64,000 nucleotides of DNA. Source: an uncultured Verrucomicrobiota bacterium (lineage in GTDB: Bacteria > Verrucomicrobiota > Verrucomicrobiia > Opitutales > Opitutaceae). The number at the start of each line of letters is the position of its first letter. Within the stretch, counting starts at the first letter, position 1. The notes under the pieces are model-generated. The model searched no databases. It saw only the letters and a program-made list of their open reading frames with translations, and was not told where the DNA came from. The stretch is from the NCBI GenBank assembly GCA_903876795.1, contig CAIRBK010000083.1, positions 1 to 64,000 of the forward strand, in the 5' to 3' direction. A program made the position numbers and the translations under genes. Positions 1-64,000 of this stretch are shown piece after piece.

Positions 1-1
1 C

Positions 2-139
2 ATCGAAACCTACCTGGCCGAACGAAACCTCACCCCAAAGCCCTACCGCTGGCGTGCAGACGGCGCCTCCATCCTAAAGAAAATCAGCGCCGCCCGTGCC
101 GCACTCAATAGTAAAGACATTAAAGGGTCAGCACACTAG
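2..139 (+). CDS. IS630-type transposase, C-terminal fragment (runs in from window edge)
   Basis: An open frame enters from the left edge and stops at the TAG at 137-139, giving 45 residues. The segment reads IETYLAERNLTPKPYRW, followed by RADGASILKKISAARAAL. This closely resembles the extreme C-terminus of IS630-family (DDE) transposases, where a Y-x-x-x-N-x-x-P-K-P-[FY]-x-W motif precedes an I-L-x-K-I-x-R-A-R helix. Only the tail is visible, so I cannot tell whether the element is intact. No inverted repeat was identified between 140 and 299. Alternative: a solitary degraded remnant. Confidence 0.6.
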   Translation: METYLAERNLTPKPYRWRADGASILKKISAARAALNSKDIKGSAH

Positions 140-299
140 CGTTCTAAATTCAAACCTCCACCATTATCAACCATTCACATGCCAGTTGAGCAACCTTGGG
201 GAGATTTACGGTTGGCGTCCGACTCAGAACGCTTTGAAGCCGCCCCCAAATCTATCGCTTGCCCATCCCCCTGTGGCTCCTCACCGTCGGCGGTCTCGC

Positions 300-2342
300 A
301 TGGCTTTTCCCACTCCTCCCGCGATTCTCGTCGAACGCTCCCTTCTCTCCGGTGAGCTCGACGCCACCCCCTCGGCCGCCCTCCTGCGCCTCTACGCCTG
401 GATGCAGCTCGCCCGCTCGGCCGACAACCGCATCCTCGACCTCTTCCGCCAGGGTCTCATCAAAGGCACCGTCACCGGCGGCCAAGGCAACGAGGGATTG
501 ATCGTCCCACTCATCCTGCTCGCCGACAAGTCCATCGACGCGGTCTCCTTCACCCATCGCGATTTCGGCGGACATCTCCTGTGGAGCGACCACCTCTGCG
601 ATCACCTCAACCAATATTTTGCCAACGCCCTCAGCCCCACCCAGGCCCGCGAAGGCAACGTCCACCACGGCGACGTCAAAAACCGCTCGCTGCCCATGAT
701 TTCCCATCTGGGCTCGATGATCTCCCATGTGATCGGCGTGACCGACTCCCAACGCCGCCAGGGTAAACCCGCCGTCGGTTTCACCTTTTTCGGCGATGGC
801 AGCTCCAGCACCGGCGACGTGCACGAGTCGCTCAACCTCGCTTCGCTCCTCTCGCTCCCGATCCTCTTTGTGATTGAGAACAACCAATACGCCTACTCCA
901 CCCCCGTCAGCGAACAATTCGCCGCCGGCACCGAGCTCTGGCAACGCGCCGCCGGCTACGGCATCGAGGGCTTCTCCCTCGACACCACCACCGGCGACAT
1001 GGAAACCGTCACCCGCACCCTCGCCGCCGCCATCGAAAAGGTCCGCACCACCTCGCGTCCCGTTCTCATCGAGGCCCACACGGTGCGAATGCGCGGACAC
1101 GCCGCCTACGACACCTGCGACTACCTCAAGCCCGGCGAACTCGACGCCATCCTCGCCCGCGATCCGTTGCCCCGGTTCCGCGACAAACTCGTCGCCGCCG
1201 GCCACGCGGCCGCCCTCGACCGGATCGACGCCGAGCTCCACGCGTTCATCGAGGCGTGTATCCAGGTTTCCCTCGCCGTGCCCCGCCCCGCGCCCGACGC
1301 CAGCATGCTGGCCGAGGTCTTCTCCCCCGCCGCCCCGGCCTTCCCGTGGAAACCCGCGCCCGACGCGCCCGAGCAACTCACCTTCGCCCAGGCCATCAAC
1401 ACCGCACTCCGCAAAGTCCTCGCCGAAGACCCCCGCTCGCTCCTGCTCGGCCAGGACATCGGCACCTACGGCGGCGCGTTCAAAGTCACCGAAGGCCTCC
1501 TTGAGGACTTCGGCCGTGCCCGCGTTTTCAACACCCCGCTCGCCGAGAGCGCCTGCACCGGCTGGGCCATCGGCCTCGCCCTCAACGGCCACCGCCCGAT
1601 CGAGGAATTCCAGTTCGCCGATTTCTCCACCGAGGCCATCACCCAGATCACCCTCAACGCCGCCACCTACCACTTCCGCGCCGGTGCATCCGTACCGCTG
1701 GTCTTCCGCCTACCCTGCGGCGGCGGACTCACCATGGGCTCCTTCCATTCGCAGGAACTCGAATCGCTCTTCCTGTCGATGCCCGGTCTCAAGGCGATTT
1801 ACCCGAGCACCCCGCAGGATGCCTTCAACGCCATCCTAGCCGCCTACGAGGACAACAACCCCGTGCTGGTCTTCGAACACAAGGGCCTTTACCGCCGCGG
1901 CAAACACGCCGTGTCCTGGGATAACAACTACCGCGACGTCTGGCAGCCCAAGCTCCTCCGCTCCGGCGGCTACGCGACGTTTGTCACTTACGGCGAGATG
2001 ACCCTGGCCGCAGCCGAGGCGTGCGACTACTTCGCCCACGAATACGAAATGACCTTCGACCTGTTCGACCTGCGCGGACTCGCCCCTCTCCGGCTCGACG
2101 CCATCAAAGCCTCGCTTGCGCGCACCCACCGCCTCGTCGTGCTCCACGAAGGCCGCCGCACCCACGGCTTCGGCGCCGAGTTGGTCGCCCGCCTGACCGA
2201 GGAGCATTTCTTCGATCTGGAAGCCCCGCCCTTGCGCATCGGCTCCGCCGACATGCCGGTCCCCTTCGCTCCCGAGTTGGAATTGGCCTACCGACCCACC
2301 CGCGAAAAACTCATCGAGCAAATCGCCGCCTGGATAGGGTAA
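300..2342 (+). CDS. Fused 2-oxoacid dehydrogenase E1 alpha/beta subunit (branched-chain type)
   Basis: A 680-residue protein joins an E1-alpha half (about 1-350) to an E1-beta half (about 370-680). The alpha half carries the thiamine-diphosphate motif GDGSSSTGDVHE...NNQYAYS. The beta half carries LLGQDIGTYGGAFKVTEGL and the EEFQFADF segment of transketolase-like beta subunits. Such proteins decarboxylate a 2-oxo acid (often a branched-chain one) and transfer the acyl group to the E2 lipoyl domain; the exact substrate cannot be read here. The ATG at 300 is preferred over in-frame codons further upstream because alignment with the family begins near MAFPTPPAILVERSLL. No E2 or E3 gene is adjacent. 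Confidence 0.85.
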   Translation: MAFPTPPAILVERSLLSGELDATPSAALLRLYAWMQLARSADNRILDLFRQGLIKGTVTGGQGNEGLIVPLILLADKSIDAVSFTHRDFGGHLLWSDHLCDHLNQYFANALSPTQAREGNVHHGDVKNRSLPMISHLGSMISHVIGVTDSQRRQGKPAVGFTFFGDGSSSTGDVHESLNLASLLSLPILFVIENNQYAYSTPVSEQFAAGTELWQRAAGYGIEGFSLDTTTGDMETVTRTLAAAIEKVRTTSRPVLIEAHTVRMRGHAAYDTCDYLKPGELDAILARDPLPRFRDKLVAAGHAAALDRIDAELHAFIEACIQVSLAVPRPAPDASMLAEVFSPAAPAFPWKPAPDAPEQLTFAQAINTALRKVLAEDPRSLLLGQDIGTYGGAFKVTEGLLEDFGRARVFNTPLAESACTGWAIGLALNGHRPIEEFQFADFSTEAITQITLNAATYHFRAGASVPLVFRLPCGGGLTMGSFHSQELESLFLSMPGLKAIYPSTPQDAFNAILAAYEDNNPVLVFEHKGLYRRGKHAVSWDNNYRDVWQPKLLRSGGYATFVTYGEMTLAAAEACDYFAHEYEMTFDLFDLRGLAPLRLDAIKASLARTHRLVVLHEGRRTHGFGAELVARLTEEHFFDLEAPPLRIGSADMPVPFAPELELAYRPTREKLIEQIAAWIG

Positions 2343-2474
2343 TCCCCCCGGGTTGGCACGGCCTTCGTGTCGTCCGCCAAGCCAACCGGCATGGACAGCG
2401 GCGACAACAAACTGGATGCCGGCGATGATCCGCGCTTGGCGCTGCCTCCGTGCTGCCTTCACAGTGCCGAAGCC

Positions 2475-3329
2475 ATGTCCGCCGCAGTTCTCAATATCTC
2501 CACTTACAAGTTCGCGCCTCTCGAAGCCGACACCCTGCCCCCTCTGCGTGATCGCCTGCGTGCGGTATGCGCGGACCTGGGGCTGAGAGGCACGATTTTG
2601 CTGAGCCCCGAGGGCATCAATCTCTTCGTCGCCGGCCCGAACGAACGAGTAAACGCATTGCTCGCCGAGTTGCGGACCGTACCCGGTCTGGCGGATCTCG
2701 CCGCCAAGGAGAGCTACAGCGCGGAACAGCCGTTCAACCGGATGCTGGTGAAGATCAAGAAGGAGATCATCGCCTTCGGTGTGGAGGGCATCGACCCGTC
2801 GCGCCGGCCCGCGCCGAAGCTCGCGCCGCGCACACTCAAACAATGGCTCGACGAGGGCAGGCCCGTCACGCTGCTCGACACCCGCAACGACTACGAGGTG
2901 AGACTGGGCACGTTCAAAGGGGCGGTCGATCCACGCATCGACCACTTCCGCGAGTTCCCCGAGGCCGTGCGCAGGCTGCCCTCCGAATTGAAGTCACAGC
3001 CGGTAGTGATGTTTTGCACCGGGGGTATCCGCTGCGAAAAGGCCGGGCCATTCATGGTGCGCGAGGGCTTCGAGCAGGTCTTTCAGCTGGAAGGCGGCAT
3101 TTTGAAATACTTCGAAGAGTGCGGCGGCGACCACTACGTGGGCGAGTGCTTCGTCTTTGACCGACGGGTGGGTTTAAACCCCGAGCTCAAGGAAACCGGT
3201 TCGGTCCTCTGCTGGCGGTGCCAGATGCCACTGACGCTCGCCGACCAGAAAGACCCGCGCTATGTTTACGAAAAATCCTGCCCGTATTGCTTCCAGACAG
3301 AACCACACACAGAGGCCGGAGCGGGTTGA
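2475..3329 (+). CDS. trhO: tRNA uridine(34) hydroxylase-type rhodanese protein (TrhO/YceA family)
   Basis: A 284-residue protein starts with the acylphosphatase-like N-terminal domain of the TrhO family ([11 protein letters not shown]...[16 protein letters not shown]). A rhodanese domain follows ([21 protein letters not shown]) with the catalytic loop [12 protein letters not shown] Cys-rich tail (CWRCQMPL...CPYCF) follows. Family members hydroxylate U34 of certain tRNAs on the way to 5-oxyacetyl or methoxy uridine. The ATG at 2475 is used because family similarity begins there; an in-frame ATG at 2367 would add 36 unrelated residues. The gene stands alone, 132 bp after the E1 gene. Confidence 0.85.
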
Positions 3330-3338
3330 TTCCACCGT

Positions 3339-3413
3339 CAGGGGTGTGTTTCAAAAGCCACTTCCCCGGTTTTTTTCGCCTTTTTTGTGGTTTAGTAATT
3401 CTAGGACACCCTG
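3339..3413. repeat. Short inverted-repeat segment in the trhO-pilin gap
   Basis: The arms CAGGGGTGT (3339-3347) and ACACCCTG (3406-3413) are inverted, and GCCAC/GTGG lies just inside them. The left arm continues GTGTTTCAAAA, which resembles the end of the 170-bp element at 45373-45542 (GTGTTTCTGAAA). It may be a remnant of the same family, but the match is short. Confidence 0.3.
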
Positions 3414-3674
3414 CCCGAAAGCAAAGGATGCGCAATTTCGATTATCCTAAATTCCGCAGTTGAAAGTCGTCTTTCAGAGGCAAATTCGCACATTTGCGCT
3501 TCACCCGTTAGATGAAAAAATCGTGCCCCGAAAACACCTCGGAAATCGAGTGCTTCGACACGCCTAAGTAGCCGATTTTCAGTGTCATGCCGACATACCT
3601 GCCAACTGCGGCGCAGTTGAAAATCAATCCATCAATCGCGCCTTTTAGGATTATGCAGGGCGGTATGACGGCAC
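3414..3674. other. Non-coding gap between trhO and the pilin pair
   Basis: I see no credible gene here. The gap contains small dyads: GAAAG-TCGT-CTTTC near 3463, a 15-bp palindrome AACTGCGGCGCAGTT at 3603-3617, and matching arms GATTTTCA/TGAAAATC around it (about 3573-3625). The palindrome cluster could form a cruciform or an RNA hairpin. No regulator can be named. Confidence 0.4.
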
Positions 3675-3704
3675 AAAAAACGCCTTCCCTGCGTGGGGAA
3701 GGCG
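3675..3704 (-). terminator. Rho-independent terminator after pilin copy 1
   Basis: Read on the minus strand, a 9-bp GC-rich stem (arms 3696-3704 and 3681-3689, CGCCTTCCC on the plus strand) is followed directly by six T residues (3675-3680). It sits just downstream of the stop of the minus-strand pilin gene. Confidence 0.85.
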
Positions 3705-3730
3705 TGGTACAACCAACGGAACGCAGGGCG

Positions 3731-4084
3731 TTAGTTGTTATAAGTCACCGTGCGGGCACCGGCCACACCCGTGGCCGTGAGCGTCTCACCTTGGGTCAGG
3801 TTCGTTGGATAGCTTTCACCGGCAACGGTGGCGACGTTCTTGATGTACTGCGTGCTATTGGTACCCACCAAATCAGCGGAACCGACCGTGCTGCGGCCCT
3901 GCTCAAGGAAGTACTGGTCGGCGGCAGAGGACAGCTGGCGAAGATTATTTGTGACAGCCTTGTCCTGCGAGCTGGCGCGCACCTTCTGGAAGGCGGGAAT
4001 AGCCATGGCGGCGAGCAGGCCGATGATGACCACGACAATCATGATTTCGACGAGGGTGAAGCCCTTATTGGAACGGGTTTTCAT
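3731..4084 (-). CDS. Type IV prepilin-like protein, copy 1
   Basis: This 117-residue protein has a short basic leader (MKTRSNKG) cut before F, then the class III prepilin signature FTLVEIMIVVVIIGLLAAMA with the conserved Glu at mature position 5. The first 30 residues form the single hydrophobic helix; the rest is a small globular head without a recognisable Cys pair. It should be processed by a prepilin peptidase and assembled into a type IV pilus or a type II secretion pseudopilus; no assembly genes are nearby. A clear ribosome-binding site (GAAAGGA) precedes the ATG. It is almost identical to copy 2 just upstream. Major pilin versus pseudopilin cannot be decided. Confidence 0.88.
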   Translation of the reverse strand: MKTRSNKGFTLVEIMIVVVIIGLLAAMAIPAFQKVRASSQDKAVTNNLRQLSSAADQYFLEQGRSTVGSADLVGTNSTQYIKNVATVAGESYPTNLTQGETLTATGVAGARTVTYNN

Positions 4085-4254
4085 ATGAGTCCTTTCGAGG
4101 TATTGGTTTTGGGAGACTTAAACGTAAGGAGTGCAAGTAATCAACTCGATGATCCGCCATTCGCAAGCCGCAATAGATAAGTAGGGGCAACTTAGGCTCA
4201 GATGGGTCTCATGATCCCTTATCCTCATCGGAGGATTCCACGCCCATTGTCTGC

Positions 4255-4284
4255 AAAAAACGCCTGCCCGATAGAGGGCAGGCG
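4255..4284 (-). terminator. Rho-independent terminator after pilin copy 2
   Basis: On the minus strand a 9-bp stem (arms 4276-4284 and 4261-4269; CGCCTGCCC on the plus strand) is followed by six T residues (4255-4260). Its presence between the two pilin genes suggests separate transcription units. Confidence 0.85.
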
Positions 4285-4309
4285 TTGAGAGAAAAACCGG
4301 TGTTAAACC

Positions 4310-4663
4310 TTAGTTGTTGTAAGTCACCGTTCGGGCACCGGCAACACCCGTGGCCGTGAGCGTCACGCCTTGGGTCAGGTTCGTTGGATAGCCTTCACCG
4401 GCAACGGTGGCGACGTTCTTGATGTACTGCGTGCTGTTGGTACCCACCAAATCAGCGGAACCGACCGTGCTGCGGCCCTGCTCAAGGAAGTATTGGTCGG
4501 CGGCAGCGGAGAGCTGGCGAAGGTTGTTCGTCACAGCCTTGTCCTGGGAGCTGGCGCGCACCTTCTGGAAGGCGGGAATGGCCATGGCGGCGAGCAGGCC
4601 GATAATGACCACGACAATCATGATTTCGACGAGGGTGAAGCCCTTATTGGAACGGGTTTTCAT
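4310..4663 (-). CDS. Type IV prepilin-like protein, copy 2
   Basis: This 117-residue prepilin shares the leader MKTRSNKG and FTLVEIMIVV helix with copy 1. The two proteins differ at only a few positions: SSAADQ/SAAADQ, GESYP/GEGYP and QGETL/QGVTL. The ATG at 4663 is chosen because a GAAAGGA ribosome-binding site lies just upstream and because it matches copy 1; an in-frame ATG 12 codons upstream would lengthen the leader oddly. A 14-bp inverted repeat (TGTAAA-CA-TTTACA) lies about 100 bp upstream and may be an operator. Function is as for copy 1: a pilus or pseudopilus subunit exported to the envelope. Confidence 0.88.
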   Translation of the reverse strand: MKTRSNKGFTLVEIMIVVVIIGLLAAMAIPAFQKVRASSQDKAVTNNLRQLSAAADQYFLEQGRSTVGSADLVGTNSTQYIKNVATVAGEGYPTNLTQGVTLTATGVAGARTVTYNN

Positions 4664-4765
4664 ATGAATCCTTTCGGGTATTGGTTTTGGAAGGCTCAAA
4701 TGCGAGCAGTGAGCAGAACTAAGAACATGCTAGGAACGCTCGCAAGCAGTAAGTTGTCAGAGAAA

Positions 4766-4779
4766 TGTAAACATTTACA
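4766..4779. promoter_or_regulatory. Inverted repeat upstream of pilin copy 2 (possible operator)
   Basis: TGTAAACATTTACA has 6-bp arms around a 2-bp centre, about 105 bp upstream of the pilin start codon. This is typical size and symmetry for a dimeric regulator site, but nothing identifies the regulator. It is a pattern observation only. Confidence 0.3.
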
Positions 4780-4871
4780 AACCCGTGGTGGAACTCCTCA
4801 CACTAAAAAAACCTGTCAAACGGCCCCGATCAACGCGCCTCACAATCGGCCTGAAATCGAGCTATCGGAAA

Positions 4872-4912
4872 CGAAGAAACCCGATCGGCGGGATCGGGCT
4901 TCTTCGTTTTTT
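4872..4912 (-). terminator. Strong hairpin at the end of the act/cco-like operon
   Basis: Arms 4872-4886 (CGAAGAAACCCGATC) and 4892-4906 (GATCGGGCTTCTTCG) form a nearly perfect 15-bp stem with a 5-base loop, 17 bp past the last stop codon of the minus-strand operon. The six-T run (4907-4912) is on the plus-strand side; on the minus strand only TTT follows the stem. The position argues that it ends the operon. Confidence 0.7.
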
Positions 4913-4928
4913 GGATCTGTTGAATAAA

Positions 4929-5606
4929 TTACTCGAACGGCTTGAGTTCGGCGTCCGTCCAAGGCTTGGAGCGGGCCTTCTCCGCAGCCAATATCTCCTT
5001 CACTTTTTCCTTGGTAACCACCGGGGCCGAATTGCCCCACTCCTGACGGATGTAGGTCAGAACTTGGGAGATTTTTTCTTCGTTCCAATTATAGCCACCA
5101 CCCGGAACTTTGCCGAAGGCGGGCATCGCTCCGTTGTAGGTGTTGCCTTTGACCACGATGGGGCCGTTGAGGCCGTGCAGTAGGATTCGGATCAAAGCCT
5201 CTTCTTTGCCAAGCACCTGCTCGGAGCCGGCCAAGGGCGGGTAAACTCCCGCGACACCCAAACCGGTGTTTTGGTGGCAGGCGGCGCAGACTTGTTGATA
5301 AGATTTTTTGCCGGCGGCGATGACCTGCTCGGGGGTGAGTTCCTTGGCGCCAGTGCCGGCGGCGGTCTTCGGGTCGAAGCGCTGGTCATACACGGTCGGG
5401 CTGAAGCCCGCTCGATAGTGAACGACGTAGACACTCGTCACAAAGATCATCGTCGACACGAAGCCGAGGAGGAAGAGCGGCATCGTTTTGAATCCTTCCT
5501 TGGGCTCGGGCTTCTTGGCGACCAGCTCGGCGTGAACTTGCTGGAGGCTCTCGTCGGATGCGCCGGACTGACCGGCGGAAAGATTATTGTTCTGATCGGC
5601 GCTCAT
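4929..5606 (-). CDS. Monohaem membrane-anchored cytochrome c (CcoP-like position in act operon)
   Basis: A 225-residue protein has a hydrophilic N-terminus, one membrane helix (about 42-65, FLLGFVSTMIFVTSVYVVHY), then a cytochrome c domain. That domain has one haem motif CAACH (about residue 110) and a likely axial Met in NGAMPAFG. It is the last gene of the minus-strand act operon and overlaps the preceding gene by 4 bp (ATGA). By position it is the third subunit of a CcoN/O/P-like trio, but it has one haem where classical CcoP has two. It probably takes electrons from the CcoO-like protein or from complex III and faces the periplasm. A specific name is not warranted. Confidence 0.8.
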   Translation of the reverse strand: MSADQNNNLSAGQSGASDESLQQVHAELVAKKPEPKEGFKTMPLFLLGFVSTMIFVTSVYVVHYRAGFSPTVYDQRFDPKTAAGTGAKELTPEQVIAAGKKSYQQVCAACHQNTGLGVAGVYPPLAGSEQVLGKEEALIRILLHGLNGPIVVKGNTYNGAMPAFGKVPGGGYNWNEEKISQVLTYIRQEWGNSAPVVTKEKVKEILAAEKARSKPWTDAELKPFE

Positions 5607-6295
5607 TTATGACCCTCCTGCTTGGCTCCGGCCTTGGGAGCGGGCGCGGTGTAAATATTCTTGGTCTCCGGGTAGGCGTAGGTGTCCTTCAGGCTTAACA
5701 GGTAGGCGACCAGGGCCTCGCCACGCGAGGTGGGCACCACTTCATAACCGGCGGCGGGGGCCAAGGCTCCCGAAAGTTTCAGGGCCTTGGACGATCCCTG
5801 GCCGATGATCGGCTGCGTCTTGAACAAGAACGCATAGCGGGGCATGTTGGACTCCCTCACCACGGAAGTGGGGGCGTAGAGATATTTGAAGAGCCACTCG
5901 GCGTTATGCTCGGTGCCATCGGCGTTTTTACGCGCGGCAAAATTACGGAGATCCGGACCGACACGCTGCGAGCCAAGGAGAACACGCTCATCGCGAAGGT
6001 AGTCACGGGCAACACTCTGTCGCTCGCCCCAGCCTCGGCCTCGTTCACCGAAATCGGCGCCAAAGCCCTCACGGCGCACCTGCTGCGTGTGGCAGGCCAC
6101 GCAGCCGAGATCTTGGTAAACCAGCTTGCCTTGAGCGGCGAGGCCGGGAAGAGGCTGCGGGAAGGCCTTGCCCTCGTCTTCATCGACATGGGTCGTGAAG
6201 GCGCCATAGGTCAGCTGGTTGGTCAGCACAAGACCGACAAATGAGAACGAAAGGGCGCAGAAAATACCGAGGAATAGAAAGGGAGCGGGTTTCAT
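5603..6295 (-). CDS. CcoO-like monohaem cytochrome c subunit
   Basis: A 230-residue protein has one N-terminal membrane helix (about 3-27) and a CcoO-type cytochrome c domain. The haem site is GCVACHTQQVRREGFG, followed by RVGPDLRNFAAR and a Met ligand candidate in ESNMPRYAFLF, in the order and spacing seen in CcoO/FixO. It overlaps both neighbours by 4 bp and so is translationally coupled to the CcoN-like gene upstream. In true cbb3 oxidases CcoO relays electrons to CcoN. Here the partner CcoN-like subunit has no haem ligands, so the haem c can only pass electrons elsewhere, for example to a soluble cytochrome or another oxidase. Confidence 0.82.
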   Translation of the reverse strand: MKPAPFLFLGIFCALSFSFVGLVLTNQLTYGAFTTHVDEDEGKAFPQPLPGLAAQGKLVYQDLGCVACHTQQVRREGFGADFGERGRGWGERQSVARDYLRDERVLLGSQRVGPDLRNFAARKNADGTEHNAEWLFKYLYAPTSVVRESNMPRYAFLFKTQPIIGQGSSKALKLSGALAPAAGYEVVPTSRGEALVAYLLSLKDTYAYPETKNIYTAPAPKAGAKQEGHK

Positions 6296-7761
6296 CGGGA
6301 GACCTCCGGTTGAGCGGCCAGGAGAACCTTGACCGAGCGCACGCTCGGGGCGGAGGCGCGGGCAAGGGTCCAGAAGAAGTTGAGGGCAAAGGCGATTTGG
6401 CCGATGGCGAGGACGAGCAGCCCGACATTGGCGGAGAAGAGGTAAGGCAGCGATGCCTGCGTGATACCGGCAAAGGGCACCTTGGCATCGGCCAAAAGGG
6501 CACCCTGAGTAAGTCCACCGAGTGCAAGTGAACCCACCAGCAAGATGACGCCAAGAGCAGAGGCAACAAAGTGCACGCCGGCCAGCGGGACGCTGGCCCA
6601 GTCGCTATTCAGGACGCGCGGCACGATATAGTAAAGTGCTCCGAAGACCACCATGCTGAAAAAACCGTAGAGGCCCAACTGGCCTTCGGCGGCGGTGAAG
6701 TATGTGAACTGCGTGAGGGAGGCGAACCCCTGGGTCGCCCCGGCGATCAAGGCGAGCAGCCACAAGGCAAACGCAACCGCCCCGAAGACAATGAAGCGCA
6801 GGGTTAAACTGCCTTTAAGCGCTGACCAGTGGCCGGACAGCGTTCCGAAGACATTCATGCCGATCACCACGAGCGGGACAATCATCATGAAACTGGCGGC
6901 CGCACCAACAGTCTGCACCCAGGCGGGCACCGGTCCTCCCAGCAGGCGGGAGAGACCGGCCCAGCTGCCAAAAACCACGAGCCACCAAAATGCCAGCGAG
7001 GCCAGATAGTAGTTGGAAACCGGTTTCAAGAGCAACTTGGGAAGGAAGTAATAAACCGCAGCCAGCGCGACGGAAGCGAACCAGAGCAAGAAAAGGTTGG
7101 ACGTGAACCAGACGTGGACGATCGACTGTACGGTGCCGCGAACCGGAGCGAACACCAAGAGCACTTGCGCGACAGAATAGATCCAAGGAAATGCAAACAG
7201 CGCGGCAAAGAGATACCATTGAGAGGCGTAGATCTCAGAAGAGCGACCGGAACGATAGACAACCAGCGACCAAGCGCCAATCAAGGCGTAGGCGACCAGC
7301 AACAGGGGAGCGGCGAAGCCAGGCATCTCCAGCCACTCGATGGAGGTCGAGAAACCGAGGATTATCCCACCGACGCCTAGGGTGACGCCGACATTCCAGA
7401 AAGCTGCCCCGAGCAACAAAACACCGGAGCCGGGAAGCATCCCGCGAGAGAGGCGGGCCATGAGCCAGAGACTCACCGCGAAGGCGGCATTAAAACCCCA
7501 GCCGTAAATAAAGGCATTGCTCTGGGCCGGCTGGATGCGGCCGTATGTCATGAACTCGCAGGTATCGAGAAATCCGGGGGTGTGTAACTTCCAAGCGGCA
7601 ATGATGCCGAGGACACTGGCCGCCAACAGCCAGATCAAGGCGGAGCTGATGAGGACCGTAAGCGGCGTGCGCAGCGAGGCGTCGATGACGGAAGCTTCGT
7701 GCGGCTGCGAAGACGGACGTTCAGGTGTCAGATCTGATGGGAGGCTGGAATCGGTGGCCAT
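6292..7761 (-). CDS. CcoN paralogue lacking all haem and copper ligands
   Basis: A 489-residue polytopic membrane protein with about 12 hydrophobic helices and clear cbb3 subunit I features: GRIQPAQSNAFIYGWGFN, VYYFLPK and ALNFFWTLARA. Compared with the true CcoN in this window, every ligand His is replaced. The low-spin haem b ligands (H61, H347 there) are Q80 and Q361. The CuB ligands (H207, H257, H258) are S221, S271 and R272. The high-spin haem ligand (H345) is E359. The fold is thus kept without cofactors, so it cannot reduce O2 or NO. The gene sits in the act operon, coupled to a CcoO-like gene. It is inferred to be a structural scaffold or proton/ion-path module for its cytochrome partners. 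Relaxed-selection decay is unlikely given intact length and hydrophobicity. Confidence 0.85.
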   Translation of the reverse strand: MATDSSLPSDLTPERPSSQPHEASVIDASLRTPLTVLISSALIWLLAASVLGIIAAWKLHTPGFLDTCEFMTYGRIQPAQSNAFIYGWGFNAAFAVSLWLMARLSRGMLPGSGVLLLGAAFWNVGVTLGVGGIILGFSTSIEWLEMPGFAAPLLLVAYALIGAWSLVVYRSGRSSEIYASQWYLFAALFAFPWIYSVAQVLLVFAPVRGTVQSIVHVWFTSNLFLLWFASVALAAVYYFLPKLLLKPVSNYYLASLAFWWLVVFGSWAGLSRLLGGPVPAWVQTVGAAASFMMIVPLVVIGMNVFGTLSGHWSALKGSLTLRFIVFGAVAFALWLLALIAGATQGFASLTQFTYFTAAEGQLGLYGFFSMVVFGALYYIVPRVLNSDWASVPLAGVHFVASALGVILLVGSLALGGLTQGALLADAKVPFAGITQASLPYLFSANVGLLVLAIGQIAFALNFFWTLARASAPSVRSVKVLLAAQPEVSR

Positions 7762-7835
7762 CGTGGGTTTGTGCTCGATACAAGCAGTGGGACGGGCCGG
7801 CGGACGGATTAACTCCGCAAACGCCGGCGGTCACA

Positions 7836-8141
7836 TCACTTCTTGGAGTTGATCTCCTTGATCGTGAGTTTGACGGCTTCGTCGATCGGGATGCGGACAA
7901 CGCCGGCACCTTGGTCAACCCAGGCGTAGGTCGTGGCGGCAGCCTTTTCCTTCGCACGGAGCTCGGTCAAAGCGGCCTTGCGCTGCTCAGGTGTGCGCAC
8001 GCCGTCCGGCAAAGGGGCGGGCTTCTTCGGCAAGTAGGCGATGAAGACGATCAACGCGAAGATCGCGAAGCCACCAATGGCGGCAAGGACCGTGAGAAGA
8101 GATCCGTTGGACGAGACGGGAGTTTGCGTGGAATCACTCAT
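7836..8141 (-). CDS. Small single-helix membrane protein of the act operon
   Basis: A 101-residue protein has one membrane helix (about 15-37) followed by a charged region and a C-terminal motif YAWVDQGAGVVRIPIDEAVKL. I recall similar W-V-D-x-x-x-G-V-V-R-I-P-I-D tails in small proteins next to ACIII and haem-copper oxidase genes in other phyla, but I cannot name the family. It overlaps the 3' end of actF by 8 bp and precedes the CcoN-like gene by 74 bp. It may help assemble or stabilise the complex. Confidence 0.75.
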   Translation of the reverse strand: MSDSTQTPVSSNGSLLTVLAAIGGFAIFALIVFIAYLPKKPAPLPDGVRTPEQRKAALTELRAKEKAAATTYAWVDQGAGVVRIPIDEAVKLTIKEINSKK

Positions 8142-9411
8142 GGTGCGTGAGACATTCTTTGATGCGCGGATCGCGGATCGGGATGAGCTTGGTCATGGCG
8201 AAGCTCTTGAAATAGGCCCAGAAAAAGACCCCGCCGACACCGATAACCGAGGTGACCGTCCAGAGGAGGCTGATTGAGAGGAACGGCTTAGGCTCGCCAG
8301 TTGAGTAGTCCTTAACGGCGGGAGCGATGTTATAGATCATATCGACCAGGATGATCAGGAGTATCCAAATCACGATGGGCTTGATACGGCTGTGAACGAT
8401 CTTGTTCTTGTACGAGAGAAGATACAGGAAAGGCAGCAGGAAATGCCCGAAGAGCAGGAGCATTCCCACATATTTCCACTGGCTGGGTTCACCGGCTTTG
8501 GTGATTTCGCGGAGATTATACCAAAAGGTTTCCTCGGGGATGTTGGCATTCCAGATCAGGAAATACTGGGAGAACGTGATGTAGGCCCAGAACACGGTGA
8601 AGGCAAAGACGAGCATGCCGACCGAGTGGAGGTGGTTGGTATTCAAAACTCCCTTGAGATCGCCGCGAGCGTAAAGCCAGAGGAGCAGCAAGACACCGAT
8701 GGAGAGAGCGCCGCGCACGCAATTTGCGAAGAACCATACGCCGAACATCGTCGAAAACCAGTGGTAATCGAGGCTCTTGACCCAGTAAATTGAGGCGAGC
8801 GTGAGCGTGATCGCGCCGAGCGCGAGACCGAATGCGGCGGTCTTCCGGTTCATGAAGGTCCACTTGAGATCGCCGTCGGCATCCTGGGTAAAGGAGGCCT
8901 TGCGGAGGCGGGCGGACAGCCAGATCCACACGATGAAGCACAGCGCGGTCATCACGGTGAACATCGGGAGATTAAGGAAGGCCGACTTTTTCACATAGAG
9001 CGGATCATGGCCAACCGTGTGGCCGCTGGCCAAAACGTAGTCGGGATTCATCCACTTCCAGATGAGATCGTGCGAGCCGGTCCATGAAACGATCACGAGA
9101 GGCGCGAAGAGCAACGCCAGCCAGGGGAAAGCAGCGAGGCCGTGTTCAAACTGGCGGCGGAGCACCACCGACCATGAGGCGTCGAGGATGTGGTGAATCA
9201 TCACCAGCATCAACATGCCGATGGCAATGGCCGTCCAGAAGGTCAAGCCGACCAACCAGGAGAAGGCAACGATCTTGCCTCCAGAGACAAAGAGACCGAT
9301 GAGCGTCAGGCCGATGCCGATGGCACCGATTCCGAGTGCCTTGGTGGCGCCGGACGACGTGGTGGATTCAGGGGAAAGAGCCGCGTGCGCGGTGGCTGCG
9401 TGGGTGCTCAT
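8134..9411 (-). CDS. actF: Alternative complex III subunit ActF
   Basis: A 425-residue polytopic membrane protein with about 10 helices. Conserved features include IHHILDASWSVVLRRQFE near residue 75, AFTVFWAYITFSQYFLIWNANIPEET (shown in part) and a HFLLPFLYLL helix. ActF is an NrfD/ActC-related subunit of quinol:cytochrome c oxidoreductase and contributes to the membrane arm thought to move protons. The start overlaps the stop of actE by 4 bp. The gene order A-B-C-D-E-F matches characterised ACIII clusters. Confidence 0.9.
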   Translation of the reverse strand: MSTHAATAHAALSPESTTSSGATKALGIGAIGIGLTLIGLFVSGGKIVAFSWLVGLTFWTAIAIGMLMLVMIHHILDASWSVVLRRQFEHGLAAFPWLALLFAPLVIVSWTGSHDLIWKWMNPDYVLASGHTVGHDPLYVKKSAFLNLPMFTVMTALCFIVWIWLSARLRKASFTQDADGDLKWTFMNRKTAAFGLALGAITLTLASIYWVKSLDYHWFSTMFGVWFFANCVRGALSIGVLLLLWLYARGDLKGVLNTNHLHSVGMLVFAFTVFWAYITFSQYFLIWNANIPEETFWYNLREITKAGEPSQWKYVGMLLLFGHFLLPFLYLLSYKNKIVHSRIKPIVIWILLIILVDMIYNIAPAVKDYSTGEPKPFLSISLLWTVTSVIGVGGVFFWAYFKSFAMTKLIPIRDPRIKECLTHHE

Positions 9412-10055
9412 TTGATACCAAGCTGCGATTTATGTTCAGCGGGGACGTCAGCCACGGTGGCGTGGGCGGCACGCTGGAGGGCGCGGACATAGGCGATGAC
9501 CGCCCAGCGATCCTGAGCGGCGAGTTTCTCCGCGTAGGAAAGCATGTTGCCCTTGCCGTGGGTGATGGTGTTAAAAAGGTCGCCTTCCGCGATGTTGCGG
9601 AGACGCTCGTCGTGATAAGTGGGGGTGGCTCCCATACCGTATTGCTTGGTGATGCCATTGCCATCACCCACCGCGCCGTGGCAAGGCGCGCAGTAAATTG
9701 TATATTTCTCCTGACCGCGCTCGAGGAACTTGGCGTCCACGGTGATGGCAGAAGGGTAACCCTTGATCCATGAGCCCTTGGCGTCCTTGCCCTCGAAGAG
9801 AGCGGGGTCGGCTTTCAGGAAGTTTGCGTCGGCAGCATCGGACATGCGACCAAAGGCAACCGTGCCGGCCGGGCGGGGACGGTCAACGCGGCCATCGGCA
9901 AAGAACTTGGACTCCGCCTGAGGCTTGTATTTAGCCTGGTGATCCATGTCCGGGAAAATCTCGAGCGGCGTGCGCGTCGAGAGGGAGCCGCGGAATCCGA
10001 GTATGGAAACCGCCAGCACCACAATGAAGAAGACAGTGAGATAAACGTAACGCAT
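9408..10055 (-). CDS. actE: Alternative complex III monohaem cytochrome c subunit ActE
   Basis: A 215-residue protein has an N-terminal membrane anchor (about 2-20; no lipobox Cys seen) and one cytochrome c domain with haem motif CAPCHGAVGDGNG and a likely Met ligand in GNMLSYAEKL. In ACIII this haem is the exit side of the chain that starts with quinol oxidation and passes through ActB/ActA. It begins 3 bp after actD ends and overlaps actF. Confidence 0.88.
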   Translation of the reverse strand: MRYVYLTVFFIVVLAVSILGFRGSLSTRTPLEIFPDMDHQAKYKPQAESKFFADGRVDRPRPAGTVAFGRMSDAADANFLKADPALFEGKDAKGSWIKGYPSAITVDAKFLERGQEKYTIYCAPCHGAVGDGNGITKQYGMGATPTYHDERLRNIAEGDLFNTITHGKGNMLSYAEKLAAQDRWAVIAYVRALQRAAHATVADVPAEHKSQLGIK

Positions 10056-10058
10056 GGC

Positions 10059-10592
10059 TCAGGCTTCCAGCTCCTGGATTTCTTTGCCCCCGACCTTCTC
10101 GAGCAAGGCCTTGGTCTGGGCTAGGTTGAATTTAGGGTCGCTGGACTCGATCACGATGTGAAACTTGTCGTCCATGCCGGAGAGGATCTTGCTGCTCTTG
10201 AGAACCGGGTGGTAATGCATCGGGAGACCGTTGAGGAACAACATGCCCCCGATGGTGGCGAACGCGGTGAAAAGAATGGTGAGTTCGTAGGCCACCGGGA
10301 AGGCGAACAGCGGGCTGAAGTAGGGTTTGCCGCCTACAACCAGCGGATAGCTGATGTAGCTCGTGTAGAAGATCAGGGACATGCCGGTGGTAAAACCGAG
10401 GATGCCGCCCACGAGGGAAAATTTCGGCACGTTGGAGCGTTTCACGCCCATGGCCTTGTCGAGGCCGTGGACGGGGAACGGCGTGATGCAGTCCCAGTTT
10501 TTGTAGCCGGCGTCGCGAACCTGCTCCGCCGCGTGATAAACGCTCGGAGTGGTGTCAAAGGTGGCGATCAGGCCGTAAGGTTTGGCAGACAT
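10059..10592 (-). CDS. actD: Alternative complex III subunit ActD (DUF3341)
   Basis: A 177-residue protein has two membrane helices (about 60-80 and 95-118) and the DUF3341 signature: GLIATFDTTPSVYHAAEQVRD at the N-terminus, then PFPVHGLDKAMG. It has no cofactor motif. DUF3341 is the Pfam name of ActD. It packs against ActC in known ACIII structures. It lies 24 bp downstream of actC in the same operon. Confidence 0.9.
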   Translation of the reverse strand: MSAKPYGLIATFDTTPSVYHAAEQVRDAGYKNWDCITPFPVHGLDKAMGVKRSNVPKFSLVGGILGFTTGMSLIFYTSYISYPLVVGGKPYFSPLFAFPVAYELTILFTAFATIGGMLFLNGLPMHYHPVLKSSKILSGMDDKFHIVIESSDPKFNLAQTKALLEKVGGKEIQELEA

Positions 10593-10616
10593 GGTCGTAA
10601 GGTTGTCGGCTGGGTC

Positions 10617-12044
10617 TTAGTGGTGGTCGTGACCGTGGGCGTCGGCCTGCGGCATGACGGACTTGATTTCCGCCATAGGCATGACCGGCAGGAAGCGGAT
10701 GAACAGCAGGAAGAGCACGCTGAACACGCCGAAGGTGCCGAAGAAGGTGAATATCTCGACGATCGAAGGACTGTAGTAACCCCACGAAGACGGCAGAAAA
10801 TCGCGGGCGAGCGAAGTAACGATAATCACAAAGCGCTCGAACCACATGCCGACGTTGACGAAGATGGAGAGAATCCACACGAGGGCGGTGTTTTGGCGGA
10901 CCTTCTTAAACCAGAAGAACTGCGGCGTGATGACGTTGCAACTGATCATGATCCAGTAGGCCCAAGCGTAGTGGCCGAATGCGCGGTTGATGAACGCAAA
11001 CCCTTCGTTGGGGTTGGCGCCATACCAGGCGATGAAGAACTCCATGCCGTAGGCGTAACCCACGATGGTGCCCGTCGCCAAAACGATCTTACACATACAG
11101 TCGATGTGATACTGGGTAATCAGGTCCTGCATGCCGTAAATGGCGCGCAACGGGAGCATGAGCGTGAGCACCATGCCGAAGCCCGAGAAGATGGCGCCTG
11201 CCACGAAGTAAGGAGGGAAGATCGTCGTATGCCAGCCCGGAAGGAGCGACACCGCGAAGTCGAACGACACGATCGTATGCACGGAGAGCACAAGCGGCGT
11301 GGAGATACCTGCGAGGATGAGGTAGGCCATCTCGTAGTTGCTCCAGTGGCGGTTGGAACCGCGCCAGCCGAGGGCGAACAGGCCGTAGCAGAACGAGCGG
11401 ACCTTGTTGCCGGCCTTGAAGAAGCGGTCGCGGAGCACGGCCAAATCGGGCAACAGACCGACATACCAGAAAAGCACGGACACGGTTCCGTAAGTCGACA
11501 CGGCAAAAACGTCCCACTCCAGCGGTGAACGGTAGTTTTGCCAGATCACGTTGCTGTTCGGGATGGGGAACAAATACCAGGCGAACCAGACGCGACCGAC
11601 ATGGAAGACCGGGAAGATACCGGCGCAGACCACGGCGAAAATCGTCATGGCCTCGGCCGCGCGATTGATGGACGTGCGCCATTTCTGGCGCAGCAAGCAC
11701 AAGATCGCGGAAATCAGCGTGCCGGCGTGGCCGATGCCGATCCAGAACACGAAGTTGACGATGTCCCAAGCCCAGTCGACCGGGTTGGCGTGGCCCCAGA
11801 CACCGACGCCCGTCGAAACGAGGTAGGTGATGCCGGCGACCGTGAAGGACGCCACGCAGCAGGCGAGAACGAAGCAAACCCACCACCAGGTGGGAGTCTT
11901 GCCCTCGATGATGCCGGAGATCTTGTCCGTCACCCAGCCGAAGCTCCGGTTGTTTTCAACCAGAGTGGCGCGTGGGAACGGGGTAGGATTGACCTCGTTA
12001 AGGATGGCCGGCTGAGCGGCGGATGGATGAGCGTGTGCGGCCAT
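10617..12044 (-). CDS. actC: Alternative complex III membrane subunit ActC (NrfD family)
   Basis: A 475-residue NrfD/PsrC-type membrane protein with about 10 helices. Landmarks are [21 protein letters not shown] near the start, [18 protein letters not shown], and [25 protein letters not shown] in part. ActC is thought to bind quinol and to form the proton half-channel next to ActB. The start codon overlaps the actB stop (TAATG). The C-terminus is His-rich (AHGHDHH). Confidence 0.92.
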
Positions 12045-15000
12045 TAGCTGAGTCCTCCGAAGAGGTTGTTACCACGAAGGAAGGAGTGTTCGCCCTTCGG
12101 TTCGCCGTGCTTGGCGGGGGCGGAATGCCCTTCGCCGTGCCCGGTGTCGTGACCGTGGTGCGGGTTGTTCTTCTTTTCGTATTCGGTGCGGCTGAGCGGG
12201 AGAGCGGCGTAGTCGGGCATCGCCGGATTCGGGTTGCGGAGCTTGCCGAGATAGGTGGTGCGGGGACGGATGTTGAGGTAGCCCAGGAGCGCGTAGTCCT
12301 GTTCGAGGGCCTTGGCCTTCGAGACGGCGCTGGTCGGATCCTTGATGTTGCCGAAGACCACGGCATCGGCGGGGCAGGCCTGTTGGCAGGCGACCTTGAA
12401 TGTGCCATCGGGGATCTCGACATTCGCGGACGCTCCGGCCTTCACCTTCTGCTTGATCTTGGCCTGCTGGATGCGTTGCACGCAATAGGTGCACTTCTCC
12501 ATCACGCCGCGCATACGCACGGTGACGTCCGGGTTTTTGACCATCTTGACCAATTCCGGCATACCCGACTTGCCGAGCGGGCCCATGTAGAGCTCGTCGG
12601 TGGAACGCTTGTTCCAGTCGAAGAAGTTGAAGCGGCGAACCTTGTAAGGGCAGTTATTGGCGCAGTAGCGCGTTCCGATACAGCGGTTGTAGGCCATCGT
12701 GTTGAGGCCTTCCTCGTCGTGGACGGTGGCGTTGACCGGGCACACGATTTCGCAGGGGGCTAGTTCGCAATGCTGGCAGGCAATCGGCTGAAGGGAAACC
12801 TGGGGATCCTCGGGGATGACCTTGTTGCCCTCGCCACCGAACGCGGCGGACTCGATGTTGCCGTCGGAGTAGTAGCGGTCGAGGCGAATCCAGTGCATCT
12901 CGCGGCCGCGGAGGACTTGGTCCTTGCCGACGATCGGGATGTTGTTTTCGGCTTGGCAGGCGATGACGCAGGCGTTGCAGCCGATGCAGGTATTCAAGTC
13001 GATCGACATGCCCCACTGGTGGGTACCGGTCAGATCGGGATGTTCGTAAAGCGACTGACCGCGAGGCGTCTCGACGGCAATCAGGGCCTTGCGCTTGGCA
13101 CGATCCTCGGGGCTGAGCTTGGCCAGCTCCGTCAGGGAGTTCTCCTCGCCCAGGTTTGACGGGGCGTGGGACTCGATGCCGAATTTGTTTACGAAGCCGA
13201 GATCGGTAGAGCCGTCCTCCTTGTAGTTTTCCTCGCGGACGATTTCGCGGCCTTCCATAGACCAGTGCTCCTGGGTGTTGGCGAGTGCGTAAATTTCGTC
13301 GGTGACCTTGAGCGTCGCGCCGGTGGCAAAACCCAGGGTGTTGGTGGTGCGCAGCGGGTAGAAGTTATGGCCCACGCCCTTGCCCACCCGACCGGAAATG
13401 GTTCGCCCATAACCTAGCGGGAGCACGATGGTGAAATTGGAGAGACCGGGCTGGATGTGGAGCGGGCCGCGGACGGTGACACCGTTAAGGGTCACTTCGC
13501 CGATGAAGGCCTGTTCCTGGCCCTGCTTGAGGTTGGCGTTCTCCTTGCGGGCGACCTGGAGAAGCGAGCCGGCAGGATCGATACCGAGGTGCTTGGCAAG
13601 CTTCGGGCTGACGAGGATGGCGTTATCCCACGAGATCTTGGTGATCGGATCGGGGCACTCCTGCAGCCAGCCGTTGTTGGCGAAGCGGCCGTCATCGACC
13701 TTGGCGTCAAAGGTAAAGCGAACCTCTAGATTAGTCTCGGAGAGCGCGGTGAACGCGGGGGCCAGCGCAAAGAGTGGCTGTATACCGACGGCGCTGAAAC
13801 TGACCTTGACCTTCTTGTAGGCGGAACCCTCCAGCACTCCGTCGTGAAGGAACTGGCGGAACACGTGGTCGGAGTTACCCGAGCCTATGATTCCGGTGAT
13901 GGTGTTGTAAACCAGCGTGTAAGGATCGGTTACAGTGTCGCCGGCGATACGGGCGAGGACCTCTATCTCGGTGAGTCCGTTGAAAAGCGGCAGGATCATC
14001 GGCTGGACCGGCACGATCATGCCATCAGCCGTCCGGGCGTCGCCCCAGGACTCAAGATAGTGGGCGGCCGGGATGTGCGCGCCGGAGACGGCGGACGTCT
14101 CGTCCGCATAGTAACCGTAACGAACGACCTCGGGCACGCTCTTCAGCAGATCGGCAAAAACGAGATCGGCCGGGGCGTCGTAGGCGGGATTGCCGCCGAG
14201 GACCACGAGGGTCTTGACGGAGCCGGCCTTGATGGCGGACGCGAGGGTCGAAATGGTCGCTGCGGTGTTGACGGGGACCTCGACGAAATCGACGGTCTTG
14301 CCCACGTTCCCGAGGACGACGTTAAGTGCGTACGCGATGGCGTGGACCTGCGGGGGCAGGTGGCTGCCGGCAACGATGACGCTCTCGCCCTTGTGGGCGA
14401 GGAGGTCGGCGGCGCACGCGTCGAGCCACTTGTCCATGTCCTTGAACGCAAGGCCCTGAGCCAGAGGAGCAAAGGTGGCGTCGCCGGTGATCTTGCCGGC
14501 AAGGGCTGCTGCGAAGGCCAGCATGTGGCTGCTGGCGAGGCGCAGGCGGTGATCGGCCATGGAGCCGACCAGCGTGAAGCTGCTCTCGATCGCGTAGAGT
14601 CGGTTCATCGGGTCGTCTTTCTTGACGACCTTGCGGGCCTTGGAGAACTCGCGGGCGTAGTAGAGCGAGTGGGCCTCGGACTGGAAGAAATCGGCGTCGA
14701 TGGCGACGACGCGCTTGGCCTTGGCGAACTGATAGATGGGCTTGACGCTCTGGCCAAAGGCGGCCTGGGCGGCGGAGGCGGACGCCTCGTCGGTGGACGC
14801 CTCGTATTCGGCCCAGACGGACTTGGGAAACTTTTTCTTGAGCTTGGCGACAAGCGCGGCGCGGGTCGGCGAACTGGACTGGCCGGCGAGGAAGGCGAGG
14901 CCGGCGCCTTGAGTGGCGACGGAATCGGTGCCGATCTTGGCCAGCATATCCTGGACGGCAGCCGGAGTGACGGCGGCACCCTTCACGGTGGCGACAGTGG

Positions 15001-15463
15001 CGCGGTCCGGATCGTAGAGATCAAGAACGGAGGCTTGGACAAAGGCGTTGGAGGCACCGCCATAGGGCGAGTAGCTCGGGTTGCCCTCGATCTTGGTCGG
15101 ACGACTCTCGTGCGTCTCGGCGAGGATCGGGACGGCGCCCTTGCGGGTCGGCATGGCCGAGGCGAAAAAAAGCGGGAGACCGGAGATCGCGTCTTCGACA
15201 GACTTGCCATAGGGCAGAATGTGTTTCTCCGGGCGGCGGCAACCGGCGGCCAGACCGACGCCACCGAGGGCGAAGGAGGCAGCCATGAGTTTGAAGAACT
15301 GGCGGCGATCCACGCCATTCAGGTTCGAGGCGTCGGCGGGGAACTCGCGTTCGACCTGGGCCTTGAAACCGGGCGTGGCGGCGAGTTCGTCGAGGCTGCG
15401 CCAGTATTTAGGACCGGTCAGTTCGCGTTCGGACGGAGCGGGATGTTCAAATGTGCGTTTCAT
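12044..15463 (-). CDS. actB: Alternative complex III iron-sulfur/molybdopterin-like subunit ActB
   Basis: A 1139-residue protein. The N-terminus has a Tat-type signal ([11 protein letters not shown]) followed by a Cys (GLAAGC) that could be lipidated. The first two thirds resemble molybdopterin oxidoreductases, known in ActB to lack the cofactor. The last third is a four-cluster ferredoxin domain with Cys motifs [37 protein letters not shown] and CTYCV...CQQAC. It conducts electrons from the quinol site towards the haem subunits on the outer face of the membrane. It starts 8 bp after actA ends. The length and domain order are normal for the family. Confidence 0.93.
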
Positions 15464-15471
15464 CAGCGATA

Positions 15472-16128
15472 TCAGCGATGGCAGCCAGAGCAGCTTTGCG
15501 GAGGTTTGATATTCCAGTCGTGGACGAACTTTTTGCCGTCACGCAGCTGGCCTTCGACACCCTCGGGGTGTTTCCAGTCGAGGTTGGTGACGAGCTTCGG
15601 ATCACGAACAAATTTTTCGGGCTCACGGTGGCACTCCAAGCAGAAGCCCATGGACAGGGACTTGGCTTGGTGGACGACGTCCATCTCGTTGATCTTGCCG
15701 TGACACTCCACGCAGGAGACGCCGCGGGCGATGTGGACGGAGTGATTGAAATAAACGTAATCGGGAGCCTGGTGAATCTTCACCCACGGAACGGGATCGC
15801 CGGAAGCGTAGCTGTCGCGGACGACCTGGAGCAGAGGGCTGTCGGTCTTGACCTGATTGTGGCAGTTCATGCACGTCTGCGCGGCAGGCACGGAGGACGT
15901 GGCGCTCTTGTCCACGCCAACGTGGCAATAACGGCAGTCGATGCCGAGCTGGCCGGCGTGCAGCGCATGGCTGAACGGCACAGGCTGCACCGGGGCGTAA
16001 CCAACGTTGATGTAACTGTTGGTCGCGTAGTAAGTCGTTCCAGCCGTGACGAGGCCGCCGAGCACGAACACCAGAATGATGATCTGCAGCGGCAACTTGT
16101 TGGCCGATTTGGGAAAGAGGTTGGACAT
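15472..16128 (-). CDS. actA: Alternative complex III pentahaem cytochrome c subunit ActA
   Basis: A 218-residue protein has an N-terminal membrane helix (about 12-32) and five CxxCH haem motifs: CRYCH, CMNCH, CVECH, CLECH and CSGCH. Five haems are the usual number for ActA. It sits at the head of the act gene series and passes electrons from the ActB clusters to ActE or an external acceptor. Confidence 0.93.
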   Translation of the reverse strand: MSNLFPKSANKLPLQIIILVFVLGGLVTAGTTYYATNSYINVGYAPVQPVPFSHALHAGQLGIDCRYCHVGVDKSATSSVPAAQTCMNCHNQVKTDSPLLQVVRDSYASGDPVPWVKIHQAPDYVYFNHSVHIARGVSCVECHGKINEMDVVHQAKSLSMGFCLECHREPEKFVRDPKLVTNLDWKHPEGVEGQLRDGKKFVHDWNIKPPQSCSGCHR

Positions 16129-16169
16129 AAGCCGGTGGGATCTTCGCTAAGCGTAAGACGAGGCTCGGG

Positions 16170-16358
16170 TTAGACCGAATCGCCCGAACGGGCGACGGTG
16201 CGGGAATCCCGACTCACTTTGAAGGGAGCCGCCTCGGAAACCGGAGCGGCGGCAGACGACGCGGAGGGTTTGGCGAGGAGTTTGGGGGCCACGCCGGTTA
16301 CGGCGAGAAGGCCCAGCAACTTGGCGAAGAAAGTTTTTCGCGAGTGTTGGTGGCTCAC
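16170..16358 (-). CDS. Short exported or membrane-anchored peptide at the head of the act operon
   Basis: This is a 62-residue frame 41 bp upstream of actA on the same strand. The N-terminus SRKTFFAKLLGLLAVTGVA looks like a signal anchor or a weak Tat-type leader. The remainder is low-complexity Ala/Ser plus FKVSRDSRTVAR. There is no family assignment. Its position suggests it is the first cistron of the operon. A leader peptide or a spurious frame is possible. Confidence 0.5.
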   Translation of the reverse strand: MSHQHSRKTFFAKLLGLLAVTGVAPKLLAKPSASSAAAPVSEAAPFKVSRDSRTVARSGDSV

Positions 16359-16597
16359 AGGTTGATCAGGTTAAATTGGTATGAATCAGCCGGTGAAGGA
16401 ATGGGTCGGCTTTTCCAAAGTAAAACAAAAATTCTACGAACATGCGCTATCAGCAGGGATAATTAGTCTGCGTATGCTTAACCCACGCTACTGCTTATCA
16501 TGCAAAATTGTTCACTCGGGAGCCTCGGGGACGTGGAATCCAGATCGCAAAGAAACTTGTTCCAAGGGGACTTCTCGGCTGTTTTCCCCGGGGCCGA

Positions 16598-17011
16598 ATG
16601 ATCACTTCCCGCGCCTCAGTCTCCGTCCGCTACGCCGAAACCGACATGATGGGCGTGGTCTATCATGGGAGTTACCTCCCTTGGCTGGAAATCGGGCGCA
16701 CCCAACTCTTGAAAGAACACGGGCTGCCCTACCGCGAACTGGAGGCCGGGGGCTTTTTCCTGCCGGTCCTGGAAGTCGGCCTGCGCTACCTCAAGCCGGC
16801 CAAATACGACGACACGATCACCGTCACCACGTTCCTGCGCGAGAAACCCGCGCTGCGCATCCGCATGGAATACGAGCTTCACCGGGGCAACGACGTGCTG
16901 GCGACGGCGTTTACGCTTCATGCCTTCATCGACCGCGCGGGCAAACCGGTGAGGCCGCCGGCCGCGTTTGTCGCGGTGATGAACCAGGTGTTCGCCGGCT
17001 CCGTCCAATAG
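16598..17011 (+). CDS. Acyl-CoA thioesterase, YbgC/4HBT family
   Basis: A 137-residue hotdog-fold protein with the YbgC-type active-site segment VRYAETDMMGVVYHGSYLPW: Asp in the ETD position, followed by the conserved Tyr-His. It probably hydrolyses short or medium acyl-CoA or acyl-ACP. ATG 16598 is chosen because homology starts at RASVSVRYAETD. It is divergent from the act operon and convergent with queG. Confidence 0.85.
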   Translation: MITSRASVSVRYAETDMMGVVYHGSYLPWLEIGRTQLLKEHGLPYRELEAGGFFLPVLEVGLRYLKPAKYDDTITVTTFLREKPALRIRMEYELHRGNDVLATAFTLHAFIDRAGKPVRPPAAFVAVMNQVFAGSVQ

Positions 17012-17016
17012 CTCCG

Positions 17017-18153
17017 TCAGGGCGTTCCGGCGTATTCCGCCAGCACTGTCGCATCCAGCTCGGCCGTCCGCGCCTCGGCCAGTCGCTCCTCCGCTCCCAG
17101 CTTGCGCACCGCCCAGACCGCGTGGGCGCGCACCATCGGCAAGGCATGGCCCGCAGCCAATGCCACCAGCACGTCGAGGCACTCGCGCGCCCCGGTGTTG
17201 GCCGCGACTATGGAGGCGTTGCGCAGGAGCCCGGCCAATTTCACCCGCTTGATGGCCGTGCCCTTGAACACCGCCGCGAACCTTTCCGGCGTCAGCTCCA
17301 GCACTTCGCGCAACGACAGGTCCGCCAAGCCATAACGCGCCGCCAGCAACACCCGACGCCCCTCCCGCGCAAAGCGGTTCCACGGACACACCTCCAGGCA
17401 GGTGTCGCAGCCGTAGATGCGGTCGCCGATGCCCGCGCGCAGGGCACGGGGGATGACGCCTTTGTTTTCGATGGTTTGGTAGGACACGCAGCGCCGCGCA
17501 TCGACCACTCCGGGGCGCGGCAAGGCCTGCGTCGGACAGGCGTCCAGGCACCGCGTGCATTTACCGCACAAAAGCCCCGGCTCCGTCTCGCGACCGGCAG
17601 CCTCCTTGCGCACCGGCGCGTCCGGCGCGAAGTCCAACGTGGTCAACACCGCCACGAGAAAGAGCCAGTTGCCGTGCGTGCGGGAGATCAACATCGCGTT
17701 CTTGCCGATGAAGCCGAGTCCCGACCTCGCCGCCCACCCGCGCTCAATCACCGGCCCCGTATCGACGTAGTAGCGATAATCCCGCGCCGTCACCGAGCCG
17801 CCACCCAGCTCTTCAAGAACCCGACCCGCGCCGACCAGCGCGGCTTTGATCGTGTCGTGGTAATCTTCATGGAGCGCGTAACGCGCCCAGCGCGGCCGGC
17901 CTGCCGCCTTCGTTGACGTCGGCGGCAGGTAATTCACCCCGAGCATGATCACCGAGCGCGCTCCGGGCAAAACGAGGGCGGGGTCGCCGCGTTTCTCCAC
18001 GGTGCGCTCCAGCCAATTCATGTCCGCATGGTAACCGGCCTCGATCCATGCGCGCAGTCCGGCGCCGAAAGCGGGTTCAACGCGGGCGAAACGCACCTCG
18101 TCGAAGCCGAGCGCATGCAAACGCGTCCGCACCTGCTCGCGGTCAACGGCCAT
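17017..18153 (-). CDS. queG: Epoxyqueuosine reductase QueG
   Basis: A 378-residue cobalamin/iron-sulfur enzyme that reduces epoxyqueuosine to queuosine in tRNA. It carries the N-terminal RTRLHALGFDEVRFARVE region, the paired [4Fe-4S] motifs CGKCTRCLDACPTQAL and CDTCLEVCPWN, and a C-terminal HEAT-like helical repeat (AALAAGHALPMVRAHAVWA). ATG 18153 is used; a further upstream ATG at 18189 lies inside aroK. The gene overlaps the end of aroK by 11 bp. Confidence 0.92.
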   Translation of the reverse strand: MAVDREQVRTRLHALGFDEVRFARVEPAFGAGLRAWIEAGYHADMNWLERTVEKRGDPALVLPGARSVIMLGVNYLPPTSTKAAGRPRWARYALHEDYHDTIKAALVGAGRVLEELGGGSVTARDYRYYVDTGPVIERGWAARSGLGFIGKNAMLISRTHGNWLFLVAVLTTLDFAPDAPVRKEAAGRETEPGLLCGKCTRCLDACPTQALPRPGVVDARRCVSYQTIENKGVIPRALRAGIGDRIYGCDTCLEVCPWNRFAREGRRVLLAARYGLADLSLREVLELTPERFAAVFKGTAIKRVKLAGLLRNASIVAANTGARECLDVLVALAAGHALPMVRAHAVWAVRKLGAEERLAEARTAELDATVLAEYAGTP

Positions 18154-18703
18154 GCGGTTTCTTGTTCGCCCGCGCAAACTCCGTCGCATCCCGCCGGTAG
18201 GCCCGCAGCACGTGCTGGACGATGTCGAGCATCGGCCGTCCGTCGGTCAGGATCAGTGTGCCGGCGGTGCTGTAAATGGGTTCCCGCGCCGCGTAGAGTG
18301 TGCGGATACGCTCCATCGGGTCCGCCACATCAAGCAGCGGCCGGTTTCGATTCCCCTGGGTGCGGCGCATGATCGTCTCCAGCGAGGCGTGCAGGCAGAT
18401 GACCACGCCGCGCTCGCGCAGAGCCTCAGCCATGCCGGGTTGCACGACGAGGCCGCCACCGCAGGCCACCACCGTGCGCCTGGCGGGATGGCCGCCAAAA
18501 ACAAACTCGCGTTCCATCACGCGAAAAGCCCCCTCGCCTTCGTCGGCGAAAATCTGCGGGATGCTTTTACCCTTCAGCCGTTCGATCTCGTGGTCGCTGT
18601 CGAGCAGGGTGAAGCCCAGCCGATGGGCCAGAATGCGGCCGATGGTGGTCTTTCCGGTGCCCATGAACCCGACCAGATAGAGATTAACTTCGCTGGGATG
18701 CAT
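18143..18703 (-). CDS. aroK: Shikimate kinase
   Basis: A 186-residue P-loop kinase with Walker A GFMGTGKTT (residues 12-20), the shikimate-binding Asp and Arg (DSDHEIERL, FRVMEREF), the CGGGLVV glycine loop and the lid RNRPLL. It phosphorylates shikimate at O3 in aromatic amino-acid synthesis. It is co-directional with and overlaps queG, so both are likely on one transcript starting in the short gap before the divergent transglutaminase gene. Confidence 0.92.
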   Translation of the reverse strand: MHPSEVNLYLVGFMGTGKTTIGRILAHRLGFTLLDSDHEIERLKGKSIPQIFADEGEGAFRVMEREFVFGGHPARRTVVACGGGLVVQPGMAEALRERGVVICLHASLETIMRRTQGNRNRPLLDVADPMERIRTLYAAREPIYSTAGTLILTDGRPMLDIVQHVLRAYRRDATEFARANKKPHGR

Positions 18704-18871
18704 TGCGCGCCGCCACGCAAGGGTGGACTCGCCCCGTTGCCAAACCCGAAAAATCAGCCGTGCGGCCCGCTAAATGCTAAACTTGTTTTCCAAACCACGC
18801 GCGATCTTGTTGTAGATACGGCTTTATGCCGCGATGAAACTCGCCGCCCTTTTCCCTCCCCCCTTTACCCG

Positions 18872-19729
18872 ATGAAACTCAAAGTCTCCCACCTCACCCG
18901 CTACGAATACGATCGTGAGGTCTCCTTCTCCCCGCACGTGCTCTACATGCGCCCGCGCGACGGCGCCTTGCTGAGGGTGAACCACTTTCACTTCAACATC
19001 TCCCCGGACGCCAAAATCATCTGGAGCCGCGACTACTACGACAACCCCCTAGCCTGGGCCCATTTTTGGGAACGCTCCCCGACCCTCAGCATCCGCTCAG
19101 AGTTTGAGGTGGAGACACTTGAGTCCAATCCCTTCGACTTCATCCTCAATCCCGGCGCGTTCACCTTCCCGTTCGATTATGAGGAGCTCTCCACGTTCAA
19201 CCTCACGCCGTACCTGGCCCCGCCCTTCGACGAAACCCGGTCCGTGCTGAGCAACTGGCTCGACGAACACTTTGTGGATCGCCCGAAGGAAACCGTGCCC
19301 TTCCTCGTCGCCCTCAACAACCTCGTCCACCAGTCGCTCACCTATACCCGCCGCTACGAACGCGGCATCCAGCCCTCGCTCACGACGCTCCAACTCGGCA
19401 CCGGTTCCTGCCGCGATTACGCCGTGCTCTTCGTGGAACTCTGCCGCACCCTCGGCCTGGCCGCGCGCTTCGTGAGCGGCTACCTCTACGATCCCGAGGT
19501 CAACTCCCCCGCCCACGGAGCGATGCACGCCTGGGCCGAGGTCTATCTCCCCGGCGCCGGCTGGAAAGGCCTCGATCCGACCCACGGCATCTTTTGCGAC
19601 GAGGCCTTCATCCCCGTCGCCCACGGCGCCGTCGCCGAAAGCGTCAATCCCATCCAGGGCTCCTACTACGCCCCCGATCCCGTTCCTTCCAAACTCAGCC
19701 ACAGCATCCTCGTCGAGAAAATCGCATGA
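18872..19729 (+). CDS. Transglutaminase-like protein with Bact_transglu_N domain
   Basis: A 285-residue cytoplasmic protein. The N-terminal beta domain (KVSHLTRYEYDREVSFSPHVLYMRPRD, in part) is the Bact_transglu_N type. The catalytic core has Cys in GTGSCRDYAVLFVELCR, His in HAMHAWAEVYLPG-like order (AHGAMHAWAEVY), and Asp in GLDPTHG. It is probably a cysteine peptidase or amide-forming enzyme rather than a cross-linking transglutaminase. The stop overlaps the next start (ATGA). Confidence 0.87.
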   Translation: MKLKVSHLTRYEYDREVSFSPHVLYMRPRDGALLRVNHFHFNISPDAKIIWSRDYYDNPLAWAHFWERSPTLSIRSEFEVETLESNPFDFILNPGAFTFPFDYEELSTFNLTPYLAPPFDETRSVLSNWLDEHFVDRPKETVPFLVALNNLVHQSLTYTRRYERGIQPSLTTLQLGTGSCRDYAVLFVELCRTLGLAARFVSGYLYDPEVNSPAHGAMHAWAEVYLPGAGWKGLDPTHGIFCDEAFIPVAHGAVAESVNPIQGSYYAPDPVPSKLSHSILVEKIA

Positions 19730-21927
19730 GCTCCCCGTCTCCCTATTCGTCCAACACCTGGTCCGCCATCCGCGCCTGCGGCGACGCCGTCGAGGCGTCC
19801 TTCGCGAAGAGCGGCGTGCTCTTCACCATGGGCGGCGAACCCACCTTCATCCCGCACGACCCGCAGGGCCCCGAGTGGAACACCGCCGCCCTCGGGCCCA
19901 CCAAGCTCGGCTACGCCCGCCGCTTCGCCCGCCAGCTCATCCAGACCGCCTATCCCGGCGCCGTCATCTTGGAGACATCCGGCAAACACTACCCCGGCGA
20001 GCCGCTCCCCCGTTGGGCCTTGCTCGTGCAATGGCGCGCCGACGGCCAACCGCTCTGGCGGGACATCACCCGCCTGCGCGGCGACACCGAGGAGGGCGAA
20101 CACACCGTCAAGCACGCGCTTGCCGTCATCACCGCGCTCGCCGGCAAACTCTCCGTCCCCGCCGCCGGCATCCTGCCGGCGCACGACACCGCCACGCCCG
20201 ACGCCTGCGCCGGTTATGTGCTCCCGCTCGACCACGACGGCGGGGCCTGGATCAGCGACTCCTGGTCAGCCGCCCTCAAGACCGACTCCGCCGCGCTCTT
20301 CCCCGGCGACAGCCTCATCGGCCTGCGCCTGCCGCTCGGCAGCCTCGGCGAGAAAAACCTCCGCCGCGCCCTCACGATCGAGGTCAAGTCCGGCGCCGTC
20401 ACCATCTTCATTCCGCCGCTCCTGCTGGAGCCCTATCTCGCGCTCGTCGCCGCCATCGAAGGCGTGTTTGCCGAACTAAACCTCAAGGACGGCGTCCTCG
20501 CCGGCTACGCCCCGCCGCTCGATCCGCGCCTGCCCACCATCGGCTTCGCCTCCGACCCCGGCGTCATCGAGGTCAACCTCGCCATCTGCGCCGACTGGAC
20601 CGCCTACGACCGTCAGCTCGATCAGCTCTACGACGCGGCCGAAAAGACCGGCCTCACCGCCCGCAAGCTCCAGCTCAACGGTCGCGCCACCGGCACCGGC
20701 GGCGGCGCCCACCTGGTCTTCGGCGGCCCCCTCGGCCTGGTCTCGCCGTTCTTCGCCTTCCCCGCGTTGCTGCCGTCGGCGATCCGTTTTTTCCAACATC
20801 ACCCGGCGCTCAGCTACGCATTCACGGGCCAATACATGGGCCCCAGCTCCCAGGCCCCGCGCATCGACGAATCCACCTTCGAGGCGCTCTACGAACTCGA
20901 AATAGCCTGCGCCGGCGCCGAGCAGTTCGGCTCGCCGCAGAATTTCGCGCTCTTCGACCTGCTCTTCCGCGACCTGCTGATGGATCGCTCGGGCAACACC
21001 CACCGCGCCGAGATCAGCGTGGACAAGCTCTGGAATCCCTTCGCCGGCAACGGCCGCGCCGGCCTGGTGGAGTTGCGCGCCTTCGAGACGCACCCCGACC
21101 GCCCCGCCATGTCGGTCGTCGCGTTGTTCATCCGCGCCATCTTCGCCCGCCTCGCCGCCGATCCCTTCAAGGCGCCGTTCATCCGCTGGGGCGGCGAACT
21201 CCACGACAAGTTCTTCCTGCCCGCCTTTGTCTGGCAGGATTTGTCGGCGATCTGCGCCGACCTGCGCGCCCACGGCATCCCGTTCGACACCGAGTGGCTG
21301 CGCCCGCTCTGGGAATTCCGCTTCCCGAAGCTCGGCGAGTTCGTCCTCACGAACAAGCCGCCCGCCGAGTCCAAGGAAAAACCCGCCACGCACACCGTGA
21401 CTTTCCGCCAGGCGCTCGAAGCCTGGCCCCTCCTCGGCGAACAACCCAACGGCGGCGGCACCTCGCGCGCCGTTGACGCCAGCATGGACCGCATCGAGGT
21501 CTCGGTGGACGACATGGCCTCGTTGGAAAAAGGCCTGTTGTTGGTCAACGGCCTCCCCTGCGAATTCCGCCCGCTCGATCCCGCCGCCGAGCACGGCCCG
21601 GCCGCGGCCGGCGTCCGTTACCGCGCCTTTTATCTCAACCCGGCCTTGCACCCGCACGTCCCGGTGCATGCGCCCCTGCTCATCGAGTGGGTGGACAGGG
21701 CCACCTTCACGGTGGTCGCCGCCGCCCGCTGGCACGTCTGGAACCCGCGCAGCGTGCCCTACCCCTCGCGCCCCGCCACGCCCGGCGAGGCGGTTGCCCG
21801 CTTCGCCGAACGCTGGGAGGTCTGGCCGCACACCGCAGGCCAGCCGCGCCTCATCCAGAAGGTCGATTTCCCGCCCGAAGGCCGCCACACCCTCGATCTA
21901 CGCCGCTACCCGGCCCAATTCCGGTAG
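19726..21927 (+). CDS. DUF2126 protein, partner of the transglutaminase
   Basis: A 733-residue protein with the DUF2126 landmarks: FTMGGEPTFI near residue 32, TGQYMGPSSQAPRIDE, and NPFAGNGRAGLVELRAFETHP (in part). In many proteobacteria this domain is fused behind a transglutaminase domain in a protein of about 1100 residues; here the two are separate genes joined by a 4-bp overlap. Comparative studies place such genes with circularly permuted ATP-grasp and alpha-E genes in a predicted peptide-tagging system. Those partners are absent from this window. The biochemical role is unknown. Confidence 0.85.
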   Translation: MSSPSPYSSNTWSAIRACGDAVEASFAKSGVLFTMGGEPTFIPHDPQGPEWNTAALGPTKLGYARRFARQLIQTAYPGAVILETSGKHYPGEPLPRWALLVQWRADGQPLWRDITRLRGDTEEGEHTVKHALAVITALAGKLSVPAAGILPAHDTATPDACAGYVLPLDHDGGAWISDSWSAALKTDSAALFPGDSLIGLRLPLGSLGEKNLRRALTIEVKSGAVTIFIPPLLLEPYLALVAAIEGVFAELNLKDGVLAGYAPPLDPRLPTIGFASDPGVIEVNLAICADWTAYDRQLDQLYDAAEKTGLTARKLQLNGRATGTGGGAHLVFGGPLGLVSPFFAFPALLPSAIRFFQHHPALSYAFTGQYMGPSSQAPRIDESTFEALYELEIACAGAEQFGSPQNFALFDLLFRDLLMDRSGNTHRAEISVDKLWNPFAGNGRAGLVELRAFETHPDRPAMSVVALFIRAIFARLAADPFKAPFIRWGGELHDKFFLPAFVWQDLSAICADLRAHGIPFDTEWLRPLWEFRFPKLGEFVLTNKPPAESKEKPATHTVTFRQALEAWPLLGEQPNGGGTSRAVDASMDRIEVSVDDMASLEKGLLLVNGLPCEFRPLDPAAEHGPAAAGVRYRAFYLNPALHPHVPVHAPLLIEWVDRATFTVVAAARWHVWNPRSVPYPSRPATPGEAVARFAERWEVWPHTAGQPRLIQKVDFPPEGRHTLDLRRYPAQFR

Positions 21928-21956
21928 CCAGCCCCGTGCCGGGGCTGGGCTCACGC

Positions 21957-22914
21957 TCACGCCCCGCAGCACTTCTTGAACTTTTTCCCGCTGCCGCAGG
22001 GATAGGGTTCGTTGCGCCCCACCTTCGGATCCAGACGCACCGTGACATGATTCTGCACCGGTGAATCATGGGGCGTGAACGGCCCGCCCAGGATGTCGGC
22101 GGCCTCGGTAAGCCATCCTTCGTCCGTATCCGGTTCGGCTTCCTTCTCCTCGCGGAAAAAAGCCCAGCAACCCACATGACCCCAGACATCGTCGCCCACC
22201 GTTTTGTCCAGGTTCTTCGCGTGATTCGCCTGTCCGCCAAACCCGGCCTCGATCATGTCCAGTTCAAAATAGTCTCGTCCCATAAATCCGCCTCCACGAG
22301 CGGCCAGAGCAAGGCCCTGAGGGAGGGTTCCCTCAGGTCCAACCCCGCCACCATCAGCAAGGCCGTGGCCAAAATCGCCACATTTTCGCAGCTCTCACCG
22401 CGCCCTTTGGCGACCCGGGCTTCGGACAGCAGCAGATCGCGCTGGCGGGCGTAAATCTCGGTCAGCGTTTCCAGTGAAACGACCCCGCGCCTTCTCAAAA
22501 TAGCCAGCGCATGGATCACGGCGCCGCGATTCCATATCCCAACAGCCGGGTTGCCGGCCAGCGCCTCGAGTGCCCGCGTATCCCCCGCAAACGTGTCCGC
22601 CATGATCACCTTGGCATCCTCCGTCACCAGGTCGTCCCACAGCTCAAGGCTGTCGTCTTCGCCGTTGGTGAACAACCTCACCCCGTCGGCGTGGGTCTCG
22701 GTCAGCCTCAGGCTGGCCGCGATGTAGAGTATCCAAAACACCTCCGCGACACGCATGTCTTGGGGTTTGCCTCGATCAAGCGGACGGCTTCCGCCAGGCG
22801 TGCGGGCACGGCCTGCCGGAGCGCGTCGGCAAACGGAGGCACCGCGCGCAACGCCGCCTCGACTTGAGCCGGCTTCCCCGTCGCCAAATCCTCCGGCAGT
22901 GTTTCCAGGGTCAG
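21957..22914 (-). pseudogene. DUF1186/SEC-C domain gene broken by two frameshifts
   Basis: Three reading frames in series encode one family-like protein. The first part begins after an AAGGAG (22918-22923) with CTG codons (LETLPEDLATGKPAQVE...VRLIEANPK). It shifts near 22760-22775 into DMRVAEVFWILYIAASLRL...LVTEDAKVIMADTFAGD, the DUF1186 core. It shifts again near 22262-22280 into [12 protein letters not shown], ending with the zinc-binding SEC-C motif [13 protein letters not shown]. Restoring one base at each place would give a normal DUF1186-plus-SEC-C protein of about 310 residues. There is no ATG in the first frame. Either the gene is decaying or the assembly has two indels. The SEC-C part alone (22283 to 21957, 108 residues) could be translated separately. 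Confidence 0.6.
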
Positions 22915-23015
22915 TCACTCCTTGATGCAACAAATCCATGCATTGGCAAACTTGACCCGCAACCCAAAGAAGATCCGCAAGCCGTGCGTCCATTGGCCCA
23001 AACTCCACTCAACCT

Positions 23016-23036
23016 AATGTTCGTAATACGAACATT
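23016..23036. promoter_or_regulatory. 21-bp perfect palindrome upstream of the DUF1186 gene
   Basis: AATGTTCGTA-A-TACGAACATT has perfect 10-bp arms, extended by AACC/GGTT outside. It lies between the 3' end of the restriction gene and the DUF1186 remnant, about 100 bp upstream of the latter's ribosome-binding site. It has no T tract on either side, so an operator is more likely than a terminator. The regulator is unknown. Confidence 0.5.
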
Positions 23037-23065
23037 GGGTTGCATGGTTGCGGATGGCTCGAGCA

Positions 23066-25975
23066 TCAAAAGAGGCCGCGCGTCTCCGCCGCCAGCCGCA
23101 CGCGAGAAAATTCCAACACCGCCGCCATCGACGCGCCCTTGTCCCGGAACTCATAAAACAACGACTCCCCGAGCAGACAATAACTCCACGCCACCCCTCC
23201 GCGCTGGTCGGGAGGCAATTGGTTGATTCGCTCGCACCACGCCAGCGCCGCCCGTTTTTTTCGCAGCACGTCGGCTTGTTGCAGCATCGCCTGGCTCTTG
23301 GTTTCCACCAGCCAGAAGCCGCCCAACGTGCGCACCAAGAAATCCGGCGAATAAAAACCGGCCAGCCCGTTGTCCTTCACATAGCGCAGCCGCATAAAAA
23401 TATGCCTCTGTTCGTTGATCTTGCAGAACGCCTCCACAGTCCCGTCCACGTTGGCCTTCTCCATGAAGGCCTGTTCCAAGCCTCCGTTTCGTGACGGATA
23501 GGGCAACCGTTCGTAGATGCACTTGGGCGTGGGGAGCGACCACGCTTCTCGCATCGCCAGCTTGGGCACCTCCGACAATGACCGATGCGCGATCTGCGCC
23601 GGGGCGGTGGTTTCCGTCACCGTCAATTCGGGCAGTTTCCGCCCGAATTCTCGGATGAGGTGGTTCGCCACCGGATCGAGGCACAACAGCCGCCAGTTTT
23701 CATCCGCCAAGGGATCAAACTCCGACCCAAACATGCGCCTGCGGATAAACTCATCCACCCAGCCGGAAAGCTGCGGCAGGTTGATCTGCAAAAACGGACG
23801 TTGGGAAATGTTGGCGAAGACCTTGGAGCTTTTCGTTACCGGCGCACCCAAGCTGTCCGCCAGTCTGCGCACCATGCGGCCCAAAAACTCGTTGTAGCCC
23901 GTCGCCGTCATGATGCCGCCATCGACGCGGTAATCGCCGAACTGCGTGCCCGTCTGCACATCTTGCGAGCGAAACACGTCTCCTTTCCCGACCACCGCCT
24001 TGAGTTGTGCGAGCGTCATCGCGTCAAACACCGGCAGCGCTCCGACATCCAATTCACGCCCCACGATCGCCTCGTCTTCCTCCCGCATGATAAAAGGCAT
24101 CGCGAAATCAAAAGCCTCGAACCCCTCGCGCAGCCCCACGGACACCAGATCGCCCGTGCTGCTCCGCTCCGTGTCGTCGTCATCATCGCCCGTCTCACCT
24201 GCCAATCCCTCCGCCATCAATTCGTCGTAAAATGACTGGAAGGCGGGGTGCTCCACGATGCTCAGCACGTCGATCAAGCTGCGCGGCTCCTGCCCCGCTT
24301 TGATCAGCTCGCGGTTCTCGCGCTTCATGTCGTCAAACTCGTTGCCGCGCCACATCAGCCGCAAGCCGCGCCCGACCGTCTGCTCCAGCAGGATTTTCGC
24401 CCCCGTCGTGCGCAGCGGCACGATCACGCAGATGTTATTCACGTCAAAACCCTCGCGCAGCATTAGCACGCTCACCACCACGCGCGGCTTCGCGTGCGCA
24501 TCCATGTCGAAAAGGCGTTCGCGCAGCTCGCCCCACTCCGCCTCCGCCACCTCGCCTTTGCGGTTGGAGTCCACCCGCAACACTTCGTCCGGCGAAACAC
24601 CCTGCGCCCACAAAAACTCCTCCACCAACGGCGTCACCGTCGTGTCCTCGCACACGATGAGCATCTTCGGATGCCGGTCCGGCGCGATGGCCGCGAACTC
24701 CCGCTCCAATTTCAAGAGCTTCGCCACGCCGGCCCGCACCATCACGCGCTGCCCTTCCGCGAGGATCGGTTTTCCGTGCTCATCGCGGTCGGCCTTGAAC
24801 TGAAGCTCCTCGTTGGACAGCGCGCCCAACTCGCGGCGCTTATCCAGCACCAGCGATTTCACCAAGGCCGCGCGCATCGCCGCCTTGAGATCGAAATCGG
24901 CGATGATGTGCGGAAACCACACTTCCCGCGCCTTCTTGCCGCCGCCTATCTGGTTGTAGGGCGTAGCCGAGAAATCCACCTGCATGAACCACCGTCCCTT
25001 CGTCTCCGCGATGATGCGCAGACTTTTTTGCCACTCCACCTCGGTGATCTCGCCTTCGCTCTTCACCTCATGGATGTGGTGAGCCTCGTCATTGAACACC
25101 ATCAACGAGGGCAACTCGCGCAGCCAGGCCAACGTGCCCCCGCGTTCGTAGCGCCGGTTGAGCACATCGAGCGAATTGCCCGCCGACGTGCCAGGCGCGA
25201 GCGGCAGCAACGCCGCCGCTACTCTCTGCGGATCAGGCGCAAGGCCCGGCGCGAGGAATTCATCGTCCGCGTTCTCAATCTCGTCCTCGTTTTCCTTGAT
25301 GCGTTGCCAGTTGGTGATGGCGATGACGCCGCCGCCCGTGACTTTGCGTCCGACCTCTTCGCGCTCACACACGCTTGCTTGGACGAAGCGCACGACTTCC
25401 TCCCGATACAACTCCGGAGTGAACAGCGCCGCGTTCCGCGCCAGATCCGACGTCTCGAAATCCCGCCGTCCCTCACGCTGCTTGCCCAGAAACGCGTCCA
25501 GCAACCGCGAGTAAACGATGTTGCCAGGTGCCACCACGAGGAAGTTGCGCGTGAACCGTCCGTCCTCGGGCGCCCGCGCCGCATTCAAGACCTGCCAGTA
25601 AAGCAACGCCTGCAACACCCACGTCTTGCCAGTGCCCGTGGCCAGCTTGAGGCAGTATTTCGGATGATCCCCGCCGCGCGTGACATCCTCTAATCGCTTC
25701 GCTGTAAGCAACGCCTCCGGTGCCAGCGCTTGATACAGCCCCGTAAGCGACCCCGCCCCGAGCACCTCATGCGCATAGATCGCGTGCAGAATCGCCTGCC
25801 GTTGCCCGGCATGAAAATTAAGCGACCGTGCATCCACGCAGTCCTGCTGAAACCACCAGCGCAATAGGTCCGCCGTCACCGGCGTAACCTGTTCCAAGAT
25901 CGGTGCCGCACCGGACTCCAATCCGGCACAGGCCAGCGCAACGCGTTCGGCGATAGGTTTGACAAGAGGAAACAT
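23066..25975 (-). CDS. res: Type III restriction enzyme Res subunit
   Basis: A 969-residue protein. The SF2 helicase half has Walker A LATGTGKTWV (about residue 111), the DEAH-like box NDEAHH, SATPYNQ, and motif VI QTVGRGLRLMWRG. The C-terminal part has a PD-(D/E)xK nuclease core, PDFLVRTLGGFWLVETKSQA. With its methyltransferase partner it cleaves DNA at unmodified sites in an ATP-dependent manner. ATG 25975 is chosen because the family N-terminus starts at FPLVKPIAERVA and lies 8 bp behind the mod stop. The gene appears intact. Confidence 0.9.
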   Translation of the reverse strand: MFPLVKPIAERVALACAGLESGAAPILEQVTPVTADLLRWWFQQDCVDARSLNFHAGQRQAILHAIYAHEVLGAGSLTGLYQALAPEALLTAKRLEDVTRGGDHPKYCLKLATGTGKTWVLQALLYWQVLNAARAPEDGRFTRNFLVVAPGNIVYSRLLDAFLGKQREGRRDFETSDLARNAALFTPELYREEVVRFVQASVCEREEVGRKVTGGGVIAITNWQRIKENEDEIENADDEFLAPGLAPDPQRVAAALLPLAPGTSAGNSLDVLNRRYERGGTLAWLRELPSLMVFNDEAHHIHEVKSEGEITEVEWQKSLRIIAETKGRWFMQVDFSATPYNQIGGGKKAREVWFPHIIADFDLKAAMRAALVKSLVLDKRRELGALSNEELQFKADRDEHGKPILAEGQRVMVRAGVAKLLKLEREFAAIAPDRHPKMLIVCEDTTVTPLVEEFLWAQGVSPDEVLRVDSNRKGEVAEAEWGELRERLFDMDAHAKPRVVVSVLMLREGFDVNNICVIVPLRTTGAKILLEQTVGRGLRLMWRGNEFDDMKRENRELIKAGQEPRSLIDVLSIVEHPAFQSFYDELMAEGLAGETGDDDDDTERSSTGDLVSVGLREGFEAFDFAMPFIMREEDEAIVGRELDVGALPVFDAMTLAQLKAVVGKGDVFRSQDVQTGTQFGDYRVDGGIMTATGYNEFLGRMVRRLADSLGAPVTKSSKVFANISQRPFLQINLPQLSGWVDEFIRRRMFGSEFDPLADENWRLLCLDPVANHLIREFGRKLPELTVTETTAPAQIAHRSLSEVPKLAMREAWSLPTPKCIYERLPYPSRNGGLEQAFMEKANVDGTVEAFCKINEQRHIFMRLRYVKDNGLAGFYSPDFLVRTLGGFWLVETKSQAMLQQADVLRKKRAALAWCERINQLPPDQRGGVAWSYCLLGESLFYEFRDKGASMAAVLEFSRVRLAAETRGLF

Positions 25976-25983
25976 GATAAAAG

Positions 25984-27930
25984 TTAAGTCTGAACCACCT
26001 TGATCACCTCGGCCTCGAAGCCGAAGACGTCCACCACCCGCACGCACACGCGACGCGGACCCGTTTTCACGGGCAGGTTGGCGATGACCGCCTTGCTCAC
26101 CACGTGCAGCGCATCGTCGTCGTTGGCCGTGTTGCCCCGATAATCCTGCCACACCGAACGGAAAATCGTATGCCCGTCCGCCCCCGACTCGTAGTCGGGA
26201 TCAACGCTCCAATACTCGATCAACGCCAGCGGATCGCGCGCCACCACCGCCTGCAACCGCTCCTTGTCCTTCGGCTCCAGGTTCAGCGCATCCGGCGAGA
26301 GCAACACATAGTTCTCCAGCTCCACCGTGAGCACTTCGCCGCTCGGCAGCACCTTGCGCGACGGCGGCTTGATGGTGACGTATTGCAGCGACGAGAAACG
26401 CACCTCGCCCGCCTTGAGCTTGTCACCCTTCTTGCGCAACCGGTCCAGCAAGTCGGGCGGGATGACGAGGACTTCCAACTTATCATCGTTAAGCCCCGCG
26501 ATGGCCTCGCCGATGTCCGGCGTGAAATTCCAGCCGAGCACTACGACCTTTTCCCAACCGCCGAGATGCGCCCCGCGCAACTCCTGCGCCTTCCGCAACG
26601 TGGAGAGGCCCGTGAGCTTCTGCGGGGAATCGACGTAAACGAGCGTCCGCCCCTGCGGGATTTTACCGAGATTGCGTTGCGGCGCATCCTCCGGCGCGAG
26701 CGGCAAGGCCCCGTAAAGCCCGAGCACGATATGCGCGAGATCACCCACGCGGAAATTCCGCCCCAGCGTCGAACGCGCCGCCTCGACCTGATAATCCCCG
26801 ATCGCCTGAAACAAAAACGGCCCCGCATCCTGATCGATGAACCGCTTCCGCATGATCATGCAGGCCGGTTTGCCAAGATCCGACGTCACCCAACGCCGCC
26901 CCAGCCTTTCCGCCACCGCCGCTGTTGTGCCCGAGCCACCGAAAAAGTCGGCGACGATAGAGCCCTCAATCGAACATGACTTTATTACTCGCTCCAATAA
27001 CGCCTCTGGTTTTTGCGTCGGATAACCAGTGCGCTCGTGCCCGATTGGATGAACAATTGGAATAGTCCATACACTCCCCATCAATTTCTCGGTCCTGGTT
27101 TCATAAATGATGTCACCATTCTCATCACGCTTCGCGACGCGCTTCTTCGCCACTGGATCCCAAGCAACAATTGCCTGTTGCTGCACTTGTTTCACCGGGA
27201 CCAACTGATGTTCAAAATACTGATGACCGGCAGATTTTGCGTAGGTAATAAGTATCTCCCAATCGCGGGGAAAAAGTTTTGAGAATCCAAACTTAGGCTT
27301 ATTCTCAAAATACCAAATGATATCATTAAGGTTATTTTCCTGACCAAAAACAGCATCGAGCGATAGCTTTAGCGCCGGCGACACAGTCTGGTTACAATGT
27401 AAAAAAAGCGTTCCGTTAGGCGATAAGAGTTCACGCATCAAACACAGGCGCGGAACCATCATTGCCAAGTAACTCGCCGTGCCATCGGCCCACGTGTCGG
27501 AGTAGGCGAATTGTTCGATCACCGTAGGCTTCTGTTCCACGTCGCCGCCGGGCAACGTGATCTTGGTCCGGTAGTCGGCCTTGGAGTCGAATGGCGGATC
27601 AATGTAAATCAGATCAATCTTGCCGCGCAGAGATGGCGTGAACTCATCCCCCGCCAGCAGCGCGGACATAGCGAGCAAGTTGTCGCCATAAACGAGCCGG
27701 TTGCACCAGTCGCGGTTTAGCTCGGCACCTCCGCGTCTCCGCGTGAGATCAAGACCGCTCTCTTTGCGGTCCTTGGCGGGCGCGACCAGTTCTCGGGTTT
27801 GCAGCGCGATGCGGCTGCGGCCTTCGAGGCCGGCCAAGATTTTCTCCGCCTCGGCTTTGCCGGCGCGGACGATTTCGGGAAGCTGTTCCAACAAGGAACG
27901 AGCCTTCCCAGGAGCGATAATTTCGGGCAT
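25984..27930 (-). CDS. mod: Type III DNA methyltransferase Mod subunit with mosaic recognition region
   Basis: A 648-residue beta-class amino-methyltransferase. Catalytic motif IV is DPPF (111-114, in [13 protein letters not shown]), and the SAM-binding FFGGSGT motif is at 329-335. It should methylate adenine in a short asymmetric site and give Res its specificity. The segment coding for residues about 165-323 (bases about 26960-27440) is clearly more AT-rich than both flanks. That segment lies between the two motifs, where beta-class enzymes carry the target recognition domain. This suggests recombinational replacement. mod is followed 8 bp later by res. Confidence 0.9.
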
Positions 27931-28032
27931 GGGCAGATGCTCGCGTGGTGCATTCTGCCAGTGTCTGCGGATGTCCTCTGTGGACTCATCCTAGGTGCCT
28001 GAAAACGAGGAGGGACGCACTTACTTACGTCC

Positions 28033-28149
28033 CCGCAACAGGCACCTTGGAGAGCCCACAAAAAGGAACGCTTTCAATGCGCCCCAATTGGGGCGCATAT
28101 CCAGCGCGGTCTTTTTGTGGTCCCCGAAATTTCCAAGGTTTCGTTGCGG
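28033..28149. repeat. Imperfect 117-bp inverted repeat upstream of mod
   Basis: Nested inverted arms share one centre: CCGCAAC/GTTGCGG (28033-28039, 28143-28149), CCTTGG/CCAAGG (28045-28050, 28133-28138), CCACAAAAAG/CTTTTTGTGG (28056-28065, 28111-28120), and a perfect 22-bp palindrome at 28077-28098 (ATGCGCCCCAA and its complement). No reading frame is apparent. It could be a miniature mobile element or a large RNA hairpin in the mod leader. Confidence 0.6.
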
Positions 28150-28339
28150 ACAGCAGCCGAAGCTACGCGAAAATGAATGTGAAAAGAGAGTGAGTGGTGT
28201 TCGGTGGTGGGTCGCCAAGCGTGGCCGGCTGCGTTACCGTCTTCATGCAAACCGCCGCTGGCAAGTCTTACCCTTCACCGGTCAATGCCCCCGCCTTCCG
28301 AGTCGGCAACCCGGGTTTCAGGGGGCACACCCGGCCGAT
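28150..28339. other. Gap between the inverted repeat and ccoI
   Basis: There is no gene and no convincing signal. Together with 27931-28032 this is the boundary between the restriction-modification genes and the cbb3 assembly genes. Confidence 0.4.
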
Positions 28340-30697
28340 TCAAACCGGAGACGACAGCCGCCAGGCACGACGCATCCCCCAGCCCACGATGGCCAGCGTG
28401 GCCAGCGAACTGAGCGGCATCAGGATCGCGGCCACCAGCGGGTTCATCCGCCCCGACACCGCCAACCCGACGGCAAGCAGGTTGTAGGCGACCATAAAGA
28501 CCAGCAGCGCCATCTGCGTGCGGTGACGGGCGTCGTTGATTTCGAGCAACACCCGGATGCCCGCGATGCCTCGCCCGAGGTAATAAAAATCCGCCTTCTG
28601 TTCGAGCACGCCGCGGTGCACGACCGGCGTGCCCCGGCACAGCGCCCGGTCAAACGCCAGGCTGTCGTTGGCGCCGTCGCCCAGCATGAGCGCTTCGGGG
28701 TGTTGCCCGAACCATTCGGCTTTTTCAACGGGCGTGAGCTCAGCGTAGCCGTTGTCTAGCGGCAGACCGAGTTCGCGCATGAGTTTTTGCACCTTTTCAC
28801 GGCGGTCCCCGCTCAGCACGACCACCTGCAACCCGCGCCTCGAAAGCGCCGCAAGCTCCTCGCGGGCATCCTCCCGGGCGGTGTCGGCAAAACGGAAACG
28901 CGCCCGTATCCGATCGTGGAAAGCCAGCACCACGTCGCCTCCGCCGGTCGTTTCCCCGGCCCTCCATCCCGAGCGGCCCAGCGACCAACCGCCCGACTCC
29001 ACACCCATCCCGATCGATTCCTCCACCGCTCCCGCCAACGCCTCCGCCTGCCCCTGCGCCAGCAGCGATTCGTGGAGAGACCGGCTGACCGGGTGCGGGT
29101 TGTCGCGCACCAGCGCCAGCAACGCCGCGCGGGCGTCGGGGGCGAGTTCATCGAGTGCCCCGGGATTCTGCAACACGGGCGTCTCCAGCGTCAGCGTGCC
29201 GGTCTTGTCGAACACCACCGTGCGCACCTGCCGGAGGCGCGACCACAGATCGGTCGCGCGTACAAACACCCCGCTGCGGCGCAGCGCCACCGTGGCCACC
29301 TCCTCGGCCAGCGGAAACGCCAGTCCGAGCGCGCACGGACACGACACCACCAGCACCGCCGTGACCACCGCGCCCGCCTGCAATCCGTCGCCGGTCGCCA
29401 GCAGCCAGCCTGCCCCGGCCAGCGCGGCCACTGCCAAAATCACCACGAGATAACAGCGGATCACCCGCTCGATCAGCCGGTGGCGTCCGTCCGCGCGCAC
29501 GGTCGGCTTCAACAACTCGGCCAGCAGCGATTCACTCCATCCCTGCGTGGCCACGAGCCGGATCGGCGTGCGGCCGAGGTTCTGCGCGCCCGCCGACACC
29601 CGTTGGCCCGCCCGAAACATCCTGGGCTCGGACTCGCCGTTGATCCAGGCCAGGCTCAGGCCGGCCTCGGCGGTTTCAAGTCGCGCCTCTACCGGCACCA
29701 TCTGTCCGGTCGCCACTTCGAAGCACCGCCCTTCGCGCAAGGTCTCCGGCGACACCTCGGAGATCGCACCGTCATCCGCGATCACGCGCACCCGCGGCGC
29801 CGCAGGCTGGCGGCTGAGCAACCGGCGGCGATTGCGCTCCACCGCCACGATCTGCGCCCAGCGCCCGACCAGCATCAGCACGATGAACGCGCTCACGAAA
29901 TCGAAATAGACGTAACTTTCCTCGCCGCGCAGCCATCCGTAGAGCGACCCCGCGTAGGCGCCGACGATGCCAAGCGCGATGGGCAGGTCGATGTGCAGCA
30001 CGCGTTCCCGCAACGCCCGCACCGCCCGCGCCAGAAAATACCCGCCGCCCGCCAGCAAGCTGAGCGTCGCGAAGGCGAGCTGAAGGGTGCGGAACAGCCC
30101 CGCATACTCGGCGGTGCGCTCCATGCCGAAGTAGGCGGGCAGCGCGAACAACATCACGTTCATCGCGAAGGCCGTGCACAGGCCCACGCGACGGATGAGC
30201 ACGCGGCTCTCCGTCTGCTCGGCTTCGACCGAGCCGGCCGCACCCGTGAGATAGTTGAACTTCTGCAACGCCTGCGCGCAGGCCACCGCGTCGAAGCGGC
30301 CGCCTTCCCAAGTCCAGCGCATCTGGCCGGTCTGGGCGTTGACCTCGATGCGGCCGGCGCCGGGTTGCCTGGAGAACACTTTTTCAATGAGCCACACGCA
30401 GCCGGCGCAGGAGATGCCCTGCACTTCGAGCACGAGGTGCGGGGTGCGCCCGTTGGTGGCGGCCGCCTCGGCCTCGCGCTGCGCCTCGGCCAGCCACGCG
30501 TAGTCGCGCGGTTGGAGCAGCGCAGGATCTGCCGGGGCGGTCACCTCGTCCTTGATGCGATAGTAGGCGTCGAATCCCTCCTCGTGCACAAGGCGGTGGA
30601 CGTAGGCGCAGCCCGCGCAGCAGAAATCCCCTTTCGGCGAGGGCGCGCCGCAGTGGCGGCAGGTCGGCCTGGTCGCGGTCGGAGTGCTCACCGGCAT
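28340..30697 (-). CDS. ccoI: Copper-type P1B ATPase of the cbb3 locus (CcoI-like)
   Basis: A 785-residue ATPase. The N-terminus has a Cys-rich element (CRHCG...CCAGCAYVHRL), then a heavy-metal-associated domain with ISCAGCVWLIEKVF. Next come about eight helices with the ion-site motif SCPCALGLAF, the phosphorylation site DKTGTLT, and the hinge GDGANDS. It probably exports copper to the membrane side for CuB assembly in the oxidase. ATG 30697 lies inside the 3' end of the preceding gene, so the two are coupled. Confidence 0.9.
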   Translation of the reverse strand: MPVSTPTATRPTCRHCGAPSPKGDFCCAGCAYVHRLVHEEGFDAYYRIKDEVTAPADPALLQPRDYAWLAEAQREAEAAATNGRTPHLVLEVQGISCAGCVWLIEKVFSRQPGAGRIEVNAQTGQMRWTWEGGRFDAVACAQALQKFNYLTGAAGSVEAEQTESRVLIRRVGLCTAFAMNVMLFALPAYFGMERTAEYAGLFRTLQLAFATLSLLAGGGYFLARAVRALRERVLHIDLPIALGIVGAYAGSLYGWLRGEESYVYFDFVSAFIVLMLVGRWAQIVAVERNRRRLLSRQPAAPRVRVIADDGAISEVSPETLREGRCFEVATGQMVPVEARLETAEAGLSLAWINGESEPRMFRAGQRVSAGAQNLGRTPIRLVATQGWSESLLAELLKPTVRADGRHRLIERVIRCYLVVILAVAALAGAGWLLATGDGLQAGAVVTAVLVVSCPCALGLAFPLAEEVATVALRRSGVFVRATDLWSRLRQVRTVVFDKTGTLTLETPVLQNPGALDELAPDARAALLALVRDNPHPVSRSLHESLLAQGQAEALAGAVEESIGMGVESGGWSLGRSGWRAGETTGGGDVVLAFHDRIRARFRFADTAREDAREELAALSRRGLQVVVLSGDRREKVQKLMRELGLPLDNGYAELTPVEKAEWFGQHPEALMLGDGANDSLAFDRALCRGTPVVHRGVLEQKADFYYLGRGIAGIRVLLEINDARHRTQMALLVFMVAYNLLAVGLAVSGRMNPLVAAILMPLSSLATLAIVGWGMRRAWRLSSPV

Positions 30698-31362
30698 AAA
30701 AACTCCCCTCCTCCGGCGCTCAAACGCCAGCCGAGCACCAGCGCGGTCGCCAGCGCCAGCCCGGATTGCACGCGTGCAAGCGTCGCCGGCGCGAGCCGCA
30801 GCCGCAGCCGGCCGTAGTTGGCCTGCACCAGCCAGAGCAGCGGCGCGGTGCCGAGTCCGAATGCCAGCATGAACTCGGCCCCGCGCACCGCCGAACCGGA
30901 GAACGCCGAGATCGCGACCAGGAAATAGAGCGGGCCGCATGGCAACAGCGGCGTGGCCGCGCCCATCACCGCCGCCACGCGCAGACGCGAGCGCCCGCGC
31001 AGCGCGCCCTGCAACCGCCATTGCAGGCGGTTGAGCATCGCGAAGCGCGGCAGGTGTTTTTCCAGGCGCAGTCCCACGACCACAAAAAACGCCACCAACA
31101 CCCACGGCAACACGCCCGCCGTCGTCGCGCCCCCAAGCGCAAAGGGCAGCCGCCCCAGCCCTCCCGCCACCGCGCCGAGCGCCGTGTAGCCCGCGAGTCG
31201 CGCCGCGTGGTAAACCGTCGCCACCATCATGGGGTCGGCGCGGTCATCCTTGGCCGGAGCCAGCATGCACGCCAGGGGACCGCACATGCCGGCGCAGTGC
31301 AGGCTGGTGACGAGTCCGGCCACGAAGGCCGCCGCTGGGGTGCTGATGCCGGCCAATTCCAT
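30688..31362 (-). CDS. DsbD_2/UreH-like membrane protein of the cbb3 locus
   Basis: A 224-residue protein with six helices and the Cys-bearing motif TSLHCAGMCGPLAC near the N-terminus, then PLLPCGPLYFLVAISAF. This is the sulfite-exporter-like/DsbD_2 family regularly found between ccoG and ccoI. It is presumed to act in copper or thiol handling during oxidase assembly. ATG 31362 follows 5 bp after the preceding small gene. It overlaps ccoI by 10 bp. Confidence 0.85.
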   Translation of the reverse strand: MELAGISTPAAAFVAGLVTSLHCAGMCGPLACMLAPAKDDRADPMMVATVYHAARLAGYTALGAVAGGLGRLPFALGGATTAGVLPWVLVAFFVVVGLRLEKHLPRFAMLNRLQWRLQGALRGRSRLRVAAVMGAATPLLPCGPLYFLVAISAFSGSAVRGAEFMLAFGLGTAPLLWLVQANYGRLRLRLAPATLARVQSGLALATALVLGWRLSAGGGEFLCR

Positions 31363-31367
31363 CGGGT

Positions 31368-31523
31368 TCAACGCGGTTGCGGGCGGGTTTCGAGCGGCAC
31401 TTCGGCCGCGCGGTGTTTCGAGGCGAAGAAAAACATGGCGGTCCATGCCAGTGCCAGCAGCCCGAAGAGCACGCCGACTCCGATCCAAAGCGGGGCGCCG
31501 TCAGTTTTTTTTCCAGGTTTCAT
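31368..31523 (-). CDS. Small single-helix membrane protein between ccoG and the DsbD_2 gene
   Basis: A 51-residue frame starts with MKPGKKTDGAPLW and one membrane helix (about 13-34, IGVGVLFGLLALAWTAMFFF), then a basic tail (FASKHRAAEVPLETRP). It fills the gap between ccoG and its downstream neighbour with 2-5 bp spacings, which supports it being real. It may play a CcoS- or CcoH-like role, but it lacks the recognisable CcoS signature. Confidence 0.6.
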   Translation of the reverse strand: MKPGKKTDGAPLWIGVGVLFGLLALAWTAMFFFASKHRAAEVPLETRPQPR

Positions 31524-31525
31524 GG

Positions 31526-32962
31526 TCAGTCGCGGTGTTTGTTCCCGTGTTCGTGCTCGTCGTCGTCGAGCAGTTCTTTTTCGGGTCCGACGAAGTGTAC
31601 CGATCGTTCCAGGTAAAACGCGCCGGCTGCGTCGGCCACGCGCACCTTGAGGGTGAACTCTCCCTGGTAGTGCCGGCGCGGCATTTGCACGATCAGCGTG
31701 CGCACGTCCTCGGCCAGCGGCGCCAGCTCCACCGGGCCATCCAGGCCGGAGCGCACGAGGTGCCCGGGCGCGTCGGGCAACGTGACCACGAAACGCGCCG
31801 TCGTGTCGCGCTTGTTGACGATCCGCACCAGGAATTGGTTGCGCACCGCCTCTGCGGTCACGAAGTAAGGCGCGCCCGCGAGCCGGGTGATCGCCAGGTT
31901 GGCCGGACGGACCGTGGACAACGCCCAGGTCGCCACCGAGGCTCCGACGGCCAGAAGCAGCAGGTAAACATAGATGCGCGGCCGCAACCAGCGGGTGCGC
32001 TGGCCGTGGAAGCCCGCCGTCGAGTCGTAGCGCACGAGACCGCGCGGCCGCTTGACCTTGTCCATGACCTCGTCACACGCGTCGATGCAGGCCGCGCAGG
32101 CGATGCACTCGATCTGGAGCCCCTGGCGTATGTCGATGCCGGTCGGGCACACCTGCACGCAGCGGTTGCAATCGATGCAGGCCCCGGCGTCGGGCGTGCC
32201 GGCTTTCCCGCGCGGCTCGCCGCGCCGGGCGTCGTAGCCGATCACCAGCGAGTGGTCGTCGATCAGCACCGACTGGAGGCGGCCGTAGGGGCAGATCACG
32301 ATGCAGAGCTGCTCGCGGAACCAGGCGAAGTTGAAATAGAGGATGCCGGTGAAAACGAATACGAACACGAACGCCGCCCAGTGGTCGCGGGGCGCATCGC
32401 TCATCATCGCCCACAATTCGGGAATCGACACGTAGTAGGCCAGGAACAGATGCGCGATCACGGCGGAAACCGCGAAAAATATCGCCTGTTTGCCTCCGCG
32501 CCGGAGGAACTTGGCGGCGGTCCACGGCGCGGCTTCGAGCCGGCGACGCGCGACGGCGTCGCCTTCGAGCCAGCGCTCGATGCGACGGTAAACGTGTTCC
32601 AAAAAAACCGTCTGCGGGCAGGCCCAGCCGCACCACACGCGGCCCAGCAGCGCCGTGATAAAGAACAGCGAAAAGCCGAGCCCGGTGATGCCGAAAAACA
32701 TCAGCCAGGTGTCCTGAAACGCCAGGGTGAAGCCGAAGAGATGAAAGCGCCGGTCGGCGATGTCCAGGAACACCGCCGGATGCCCGCCGACCGGAATCCA
32801 TGGCAAGGAAAGGTAGATCGCGATGAGCACCCATCCCGACCAACGCCGCAGGGCGGTGAAGAGACCGCGCGCGTCGGCCGGATGCAAAAACAGCCGGGAA
32901 CCGTCCTCACGAATCGTGGTGACAAAATCGCGGTTGGGACGGGGCGGAAGGGAGATGGACAT
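31526..32962 (-). CDS. ccoG: cbb3 oxidase accessory protein CcoG
   Basis: A 478-residue membrane iron-sulfur protein. It has helices with RVWCGWACPQTVFLEHVYR, then CICPYGRLQSVL-like text (CIVICPYGRLQ), and paired ferredoxin motifs CIDCNRCVQVCPTG and CIACAACIDACDEV. The C-terminal Ig-like domain ends in an acidic/His tail. CcoG is implicated in reducing copper for cbb3 assembly. It lies between ccoP and the assembly genes. Confidence 0.92.
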   Translation of the reverse strand: MSISLPPRPNRDFVTTIREDGSRLFLHPADARGLFTALRRWSGWVLIAIYLSLPWIPVGGHPAVFLDIADRRFHLFGFTLAFQDTWLMFFGITGLGFSLFFITALLGRVWCGWACPQTVFLEHVYRRIERWLEGDAVARRRLEAAPWTAAKFLRRGGKQAIFFAVSAVIAHLFLAYYVSIPELWAMMSDAPRDHWAAFVFVFVFTGILYFNFAWFREQLCIVICPYGRLQSVLIDDHSLVIGYDARRGEPRGKAGTPDAGACIDCNRCVQVCPTGIDIRQGLQIECIACAACIDACDEVMDKVKRPRGLVRYDSTAGFHGQRTRWLRPRIYVYLLLLAVGASVATWALSTVRPANLAITRLAGAPYFVTAEAVRNQFLVRIVNKRDTTARFVVTLPDAPGHLVRSGLDGPVELAPLAEDVRTLIVQMPRRHYQGEFTLKVRVADAAGAFYLERSVHFVGPEKELLDDDEHEHGNKHRD

Positions 32963-33042
32963 GGGAACGGACTGGAAATCGTGAATCGTGAAACCACCCG
33001 CTCACGCTCGCGACCACGAGGGCGGGCGAGTGGGGTTCGGAA

Positions 33043-33579
33043 TCACGGAGCCGCATGCTTGCTCAGGATGAAGGCGGCGACCTCGGAGACCTTCTTGCCG
33101 CCGAGCACGGGGCCCCAGGCAGGCATGCCCTTGGCCAAAACGCCTTCGTTTACGGTCTTCAGGATGTCGGCGGGATTGCTCCCGTGTATCCAGACGTCGT
33201 CCACGAGGTTGGGACCGATGCCGCCGGTGAGCGCGGCATTGTGGCAACTGGCGCAGGTGGATTGGAAGGTGGCCGCACCGGCTTCGACGAAGACGGGGTT
33301 GCGGCTCATCTTCCAGAGCGTGGCGTCGTCGAGCGCGGTGGCGGAGGAGGCGATCTTCTCGGCCTCGATGCGCTGCATCTCGGCGGCCAGGCGCGTCTCG
33401 TCGTTGGCGCGAGCGAAATGCTGCGTGGCCATCCAGTAGATGATCGCGAAGACGATGCTGGCGTAGAGCGTGATCAACCACCAGTTGGGCAGACGGCGGT
33501 CGTATTCGGCGATGCCGTCAAAGACGTGCGCGCGGATCGGGTCCTCGCCTGGTTTTTGATCGGGTTTATTTGGATTCAT
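33043..33579 (-). CDS. ccoP: cbb3 oxidase subunit III, monohaem form
   Basis: A 178-residue protein has the typical CcoP N-terminus (HVFDGIAEYDRRLPNWWLITLY, in part) with one helix, a charged linker, and a single cytochrome c domain. That domain has CASCHNAALTGGIGPNL and a Met ligand in KGMPAWG. Classical CcoP carries two haems; here the first cytochrome domain is absent. It overlaps ccoQ by 14 bp and hands electrons to the CcoO part of CcoNO. Confidence 0.88.
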   Translation of the reverse strand: MNPNKPDQKPGEDPIRAHVFDGIAEYDRRLPNWWLITLYASIVFAIIYWMATQHFARANDETRLAAEMQRIEAEKIASSATALDDATLWKMSRNPVFVEAGAATFQSTCASCHNAALTGGIGPNLVDDVWIHGSNPADILKTVNEGVLAKGMPAWGPVLGGKKVSEVAAFILSKHAAP

Positions 33580-33751
33580 CGGTGGTGACGGCGGTTTCAG
33601 GGGCGAAGGGCAGGCTGGAGAAGCGGTCGATCTGCGGCCGCTTCATCCGCAAGGCGCGGTAAAAGATCGTCGCGTACACCGAGCCGGCGGTGATCAGGGC
33701 CACGAGCGGGAACAGGCTGACCCAGTTATCGAAAAGGAGACGGCGGAACAT
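33566..33751 (-). CDS. ccoQ: CcoQ-like small subunit of cbb3 oxidase
   Basis: A 61-residue protein with one membrane helix (about 11-33, WVSLFPLVALITAGSVYATIF in part) and a polar tail. It sits between ccoNO and ccoP, exactly where ccoQ normally lies. CcoQ stabilises the complex. The assignment relies mainly on position and topology. Confidence 0.7.
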   Translation of the reverse strand: MFRRLLFDNWVSLFPLVALITAGSVYATIFYRALRMKRPQIDRFSSLPFAPETAVTTDESK

Positions 33752-33837
33752 GGTTGTTTTAAAGAGGGCGGTTGGAGTGTGAAGACCGGCGAGTGGACGG
33801 AGTTGGATGAGTCACGGTTGGGGATGCGCGTTGCCCG

Positions 33838-36153
33838 TTACTCGCGGCCCGCTACTGTCTTCAACGGCGCGACGGTCTCGTATTTTCCGAGTTTCTGCAG
33901 GTAGGCGATGAGCGCGACGATCTCCCGGTCGGGGGCGACGTAGGCGCCGGCGGTCTTGAGGTCGGCCGCGATGGTCTTTTCCTGGGTCTCGACCAGGACG
34001 GCCAGTTCGCCCTCCTTGTACTCGGGATAGGGCACGCCGAGGAGGCGTTGCACGGCGAGCTTCGACGGCAGCGCGGCCACGTCGGTCTTCTGCGTGATCA
34101 GCCACGGGTAGTTGGGCATGTTGGAACCGGGCGAGACGTCGCGGGGATTTTCCATGTGCCGGTAGTGCCAGATATTCGGATACTTTCCGCCAAGGCGGGC
34201 CAGGTCGGGTCCGGTGCGCCGGGAGCCCCACTGGAACGGGTGGTCGTAGATCGACTCGCCGAGGCGCGAGTAGTCGCCGTAACGCAACACGTCGGGAACG
34301 AGCGTGCGGATCATCTGCGAGTGGCAGTTGTAGCAGCCCTCGCGGATAAAGATGTCGCGGCCGGCAAGTTCGAGCGGCGTGTAGGGCAGCTGACGACGGC
34401 CCTCGATGTTGTCGGGACGGTTCACCAGCGTGGTCGGGATGATCTGGATCAGGCCGCCGGCGGCGACCGCCAGGAATGTAAGGAGGGTGAACGGAAGCGC
34501 GTTGAGCAGCAGCCGGTCATACCAGGCGGCCCAGCGGCTTGTCCGCGAGCCAAAGTGAACCCAGGCCAGGAGGATGACCAGGGCGGTGCCGAAAAGGCCG
34601 CCGAGCTTGAGCAGGTCACCGCCAAACATCCAGGCGCAGGCGAAGGCGGTGCCGAAGACGGAGAACAGCACGGGCGGGTTAAAGAGCATCGAGCCGAAGC
34701 CGAGTTTTTCCTCTTCATGCACATCGGCGGTGAACACCTCGACGGTGCCGTTGACCGGCTGCGCGCCGCGCACGGTGCGGTAGAGGTTGTAGGCCAGAAG
34801 GAACCAGCCGACGAGGTAGAGCGTGCCGCCGAAGACCCGGAAGAGCATCATCGGGCGGATGGCGTTGAGCGTGTCGAGGAAGTTGGGGTAGGCCAGCACC
34901 GTGCCGTTGTCGGTCGTGGCGTTGAGCATGAGGCCCTGGGTGATGCCCGAGGTCCACATGGCGGCGACGTAGAGAAGGATGCCGACCGTCCCGAGCCAGA
35001 AGTGAAGATTGGCCAGCGACGTGGAGTGCAGGGGCTTGTTCCAGAGACGCGGCAGCAACCAATAGATCATGCCGGCGGCCATGAAGCCGTTCCAGCCGAG
35101 GGCTCCGGCGTGGACATGGCCGATGATCCAGTCGGTGTAGTGGCCGAGGGCGTTGACGGATTTGATCGAAAGCAGCGGCCCCTCGAAAGTCGCCATGCCG
35201 TAGAAGGTGACGGCGGCGGCGAAGAATTTAAGGACGGGGTCGGTGCGGAGTTTGTGCCACGCGCCGCGCAGGGTGAGCAGGCCGTTCAACATGCCGCCCC
35301 ACGACGGGGCCCAGAGCATCAGGGAGAACGTCATCCCGAGCGCCTGCAGCCAGCCGGGCAGCGCGGTGTTGAGCAGGTGGTGCGGTCCGGCCCAGATGTA
35401 GACGAAGACCAGCGACCAGAAGTGGATCACCGAAAGGCGATACGAATACACCGGACGCTCGGCCGCCTTCGGCACGAAGTAATACATGATGCCGAGGATC
35501 GGCGTGGTCAGGAAGAACGCCACGGCGTTGTGGCCGTACCACCACTGCACCAGCGCGTCCTGCACGCCGGCGAAAACCGGATACGAGTGCAGCAGGCTCG
35601 TCGGGATGGAGAGGTGGTTGACGATGTAGAGCATCGCCACGGTGATGATCGTGCCGATGTAGAACCAGATCGCGACGTACAGCGCGGGCTCGCGGCGACG
35701 GGCGAGCGTCCAGAAAAAGTTCACCGCAAAAACCACCCAGATGAACGCCACCGCGATGTTGATGGGCCAGATCAGCTCGGCGTATTCCTTGCCGCGCGAG
35801 AAACCCAGCGGGAGCGTGATCGCAGCCGCCACGATGATGAGCTGCCAGCCCCAGAAGTGGAGCTGCGAAAGGAAATCGCTGGCGAGCCGCGCCTTCACCA
35901 ACCGCTGTGTGGAGTAGTAAACGCCGGCAAACATCATGTTGCCCACGAAGGCGAAGATGACCGCGTTGGTGTGCAGCGGGCGCAGGCGCCCGAAAGTCAG
36001 CCACGGCAGGTCGAAATTGAGCCGCCAGTAGTTGAGTTGTGACGCGACGAAGACGCCCACCAGCATGCCCACCGCACCCCAGAGGACGCAGGCGAGCAGG
36101 AACTGGCGGACGATGCCGTCGTTGTATTCGATCGTGATTTTGCGGTCGGACAT
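33838..36153 (-). CDS. ccoN-ccoO: Fused cbb3 oxidase subunits I and II (CcoNO)
   Basis: A 771-residue fusion. The CcoN part (about 1-470) has all ligands at standard positions: H61 in RPLHTNAVIF, H207 in YGHNAV, H257-H258 in WAGPHHLL, and H345/H347 in GHVHAG. Two linker helices follow, then the CcoO part has haem motif CYNCHSQMIRTL and SNMPNYPWL with the Met ligand. It is the catalytic core of a proton-pumping, high-affinity oxygen reductase. ATG 36153 precedes MSDRKITIEYND. This is an intact counterpart to the ligand-less paralogue at 6292-7761. Confidence 0.93.
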   Translation of the reverse strand: MSDRKITIEYNDGIVRQFLLACVLWGAVGMLVGVFVASQLNYWRLNFDLPWLTFGRLRPLHTNAVIFAFVGNMMFAGVYYSTQRLVKARLASDFLSQLHFWGWQLIIVAAAITLPLGFSRGKEYAELIWPINIAVAFIWVVFAVNFFWTLARRREPALYVAIWFYIGTIITVAMLYIVNHLSIPTSLLHSYPVFAGVQDALVQWWYGHNAVAFFLTTPILGIMYYFVPKAAERPVYSYRLSVIHFWSLVFVYIWAGPHHLLNTALPGWLQALGMTFSLMLWAPSWGGMLNGLLTLRGAWHKLRTDPVLKFFAAAVTFYGMATFEGPLLSIKSVNALGHYTDWIIGHVHAGALGWNGFMAAGMIYWLLPRLWNKPLHSTSLANLHFWLGTVGILLYVAAMWTSGITQGLMLNATTDNGTVLAYPNFLDTLNAIRPMMLFRVFGGTLYLVGWFLLAYNLYRTVRGAQPVNGTVEVFTADVHEEEKLGFGSMLFNPPVLFSVFGTAFACAWMFGGDLLKLGGLFGTALVILLAWVHFGSRTSRWAAWYDRLLLNALPFTLLTFLAVAAGGLIQIIPTTLVNRPDNIEGRRQLPYTPLELAGRDIFIREGCYNCHSQMIRTLVPDVLRYGDYSRLGESIYDHPFQWGSRRTGPDLARLGGKYPNIWHYRHMENPRDVSPGSNMPNYPWLITQKTDVAALPSKLAVQRLLGVPYPEYKEGELAVLVETQEKTIAADLKTAGAYVAPDREIVALIAYLQKLGKYETVAPLKTVAGRE

Positions 36154-36170
36154 GGAGGAAATACGGGCGG

Positions 36171-36467
36171 TTAGTCGCGGTGCTCGGCGGCGGCGAGGGT
36201 ACCGCCGGCAACCTGGCGGGCGGCGCGCTTGCGGCAGGAATGGCAACTGCCGTTGCCTTGGCAGGCATGTCCGGGGCCGTGGACGTGCTCCGAGCGCTCG
36301 GGCCGGGCACTCACCTCGGCCGGACGCGGGGTCTCCTCCGCCAGCGGCAGCAACGCCTCGCTCTCAGCGCTGGAGAAACGACGGCGCGAGTGCTCGCGCA
36401 GAAAAAACAGGACAAAGGTGAAAACGAGGCAGAGACTTACGGCGAGGGTGAGTGTTACGACGGACAT
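36171..36467 (-). CDS. Small membrane protein with Cys/His-rich tail upstream of ccoNO
   Basis: A 98-residue protein with one N-terminal helix (about 3-23), a basic stretch, an acidic region, and a C-terminus rich in metal-type residues: HVHGPGHACQGNGSCHSCRK. It lies 17 bp upstream of ccoNO on the same strand and is probably the first gene of the cco operon. The tail could bind copper or zinc. It has topology like CcoS but not its sequence signature. Confidence 0.65.
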   Translation of the reverse strand: MSVVTLTLAVSLCLVFTFVLFFLREHSRRRFSSAESEALLPLAEETPRPAEVSARPERSEHVHGPGHACQGNGSCHSCRKRAARQVAGGTLAAAEHRD

Positions 36468-36555
36468 GGCGGTGGGTTGGCAAAGCGACGCGGGAATGGA
36501 TTCGCCGGCCAGCTTACAGGCCTTTTCGGAGGCTTTCTCCGCGCACCTTGGCGAT

Positions 36556-36578
36556 GGCTGCGCATTTTTTGTGCAGCC
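36556..36578. promoter_or_regulatory. Hairpin between divergent cco operon and unknown Cys protein
   Basis: GGCTGCGCA (36556-36564) and TGTGCAGCC (36570-36578) form a 9-bp stem with one mismatch around a T-rich centre. It lies in the intergenic region between the divergent genes starting at 36467 and 36659. It could be an operator or an attenuator-like structure. Confidence 0.35.
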
Positions 36579-36658
36579 GTGCCGGCCATGCAAAAGATGC
36601 GGATGCTTTGGCAACCCATGCGATGCGAGACGGCGGCGATACCGGCATACTGAAGGCC

Positions 36659-37111
36659 ATGAACGAGCGCAGTCTTCGCGCCTTGCTGGCCCACCGCCCC
36701 ACCCTTCGACAGTCGTGGGCGGAGCGTCTGCGCGCCGCACCCATCGCATCCCCGCTGGCCCACCCGGACACGCTGATCCACATGATGGATCGTACCCTGG
36801 ACCAGATTTTCCACGAACTGACCAATCCCGCCTCGCCGCGTCGGCGACAGCCCGCCCTCCCCAGGGATTTCTGCCGCTGCGGACACAATCCGCTGGTCGC
36901 CTACTTCTCCACCGCGAGCCTGGCCTTCCAGACCACCCTCGGGCAATGCGCCGACGAGACGCCCATCACCCGGGACGACGTCGAAGCGGTCAACCGCACT
37001 CTCAACCGCATCGCCCGGCGCGAGATCACGACGCTTTGCGCCCTCTGCCAACGCCGGGCGGAGTCAGGCGCGACCACCGCCGGCCGCCAATCCGAAGATT
37101 CACCGTCGTGA
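36659..37111 (+). CDS. Uncharacterised Cys-containing protein divergent from the cco operon
   Basis: A 150-residue soluble protein with no recognised family. Visible features are FCRCGHNPLVAYF, a later Cys in TTLGQCADE, and CALCQRR near the C-terminus, which together could bind a metal or an iron-sulfur cluster. Start ATG 36659 (MNERSLRALLAHRP) is preferred, since upstream codons are basic and without protein-like composition. Its divergent position suggests a link with oxidase regulation or assembly, but this is inference. Confidence 0.6.
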   Translation: MNERSLRALLAHRPTLRQSWAERLRAAPIASPLAHPDTLIHMMDRTLDQIFHELTNPASPRRRQPALPRDFCRCGHNPLVAYFSTASLAFQTTLGQCADETPITRDDVEAVNRTLNRIARREITTLCALCQRRAESGATTAGRQSEDSPS

Positions 37112-37128
37112 CCTCGTGTCCGTAACGC

Positions 37129-38034
37129 TCAGACGGCCACGGCGTGAATACGCTCGCGGTAGGCCGTGGGCGCCTCGCCTGCCACCTTGCGGAACACGCG
37201 GTTAAACTGTGACAGCGACTGGAAACCCGCCTCGAACGCCGCCTCGCTGATGCGCTTGTGCGGGTTGAGCATGAGGTTCTTGACCTTCTCGACGCGCACT
37301 CGCGCCAGGTAGTCGGTGAAGGTCATGCCCGTGGCCTGCTTGAACATCTTGCAGAAATAAAACGCGCTCATGTTCACCGCCTTGGCCACCTCGCCCAGCG
37401 AAAGATCATCGGTGTGTTTTTCCGAGATGTAGAGTCGCGCCCGATTGATCGACGGCGCCTCGGCGTTGGCCTCGCGCACCGAGAGCTGGTTGCTCAACGA
37501 CGCCAGGTGCTGCGCAAAAATCTCCAGCAGGCGCACGATGGAATCGTATTGCTTGGGAGTCACCACCCGGGACTGGAAATACGCCTCTTCGAGCCGTTTC
37601 AGGTCCACGGCTGAACCGAACTTGACCAACTCGCGCGTGGTCTTGGCAAACTGCGCCGCCGTGGGCTTGTGCAGCAGCACCTGGCCGGTCTGCAGAAAGG
37701 CGATCAGATTCTCGCCCACACGCACCGGCACGGCCGAATCGCACATCCCCGCGAAGCACTTCAGCGTCTTCGGCTCCAACCGGGCCTCCTCCTCCACGCG
37801 CTTCTGCAACATGAGACAGGCCGAGCAACTCTGGTTGCTCTTGGCCATCAGCGCGCAAAACGGGTTCTCATTGGGATCACCGCGATGGGTCAGATCAAAA
37901 GCCTCCACCGCCCGCAGACGAAACGGCAACCCCGTCGTCTCGCGAAATGCCTGCTCATAGTCTCGATAAATCTGCGAGCGCTTGAGCTGCTCGACCAATG
38001 CACGACTCGCGTGGGCAGTTTGTTCTGACGGCAT
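37129..38034 (-). CDS. AraC-family regulator with PocR ligand-binding domain
   Basis: A 301-residue regulator. The N-terminal PocR domain (about 15-180) has the characteristic Cys pattern CSACLMLQKRV...LKCFAGMCDSAVPV. The C-terminal double helix-turn-helix is of AraC type (LSLGEVAKAVNMSAFYFCKMF and EAAFEAGFQSLSQFNRVFRK). PocR domains sense small hydrocarbon derivatives or, via Cys, possibly redox or metal state. It is convergent with the Cys protein and divergent from hsp20. The target is unknown. Confidence 0.88.
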   Translation of the reverse strand: MPSEQTAHASRALVEQLKRSQIYRDYEQAFRETTGLPFRLRAVEAFDLTHRGDPNENPFCALMAKSNQSCSACLMLQKRVEEEARLEPKTLKCFAGMCDSAVPVRVGENLIAFLQTGQVLLHKPTAAQFAKTTRELVKFGSAVDLKRLEEAYFQSRVVTPKQYDSIVRLLEIFAQHLASLSNQLSVREANAEAPSINRARLYISEKHTDDLSLGEVAKAVNMSAFYFCKMFKQATGMTFTDYLARVRVEKVKNLMLNPHKRISEAAFEAGFQSLSQFNRVFRKVAGEAPTAYRERIHAVAV

Positions 38035-38356
38035 GATGGTCCATCGCTAACTACTCCGCAGTTTTTGCGCAACCGATAACCCGCCGACACCGCATCTTTC
38101 GGCAATTCATTTTAAGTCGGGTTATACCCCCTAGGCAGATCCCTTAAGTCCCAACCGCCCCACCCCTCTCACCGGGTCAGGCTTGCGCACCGGCGTCTCG
38201 CCGGGCGGACATTTTATCCCGGATGTCCCAATTAAAAAAATTTAAATACCTATAATAAATATACTTAGAACTACATTAACCACGGCACCAATCATGCAAA
38301 ACGAGTCTCGCGAAGATCGCATTCATCCACTCAAACCCAAATCAGGAACCATCATC
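38035..38356. promoter_or_regulatory. Intergenic region with likely hsp20 promoter
   Basis: The 320-bp gap between the PocR/AraC gene and hsp20 is unusually AT-rich from 38228 to 38280. It includes TATAAT at 38251-38256, a good sigma-70 -10 candidate about 105 bp before the hsp20 start. No clear -35 and no obvious CIRCE element were found. An AGGAA ribosome-binding site lies at 38344. Confidence 0.45.
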
Positions 38357-38800
38357 ATGAGATTCGTTCACTACACTTACCCAAATCGTCAACCGCTGCC
38401 CGCTTTCCGCCACAGCCCGTGGGCTGGACTGGAGAGCGAGATTGATCGCCTGTTTCAAAACACCTTGGGCGATCTTGCCGGTGTCGCAGCCACCCGCCGC
38501 GTCCCTGTCGATCTCTACGAGGACAAGGACAACACCTACGTCCGCGCCGAACTTCCCGGCGTGAACCGCGAGGACATCAACGTCGAACTGGCGGACGGCA
38601 GTCTCAACCTCTCCGCCACCCGCAAATCCAAGACCGGTGACCGCGAGGAAAACGTCTCTCTCAACCGCACCGTCAGCGTCCCCGACGCCGCCGTGCAACC
38701 GGAGAAAATCAGTGCCGCCTACGAAAATGGCGTTCTCACCGTCACCCTTCCCAAGCGCGAAGAGGCCAGGCCCCGCAAGGTCACCATAGCCATCAAATAA
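38357..38800 (+). CDS. Small heat-shock protein, Hsp20 family (first of pair)
   Basis: A 147-residue protein with the alpha-crystallin domain: RVPVDLYEDKDNTYVRAELPGV, the DGSLNLSATRK strand, ENGVLTVTLPK near the C-terminus, and an I-x-I-like tail (VTIAIK). It is an ATP-independent holdase. The ATG at 38357 is preferred over one 21 codons upstream because an AGGAA lies before it. It is followed 24 bp later by a second Hsp20 gene, probably on one transcript. Confidence 0.92.
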   Translation: MRFVHYTYPNRQPLPAFRHSPWAGLESEIDRLFQNTLGDLAGVAATRRVPVDLYEDKDNTYVRAELPGVNREDINVELADGSLNLSATRKSKTGDREENVSLNRTVSVPDAAVQPEKISAAYENGVLTVTLPKREEARPRKVTIAIK

Positions 38801-38824
38801 CCGCAGCCCCTCCACGAAACCACC

Positions 38825-39232
38825 ATGTCCTTCATCACTTCCCTCGTTCCTTCCTTCAACCGCCCGGCCGCAGGGGTCTCCGCTCCAGCCGACGACCGCG
38901 ATCTCGGGCTCATCGTCAAGCCCGCCTTTGAGCTGAGCGAAACGTCCGAATGCTTCGCGCTCACCGTCAACCTGCCCGGAGTCACCCGCGACGGGCTCGA
39001 GTTCCAAGCCGACGCCGAGACTCTCACCCTCACCGGCCGCCGCGCCTGGAAAAAGCCCGACGCCTGGACCGCACTCCACCGCGAGACCGATGACGCCGCC
39101 TTCCGTCTGGCGCTCTCCCACGATAACGCCGTGAACCTAGATAAAATCCAGGCCGACCTCCGCGACGGCATCCTTCGCGTCGTCCTTCCCAAGGCCGAGT
39201 CCATCAAGCCACGCAAAATCACCGTAGGCTAA
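38825..39232 (+). CDS. Small heat-shock protein, Hsp20 family (second of pair)
   Basis: A 135-residue alpha-crystallin protein diverged from its neighbour: PAFELSETSECFALTVNLPGV, LEFQADAETLTLTGRR, then DGILRVVLPKAESIKPRKITVG in part. The A-x-x-x-n-G-v-L/LPK pattern is kept. It probably forms hetero-oligomers with the first copy. It ends at a long hairpin shared with convergent rsmB. Confidence 0.9.
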   Translation: MSFITSLVPSFNRPAAGVSAPADDRDLGLIVKPAFELSETSECFALTVNLPGVTRDGLEFQADAETLTLTGRRAWKKPDAWTALHRETDDAAFRLALSHDNAVNLDKIQADLRDGILRVVLPKAESIKPRKITVG

Positions 39233-39254
39233 ATCCCCAAAGCGCACTCCCCCA

Positions 39255-39303
39255 CCGCAGGGTCTGGAGCCTCATCGCCCGCGCAGGCTCCAGACAACTG
39301 CGG
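39255..39303. terminator. Bidirectional hairpin between hsp20 and rsmB
   Basis: CCGCAGGGTCTGGAGCCT (39255-39272) pairs with AGGCTCCAGACAACTGCGG (39285-39303) with a small bulge, giving a stem of about 17 bp between two convergent genes. There is no long T tract on either side. Confidence 0.65.
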
Positions 39304-39332
39304 TTCAACCCCGGGGCCGTTCATCTCACGGC

Positions 39333-40637
39333 TCAGCCCGTCGCCTTGCGCAGCAAAAACGCCGCCGCGCCGTCGTGACCGTCCACCCACGGCCGGGAGA
39401 TCCTCTGCGCCTCCAGCGTGAAACGCCCGCGGGTTTTTTCCAAAAACAGATTGATGACGCCCTCGTTCTCCTCCGCGTCTAGACTGCAAGTCGAATAGAC
39501 CAGCCGCCCGCCCGGAGCCACCAATCGCGCCGCCGCACTCAACAGGTCGCCTTGCTGGCGGGCGTGTTTGGCAAAATCCGCCACCTGCAGGCGCCACTTC
39601 ACATCCACGCGGTGGCGCATCACACCCGTGTTGGAGCAGGGCACATCGAGCAGCACCGCGTCGTAAGCCTTCGGCAGGTTGCACTCCGCGAGCACGCCCA
39701 GACGCTCGACCTGCAAAACGTCCGCCTGCACGAGCGCCACGTCGATCTTGGCGCGGGCCAGGTTCTGCTTGAGACGCTCGATGCGCGGACCCGGCAGGTC
39801 CATGGCCACGACCCGCCCCGCGCCCATCGCATCGGCGATCGCGAGGCTCTTGCCACCGGGCGCGGCACAGGCATCCAGCACGGTTTCCCCGGCCTTCGGC
39901 GCAAGCAACTCCACCGCATGGCGCGTCGCGGGGTCCTGCAGAAACACCGCGCCCTCCGCGATCAAGGCCTCCACGCGCGACCATGCTCCGGATTTGACCT
40001 CGTAAAATCCCTCCCAGGGCGTCGCTGCAAAGATCGCCGCATCCTCGCCGGAGGGACCACCCGTCGTGCGCCAGCGGGCATACACCGGCGCCGGCTTCTG
40101 GTTCCAGTCCAGCAAGGCCCGCACGCCCGAAGCGCCCGACTGGGCCAGCCAGCGCTTCACCAACCACTCGGGATGCGAGTGGTAAGCGGCCAATTCGGCC
40201 GCCCCCGCGAGCTTGGCCGGCTCGGTCTGGGCCGCCAGCGCGCCGGCGATCTTGCGCACGACGGCGTTGACCATCTTCGACTCCGGCAGACTGGCGAGCG
40301 CCTTGGTCTGCTCCACCGCATGGTGCACGACTCGCGCGGTATGGCCCTCGTCGCCGCCCTCGAGGAGCTCATAACCGGCCAGCAGGAAAACGGCCTTGAT
40401 GATGGTGCGGGGCGGACGCGCCAGCAGCGGCGCGAACACCGCCTCGATGCGCCCGAGGTGCCGCACCGCGCCAAAGAGCAGGTACTGGCAACGCGCCCGC
40501 TCGGCCCGCCCCAGCGAACGCGGCAGGCCGTCGAGGAGCGCATCGACACGCTCTTGGTTTTCAAGCCAGCGCACCAGGAGCTCGGCGGCGACGGGCCAGG
40601 CATCGAAGGGAGCGGTAGATTTCGGCGGTTTCATCAT
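39333..40637 (-). CDS. rsmB: 16S rRNA m5C967 methyltransferase RsmB
   Basis: A 434-residue protein has an N-terminal NusB-like helical domain (about 1-150) and a C-terminal RNA cytosine methyltransferase domain. SAM-binding DACAAPGGKSLAIAD, the LDVPCSNTGVM motif with one catalytic Cys, and YSTCSLDAEENEG with the other are present. It methylates C967 of 16S rRNA. The gene is monocistronic here. A start one codon later (40634) is equally possible. Confidence 0.9.
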   Translation of the reverse strand: MMKPPKSTAPFDAWPVAAELLVRWLENQERVDALLDGLPRSLGRAERARCQYLLFGAVRHLGRIEAVFAPLLARPPRTIIKAVFLLAGYELLEGGDEGHTARVVHHAVEQTKALASLPESKMVNAVVRKIAGALAAQTEPAKLAGAAELAAYHSHPEWLVKRWLAQSGASGVRALLDWNQKPAPVYARWRTTGGPSGEDAAIFAATPWEGFYEVKSGAWSRVEALIAEGAVFLQDPATRHAVELLAPKAGETVLDACAAPGGKSLAIADAMGAGRVVAMDLPGPRIERLKQNLARAKIDVALVQADVLQVERLGVLAECNLPKAYDAVLLDVPCSNTGVMRHRVDVKWRLQVADFAKHARQQGDLLSAAARLVAPGGRLVYSTCSLDAEENEGVINLFLEKTRGRFTLEAQRISRPWVDGHDGAAAFLLRKATG

Positions 40638-40868
40638 GCCGTCACAACGCTAGCCCCAGCCCCCCGCCGCAAGCGATAACGTCCGGAATGCCCAGCCCGG
40701 GGGCGCGCGGCCCGAGGCTGTGGATCTCCATCGGTGGGGTCATTTATCACCGAGACACGGCCTCAAGTTCCGTTTTTCCATACGGTCTGCCAGCAGTTAA
40801 CTTCAACGTAGCCGTGCCGATAGGAGCGGGTCGCCTTTACCCACATTCTTAATCCACACCCGCCCACG

Positions 40869-41423
40869 ATGATCTCCCGCCTCTGCCGCCGCCTCCTGTC
40901 GCTCAGCCTTTTGGCACTCCCCTTCAGCCTGTTTGCCCAAGGACTGGATCCCGCCGTCCAAACCAAGGTGAACGCCCAAATCACCCAAATCGTCGCCTTG
41001 GCCACCGACCCCGCCCTTGTCCGGGCCGTGCGCGACCAAAACGCCTCGCTCCCCCCCGACTACGCCGCCATGACCCAGGAAAAATGGAAGGCGCTCCCCA
41101 TTCTCGAACCGTTTGTGCGCTCCCTCACCCGCAACCCCGCGGCCGCAGTCATCAAAGCCAAGAAAACCGAGTTCGTCACCGAGGCCTTCCTCTCGGATGC
41201 CGCCGGCCTCAAGGTGGCGTTTTTGGCCAAGACCAGCAACTGGAGCCATAAGGGTAAACCCAAGCATGACAAACCCATGTCCGGGGAGACCTGGCAAGGG
41301 CCCGTCGAGGTGGACGAATCCACCGGCCAGCAACAAATCCAGGTCGCCGTGCCCGTTCTCGACGGCGGTAAACCCATCGGCTCGCTGATCATTGGCCTCA
41401 GCCTCACCAAACTCACCTCCTAA
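40869..41423 (+). CDS. Exported single-domain sensor-like protein upstream of a chemoreceptor
   Basis: A 184-residue protein with a signal peptide (about 1-23, RLLSLSLLALPFSLFAQ). The mature part resembles periplasmic Cache/PDC-type sensor domains: a helical start, FVTEAFLSDAAGLKVAFLA, and VAVPVLDGGKPIGSLIIGLSL at the end. It lacks its own transmembrane or signalling part. Ten bp later begins the interrupted methyl-accepting protein, so the two probably work together as an exported ligand-binding partner. The Cache assignment is by pattern only. Confidence 0.65.
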   Translation: MISRLCRRLLSLSLLALPFSLFAQGLDPAVQTKVNAQITQIVALATDPALVRAVRDQNASLPPDYAAMTQEKWKALPILEPFVRSLTRNPAAAVIKAKKTEFVTEAFLSDAAGLKVAFLAKTSNWSHKGKPKHDKPMSGETWQGPVEVDESTGQQQIQVAVPVLDGGKPIGSLIIGLSLTKLTS

Positions 41424-41432
41424 ACCCCGCAT

Positions 41433-42830
41433 ATGAGTTTCGGCTCCACCATCCGGGCGCGTCTGCTTTTGCTGCTCGGCGGCGCGACCTCCCTCGCCAT
41501 CGCCCTGCTGCTCGGCACCCTCGCCCTGGTGCACTGGATTCGCACCGTCGAGACCCGCCTGCGCGCCGAGACCCAACTCGTCTTAAATAACTCACAGAAA
41601 TCGACCTACGATTTAATTATTACCCAAAACAGCCTGCAAAAGTTGCTCCGCCTGCGCGATATCGACGAACTCGAAAAGGCCCTCGCCGGCTACGAAGAAC
41701 AGGCCAAGCGTCAAAAAACCGCGCTCGCCACCCGTCCCGCCCTCGCCCCCTCGCTCGCCGCGCTTGATACCGCCGCCAAGACCGTGCTCGACGAGCTTCT
41801 CCTCGGCAATAACGCCGGCGCCATCGACCGCTTCGTCAACAACTACTCCCGGGCCTTCACCGCCATGCTGGACGCCCTCAAAACCGACTCCGACGCACAA
41901 CAGGCCGCCGCCCAAGCCGAAAGCGTCCGAAATGAAGCCTTCCTCACCCGCCTGCTCATTTGGGTGATCGGCGGAGCCGCCGTCCTCCTCGGCGTACTGA
42001 TCTTCGTCGGCTACCGTTTCCAAGCCTCCATCTCGCTCACGCTGCAAACCCTCGCCCGCGAACTCGACCGAGGCGCCAAAGTCCTCTCCGAAAACGTCGC
42101 CCAAATCGCCAGCTCCGGGCAGACGCTCGCCGAGAGCGCCAGCCATCAGGCCGCCACCTTGGAGGAAAACAGCGCCTCCCTCGCCTAAATCTCCAGCATG
42201 GCCAAACGCAACGGCGAAAGCGCCCTCGCCGCCAAGACCCTCTCTGCCCAAGCCCGTGCCAGCGCCGATTCCGGCGCGGCGGAAATCGCCGCCATGCGCG
42301 ATGCCATGCAGGCGATCCAGAAATCCTCCTCCGGTATCGCCACCATCATCGGGACCATCGACGAAATCGCTTTCCAGACCAACATCCTGGCGCTCAACGC
42401 CGCCGTTGAAGCCGCCCGGGCGGGCGAGGCCGGAGCCGGCTTTGCCGTCGTCGCCGAAGAAGTCCGCGCGCTCGCCCAACGCTCCGCCCAGTCCGCCCGC
42501 GAGACCACCGAGCGCATTGAAGACTCGGTTCAAAAAAGCACCCGCGGCGCCCAGATCAGCCAGCGCATCGCCGAAGCCCTCGCGACCATTGCCGTCCAGA
42601 CCTCCCGTGTCGATGCCCTCATAGCCGAGATCACCCAAGCCTCGGTGGAGCAAACCCGCGGCATCGACGTGATCAACGCCAGTGCCGGCAAGCTCGACCA
42701 AGTCACCCAAAACACCGCCGCCCACGCCCAGGAAAGCGCCAAGGCGACCGACGAACTCCACGCCCAGTCCGAACAGCTCCGCACCTTGGCCTCCCAACTC
42801 GCCCGCCTTGTAGGCCTTCGCCTCGCCTGA
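41433..42830 (+). pseudogene. Methyl-accepting chemotaxis protein interrupted by in-frame TAA
   Basis: The reading frame would encode a 465-residue chemoreceptor. It has a first helix (about 9-33), a four-helix-bundle-like periplasmic domain, a second helix (about 173-196), and a cytoplasmic coiled coil with the conserved hairpin tip [25 protein letters not shown] at 42186-42188 falls exactly where the consensus SASLEEISSM reads SASLA-stop-ISSM. One G-to-T change (GAA to TAA) explains it. The frame continues with no other defect to the TGA at 42830. An ATG at 42198 could restart the cytoplasmic half (210 residues). A recent pseudogene, read-through, or a sequence error are all possible. Confidence 0.8.
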
Positions 42831-42948
42831 CGAAGACCACCGCAACAAGGAGGGCCGCCGGCATCGCCAAAGGAAAAGCCGAAATCGACTTCCAAAACCG
42901 CTCCCAAAAACATCGACGCCGCCGGGAATGGACGCAGGCTGATCATTC

Positions 42949-43731
42949 TTGACGCGCCCCACATCGATATTGCCCCGCTTGCTGCTGCTGATCCTCCTGG
43001 TCATGCCGGCGGCGCGCGCGACCGGGACATTTTCCCTGCTCAAACCCGGCGAGGCGCTCACCTACCGGGTCGGCTGGGGACTCCTCAGTCACGCCGGCGA
43101 AATCAAAATCAGCGCCGAATCCGCGACCGCAGACGGTGCATCCCACATCTTGGTCAACACCCGCACGAGCACGAGCGGGGTGGTGCGGACATTCTACACA
43201 TTCGACGGCAATGCGCAGACCTGTTTCGACGCCCAGAATGGCCGCTTGCTCCGGGCGAGCGCGACCACCGCATCAAAAAAGCGAAACACCCAGGCCTCCA
43301 TCGCCTTCGATTACACCCGGGGCGAGGCCGGCTATGTCGATCACCTCCGGCCTGAGCGCTCGGCCAGCCTGCCCTTGCCGAAAACCGGCCTGCCGATGGA
43401 CTTCGTCACCGCGCTGATCCAGAGCCGCGTATGGGGACTCGTTCCCGGCCAATCGCGCGAAGCCCTCGTCCTCTTTGACAAGGAGTTTTACCCGCTGAGC
43501 ATCACCGCCGAACGTGAAGAGACCATCTCCACGCCTGCAGGTCCGCGCAAAGCCGTCCTGCTGGTGCCCCGTATGCAGGGCAAGCCTCGCGGCATGTTCC
43601 GCAAAGGCGGCTCCATCAGTGTATGGGTCTCGGCCGACGACGACCGCCTGCCATTGCGCTTCGAGGTAAAACTCAACGTCGGCACCGCTTACGCCGTGCT
43701 GACGGACTACCAAGCTCCGTTGGCGAACTGA
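42949..43731 (+). CDS. Exported DUF3108 protein
   Basis: A 260-residue protein with a signal peptide (about 7-25). The mature part matches DUF3108: LKPGEALTYRVGWGLLSHAGEIKI, a mid-protein FYTFDGNAQTCFD, and C-terminal KGGSISVWVSADDDRLPLRFEVKL, shown in part. DUF3108 proteins are predicted outer beta-barrel or periplasmic lipid/envelope factors of unknown function. The start is TTG at 42949; no better ATG is seen. Confidence 0.75.
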   Translation: MTRPTSILPRLLLLILLVMPAARATGTFSLLKPGEALTYRVGWGLLSHAGEIKISAESATADGASHILVNTRTSTSGVVRTFYTFDGNAQTCFDAQNGRLLRASATTASKKRNTQASIAFDYTRGEAGYVDHLRPERSASLPLPKTGLPMDFVTALIQSRVWGLVPGQSREALVLFDKEFYPLSITAEREETISTPAGPRKAVLLVPRMQGKPRGMFRKGGSISVWVSADDDRLPLRFEVKLNVGTAYAVLTDYQAPLAN

Positions 43732-43990
43732 ACAAATCTCCGTCCACCGCAGGCTGGGATCGACGAAGCAAAAAACGACCAACGTGCCGTGTTTACACGG
43801 TGCCTTGCGCGGATTTCGCCCAAAAGGGACAACTTGGCGCGGTGTTTTTGACCAAAAAACGCGCATCCATCTCTGATAGTTGACCGTTTATCTAGCTGGA
43901 ACAATTCCGGCTACACTCAGTCTGTTTCCCTAAGGTCTCCGAGTGAACTGTGCCGGAAACACAAAACTGATCGCCAAAACTCCCACCATT
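43732..43990. other. Gap upstream of rpoD
   Basis: There is no gene. The stretch 43870-43945 is the presumed rpoD promoter region. A TTGACC near 43880 could serve as a -35, but the best -10-like sequence (TACACT) is too far away, so I assign no promoter. Confidence 0.35.
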
Positions 43991-45079
43991 ATGCCCACCA
44001 AATCAAAATCCGTGCGCAAGTTCAACGCCGCCGAGGAGTCCGAGTCTCTGGCCCCTGCGGCTCCAGCCGTGATCGTGGCCGAAATGGATGCGCCTCCTTC
44101 GTTTCTGGAAAAATCCGACACGACCAGCTTGCGCGAGCAGGCCCCGGCGGAACGCAGCAACCTCCAGCTATATCTTCAGGAGATTGGCAAAACCCCGCTT
44201 CTGACGGTTGACGAAGAGGTCAAGCTCGCCCGCCGCATCCGCAAGGGCGACAAGGCCGCCCGCGATCACATGATCTCGGCCAACCTCCGGCTCGTCGTGA
44301 AAATCGCGATGGACTACAAGGATTTCGGCCTGCCCCTCCTCGACCTCATCTCCGAGGGCAACATCGGCCTGGTCAAAGCGGTGGAGCGTTTCGACCCGCG
44401 CAAGGGCGGCAAGCTCTCCACTTACGCCGCCTGGTGGATCAAGCAGTCCATCAAGCGAGCCCTCGCCAACCAGTCCAAAACCATCCGCCTGCCCGTGCAT
44501 CTGGTGGATAAAATCTCCAAGATGCGGAAAACCGCCATGGCCCTCACCGAGGAACTCGGTCGCGAGCCTTCCGACGAAGAGATCGCCATCGAGCTCCAGG
44601 TGCCCACCAGCCGCGTCGCCCACCTCAAGTCGGTCAGCGTGCGGCCCGCCTCGCTTGACGCCCCCATCGGAGACGACGGCGACTCGGGCACCTTTGGCGA
44701 AATCGTGGGCGACGAGAACGCCTCCAGCCCCTTCGAGACACTGCGCGAAAAGACCCGCAATTCCGACCTCCACGCCATGATTTCCACCCTCGAACCCCGC
44801 GAGGCCGAGATCATCAAGTATCGCTTCGGCCTCGACGGCCGCGATGAGCTTACTTTGGAAGAAGTCGGCGCCAAGTTCCGCGTGACCCGCGAGCGCGTGC
44901 GCCAACTTCAAAACATCGCCCTCTCCAAAATGCGCAAGGCCATGGCCAGCCACGAGCACCAGCGCTCTCTGGAGGAAATCGCACAGGAGGACCAAGTGAG
45001 AGCCCGCCACGAGGTGATCCGCGAGTTTATGCTGTCCAAAACCACCCGAAATCGCGTCCTCGCCCCTCTATCCCAGTGA
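43991..45079 (+). CDS. rpoD: RpoD/SigA-type primary sigma factor, short form
   Basis: A 362-residue sigma-70. Region 1.2 is LQLYLQEIGKTPLLT; region 2 is ISANLRLVVKIAMDYKDFGLPLLDLISEGN (in part) with the -10 recognition helix TYAAWWIKQSIKRAL; region 3 follows, and region 4.2 is VTRERVRQLQNIALSKMR. It lacks region 1.1, having instead a variable 60-residue N-terminus. It could be the housekeeping sigma of this lineage or a group 2 paralogue. ATG 43991 is preferred to one 16 codons earlier. Confidence 0.88.
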   Translation: MPTKSKSVRKFNAAEESESLAPAAPAVIVAEMDAPPSFLEKSDTTSLREQAPAERSNLQLYLQEIGKTPLLTVDEEVKLARRIRKGDKAARDHMISANLRLVVKIAMDYKDFGLPLLDLISEGNIGLVKAVERFDPRKGGKLSTYAAWWIKQSIKRALANQSKTIRLPVHLVDKISKMRKTAMALTEELGREPSDEEIAIELQVPTSRVAHLKSVSVRPASLDAPIGDDGDSGTFGEIVGDENASSPFETLREKTRNSDLHAMISTLEPREAEIIKYRFGLDGRDELTLEEVGAKFRVTRERVRQLQNIALSKMRKAMASHEHQRSLEEIAQEDQVRARHEVIREFMLSKTTRNRVLAPLSQ

Positions 45080-45086
45080 TCAAGGA

Positions 45087-45123
45087 CACCCGCCATGCAC
45101 CCGGAGGGTGCATGGCTCGGGTG
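45087..45123 (+). terminator. Hairpin after rpoD
   Basis: CACCCGCCATGCACCC (45087-45102) pairs with GGGTGCATGG-CT-CGGGTG (45106-45123) around a 3-base loop, giving a stem of about 16 bp starting 8 bp after the stop. There is no T tract, so the termination efficiency is uncertain. Confidence 0.6.
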
Positions 45124-45372
45124 ATGTGACCGGAAGGCGACAGGCAGTTGCGCGAAACGACCCGACCAACTGCGGTTCTTTGGTTTAAACGGCATTATAA
45201 CGATTTGATTTTGTTGCCGCGACCTTGAGCGAGTGGTCGGCCAGGAGCCGTGTTTTCAACCGCAAAGAATATCACGTTCCCCCAATGAACACTCACGGTG
45301 TAGTGACATCCGTACCCTGACGCGCTCCTTGGACCTAAACACCCGGGGAGAAGTATCACACAAAATCGCTCC
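45124..45372. other. Gap between rpoD hairpin and terminal-inverted-repeat element
   Basis: There is no gene. A weak dyad (GCAGTTG/CAACTGC, about 45140-45170) and the recurring AACTGCGG motif are visible. Nothing else can be supported. Confidence 0.4.
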
Positions 45373-45542
45373 AGGGTGTGCTTCTGAAATCGGGTCTGCG
45401 AGACAGGAAAAGCGGGCTCGGCCAAGGCGACCGAGACGGAGCCGATCCGGCGGGTTGTGCCGTCGAAAGCAACACCAACCCAGCCTGCTTATCCTCTCAC
45501 TCGCAGAGTTCGACGACCTGAGTTCTTTCAGAAACACACCCT
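45373..45542. mobile_element. 170-bp miniature element with 17-bp terminal inverted repeats
   Basis: The left end AGGGTGTGCTTCTGAAA (45373-45389) and right end TTTCAGAAACACACCCT (45526-45542) are inverted repeats with one mismatch. No transposase is encoded. A partial inverted copy of the right half occurs at 46314-46377. Size and structure fit a MITE-like non-autonomous element. A clear target-site duplication is not visible. Confidence 0.65.
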
Positions 45543-45747
45543 AAGCCGCACATTGAAATTGCATTAACTAATGCCAATGAATCAAAAACGCTTCCAATCC
45601 TAACACCTTTAACACTCCGCCAATCATCGTTGTGAATAAAACGTAAAATAGTACTAAGTTTTTACATTTAGACTTTCAATTGTGTAACAAATGGCCGATA
45701 GTGGACTGCATCAGTTAATCACATCCACCAACATCATCTATCAACCA

Positions 45748-46227
45748 ATGACAACAACCGAGACTCAGACTCCCGCCTCCGCCGCCTTGGAACAAGCCTG
45801 CACCCGCCTTCGTTCGGCCGGCCTCCGCATCACCCAGCCGCGCATCGCCATCCTCTCCGCGCTCATCAAGCGTGGCGAGCCCGCCACGATTGAGCAGATT
45901 CATCTCGATCTCAAGGACACGGCCTGCGACCTCGTGACCGTTTATCGCTGCCTCGCCGCCTTCGAGGATCTCGGTCTTGTCCGCCGCTGCTTCTTCCACA
46001 ACGGCACCAGCCTTTATCAGATCCGCCTCGACGATCGTCCGGTGTATCACGTTGTCAGCACCGAGGGTGCCATCCTCGACACCATCCCCTCCGCGCTGGC
46101 CGATGAATTGCACGCCGTTATCGGCAAGGTCGAGGCCGAGCTCAAGAATCGCGGTCTCTCCAACATCACCCACATGGCTGCCTTCTTCGTGAGCAACGCC
46201 GCCCCGCAAAACAGCCCGGTGGTCTAA
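45748..46227 (+). CDS. Fur-family regulator without CxxC zinc motifs
   Basis: A 159-residue protein with the Fur winged-helix domain: LRSAGLRITQPRIAILSAL, ATIEQIHLDLK, and VTVYRCLAAFEDLGLVRR. The dimer domain is shortened and altered. Where Fur, PerR and Zur have an HHDH-x-x-C-x-x-C segment, this protein reads YQIRLDDRPVYHVVSTEG; no CxxC pair remains and few His are left. The structural zinc site is therefore absent and regulatory metal sensing is in doubt. The AT-rich leader (45545-45747) presumably carries the promoter. ATG 45748 is chosen over one 19 codons upstream. Confidence 0.82.
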   Translation: MTTTETQTPASAALEQACTRLRSAGLRITQPRIAILSALIKRGEPATIEQIHLDLKDTACDLVTVYRCLAAFEDLGLVRRCFFHNGTSLYQIRLDDRPVYHVVSTEGAILDTIPSALADELHAVIGKVEAELKNRGLSNITHMAAFFVSNAAPQNSPVV

Positions 46228-46255
46228 ACTTGGTTTCAAGTCAGACTGTTTCTCG

Positions 46256-46284
46256 CCGCCTTCCTCCAACGAAGGCGGTTTTTT
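46256..46284 (+). terminator. Rho-independent terminator after the Fur-family gene
   Basis: CCGCCTTC (46256-46263) pairs with GAAGGCGG (46271-46278) and is followed by six T residues. It starts 29 bp after the stop codon. Confidence 0.88.
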
Positions 46285-46313
46285 GCGTCCGGGAGCCCGC
46301 AGTTCAACCCGGA

Positions 46314-46377
46314 GTGTGTTTCTGAAATAACTCAGGCCGTCGAACTCTGCGAGCGAGAGGCGAAGCCACCTAGGCTG
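46314..46377 (-). repeat. Partial inverted copy of the 45373-45542 element
   Basis: GTGTGTTTCTGAAA-TAACTCAGG-CCGTCGAACTCTGCGAG continues to TAGGCTG. It corresponds, with a few mismatches, to the complement of 45482-45539. Only one terminal end is present, so it is a truncated copy. Confidence 0.6.
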
Positions 46378-46421
46378 CCTTGGAGCAGGTCCAACGGGAG
46401 TAAAGCCGTTTTCTTTCTTTG

Positions 46422-46471
46422 TCCGCGAGCGTGGGCGAGTGGGGGTTCGTCCACTTGCTCACACTCGCGGA
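46422..46471. repeat. Imperfect 19-bp hairpin before the dehydrogenase gene
   Basis: The arm CCGCGAGCGTGGGCGAGTG (46423-46441) pairs with CACTTGCTCACACTCGCGG (46452-46470), with three mismatches. The GGGCGAGTGGGGGTTCG part recurs with one base less at 33023-33039 just before ccoP's 3' end, so it is a dispersed motif. It may end transcription of the convergent gene. Confidence 0.45.
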
Positions 46472-46504
46472 AACGACTTGTTTAGAAATGCCCCAAGCCC
46501 TGCC

Positions 46505-47506
46505 TTACGGAGACAGCCGACGGAGGGCAAAGGCAGGGAGACGACCGGCGGCGTGGGCGTCCAGGCTGTCGATCACCGCGCTGGCGATGTTGCCGAGGGC
46601 CTCATGCGTGAGAAAACCTTGATGGGCGGTCGCCACGACGTTGGGCAGGCTGATCAAGCGGGCAAACACCGCGTCGGGTATGCCGGTGGCGGAATGGTCC
46701 TCGAAAAAGAGCGTGGCCTCGTGTTCGTAAACATCGATCCCGAGGCCGCCAAGGCGGTCCTTTTCCAGGGCGGTGATGACGGCGTGGGTGTCGATGAGCG
46801 CACCGCGACTGGTGTTGATGAGCAGGGCTCCGGGTTTCATGCGCGCGAGCGCGGCCGCGTTGATGATGTGGCGGGTCGCGGGCACCAGGGGGCAATGGAG
46901 CGAGACGATGTCGGCCCCGGCAAGCAGGGCCTCGAGCCCCACAAATTCAAAACCGGCGGCGATCGCCTCGGCGGGCGGGACGGGGTCGTAGGCGAGCACG
47001 CGGCAGCCGAAGCCTTGCAGGATGCGGCCCGTGATGACTCCGATGCGACCGGTGCCGACCAGACCGGCGGTCTTGCCGTGGAGATCGAAGCCCTGGAGAC
47101 CGTCGAGGGTGAAGTCTCCGCGGCGTACGCGGTCGTGCGCGAGGTGCGTGCGGCGATTGAGCGTGAGCAGCAGGGCGACCGCGTGCTCGGCCACGGCGTG
47201 CGGGGAGTAGGCCGGCACGTTGGCCACCACCAGCCCGAGGGAGATGGCGGTGTTGAGATCGACATGGTTGTAGCCGGCGCAGCGCAACACGATCAGGCGG
47301 ACACCGCCGTTGGCCAGGGCGGTGAGCACGGGGGCGTCGAGCCGATCGTTGACGAAGGCACACACGGCGGCGCAGCCGTGGGCAAGGCTGGCCGTCTCGA
47401 CGGAGAGGCGCGCTTCGAACCAATGGAACTCGTGGGCGGCGGACGCGTTGGCCGCCTGCAGGTGGCTGCGGTCGTAGGATCGGGTGCTGTAGACGGCGAC
47501 TTTCAC
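46505..47506 (-). CDS. ldhA: D-lactate dehydrogenase-like 2-hydroxyacid dehydrogenase
   Basis: A 333-residue NAD-dependent dehydrogenase. The Rossmann motif is GLVGTGRIGVITGRIL (about residue 150). Catalytic residues are Arg in INTSRGALIDT, Glu in the GIDVYEHE segment, and His in AHQGFLTHEAL. The N-terminal pattern YSTRSYDRSHL and the E-x-x-LFFED loop are typical of fermentative LdhA. It reduces pyruvate to D-lactate. It is monocistronic and convergent with the Fur-family gene. Confidence 0.88.
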   Translation of the reverse strand: MKVAVYSTRSYDRSHLQAANASAAHEFHWFEARLSVETASLAHGCAAVCAFVNDRLDAPVLTALANGGVRLIVLRCAGYNHVDLNTAISLGLVVANVPAYSPHAVAEHAVALLLTLNRRTHLAHDRVRRGDFTLDGLQGFDLHGKTAGLVGTGRIGVITGRILQGFGCRVLAYDPVPPAEAIAAGFEFVGLEALLAGADIVSLHCPLVPATRHIINAAALARMKPGALLINTSRGALIDTHAVITALEKDRLGGLGIDVYEHEATLFFEDHSATGIPDAVFARLISLPNVVATAHQGFLTHEALGNIASAVIDSLDAHAAGRLPAFALRRLSP

Positions 47507-47585
47507 TACGGGCAGAGTAGTGGCGGCTGGCGGGTTGACGAGTCGGGAGGGTGGAAAAAAGCGGAGCCCGCGCCCGGGCGGGACC

Positions 47586-48989
47586 TTACTTTTCCGGTTG
47601 GGGCAGGCGGGTGGAGGCGATCCAGGCTCCCATCGCCATCACGGCTCCGCCGACGAACACCGCCTCGGCGCCGAATGTCCAGAAAACGACGCCGGTGGCG
47701 ACCGGCGTGATGGCGCGCGAGAGCGAACCGAGCGAGCGGAAGATGCCGAGCACCCTACCCTGCTCCTCGGCACCGGCGTAAAGCGAGATGAGGCCGGTGG
47801 TGGACGGGTTGACCAGGCCGGAGCCGAGGGCGAGCAGGCCGACTCCGGTGTAAAGCCACGCGGGGGCGGGGGCAAAACCGATGCAAAGCAGGCCGGCCGT
47901 CGAGACCAGCAGGCCGCCGGCCAGCACGCGGGTCTCGGCCGTGCTTTGCAACAGGCGGCGCACGATGAACCCCTGGGTGATGATCGAGCACACGCCAAGG
48001 AAGCCCATGAGCAGGCCGTTCTGGCGGGCGGTGTAGCCGAAGCGCTCCGCGCTCAGGAACACCAGGGCGGACTCCATCGCGACGAAGGCGACGGAGTAAG
48101 CGAAGGCCACAAGGTTTACGCCGCGGATGCGGGCGTCGTCGAGCGAGAGGATGGCGCGCAGCGGGTTGCGCAGCCGGGTCTCGCCGGGAAGGATGCGGGC
48201 CGAGGGCGGGCGCGTTTCGTGGAAGCGGCGGTATATCCAGAGCAGGTTGATCACGCTCATGGCCAGCGAGAGCAAGGCGGGCACCGAGAAAGGGTTGACG
48301 CCCCAGGCGGCAAGCCCGGGGAAGGCGTGCAGCAAGTTGAGGTGGGCCGTAAAGGCGCCGATCATCGGCCCGGTGACCAGACCGAGGCCGAAAGCGGCAC
48401 CGACGATGCCCATCGCCTTGGAGCGTTCGGCCCGGGTGGTCACGTCGGCGACGGCGGCGGTGGCGACGGAGAGGTTGCCGCCAAAAGCCCCGGCGACGAG
48501 GCGGGCGACCAGAAACAGCCAAAAGGAACCGCTGAGCGCCCATAGCAGGTAGCTGAGCGCGGTGCCGGCAACCGTGAGCAGGAGGATGGGGCGGCGTCCG
48601 CGTTTATCGGAGAGCGCGCCCCAGAACGGCGCAAAGATAAATTGGAGAATCGAGAACAGGGAGCTGATGATACCGCCAAAGAGCACCTCGGGCAGGTGGG
48701 CTTCGTTGCCCAGCGCGCCGGCGATGGAGTTGATGTGCCCCAGGAGCCACCCGAGCGTGCCGCCGTGGCCGTCCACCTCGAGGTAGTGTTTCAAAAGGTC
48801 CGGTCCGAGCGGGAAGATGATCGAGAAGCCGATCAGGTCGATGTAGAGCGTGAGAAAAATCACGCCCAGGGACAGCGGACGCTTGGAGGTGGTGGGCTCG
48901 GTGGTGGACACGAAGACGCGAAGCAAACGAGTCCTGCGGGCGGAGTCGAGCCCGGCGCGGAGATTTGGCGCGGTCTTCAACTTGGCCAA
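47586..48989 (-). CDS. MFS transporter, TetA-like DHA1 family
   Basis: A polytopic protein of 467 residues with 12 predicted helices. The motif A sequence is GALSDKRGRRPILLL, and IDLIGFSIIFPLGPDLL marks the first helix. The N-terminal 26 residues (basic) may be untranslated; a GTG at 48911 would give VSTTEPTTSKRPL as the start. It contains an unusually long loop between helices 1 and 2 (HYLEVDGHGGTLGWLLGHIN), typical of some DHA1 members. The substrate is unknown, perhaps a sugar or a drug. Confidence 0.82.
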   Translation of the reverse strand: MAKLKTAPNLRAGLDSARRTRLLRVFVSTTEPTTSKRPLSLGVIFLTLYIDLIGFSIIFPLGPDLLKHYLEVDGHGGTLGWLLGHINSIAGALGNEAHLPEVLFGGIISSLFSILQFIFAPFWGALSDKRGRRPILLLTVAGTALSYLLWALSGSFWLFLVARLVAGAFGGNLSVATAAVADVTTRAERSKAMGIVGAAFGLGLVTGPMIGAFTAHLNLLHAFPGLAAWGVNPFSVPALLSLAMSVINLLWIYRRFHETRPPSARILPGETRLRNPLRAILSLDDARIRGVNLVAFAYSVAFVAMESALVFLSAERFGYTARQNGLLMGFLGVCSIITQGFIVRRLLQSTAETRVLAGGLLVSTAGLLCIGFAPAPAWLYTGVGLLALGSGLVNPSTTGLISLYAGAEEQGRVLGIFRSLGSLSRAITPVATGVVFWTFGAEAVFVGGAVMAMGAWIASTRLPQPEK

Positions 48990-49028
48990 CAGCGACGCGG
49001 GGGCGGCTACTGCGGGCCTTCGCCGGCA

Positions 49029-49169
49029 AGCAGGCTCCTACCTGGAGGTGTGGCAACGCCGGCGTGTGGTGAGGCCGGCGTGTGGTGACACTGCTCGTGT
49101 GGCCACGCCCGTCCCCGGGCGTTTGTCGTGGGTGATGGAAAGACACGGCCGGGGACGCTCGCGGCCACC
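49029..49169. repeat. Intergenic repeats between MFS and glyA genes
   Basis: AGCAGGCTCCTACCTGG (49029-49045) has an exact inverted copy at 56439-56455. It is followed by a palindromic unit with left arm GTGTGGCCACGCCCGTCCCC (from 49098) and right arm GGCCGGGGACGCTCGCGGCC (49148-49167). Related units occur at 54651-54717 and 56342-56422. Confidence 0.65.
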
Positions 49170-49203
49170 GGTTGATCTACCCCCTGACTCGCGCCAGTGG
49201 GGA

Positions 49204-50472
49204 TCAGAGCCGGTAGGGCAGCGGGTATTGGGCGGCGACCTTGGCGACGCGTTCCTTGGCGGCGGTGAGAGCGGCGGCCTCGCCCTCGGTGCCGATGGCC
49301 TTGAGGACGAGATCAATGACGGCGGCAACCTCATCCATGTCGGACTCGACAAAGCCGCGCGAGGTGATCGAAGGCGTGCCGATACGGATGCCCGAGGCCT
49401 GGAAGGGCGAGCGGGTCTCGAAAGGCACGGTGTTTTTGTTGAGCGTGATGTGGGCCAGATCGAGGGTCTCCTGGGCCTTCTTGGCGGTGAGCTCGGGGAG
49501 GTTGTGGCGGAGATCGATCAGGAAGAGGTGGTTGTCGGTGCCGCCGGAGACGATCTTGTAACCGCGCTTGAGGAAGGCGGCGGCGAGGGCGCGGGAGTTG
49601 GCGACGACCTGGGCGGCATAGGTCTTGAAATCGGGCTTGAGAGCCTCGGCGAAGCACACGGCCTTGGCGGCGATCACATGCATGAGGGGGCCGCCCTGGC
49701 CGCCGGGGAACACGGCGGAGTCGATGGCCTTGGCGTGGGCGGCCTTGCAGAGGATCAGGCCGCCGCGGGGACCACGGAGGGTCTTGTGCGTGGTGGTGGT
49801 GACGAAGTCGGCGTGAGGGAAGGGCGATGGATGGACTCCGGCGGCGACGAGGCCGGCGATATGCGCGATGTCGGCGAAGAGGAACGCACCGACCGAGCGG
49901 GCGATCTCGCCCATGCGGGCGAAGTCGATCACCCGGGAATAGGCGGAGGCGCCCACGGTGATCATGGCGGGCTTTTCGCGCTGGGCGATGGCGGCGAGTT
50001 CGTCGTAGTCGATCAGGCCGGTGTCTTCACGGACGCCGTACTGGACGAAGGAGTATTGTTTGCCGGAGAAGTTGGCCGGGTTGCCGTGGGTGAGGTGGCC
50101 GCCGTGACTGAGGTTCATGCCGAGGATCTTGGCGCCGAGGGGCAGGACGGCGGTGTACACGGCGAAGTTGGCCTGGGAGCCGGAATGCGGCTGGACGTTG
50201 GCGTGTTCTGCCCCGAAGAGGACCTTGGCGCGGTCGATGGCGAGTTGCTCGATCTTGTCCACGAACTCGCAGCCGCCATACCAGCGTTTGCCCGGGTAGC
50301 CCTCGGCGTATTTGTTGGTGAGCACGCTGCCCTGGGCCTCCATGACGGCCGGGTAGGTGAAGTTTTCGGAGGCGATGAGCTCGATGTGGCTCTGCTGGCG
50401 GGCGAACTCTGCGGCGAGAGCGGAATAGATCTCGGGATCGAGGGTCTTGAGAGGCGTGGCGTTGATCGACAT
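49204..50472 (-). CDS. glyA: Serine hydroxymethyltransferase
   Basis: A 422-residue PLP enzyme. N-terminal [20 protein letters not shown] is in the family form, and the Schiff-base Lys is in [40 protein letters not shown] and the C-terminal [13 protein letters not shown] are also standard. It interconverts serine and glycine while charging tetrahydrofolate. ATG 50472 ([19 protein letters not shown]) is chosen because upstream codons are not family-like. Confidence 0.94.
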
Positions 50473-50588
50473 GGTTGGAAAGGGGAAGGGGTTATTGGGA
50501 AGGGCAAACGCCGCGGGCACAAATCGAAAAAACCGTGGCTGAGAAGTGACCTCGGGCAGGGCTTCTGAACGGCGGGGGCCGTGGGGCA

Positions 50589-50945
50589 TCAAAACGGCAC
50601 GTCGTCGTCCGGCTGCACCGTTTGGCCCGGCTCCTCGGGGATGGGGGCGCCGTCATCATCGGCCGGTGCATCGGGGGAGGCCCCGATGGCCTCGATCTTC
50701 CACGCGTTGAGGTTTACGTAGTAGTTTTCCTTCCATTCGCGGCCCTTCAGATCGAAGAAGACCTTGGCCTTGGCGCCGGGCTTGAGGGAAGCCACGAGCG
50801 CAACCTTGTCCTTCACGCACTCAAACTTGATGTCTTGCGGGAACTTCCCCGACTCGATGGTAAGGACGAACTCGCGCTTGTTAAAGCCGCTGCCGAAGGT
50901 TTGCTCGTCGAAGATTTTTTTGACCGTGCCGGTGATTTCAAACAT
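50589..50945 (-). CDS. DUF3127 protein, single-stranded-DNA-binding-like
   Basis: A 118-residue OB-fold-like protein starting [20 protein letters not shown], with [10 protein letters not shown]-like text ([13 protein letters not shown]) and [22 protein letters not shown] in part. It ends in an acidic tail with PDDDVPF, like the C-terminal tips of SSB proteins. DUF3127 function is unknown; the tip suggests interaction with DNA metabolism proteins. It lies upstream of glyA on the same strand and is divergent from gatC. Confidence 0.8.
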
Positions 50946-51065
50946 GCCGGCACGATGAACGCACGGGGCCGAGGGGCGCCAGCCGCTTCTGCCCCCAATT
51001 TATCGAGAGGCATGGCTTGCACTTGGACGGCATTGGCTTGCACGCTAGCCGCCCATCCAAGCTCC

Positions 51066-51356
51066 ATGTCCGCCCACGACGATCTCAACATCGACCGCAT
51101 CGCCAACCTCGCCCGACTCGCCCTCACGCCGGAGGAAAAGGTCAAATTCTCCGCCCAACTCGCCGATGTGCTCACCAACATCGAAAAGCTCAAGCAGGTC
51201 GATGTGACCGGGGTCGAGCCCACCGCGCACGCCTTCCCGATCTACAACGTCTGGGCCGACGACGTGGCCACACCGGGGCTCTCCGTCGAGGCGGCGTTGC
51301 GAAACGCTCCTGAAAAACGCGACAACATGATCGTCGTCCCCAAGGTCGTCGAATGA
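51066..51356 (+). CDS. gatC: Glutamyl-tRNA(Gln)/aspartyl-tRNA(Asn) amidotransferase subunit C
   Basis: A 96-residue protein: IDRIANLARLALTPEEKVKF, VLTNIEKLKQVDVTGVEPTAH (in part), and a C-terminal APEKRDNMIVVPKVVE. This is normal length for GatC, which wraps round and stabilises GatA. It is the first gene of gatC-gatA-gatB. Confidence 0.93.
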   Translation: MSAHDDLNIDRIANLARLALTPEEKVKFSAQLADVLTNIEKLKQVDVTGVEPTAHAFPIYNVWADDVATPGLSVEAALRNAPEKRDNMIVVPKVVE

Positions 51357-51457
51357 GCCAAACCCACCCGCGTTGACCGCGAAAGAAACCGGGGCGCCGT
51401 TTCCGCTTCCCGTGTTTCCCGGCACCGCTCCTGCGGTTTAAACAATCCCTTTTTCCG

Positions 51458-52918
51458 ATGCCTCCGCTTCATTTTAGCACCATTGCCGAATTGTCCGACG
51501 CGCTCGCCGCCGGCAAAACCACGTCGGTCGATCTGACCCGGGCCGTGATCGCCCGCACGCAGGCCGTCGAGGAACGCGTCAAGGCGTTCAACTCCTACGA
51601 CACCGCTGACGCCCTCGCGCAGGCCGCCGCCTCCGACGCGCGCCGCGCCGCCGGCCTGTCGCTCGGCCCGCTCGACGGCATCCCCGTGGGCATCAAGGAC
51701 GTGATCGCCGTGACCGGCCAGCCCCTCACCGCCTCGTCGAAGATGCTGGCCAACTTCGTCTCGCCCTACGACGCGACCGTCACCGAGAAACTCAGGAAAG
51801 CCGGCGCGGTCATCTGGGGCCGCCTCAACCTCGACGAATTCGCGATGGGCTCCTCCACGGAGAACTCCGCTTTTCACACCACTCGCAATCCTTACGACCT
51901 CGAGCGCGTGCCCGGCGGTTCCTCCGGCGGCAGTGCAGCCGCGCTCGCGGCCGGCGAAGCCATCGCCACCCTCGGTTCCGACACCGGCGGGTCCATCCGC
52001 CAGCCCGCCGCGCTTTGCAACGTCGTCGGCCTCAAGCCCACCTACGGCCTCGTCTCCCGCTACGGGTTGATCGCCTTCGCCTCGTCGCTCGACCAGATCG
52101 GGCCTTTCACGCGCTCGGTCGAGGACGCCGCGATCACCCTCCAGGCCATCGCCGGCCACGATGAACGCGACTCCACCTCCGTCCGCATCGAGATCCCCGA
52201 CTACCGCGCCGCCCTCAGGACCAAGAAGGGGCCGTGGCGCATCGGCATCCCCAGGGAATACTTCGGCGAAGGCCTCGATCCCGAAGTTGCCGCCGCCGTG
52301 GAGAAGGCGGTGTCTTTCTACGAGAAGATGGGCTGCGAGATCAAAAACGTCTCCCTGCCGCACACCGAGTACGGCGTGGGTGTCTACTACATCATCGCGA
52401 CCGCCGAATGCTCGTCCAATCTCAGCCGCTACGACGGCGTGCGCTACGGGCACCGCTCGGCCGACGCCAAGGACATCGTTGACCTCTATTTCAAGTCCCG
52501 CGCCGAGGGTTTCGGCCCGGAGGTGAAACGCCGCATCATCCTCGGCACGTATGTGCTGAGCAGCGGCTACTATGACGCCTACTACCTGCGCGCGCAGAAG
52601 GTCCGCACGCTCATCCGCCAGGACTTTCTCAACGCCTACGACGAGGTGGACGCCATCCTTACGCCGACCTCGCCCACGCCCGCCTTCAAACGCGGGGCCA
52701 AGGCCGATCCGCTGGCGATGTACCTGTGCGACGTTTACACGATCGGGGTCAACCTGGCCGGTTTGCCGGGGATCAGCGTGCCGTGCGGTTTTTCTTCCGG
52801 CGGGCTGCCCATCGGCATGCAGTTGATCGGGCAACCGTTCAAAGAGGCCGACCTCCTGGCCATCGCCCATGCCTACGACTCGGCGCACGACTGGAGCCGT
52901 CGCACGCCGAATTTATAG
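51458..52918 (+). CDS. gatA: Amidotransferase subunit A
   Basis: A 486-residue amidase. The catalytic triad is Lys80 (GIPVGIKDV), cis-Ser155 (PGGSSGGSAAA) and Ser179 (SDTGGSIRQPA). It releases ammonia from glutamine or asparagine for transfer to misacylated tRNA. It starts 101 bp after gatC and precedes gatB. Confidence 0.95.
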   Translation: MPPLHFSTIAELSDALAAGKTTSVDLTRAVIARTQAVEERVKAFNSYDTADALAQAAASDARRAAGLSLGPLDGIPVGIKDVIAVTGQPLTASSKMLANFVSPYDATVTEKLRKAGAVIWGRLNLDEFAMGSSTENSAFHTTRNPYDLERVPGGSSGGSAAALAAGEAIATLGSDTGGSIRQPAALCNVVGLKPTYGLVSRYGLIAFASSLDQIGPFTRSVEDAAITLQAIAGHDERDSTSVRIEIPDYRAALRTKKGPWRIGIPREYFGEGLDPEVAAAVEKAVSFYEKMGCEIKNVSLPHTEYGVGVYYIIATAECSSNLSRYDGVRYGHRSADAKDIVDLYFKSRAEGFGPEVKRRIILGTYVLSSGYYDAYYLRAQKVRTLIRQDFLNAYDEVDAILTPTSPTPAFKRGAKADPLAMYLCDVYTIGVNLAGLPGISVPCGFSSGGLPIGMQLIGQPFKEADLLAIAHAYDSAHDWSRRTPNL

Positions 52919-53019
52919 GCGGCAAGGGCGGGCGGTGGGCTTACCAAACCTTTCGATCCCAGCATCCGTTTTTTCCGCTCGCCACCCGTTGCCAGCCAGA
53001 CGCCACTTTACCGCACAAC

Positions 53020-54477
53020 ATGAAATACGAAGCCGTTATCGGTCTTGAGGTTCACGTCCAGATCAAGACCCGTTCAAAGATGTTCACCCGTGTCGCCGCC
53101 GGCTACGGCCATCCCGCCAACACGCTCACCGACCCCGTCGTCCTCGCGCTTCCCGGGGTCCTGCCCGTCATGAACAAGGCCGCGCTCGACGCCATCATCA
53201 AGGCGGGCCTCCTCCTCGGCTGCGACATTGCGCCCGTCTGCAAGTGGGACCGCAAAAACTACTTCTACCCCGACTCCCCCAAGAACTACCAGATCTCCCA
53301 ATACGACCAGCCGATATGTCTCAACGGCTCGGTCGAGATCGAGCTTCCCGGTCGGGCGCGCAACATCCAGGGCGAACACAAAAAAATCGCCCTCACCCGC
53401 ATCCACCTGGAGGAGGATGTGGGCAAGTTGAACCACGAGGCCTTCGACTCCCTCGTCGACTACAACCGCGCCGGCACCCCGCTCATGGAGATCGTATCCG
53501 AGCCGGTCATCAAATCCGCCGAGGAAGCCTACGCCTACCTCACCTCCCTCCGCGCCACGATGATCTACGGCGGTATCTCCGACTGCGACATGGAGAAGGG
53601 CCAGCTCCGTTGCGACGCCAACATCTCCATCCGCCCCGTAGGCGAGACCCGGCTCGGCACCAAGGTCGAGTTGAAGAACCTCAACTCCATCTCCTTCGTG
53701 CGCGACGGCATCGCCCACGAGATCAAGCGCCAGATCGCCGTCGTCGAGAGCGGCGGCGTCATCGTGCAGGAGACGCGGGACTACGACGGCATGACCGGCA
53801 CCAGCCAATCCCTCCGCTCCAAGGAAATGGCCCATGATTACCGGTACTTCCCGGATCCCGACCTCATGCCCGTGAAGGTGGACGAGGCCTGGAAAGCCCG
53901 CATCCACGCCGAGTGTCCCGAGTTGCCATTTGCCAAGCAAACCCGCTTCCAGGGCGACTACTCCCTGCCCTACACGCTCACGTCCGTCCTCGTGTGGGAC
54001 CAGGCCCTCGCCGACTACTTTGAAGAGGCCGCGAAGCTCGCCGGTCCCGGCAAAGCCCAGGCGGTGGGCAACTGGATCGTCAACGACCTCCAGCGCGAAC
54101 TCGGCGCCGCCAATCTTGATCTGGCCGATGCCAGGGTGCGTCCCGCGCACATCGCCGAGCTGGTGAAACTCATCGACGCCGGCACCTTGCTGAGTAACGC
54201 CGCCAAGGAGGTCTTCGTCGAGATGGCGGCCACCGGAGAGCCGCCTGCTGCCATCGTCGCGAAGAGAGGTCTCGCCGCCGCCCCGACCGACACCGCCGAG
54301 CTGGAGCAATGGTGCCGCGACGCCATCGCCGCCAACGCGAAGTCCGTGGCCGAGTTCCAGGCCGGAAAGGAAAGCGCGATCAACGGCCTCAAGGGCCCGA
54401 TCATGAAAGCCTCCAAGGGCAAGGCCAACCCCAAGCTGGTCGACGAAACCCTGCGCCGGCTTCTGGCCGGAGCTTGA
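53020..54477 (+). CDS. gatB: Amidotransferase subunit B
   Basis: A 485-residue protein with the GatB cradle domain (YEAVIGLEVHVQIKTRSKMF, DRKNYFYPDSPKNYQISQYDQP in part, GELEKGQLRCDAN-like DMEKGQLRCDANIS) and a C-terminal YqeY-like tail (SAINGLKGPIMKASKGKANP). It activates the Glu or Asp on mischarged tRNA. ATG 53020 gives the standard MKYEAVIGLEVH start. It ends the gat cluster. Confidence 0.95.
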   Translation: MKYEAVIGLEVHVQIKTRSKMFTRVAAGYGHPANTLTDPVVLALPGVLPVMNKAALDAIIKAGLLLGCDIAPVCKWDRKNYFYPDSPKNYQISQYDQPICLNGSVEIELPGRARNIQGEHKKIALTRIHLEEDVGKLNHEAFDSLVDYNRAGTPLMEIVSEPVIKSAEEAYAYLTSLRATMIYGGISDCDMEKGQLRCDANISIRPVGETRLGTKVELKNLNSISFVRDGIAHEIKRQIAVVESGGVIVQETRDYDGMTGTSQSLRSKEMAHDYRYFPDPDLMPVKVDEAWKARIHAECPELPFAKQTRFQGDYSLPYTLTSVLVWDQALADYFEEAAKLAGPGKAQAVGNWIVNDLQRELGAANLDLADARVRPAHIAELVKLIDAGTLLSNAAKEVFVEMAATGEPPAAIVAKRGLAAAPTDTAELEQWCRDAIAANAKSVAEFQAGKESAINGLKGPIMKASKGKANPKLVDETLRRLLAGA

Positions 54478-54788
54478 GGACCATCGTGCAGGGCGTCGTC
54501 CACCCGCCGGCGCTGCTGCTACGGTTTGCACCCAAATCCCGCGGTCGGAATCGAGCCATGCGGGCACGCGACTTTCGCAACTTAACAACGAGAGCGAGCC
54601 GCGCCCGGGCAGTGTTTTTAAACCAAGAAGTCCCACAAGGAACGATCCTTGTAGCAACGTCCGTCCCCGGACGTTTTCCGATCTTCAATCCAGAACGCCC
54701 GGGGAGGGCGTTGCCACGTTGATAGACAATTCGCTGCAGTGTTTTTTTGCTGAACTTTCCGAAGATACCCGCTTTTAAGCCACCCTAC
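54478..54788. repeat. Repeat-bearing gap between gatB and the polysaccharide locus
   Basis: There is no gene. ACAAGGA-ACGA-TCCTTGT (54634-54651) is a perfect small hairpin. It is followed by the palindromic unit with left arm GTAGCAACGTCCGTCCCCGG (54651-54670) and right arm AACGCCCGGGGAGGGCGTTG (54694-54713), a family shared with 49.1 kb and 56.4 kb. The promoter of the following sugar transferase gene should lie between 54720 and 54788. Confidence 0.6.
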
Positions 54789-56204
54789 ATGGCAGCCAAG
54801 CGCACCTATCCTCGCACACAGAACGCCCTGCTCGGGCTCCAGCTCCTGGGCGACACAGGAATGTCGTTCGCCGGCCTGCTCCTCGGCTACTGGATGCGAT
54901 TCCACGGTCCGTTGAAGAACCTCGGCGTGGAAAACACCGCCCCCAACCTAGGCGACTACGCGCGACTGCTGGTGATCGGCACGCTGCTCCTGGTTTTCAC
55001 CTTTGGCTACCTCAAGGTTTACGACGCCCGCCTGCTGCTCAAGCCCCTGCGCGTATACACGTTATTCGCCAAGGGTACCCTCTTCTGGTTCTGCATCTTT
55101 CTCGGCCTCTCGCTCGCGCTCAAATTCGAACCCGCCATCTCGCGCATCTTCGTCGCCACCTCCTGCGTGACTTCCTACCTCTGCGTGGCGGCATGGCGGG
55201 CACTTTTCAACCTCTGGCTCGCGCGCAGCTCCTACCGAGAACGCATCGTCCAGCGCGTGCTCATCATGGGCTGGAGCCACGACGCCGACCGCCTCGTCGA
55301 GGCCATTCAGACCGACCGTCAGCATGCCTACGAAGTCCTCGGCTACGTTCACACGGGCAACGATGCGCCCCACGACCGCCATCCATGCCCGCACCTCGGC
55401 TCTCTCGAAGATCTCGAAACCATCTTAGGACGCGAACTAGCCGACATCGCCTTGGTGGCCGACTTGAAGCTCTCTTCCGAGCAACTCGCCCACATCGCCA
55501 CCCTCTCCGAGCGCCTCTACGTGCAGTTCAAGATGGTCCCCTCCTCCTTCCGCATCTTTGTGTCCAGCTTGCACCTGCAGACAATCTCCGGCGTCCCCGT
55601 CCTGGGCGTCGAGCAACTGCGCATGGCCACCCTGCTCAACTCCAGTATCAAGCGTGCGGTCGACATCGTGGGGGCTCTGGTGGGCCTCTTCTTTTCGGTG
55701 CCGGTCATGATCGCCCTTGCGGTGATCATCAAACGTGAGAGCCCCGGCCCGGTGATTTACAGCCAGGTGCGCACCGGTCTCCACGGCCACCCCTTTACGA
55801 TCTACAAACTTCGATCCATGCGACTGGACGCCGAGAAGTCGGGTGCGCAGTGGGCGGTGGAAGGCGACCCCCGGCGGCTCAAAATCGGCGCCTTCATGCG
55901 TGAATGGAATCTCGATGAACTTCCCCAGTTCTGGAACGTGCTAATCGGCGACATGAGCTTGGTGGGCCCCCGCCCCGAACGCCCCGAATTGATTGAGAAG
56001 TTTGAACGGGAGATTCCCCACTACAATCCCCGACACGAAGTGCGTCCCGGTGTGACCGGTTGGGCGCAAGTCAACGGCCTGCGTGGCAACACCAGCCTGT
56101 TCGAACGCATCAACTACGATCTTTACTACATCGAGAATTGGTCCTTCTGGTTCGATTTCCTGATCCTCGTGCGCACCTTTGTAGGCAACAAAAACGCCTA
56201 TTGA
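54789..56204 (+). CDS. Polyprenyl-phosphate sugar-1-phosphate transferase (WcaJ/WbaP type)
   Basis: A 471-residue initiating transferase. It has four N-terminal helices, a CoA-binding-like middle domain (VLIMGWSHDADRLVEAI), a fifth helix, and the C-terminal catalytic domain. The catalytic domain has KRESPGPVIYSQVRTGLHG, PFTIYKLRSMRLDAE, LDELPQFWNVLIGDMSLVGPRPERPE (in part) and PGVTGWAQVNGLRG. It loads the first sugar phosphate onto undecaprenyl phosphate at the membrane. ATG 54789 is preferred to a TTG at 54747. Confidence 0.92.
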   Translation: MAAKRTYPRTQNALLGLQLLGDTGMSFAGLLLGYWMRFHGPLKNLGVENTAPNLGDYARLLVIGTLLLVFTFGYLKVYDARLLLKPLRVYTLFAKGTLFWFCIFLGLSLALKFEPAISRIFVATSCVTSYLCVAAWRALFNLWLARSSYRERIVQRVLIMGWSHDADRLVEAIQTDRQHAYEVLGYVHTGNDAPHDRHPCPHLGSLEDLETILGRELADIALVADLKLSSEQLAHIATLSERLYVQFKMVPSSFRIFVSSLHLQTISGVPVLGVEQLRMATLLNSSIKRAVDIVGALVGLFFSVPVMIALAVIIKRESPGPVIYSQVRTGLHGHPFTIYKLRSMRLDAEKSGAQWAVEGDPRRLKIGAFMREWNLDELPQFWNVLIGDMSLVGPRPERPELIEKFEREIPHYNPRHEVRPGVTGWAQVNGLRGNTSLFERINYDLYYIENWSFWFDFLILVRTFVGNKNAY

Positions 56205-56455
56205 TCAGGCAGGAGCCTGCTTGCAGGAGATGATCGGATGGCTCGGGGTTGGAGCTTGAACGGATCATAAGGTTGAACGGATGGCGGGTTTCTGACCCCG
56301 CATCGACTCAAACGAGGAGAAGCCGGTCCGACCCGCCCGATCCCGTGTAGCCACGTCCGTCCCCGGTCCTCTGGTACGATTTCCCAGACCCAAACGCCCG
56401 GGGACGAGCGTTGCCACACGGGTAGAGTTACCGCAACTCCAGGTAGGAGCCTGCT
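56205..56455. repeat. Repeat cluster after the sugar transferase gene
   Basis: It holds GCAGGAGCCTGC (56209-56220), a palindromic unit with arms CCCGTGTAGCCACGTCCGTC (from 56342) and CGAGCGTTGCCACACGGG (to 56422), and CCAGGTAGGAGCCTGCT (56439-56455). All three have relatives at 49.0-49.2 kb or 54.7 kb. There is no gene. Confidence 0.65.
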
Positions 56456-57208
56456 CTACCGCTTCTCTGCGCCGGTCTCCAAAGGCAGGTGTTGAGCGAG
56501 CGAGGCGAGCACGGTTTGAAACAAGGAATCGCGCTCCAGCTCCTCCAACGGCCGATTTGACGCGATCCGCAGGAAATACTGCTCCCCCGTGCCCCTCCAG
56601 TAGTGCCCGATGTTATCCAAGAGATAACCCACCGTCTTGCCGGTGCCATAGCGCGAATAATCAATAGGTTGCCCGTCGAGCAGATGCCAGTAGGCGACAT
56701 AGAACGTATTGCCTCCGGCATGAAAGACCCGGCTCTCGGCGGGCCAGGTCTGCCTATGATCGTCTTCCTGACTGCTCTTGCCAGGCATCGACGCACCACG
56801 CGCCGGAGACTCCAACGCAAACGGCTTTTTGGGCAGTTTCGGATCCATCACCCAGCCATTGCTCACCCAGCAGTTGTCGGGAGCGTGCGTGCCGAGGTCC
56901 ATATAGTGACGCTTGCGATCCTGCCAATAGGCCAGATACACCGTAAGCAGCACCCCATTCTTGCGATATTCCCGGTAACGATAGTCGCTAAATCCCAACC
57001 CCTCCGCGACCGCCTGGCTGACCGATTCGGTTTCGGCCACGAGCAGGTCTTTGATCGCCACACCGGGCAGCACCGCCGGAATGACATCCGTCGGCATCGT
57101 CGACGCACTCGGCAAACGACCGATTTGAAAAAGAAATTGGGAGGCGAAGCCCGTAAGAAGGAATACGATCAAAACGCCGAAAACCCATAAATTGCGATTG
57201 AGTTTCAT
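56456..57208 (-). CDS. EpsI-like (DUF3485) protein
   Basis: A 250-residue protein with one N-terminal helix (about 8-27) and the EpsI/DUF3485 pattern: AEGLGFSDYRYREYRKNG, VLLTVYLAYWQDRKRHYMDLG in part, HAPDNCWVSNGW with its conserved Cys, and VFHAGGNTFYVAYWHL. EpsI domains are usually fused to or adjacent to exosortase or secreted-polysaccharide genes; no exosortase is visible here. The gene lies in the polysaccharide locus on the opposite strand to the sugar transferase. ATG 57208 is chosen since homology begins near MKLNRNLWVFG. Confidence 0.8.
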   Translation of the reverse strand: MKLNRNLWVFGVLIVFLLTGFASQFLFQIGRLPSASTMPTDVIPAVLPGVAIKDLLVAETESVSQAVAEGLGFSDYRYREYRKNGVLLTVYLAYWQDRKRHYMDLGTHAPDNCWVSNGWVMDPKLPKKPFALESPARGASMPGKSSQEDDHRQTWPAESRVFHAGGNTFYVAYWHLLDGQPIDYSRYGTGKTVGYLLDNIGHYWRGTGEQYFLRIASNRPLEELERDSLFQTVLASLAQHLPLETGAEKR

Positions 57209-57222
57209 AGAGCTGCCAGAAA

Positions 57223-57708
57223 TCACTCCCCGGCGATTTTCCTTATCGTATCCACTACGGAATCGCCGATGTAGAGGCCGGACTCGCGCAATCGGTTTAT
57301 CGCAGGGACTACAGCCGGAAGCAGGCCGCGCTGCTTGGCCATAAACAACAAACCAAGTGTGCCTGTGCAACGCAGCCCAAACGCCTGCGCACATCGCCTC
57401 GCCGCCAAGTCGTCCAATACCACAATCGCCTGATGCGCTTCACCCGCGCACGAAATAACTGAAGTTTCGCCCCTGCCCAAGTCCCAAGCCATAAGAATAG
57501 GATCCACTGTAGGCGGACAAACAACGATCCGCGCGCGCCCCTCAGATTTTAACCAAAGCGACGCCCCATCGTCGTGTTGGATCAATACCTCATCAGCCAC
57601 CGGTGCGGGAATCCTTACCTCAAATACAGGGTACTCCAACAAGCCAAGCAACCCCGCCTTGCCCAAGCTGATCAATGGAGAGGCATTTACGATCAACGTC
57701 GTCACCAT
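57223..57708 (-). CDS. DUF3368 PIN-like toxin
   Basis: A 161-residue protein with the PIN-like N-terminus LIVNASPLISLGKAGLLGLL (Asp replaced by Asn at the first acidic position, as is common in DUF3368), a central GRGETSVISCA segment, and VVLDDLAARRCA. DUF3368 proteins pair with UPF0175 antitoxins. The presumed activity is RNase. It overlaps the antitoxin gene by 7 bp. Confidence 0.85.
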   Translation of the reverse strand: MVTTLIVNASPLISLGKAGLLGLLEYPVFEVRIPAPVADEVLIQHDDGASLWLKSEGRARIVVCPPTVDPILMAWDLGRGETSVISCAGEAHQAIVVLDDLAARRCAQAFGLRCTGTLGLLFMAKQRGLLPAVVPAINRLRESGLYIGDSVVDTIRKIAGE

Positions 57709-57947
57709 GTGGCGACAGCCTTAAGGTCGGCCACCGATTCTTGATAAGGCGATACGCCCAAACGCGAAAGACAAACAAGAAACTCACCACGAGACACGCC
57801 GGCCAGCTCAGCCGCGCGTTCCTGACTCAGCATGCCACTCTCATACCACTTGGCTGCAGCAGCCACAACCAGCTCATGTGCAAATTCCTGAGGACTGCGT
57901 CGCAAGCTGGACAAGATACTGTTCGGTAAATCCAACTCAACTTTCAT
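57702..57947 (-). CDS. UPF0175 antitoxin
   Basis: An 81-residue protein of UPF0175 type: SLRRSPQEFAHELVVAAAAKWYESGMLSQERAAELAGVSRGEF, shown here only by its landmarks RRSPQEF and AAELAGVSRGEFL (helix-turn-helix-like). It binds and neutralises the DUF3368 partner and probably represses the pair. ATG 57947 (MKVELDLP) is chosen over one 7 codons upstream. Confidence 0.83.
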   Translation of the reverse strand: MKVELDLPNSILSSLRRSPQEFAHELVVAAAAKWYESGMLSQERAAELAGVSRGEFLVCLSRLGVSPYQESVADLKAVATW

Positions 57948-58170
57948 GAAATGAGAATTCTCTCCCATGCTGGTTTTTCAAGGGAAAAACGTGCGGACGT
58001 CCCTTCAACGGCGCGTCCTCGCCGCCCATCGCCTGCAGTTCCCCCCATCCTCTGTTCAACCACGAAGCACACGAAGGCTCATGAAGTTATGAGGTTAAGA
58101 ATTTTCCATCCTCTCTTTCCGCGTTTCAAAATTTCAAATTTTCAAAATTTTCCGTTCCCCGCTTTTTCTC
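57948..58170. other. Gap with AT-rich short repeats
   Basis: There is no gene. TTTCAAAATTTCAAATTTTC and its neighbourhood (58124-58152) is a low-complexity run, and CCACGAAGCACACGAAGG (58060-58077) is a motif I recall as dispersed in verrucomicrobial genomes. A promoter for the antitoxin-toxin pair should lie at the left end. Confidence 0.4.
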
Positions 58171-59331
58171 CTACCTGTCCGGCCAGTGGTAAGAGGCAAA
58201 GAGATCTGGATAATGTGTTTCCAAGAACGCTTTGATCTCGGCACGGAATCGCTCGGGACGGAATCGCTCAGCATTGGCGCGGCAGGCGGCAGGAGAGAAG
58301 CTAGTTGCTAGTTGCCGGTTGCTAGGAGCCAGTTGCTCAAAACGTCGGACAGCGTCGGCAAGCGACTCCGGGGTCTGCTCGTCGAAAAAAAGACCGGTCT
58401 CGCCGTCGATCACGGTTTCAAGCGCACCGCCTGCGCGGAAGGCGATCACGGGCTTGCCGGCGGCTTGGGCCTCTACTGCGGTAATGCCGAAGTCTTCGAT
58501 TTGTGGATAAAGAAAGGCCCGGCAACGCTCGAAATGATCCTTTACGATCTTGAACGGCTGGCGACCCAGCAATTGGACAGTCGGTCCGGCGATCTTTTTC
58601 AACGTCTCAAACTCGCTCCCCTCCCCGATCACCACCAGCTTTTTGCCCATCCGGGTAAAAGCTGTCACCGCCAGATCGGCTCGTTTGTAGGGCGTGAGCT
58701 GCGTCACCAGGAGATAAAAATCCCCGGAAGGCCGATCCGGCAAAAAATCATCCACTGCGACCGGCGGGTAAATCACCGCTGCGTCACGTCCGTAAGAACG
58801 TCGGATGCGTTCGGCTACAAAATGCGAGTTGGCGATAAACCGATCCACCCGCTGGGCAGCCTCATGGTCAAAGGCCCGGGCACGCGGCACGGTCCAATCA
58901 AATACCCGTCGTTTAAACCAACCGAGACCCTCGGTGTAGTCATCCTGAAGATCCCACAAGTAGCGCGGAGGCGAGTGGCAATAGCATACCTGCCGCGCCC
59001 CCTCGGGCAGGCGCAGCCCCTTGACCATCGCCGCATCGCTCGACAACACCAACCGCGTGCCGACAGGGGCGGCCAATCGGCCAAACGCCCACGGATGAAG
59101 GGGCAGCAACGCCTTGTAGTATTTCCAGGCCCCAGGCACCGCCTGCAACGGAGAGGTGATGACCCGAGCCCCGAGGATATCCTCCGGTATCTCCCCACGC
59201 TTGCAGACGAGGGAAGCCAGCGGAGCCGACGGGAAAAGCCGCCTAAACTCCGCCAACACCTTTTCTCCGCCCCGATACGTGACGAGCCAGTGATTGGCCA
59301 GGGTGACGAAACCAGCAGTATGTAGACGCAC
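58171..59331 (-). CDS. Group 1 (GT4-type) glycosyltransferase
   Basis: A 386-residue GT-B protein. It has an N-terminal nucleotide-free half (VTYRGGEKVLAEFRRLFP, CYCHSPPRYLWDLQDDY). The C-terminal half has VTQLTPYKRADLAVTAF, VIGEGSEF and the E-x7-E motif in PQIEDFGITAVEAQAAGKPVI, shown in part. It probably adds a sugar in polysaccharide synthesis. The C-terminus contains a small duplicated RFRPERFR and a repeat-derived SNRQLATS. It is followed 1 bp after the next gene's end. Confidence 0.88.
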   Translation of the reverse strand: MRLHTAGFVTLANHWLVTYRGGEKVLAEFRRLFPSAPLASLVCKRGEIPEDILGARVITSPLQAVPGAWKYYKALLPLHPWAFGRLAAPVGTRLVLSSDAAMVKGLRLPEGARQVCYCHSPPRYLWDLQDDYTEGLGWFKRRVFDWTVPRARAFDHEAAQRVDRFIANSHFVAERIRRSYGRDAAVIYPPVAVDDFLPDRPSGDFYLLVTQLTPYKRADLAVTAFTRMGKKLVVIGEGSEFETLKKIAGPTVQLLGRQPFKIVKDHFERCRAFLYPQIEDFGITAVEAQAAGKPVIAFRAGGALETVIDGETGLFFDEQTPESLADAVRRFEQLAPSNRQLATSFSPAACRANAERFRPERFRAEIKAFLETHYPDLFASYHWPDR

Positions 59332-59332
59332 G

Positions 59333-60541
59333 TTAAAGTCTCACATAGAATTGTTCCAACTCTACTACATGAGCCGTCTGAGTCCAAGGATCCTTCCAAT
59401 ACCATTCCGCCGCAGCTGCCCCCAATTTTGGGCCCTGATGAGACAGAACTTCGCCCAAAACCCTTGTGAGACTTTCCACGGAGCCGATCTGAAAATGCCG
59501 CCCCGTCGAACCCTCACTTACAAACTCAATTGCCGCACAGCCATCAGCCACTATCACCGGCAAGCCGTGAGCCATAGCCTCCAATACCACCAAGCCGTTG
59601 GTCTCATACCATCGAGAGGGAAACACCAAGGCGGCAGACGACATCATAGCGGCATGTACTTCCAAAGGACGCGTCCAACCACGAAACTCTACCTCGGGAT
59701 ATTCGAGACTCAACTTTACACGCAAGGGGCCATCCCCCAGCACAACCAACTTACGCTGAAGTTGACGTGCTGCGGTGAGAGCCAAATCCAAACCCTTCTC
59801 CGGAGATAGTCGACCGACATACAAAAGAGGGCCATCCGGATTTCCTCCTAAAAGATGAGGACGCTCTAGCGTAACAGGGTTACGAACGACTGCGAGGGGT
59901 ACATCGGATTTTAAAAAAGGACGTAGTTTATCCAAGGCGAAGTGTGAAACACCCACCAAACCATCTACGCGCGAGGCGATATCCAGTCCATATGTTTGTA
60001 TAAGACCACGGCCAAAGCGCCACAATTTCTGCGCATAAGAACGTGAGTCACAATTGCACACAAGACAATCGTACGATAAAGCGTTGCGATGACAAATTTC
60101 GGTCTTCTTGTAGTCTACAAAACCCCCATTCGGACAGGCCAAGAAATAGTCGTGAATGGTAATGACGGTTTGCCAGAGGCGACGCTCCAAAAACTCGGAG
60201 AAAATCGAAGGAGAAAACGCTTTAACCCATCCATGCACATGGATGATTGCGGGAAGATCGATCCAATCCGATAACGCAGCGCGAACGAACTCCCGTGCTC
60301 CTCTACTCCACAACCCCCGGGTAGCCGCGCCCAACCGACGGGAATCATCGAGAAACGTGATTGCGTTGGCGCAATAAACGCGCACTCGCGCCTCGGCGGT
60401 CAACCCATGATCAACAGGACCGACCATACCCACGAACCGGATCTCGTGACCCGCCTTGGCCAAGCCTATAGCACTATCGATAGCCACCGCAGCAGCCCCG
60501 CCGTTCCGGGAACAAAAGTCGTTGATAATAGCGATGCGCAT
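59333..60541 (-). CDS. Group 1 (GT4-type) glycosyltransferase
   Basis: A 402-residue GT-B glycosyltransferase: MRIAIINDFCSRNGGAAAVA, HVHGWVKAFSPSIF and a Cys-rich insert (CPNGGFVDYK...CHRNALSYDCLVCNC) that looks like a zinc knuckle of some GT4 members. LLYVGRLSPEKGLDLALTAA and FPSRWYETNGLVVLEAMAHG with the catalytic Glu pair follow. The start overlaps the preceding gene's end by one base. It is part of the polysaccharide operon. Confidence 0.88.
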   Translation of the reverse strand: MRIAIINDFCSRNGGAAAVAIDSAIGLAKAGHEIRFVGMVGPVDHGLTAEARVRVYCANAITFLDDSRRLGAATRGLWSRGAREFVRAALSDWIDLPAIIHVHGWVKAFSPSIFSEFLERRLWQTVITIHDYFLACPNGGFVDYKKTEICHRNALSYDCLVCNCDSRSYAQKLWRFGRGLIQTYGLDIASRVDGLVGVSHFALDKLRPFLKSDVPLAVVRNPVTLERPHLLGGNPDGPLLYVGRLSPEKGLDLALTAARQLQRKLVVLGDGPLRVKLSLEYPEVEFRGWTRPLEVHAAMMSSAALVFPSRWYETNGLVVLEAMAHGLPVIVADGCAAIEFVSEGSTGRHFQIGSVESLTRVLGEVLSHQGPKLGAAAAEWYWKDPWTQTAHVVELEQFYVRL

Positions 60542-61338
60542 TAATCTGATGAAACCCTCATCACCCCACGCCCCCCCATTTTTTTCCCACGCCTCACCCT
60601 CGCTAAATAAACAGAGCGATTATCCCAAAAAAAACGAAGAGTGCCCCACTTGCGCTCCAAAATAGAAACCTTATCAAAATACTTCGCCAGAATCTCGTCT
60701 ATTTCTGCGTCGAATTGCTTCGACTGTAGCGATAATTGAGCCTCATGACACCTAAATCCTGCAACTAATATATCAGAGCCCTCAATATGAATGCCAGAAA
60801 CTATACACCTAGCAAATAAATCAAAATCTGCTGCGTAGCGATATTTTGCGTTAAAGCCACCAATCTTTGAAAAAACAGCAGAAGATATCAATGTGCCTTG
60901 TTGATTAAACGGACTCCGACCAGAAGCCGACAAACCAAGCATATAAGAGGCTGATCGACATCGAGTTATTTCACTAATAAACGCTCCATAACCGTCAATC
61001 AAATCTACTCGGCCATAGCGCACATGCGGTCCGCAAGACGCAGCCTCATTAAGATACACCGAGAAATGATCAAACAAAAGGTCGTCGTCATTAATATAAG
61101 TAAACCAATCAAATGAACCTGGCGCAGTTCGCCCAATCTCAATTGCTCCATACATACCAGCCTGCGTTCCTGCATCAGGAATAACCGTAACATGAGGATA
61201 CTCGTTACGAAGAATAGCTACCTTCGACATCGGCGAAACCAGAACATGTTCACACAAAGAACCGAGACGATACACACTATCAACCGTTGCTTTTAAGAAC
61301 GGAGATTTACCCAAAGTAGGCGTAACTACACGCAACAT
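60541..61338 (-). CDS. Family 2-like glycosyltransferase (GT-A)
   Basis: A 265-residue protein: RVVTPTLGKSPFLKATVDSV at the start, QAGMYGAIEIG, and the DxD-like metal site INDDDLLFDHF, followed by FNQQGTLISSAVFSKIGGFN. The C-terminus is basic. From here to the right edge, base composition falls sharply. It overlaps the preceding GT4 gene by 13 bp. The donor and acceptor are unknown. Confidence 0.83.
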   Translation of the reverse strand: MLRVVTPTLGKSPFLKATVDSVYRLGSLCEHVLVSPMSKVAILRNEYPHVTVIPDAGTQAGMYGAIEIGRTAPGSFDWFTYINDDDLLFDHFSVYLNEAASCGPHVRYGRVDLIDGYGAFISEITRCRSASYMLGLSASGRSPFNQQGTLISSAVFSKIGGFNAKYRYAADFDLFARCIVSGIHIEGSDILVAGFRCHEAQLSLQSKQFDAEIDEILAKYFDKVSILERKWGTLRFFWDNRSVYLARVRRGKKMGGRGVMRVSSD

Positions 61339-62429
61339 AGACTTCTTTTTTTTCCGGAAGAAAAAACATAATTATAAAAATCGAGTGATTGCTCGACTAT
61401 TCTTTCTTGAGTATAGTTCTTAAGCACACGCTTCAATCCACGAGCAGCTAATAAACTCCTTAGTATCGGATCATGGAGTCGTTTCAGCTTTTCTGCACAG
61501 TCAAGATGATCAGATTCTCTGAAAATCAGTCCTGCATCCCCAATCACTTGTGGGATCTCCCCCGATGAGGAGCCAAGAACGCAGGTACCCACTGCCATTG
61601 CCTCAATCAAGACGCGACCAAACTGCTCCTTCCAATTCGACTTCGTGAGTGACGGTAGAACTAGGACATCCCAGGTGCGCAATAAAGGCCAAATGTCAGT
61701 AGATGCTATCGGATTTGAAAAATGCACCTGATGGCTTATCCCTAAATCCGAGATCGCGTGCTTCCATTCTGATATAGCAGGGCCAGCACCCACTAACTCG
61801 AGCTGAACATCCGGTAATTTAGTTATGGCATTAAAAACTGTATTTAATCCTTTCTCGGCAACAAATCGACCTAGGAAACCAATCCGTAAACGCGAACCAT
61901 GATGGATGCGGGCCACCGAATCGACAAATTTTGATTCTACACCAAACTGAGGTATTACAGCCGTTGGTCCTTCGTAGCCTTTTTTTATAAACACCTTAAT
62001 ACTCTCCGCATTACCGCCAATAAGTCCAGCGCAATTATTTAAAACATAAGCCTCAGTGGAGGAAAACGGCCATGGATAACGTTTCCAGATATTTTGCCAT
62101 GTAAAAACTAAATAGGGAATACTTAGCTTCTTAGCATAAAATGCAGCCTGAAACGTTACAAAGCTATATGGCTCCTCATCAATATGTATTAAATCAGGCT
62201 TGAAATTCAATATCGTATCATTTATGTTTTTATAAAAGTGAAAATGATTTTTTCCATAAAAAAAACTTTTCAAGGGAACAACAAGATCGCCGCTAGGGCT
62301 GTGATAGCTCCCGTAATAAGGCCATATGTGAGGAACCACAACTCTGATTTCACACTGTGAGCGAAAAATTTCAATCTTTGACCAAGTAACAGGAATAACG
62401 CAGGCGTGGGATATAAGCAACACTTTCAT
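61326..62429 (-). CDS. Group 1 (GT4-type) glycosyltransferase
   Basis: A 367-residue GT-B protein: MKVLLISHACVIPVTWSKIE, KPDLIHIDEEPYSF, LRIGFLGRFVAEKGLNTVF, and the E-x7-E segment in WKEQFGRVLIEAMAVGTCVLGS (in part), then IPQVIGDAGLIF. Coding DNA is AT-rich compared with the window average. The start codon overlaps the preceding methyltransferase gene by 4 bp. It probably transfers a hexose in O-antigen or exopolysaccharide synthesis. Confidence 0.87.
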   Translation of the reverse strand: MKVLLISHACVIPVTWSKIEIFRSQCEIRVVVPHIWPYYGSYHSPSGDLVVPLKSFFYGKNHFHFYKNINDTILNFKPDLIHIDEEPYSFVTFQAAFYAKKLSIPYLVFTWQNIWKRYPWPFSSTEAYVLNNCAGLIGGNAESIKVFIKKGYEGPTAVIPQFGVESKFVDSVARIHHGSRLRIGFLGRFVAEKGLNTVFNAITKLPDVQLELVGAGPAISEWKHAISDLGISHQVHFSNPIASTDIWPLLRTWDVLVLPSLTKSNWKEQFGRVLIEAMAVGTCVLGSSSGEIPQVIGDAGLIFRESDHLDCAEKLKRLHDPILRSLLAARGLKRVLKNYTQERIVEQSLDFYNYVFSSGKKRSLCCV

Positions 62430-63139
62430 TTTAGTCTACGGAAAACTATCATAACACCATAAGATGCTTTGCCATAATTGATGTTATAATCCCATTCAGC
62501 TAAAAACAAAAAGGATTTAGAGATAAAGCCACGCCAAAGTGATAATCGTTTGAGAGCGCCATGCAAAAAATCAACCATTGGAAATAATAACAAACCTCCA
62601 TATTGAATTTCAATTACTTCCCAATCTGAATTAAAATAGGATAACAACTCATCCGTCTTAAAATGATGGTGCCAAATAATTGGTTTATCGGCTTCGGAGT
62701 AAGCTTTAGTTCTCTCACTATCATGCGAGAAAAATTTATATAAACTTTCAAATCGTATTCTGAAGTTATTCGGATCCATAAAAACAAATAAGCCATCATG
62801 TGGAACCGTCAGTATAAATTCACCACCAATACGTAAAGAAGTGCGTATTTTTTCAATGGATTTAGATCTTTGTGGTTCTGGTATATGCTCCAATACTTCA
62901 AGCATAAAAACTTGATCAAAATAATTATCATCGAATTTTAGGGAATCCGCACTACATACAGAAAAGTTTGCAAAGGGAAAATTCTTTTTAGACTCCGCAA
63001 TTGCTATTGAGTCCATATCGACACCATATAACTTAACCGCGCTACTAAATTTAAAATATTTACCCAGAAGCCAACCTCTATTACAGCCAACGTCCAATAC
63101 GCTGCCAGCTTTTAGATTGATATATTTTGAAGTATTCAT
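62426..63139 (-). CDS. Class I SAM-dependent methyltransferase (Methyltransf_11/23 type)
   Basis: A 237-residue protein with SAM motif I VLDVGCNRGWLLGKYF, acidic YGVDMDSIAI, motif II-like FDQVFMLEVLEHIPEPQ, and post-I LRIGGEFILTVPHDG. In polysaccharide loci such enzymes methylate sugars or cap chains. It is strongly AT-rich. The start overlaps the polymerase stop (ATGA). Confidence 0.85.
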   Translation of the reverse strand: MNTSKYINLKAGSVLDVGCNRGWLLGKYFKFSSAVKLYGVDMDSIAIAESKKNFPFANFSVCSADSLKFDDNYFDQVFMLEVLEHIPEPQRSKSIEKIRTSLRIGGEFILTVPHDGLFVFMDPNNFRIRFESLYKFFSHDSERTKAYSEADKPIIWHHHFKTDELLSYFNSDWEVIEIQYGGLLLFPMVDFLHGALKRLSLWRGFISKSFLFLAEWDYNINYGKASYGVMIVFRRLK

Positions 63140-64000
63140 TTATTGAGTATAGGTTTGGTTTTAAAAATGGCCAAATGCATGAGGGCGGCCAATACCACTA
63201 CGGTGAAAAAACTAAATGTAACTTGAGAAAGATCCGGTATAGCAGTAGCCACACCGCCAAGTATTGCAATATAGGAGCAATATAAAACTTGAAGGACAGG
63301 ATTAGTTGATCGAACCAAATCGTAACTTTTGATATAAAGAAGCCATAATGCAGGCAATGATAAAATACCCAAACATGAAATTAACAAAACGACCAAGGAA
63401 CTTGGTCTATTACTTCCAAGTCCAACACCAAGGCCAAATGTTTCTTTAACTAAATTTATTGAGTGTTCGATCGAAAACAACCTGTTGGTAAATGATTCCG
63501 AATGTCCCTTTTGGGCTACATTGGTCTGTATGAAATCAGCTACGGTGAGGCTTTGGATCAACCCTATCGATATAGAAGTACCCAAAAAAACCAAAAGCAG
63601 AATTTTAGAAACACTTAACTTTACATATTTAAGGCATAAAATCAAACCGATCATCACGGATACAGACGATACAAACCCTGTTGTCGATCCAGAAAGCACT
63701 ACCATTATAAGACCCAAAAATAAAAAAAGTATACTCAAGTTGATGCGATTTAAAATTAATATTCCACTAAGTCCGTAGCCAAACATAGCTGCCGAAAACA
63801 AACCCAAGTCTGCAGGCTCGCCAAAACTTGCATTCATTCGATTCATATTAATTAAATAATCAGTTCTATATGCAACTTCTTCAAAATTTCCTCGGAAGAA
63901 TTCATCTGGGAAATAGTAGCCAAATTTGATACTTATAAATTGCCATACAAATATAGCGCCCCCCAACATAAACATCATATCAAAAACAGCCAGCAACTTG
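63136..64000 (-). CDS. O-antigen polymerase-like (Wzy) membrane protein, partial
   Basis: A frame runs in from the right edge and ends at 63136, giving at least 286 residues of hydrophobic protein with seven or more helices. A periplasmic-type loop has FPDEFFRGNFEEVAYRTDY and GEPADLGLF near the visible start; later there are VVLSGSTTGFVSSV and FGLGVGLGSNRPSS, typical of Wzy/WaaL-like O-antigen polymerases. The N-terminus lies outside the window. The composition is AT-rich. It polymerises or ligates repeat units at the membrane. Confidence 0.7.
   Translation of the reverse strand, partial: KLLAVFDMMFMLGGAIFVWQFISIKFGYYFPDEFFRGNFEEVAYRTDYLINMNRMNASFGEPADLGLFSAAMFGYGLSGILILNRINLSILFLFLGLIMVVLSGSTTGFVSSVSVMIGLILCLKYVKLSVSKILLLVFLGTSISIGLIQSLTVADFIQTNVAQKGHSESFTNRLFSIEHSINLVKETFGLGVGLGSNRPSSLVVLLISCLGILSLPALWLLYIKSYDLVRSTNPVLQVLYCSYIAILGGVATAIPDLSQVTFSFFTVVVLAALMHLAIFKTKPILNK

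Follow-up and report, generated by a model that had tools for sequence, protein, structure and literature searches.

A CcoN-fold protein without metal ligands in ACIII operons of Verrucomicrobiia

In Flavobacterium johnsoniae and Rhodothermus marinus, the genes for the alternative complex III (ACIII) adjoin those for an aa3-type oxidase, and the sections consulted of three reports describe ACIII-aa3/caa3 supercomplexes in which electrons are handed over via cytochrome c domains (PMC8552683, PMC5928083, PMC8361435). A sixth haem on a mobile domain of ActA has been proposed to reach aa3 in Flavobacterium, and ActE has been proposed as the donor in Rhodothermus, the ActA of which does not contain this sixth haem (PMC8552683, section consulted). 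According to PMC5615132, its supplement deals with the genes for ACIII and oxidases in freshwater Verrucomicrobia.

In genomes, subunit I of haem-copper oxidases is recognised by its fold, and where it occurs, oxygen respiration is assumed. Here we describe a widespread branch that has this fold but the sequences of which offer no site for O2 chemistry; the automatic annotation as "cbb3 oxidase" is therefore misleading. Ligand-bearing and ligand-free forms occupy the same operon slot, even inside a single genus group, which amounts to a natural experiment. It raises the questions of what use the body of an oxidase is to complex III when the chemistry is gone, and in which order an enzyme surrenders its metals. 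Searches in the full text of open-access articles yielded no description of a ligand-free CcoN in an act operon, and the protein is not described in the sections consulted of PMC8407424, PMC5492636, PMC13274419, PMC8361435, PMC8026999, PMC5615132, PMC8552683 and PMC5928083.

The act operon of the window and the N protein

The starting point was a stretch of 64,000 nucleotides from an uncultured member of the Opitutaceae (contig CAIRBK010000083.1, positions 1 to 64,000), which is called the window in the following. It contains a complete actABCDEF set at 8134-16128, and the gene order on the minus strand is actA, actB, actC, actD, actE, actF, X, N, O, P (Table 1). The end of N and the start of O share 4 bases, as do the end of O and the start of P. 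The fetched loci of relatives show the same order, ActF-N-O-P, except where a contig ends or a copy is broken, and except for one locus in which no O was detected. Of 163 loci with ActF as well as N, 151 contain a homologue of X. In two loci of one family from another order (L187, L188), the gene in the slot between ActF and N encodes a membrane helix plus a cytochrome c domain, and a similar gene was seen in L189, L191, L192, and L194; it looks like an X with an added haem domain.

Table 1 Positions in the window of the operon genes, the former ligand sites of N, and the comparator gene
Feature	Position	Strand	Basis
actA, pentahaem cytochrome c	15472..16128	minus	five CxxCH in translation, profile search
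actB (B1-B2 fused), iron-sulphur subunit	12044..15463	minus	profile search
actC, NrfD family	10617..12044	minus	profile search
actD	10059..10592	minus	Pfam ActD 8.5e-63
actE, mono-haem cytochrome c	9408..10055	minus	profile search
actF	8134..9411	minus	no Pfam match; named from place in act operon and conservation with operon
X, 101 aa, one apparent membrane helix, between actF and N	7836..8141	minus	no Pfam match
N, 489-aa protein with CcoN fold, metal ligands absent	6292..7761	minus	ORF and translation, Pfam, predicted structure
Q80, low-spin haem b ligand position (His 61 of in-window CcoN)	7522..7524	minus	two alignments
S221, CuB ligand position	7099..7101	minus	two alignments
S271-R272, two CuB ligand positions	6946..6951	minus	two alignments
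G265, cross-link tyrosine position	6967..6969	minus	alignment and column analysis
E359, high-spin haem b3 ligand position	6685..6687	minus	two alignments
Q361, second low-spin haem b ligand position	6679..6681	minus	two alignments
O, CcoO/FixO-like mono-haem cytochrome c, one CxxCH	5603..6295	minus	FixO 7e-17
P, one apparent membrane helix and one cytochrome c domain (one CxxCH)	4929..5606	minus	profile search
Canonical CcoN-CcoO fusion, all six histidines	33838..36153	minus	PF00115 and PF02433, alignment

An earlier note on this DNA had reported a full-length frame for N. This was confirmed for the minus strand, on which the frame is open over its 489 codons; the plus-strand reading contains internal stops. 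Pfam COX1 matches the protein at 1.9e-39, which makes N a COX1/CcoN homologue, and a sequence search of the PDB gave five matches with E values up to 0.01, each to a chain of cytochrome c oxidase and most of them designated cbb3. The score with the curated ccoN profile TIGR00780, 136 bits, is far below the cut-off of 583 bits.

For comparison, N was aligned with the CcoN part of the canonical fusion in the window, to which it is 26% identical over 473 columns (BLASTP). All six metal-ligand histidines are present in the fusion and none in N, and the six replacements listed in the earlier note (Q80, S221, S271-R272, E359, Q361) were reproduced in BLASTP as well as in an independent multiple alignment; the latter also places no histidine at any of these positions. 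Two details had to be revised. Counted from Met, the ligands of the in-window CcoN are residues 61, 208, 258, 259, 346, and 348, so that five of the six earlier numbers were one too low. Of the two motifs thought to be common to both proteins, YYF-x-PK genuinely is, whereas ALNFFWTLARA is C-terminal in N and aligned with LAYNLYRTVRG, the similar NFFWTLARR of CcoN being located in an earlier helix.

An AlphaFold model of N was obtained with a mean pLDDT of 88.0 and a pTM of 0.89, based on 46 aligned sequences. The best PDB match in Foldseek was a cbb3 oxidase (3mk7_D, E 9.1e-20, TM-score 0.86 by query length). VIA-align gave Z values of 50.6 for 8smr_E and 50.5 for 3mk7_D, with 450-452 residues superimposed at 1.9-2.0 A (450 residues at 2.0 A for 3mk7_D alone). 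The whole twelve-helix fold of CcoN/COX1 is thus predicted to be kept. Nitric oxide reductase (NorB) was considered as the closest kin and rejected, because 4xyd_A reached a Z value of only 42.9 compared with 50.5 for cbb3, and the PDB sequence matches comprised none but cytochrome c oxidase.

Recurrent ligand loss under purifying selection

Ligands were counted in 145 distinct N homologues (143 clusters at 97% identity), pooled from all sets. One of the sets consisted of the best 80 of 373 confirmed relatives and therefore leans towards the close kin of the window. Rows shorter than about 380-400 aa, or scoring <240 bits in the first set, were left out of the counts, e.g. L052 and a split copy in L051. 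Rows from genomes of the same class were added to the fixed alignment, N having been examined in 20 of the 26 such genomes with a match (19 fetched, one as L183).

The ligand count is bimodal. All six histidines are present in 70 homologues, five in two, and four in one, which leaves 72 with three or fewer (three in 2, two in 7, one in 42, none in 21). The cross-link tyrosine is kept in 70 of 70 intact proteins and in only two of the remaining 75. A match to N was found in 49 of the 56 nearest genomes. It is ligand-poor in 31 of these and intact in 16, has five histidines in G003, and is a fragment in G044. Even the genus group of the window is mixed: N is intact in G005-G007 and has five histidines in G003, and no ligand is left in the window and in G002, G004, and G008-G012. 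Outside the order of the window, 18 of the 19 same-class loci fetched were ligand-poor, L201 being intact. In the alignment of homologues that the earlier note had suggested, ligand loss is common to the clade of the window and recurs across Verrucomicrobiia. Many relatives keep six ligands in the same operon slot, which indicates that the change was recent and repeated.

A few homologues represent partial forms. One copper-ligand position is changed in L012, one plus the tyrosine in L081, and two plus the tyrosine in L100. In L182 and L183 (G066, G210), only the two low-spin haem b histidines are left (HNQRYHS), so that these proteins are possible single-haem intermediates. Taken together, the partial forms suggest an order of metal loss. 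A second copy of the act-N-O-P operon was observed in G002 (L051), with actE, actF, and N each broken into two frames; it is either a decaying duplicate or a sequencing error.

To estimate how often ligands were lost, the intact state was mapped onto trees. In the ActB+ActC tree of 78 operons it requires 12 changes, eight of which are forced by well-supported branches, and with 96 operons the values are 15 and at least eight. A single origin, with the 38 ligand-poor of the 78 rows as one ActB+ActC clade, was rejected (p-AU 2.7e-56, the group having been named after the tree was seen and the test assuming the model). The clade of the window was placed as sister to the intact L066 with a support of 98 in the tree of 78 operons, but of only 80 with 96 operons. 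The N tree, calculated without the ligand columns, needs five changes, four of them forced. In it, a single supported clade unites 49 rows, nearly all ligand-poor and the rest partly intact, and separate cases stand apart from this clade. Eight changes, four of them forced, are needed in the O tree, which groups 26 of the ligand-poor or partly intact rows. Because of these two groupings, the number of independent losses may be nearer to four than to 15. The clade in the N tree may reflect long-branch pull, gene exchange, or the truer history, and a range is given for this reason, with about four losses as the robust minimum and 8-15 as the likely number. The changes are read as losses, since the regaining of six exact ligands would be implausible.

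N is under purifying selection. The dN/dS values (Nei-Gojobori) were 0.130-0.155 for five pairs involving the window, at dS values of 1.18-1.41, which are near saturation, and 0.124 at a dS of 0.28 for the close ligand-free pair L058-L059. They are similar to those of ActF, O, and P and higher than that of ActC. Among 95 ligand-poor pairs with >68% identity, 71 had dS values of 0.02-1.5, and their dN/dS had a median of 0.20 and a maximum of 0.48; the corresponding values for 253 intact pairs were 0.21 and 0.56. A ratio near 1, which the earlier note had named as a sign of decay, was therefore not seen, all values being far below it.

The changes in ligand-poor N are concentrated in the pocket. 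Of 128 columns that are conserved in intact N, 49 are kept and 43 are abandoned in 51 ligand-poor proteins. The abandoned columns include the six ligands and the cross-link tyrosine as well as R89, W235, H369, and R470 (numbering of the CcoN-CcoO fusion), which we take to be pocket residues.

Partner proteins and possible roles of N

The two cytochromes encoded downstream of N have retained their haem c motifs in ligand-poor loci, in 46 of 47 cases for O and likewise for P. The two exceptions are L153, where the ORF is split, and L140, where a run of bases is unknown. The proposal of the earlier note that N anchors two cytochromes c fits this conserved N-O-P trio with its persisting haem motifs. 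In the ligand-poor loci from outside the Opitutales (L184-L200), N-O-P is followed by a same-strand gene for CoxA, i.e. an aa3-type oxidase, in 15 of 17 cases, at a distance of ≤200 bases from P in 14 and after CoxB in L198. Within the stretches fetched, L186 has CoxB but no CoxA, and L194 has neither. All 20 CoxA sequences aligned possess the six histidines and the tyrosine. CoxA also follows P in L134 and L142, in which N is intact. Among the loci of the Opitutales, CoxA was found to adjoin N only in L053 (G025); there, at 7195-10191 on the minus strand, it lies beside a second, six-histidine copy of N, around which no other act genes were detected in the fetched stretch.

The genome of the window encodes an aa3-type oxidase on another contig, a CcoNO, and a cytochrome bd. 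No PF00032 cytochrome b was found in it, so that ACIII appears to be its only complex III. Another COX1-family gene is absent from none of the 54 ligand-poor genomes, compared with three of the 32 intact ones (G040, G045, G190), which is the expected direction, but the association is weak (one-sided p 0.048, for rows that are related and not independent).

We think it slightly more probable than the opposite that a cbb3-like oxidase linked to ACIII repeatedly became a metal-free scaffold, which holds O and P on ACIII and aids the passage of electrons to a separate oxidase. The observations at its base are the ligand loss, its recurrence, the purifying selection, the conserved operon, the retained cytochromes, and the intact oxidases elsewhere in the same genomes. 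N would derive from the catalytic subunit of a cbb3-like oxidase whose evolution took place inside the ACIII operon. Most probably, this linked oxidase was no longer needed in lineages in which the electrons went to another oxidase. In the lineage of the window, and repeatedly elsewhere in Verrucomicrobiia, N would then have given up the copper site as well as the two haem sites, and the twelve-helix body would have been retained because it holds O and P on ACIII. In this view, a metal-free N may dock both cytochromes onto ACIII, and their two haems c would serve as the exit route from ActA/ActE to an intact oxidase. The recipient would be the aa3 type next door in most of the non-Opitutales loci examined, and the aa3 type and the CcoNO encoded elsewhere in the genome in the organism of the window. 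The location of the aa3-type gene on another contig in this genome, and the restriction of an adjoining CoxA to L053 in the Opitutales, count against such a bridge.

For Verrucomicrobiia as a whole, the proposal would be that an ancestral, ACIII-bound cbb3-like oxidase was converted many times (at least eight, based on the ActB+ActC tree) to a metal-free respiratory subunit of a three-part machine, consisting of ACIII, a haem-less body with two cytochromes c, and an aa3-type oxidase. We would expect this equally to hold or to fail. If true, the haem-copper oxidase fold has a structural, electron-wiring role that is separable from catalysis, and the route to it would be displayed by surviving intermediates, i.e. 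L012, L081, and L100 for changes at the copper site and the tyrosine, and L182/L183 for the stage with only the low-spin haem pair.

Four other explanations were weighed against the scaffold. It is hardly credible that N is a pseudogene that is decaying and about to be lost. The split genes in the duplicate operon of G002 and the faster evolution of N than of ActC would be compatible with decay, but the frames of ligand-poor N are full length (467-612 aa from stop to stop in 51 rows), the four closest ligand-poor pairs have dN/dS values of 0.08-0.13, and the similarity of the ratio to those of ActF, O, and P also argues against it; for the window itself, the open frame together with the dN/dS of 0.130-0.155 rules against this candidate. 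The reuse of a scaffold instead of decay, as the earlier note had put it, is hence supported as far as sequence goes, i.e. by the missing ligand histidines, the low dN/dS, and the recurrent loss. Even with few ligands left, the pocket might accommodate a cofactor by other means, and N might bind haem or another cofactor, e.g. a quinone, via new pocket ligands and have a redox function of its own. Q80, E359, and Q361 of the window are polar, and three of the 73 homologues with four or fewer histidines, e.g. L182 and L183, have both axial haem b histidines, showing that a single-haem stage exists. The replacements at the haem b positions vary by clade (A/W, A/Y, F/F, Q/Q), however, so that there is no constant new ligand, and other pocket residues were lost together with the ligands, which makes this explanation unlikely.

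A further suggestion of the earlier note, a proton path to complex III, was weakened by the column analysis. A proton-path or energy-coupling subunit that reuses the oxidase channel would be in keeping with a multi-helix membrane body under selection beside a quinol-oxidising complex. Yet positions S272, T247, and Y349 of CcoNO, which are presumably K-channel residues, have been given up in ligand-poor rows: of 51 such rows, 43 have Ala in place of S272, only 11 still have T247, and 34 have Phe in place of Y349. The canonical Glu of CcoN (column of CcoNO Glu355) is absent in 51 of 51 ligand-poor proteins and also in 60 of 60 intact ones, so that the ligand-bearing, ACIII-linked N is itself an unusual C-type oxidase. 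We regard a proton path as very unlikely. Assembly or regulatory partnerships are common among pseudoenzymes, and N might pair with or tune genuine oxidases without being a stable part of ACIII, as would be consistent with the additional COX1-family gene in 54 of 54 ligand-poor genomes. Against this, N remains associated with O and P in the act operon, not with ccoNO, and a ligand-bearing form fills the same slot in close relatives; we consider a partner of this kind quite unlikely.

Comparison with described systems

N shares its fold, its sequence kinship, and its CcoO-like and cytochrome c neighbours with CcoN of cbb3 (C-family) oxidases. It differs from CcoN in the loss of the six ligands and the cross-link tyrosine and in its location in an act operon, and P has a single haem motif, whereas CcoP is a di-haem protein. 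The intact N proteins of Geminisphaera colitermitum TAV2 (L103) and Verrucomicrobia bacterium IMCC26134 (L087) occupy the same slot at 47-50% identity; they have kept the six histidines and the tyrosine, and the canonical Glu is absent in both forms.

ActB1 is also a former enzyme scaffold that is kept in ACIII without a catalytic metal, although its fold is another one and N is a membrane subunit. To our knowledge, ActB1 contains no molybdenum cofactor, which is consistent with the haems and Fe-S clusters listed for the complex. Its assignment as a molybdoenzyme-like domain within ACIII is based on homology (PMC5928083, section consulted). The nearest printed case that we have seen is that of the Nitrospinae bd-like oxidases, in which metal ligands are likewise replaced within a conserved electron-transfer cluster, but only two residues are changed and the protein family is a different one (PMC8026999, section consulted).

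The Flavobacterium and Rhodothermus supercomplexes resemble the Verrucomicrobiia loci in the adjacency of ACIII and aa3-type oxidase genes, but no CcoN-fold subunit between the two complexes is described in the sections consulted (PMC8552683, PMC5928083, PMC8361435). The ActA of the window has five haem motifs, and O and P could do the job that is assigned to the sixth haem of ActA in Flavobacterium or to ActE in Rhodothermus.
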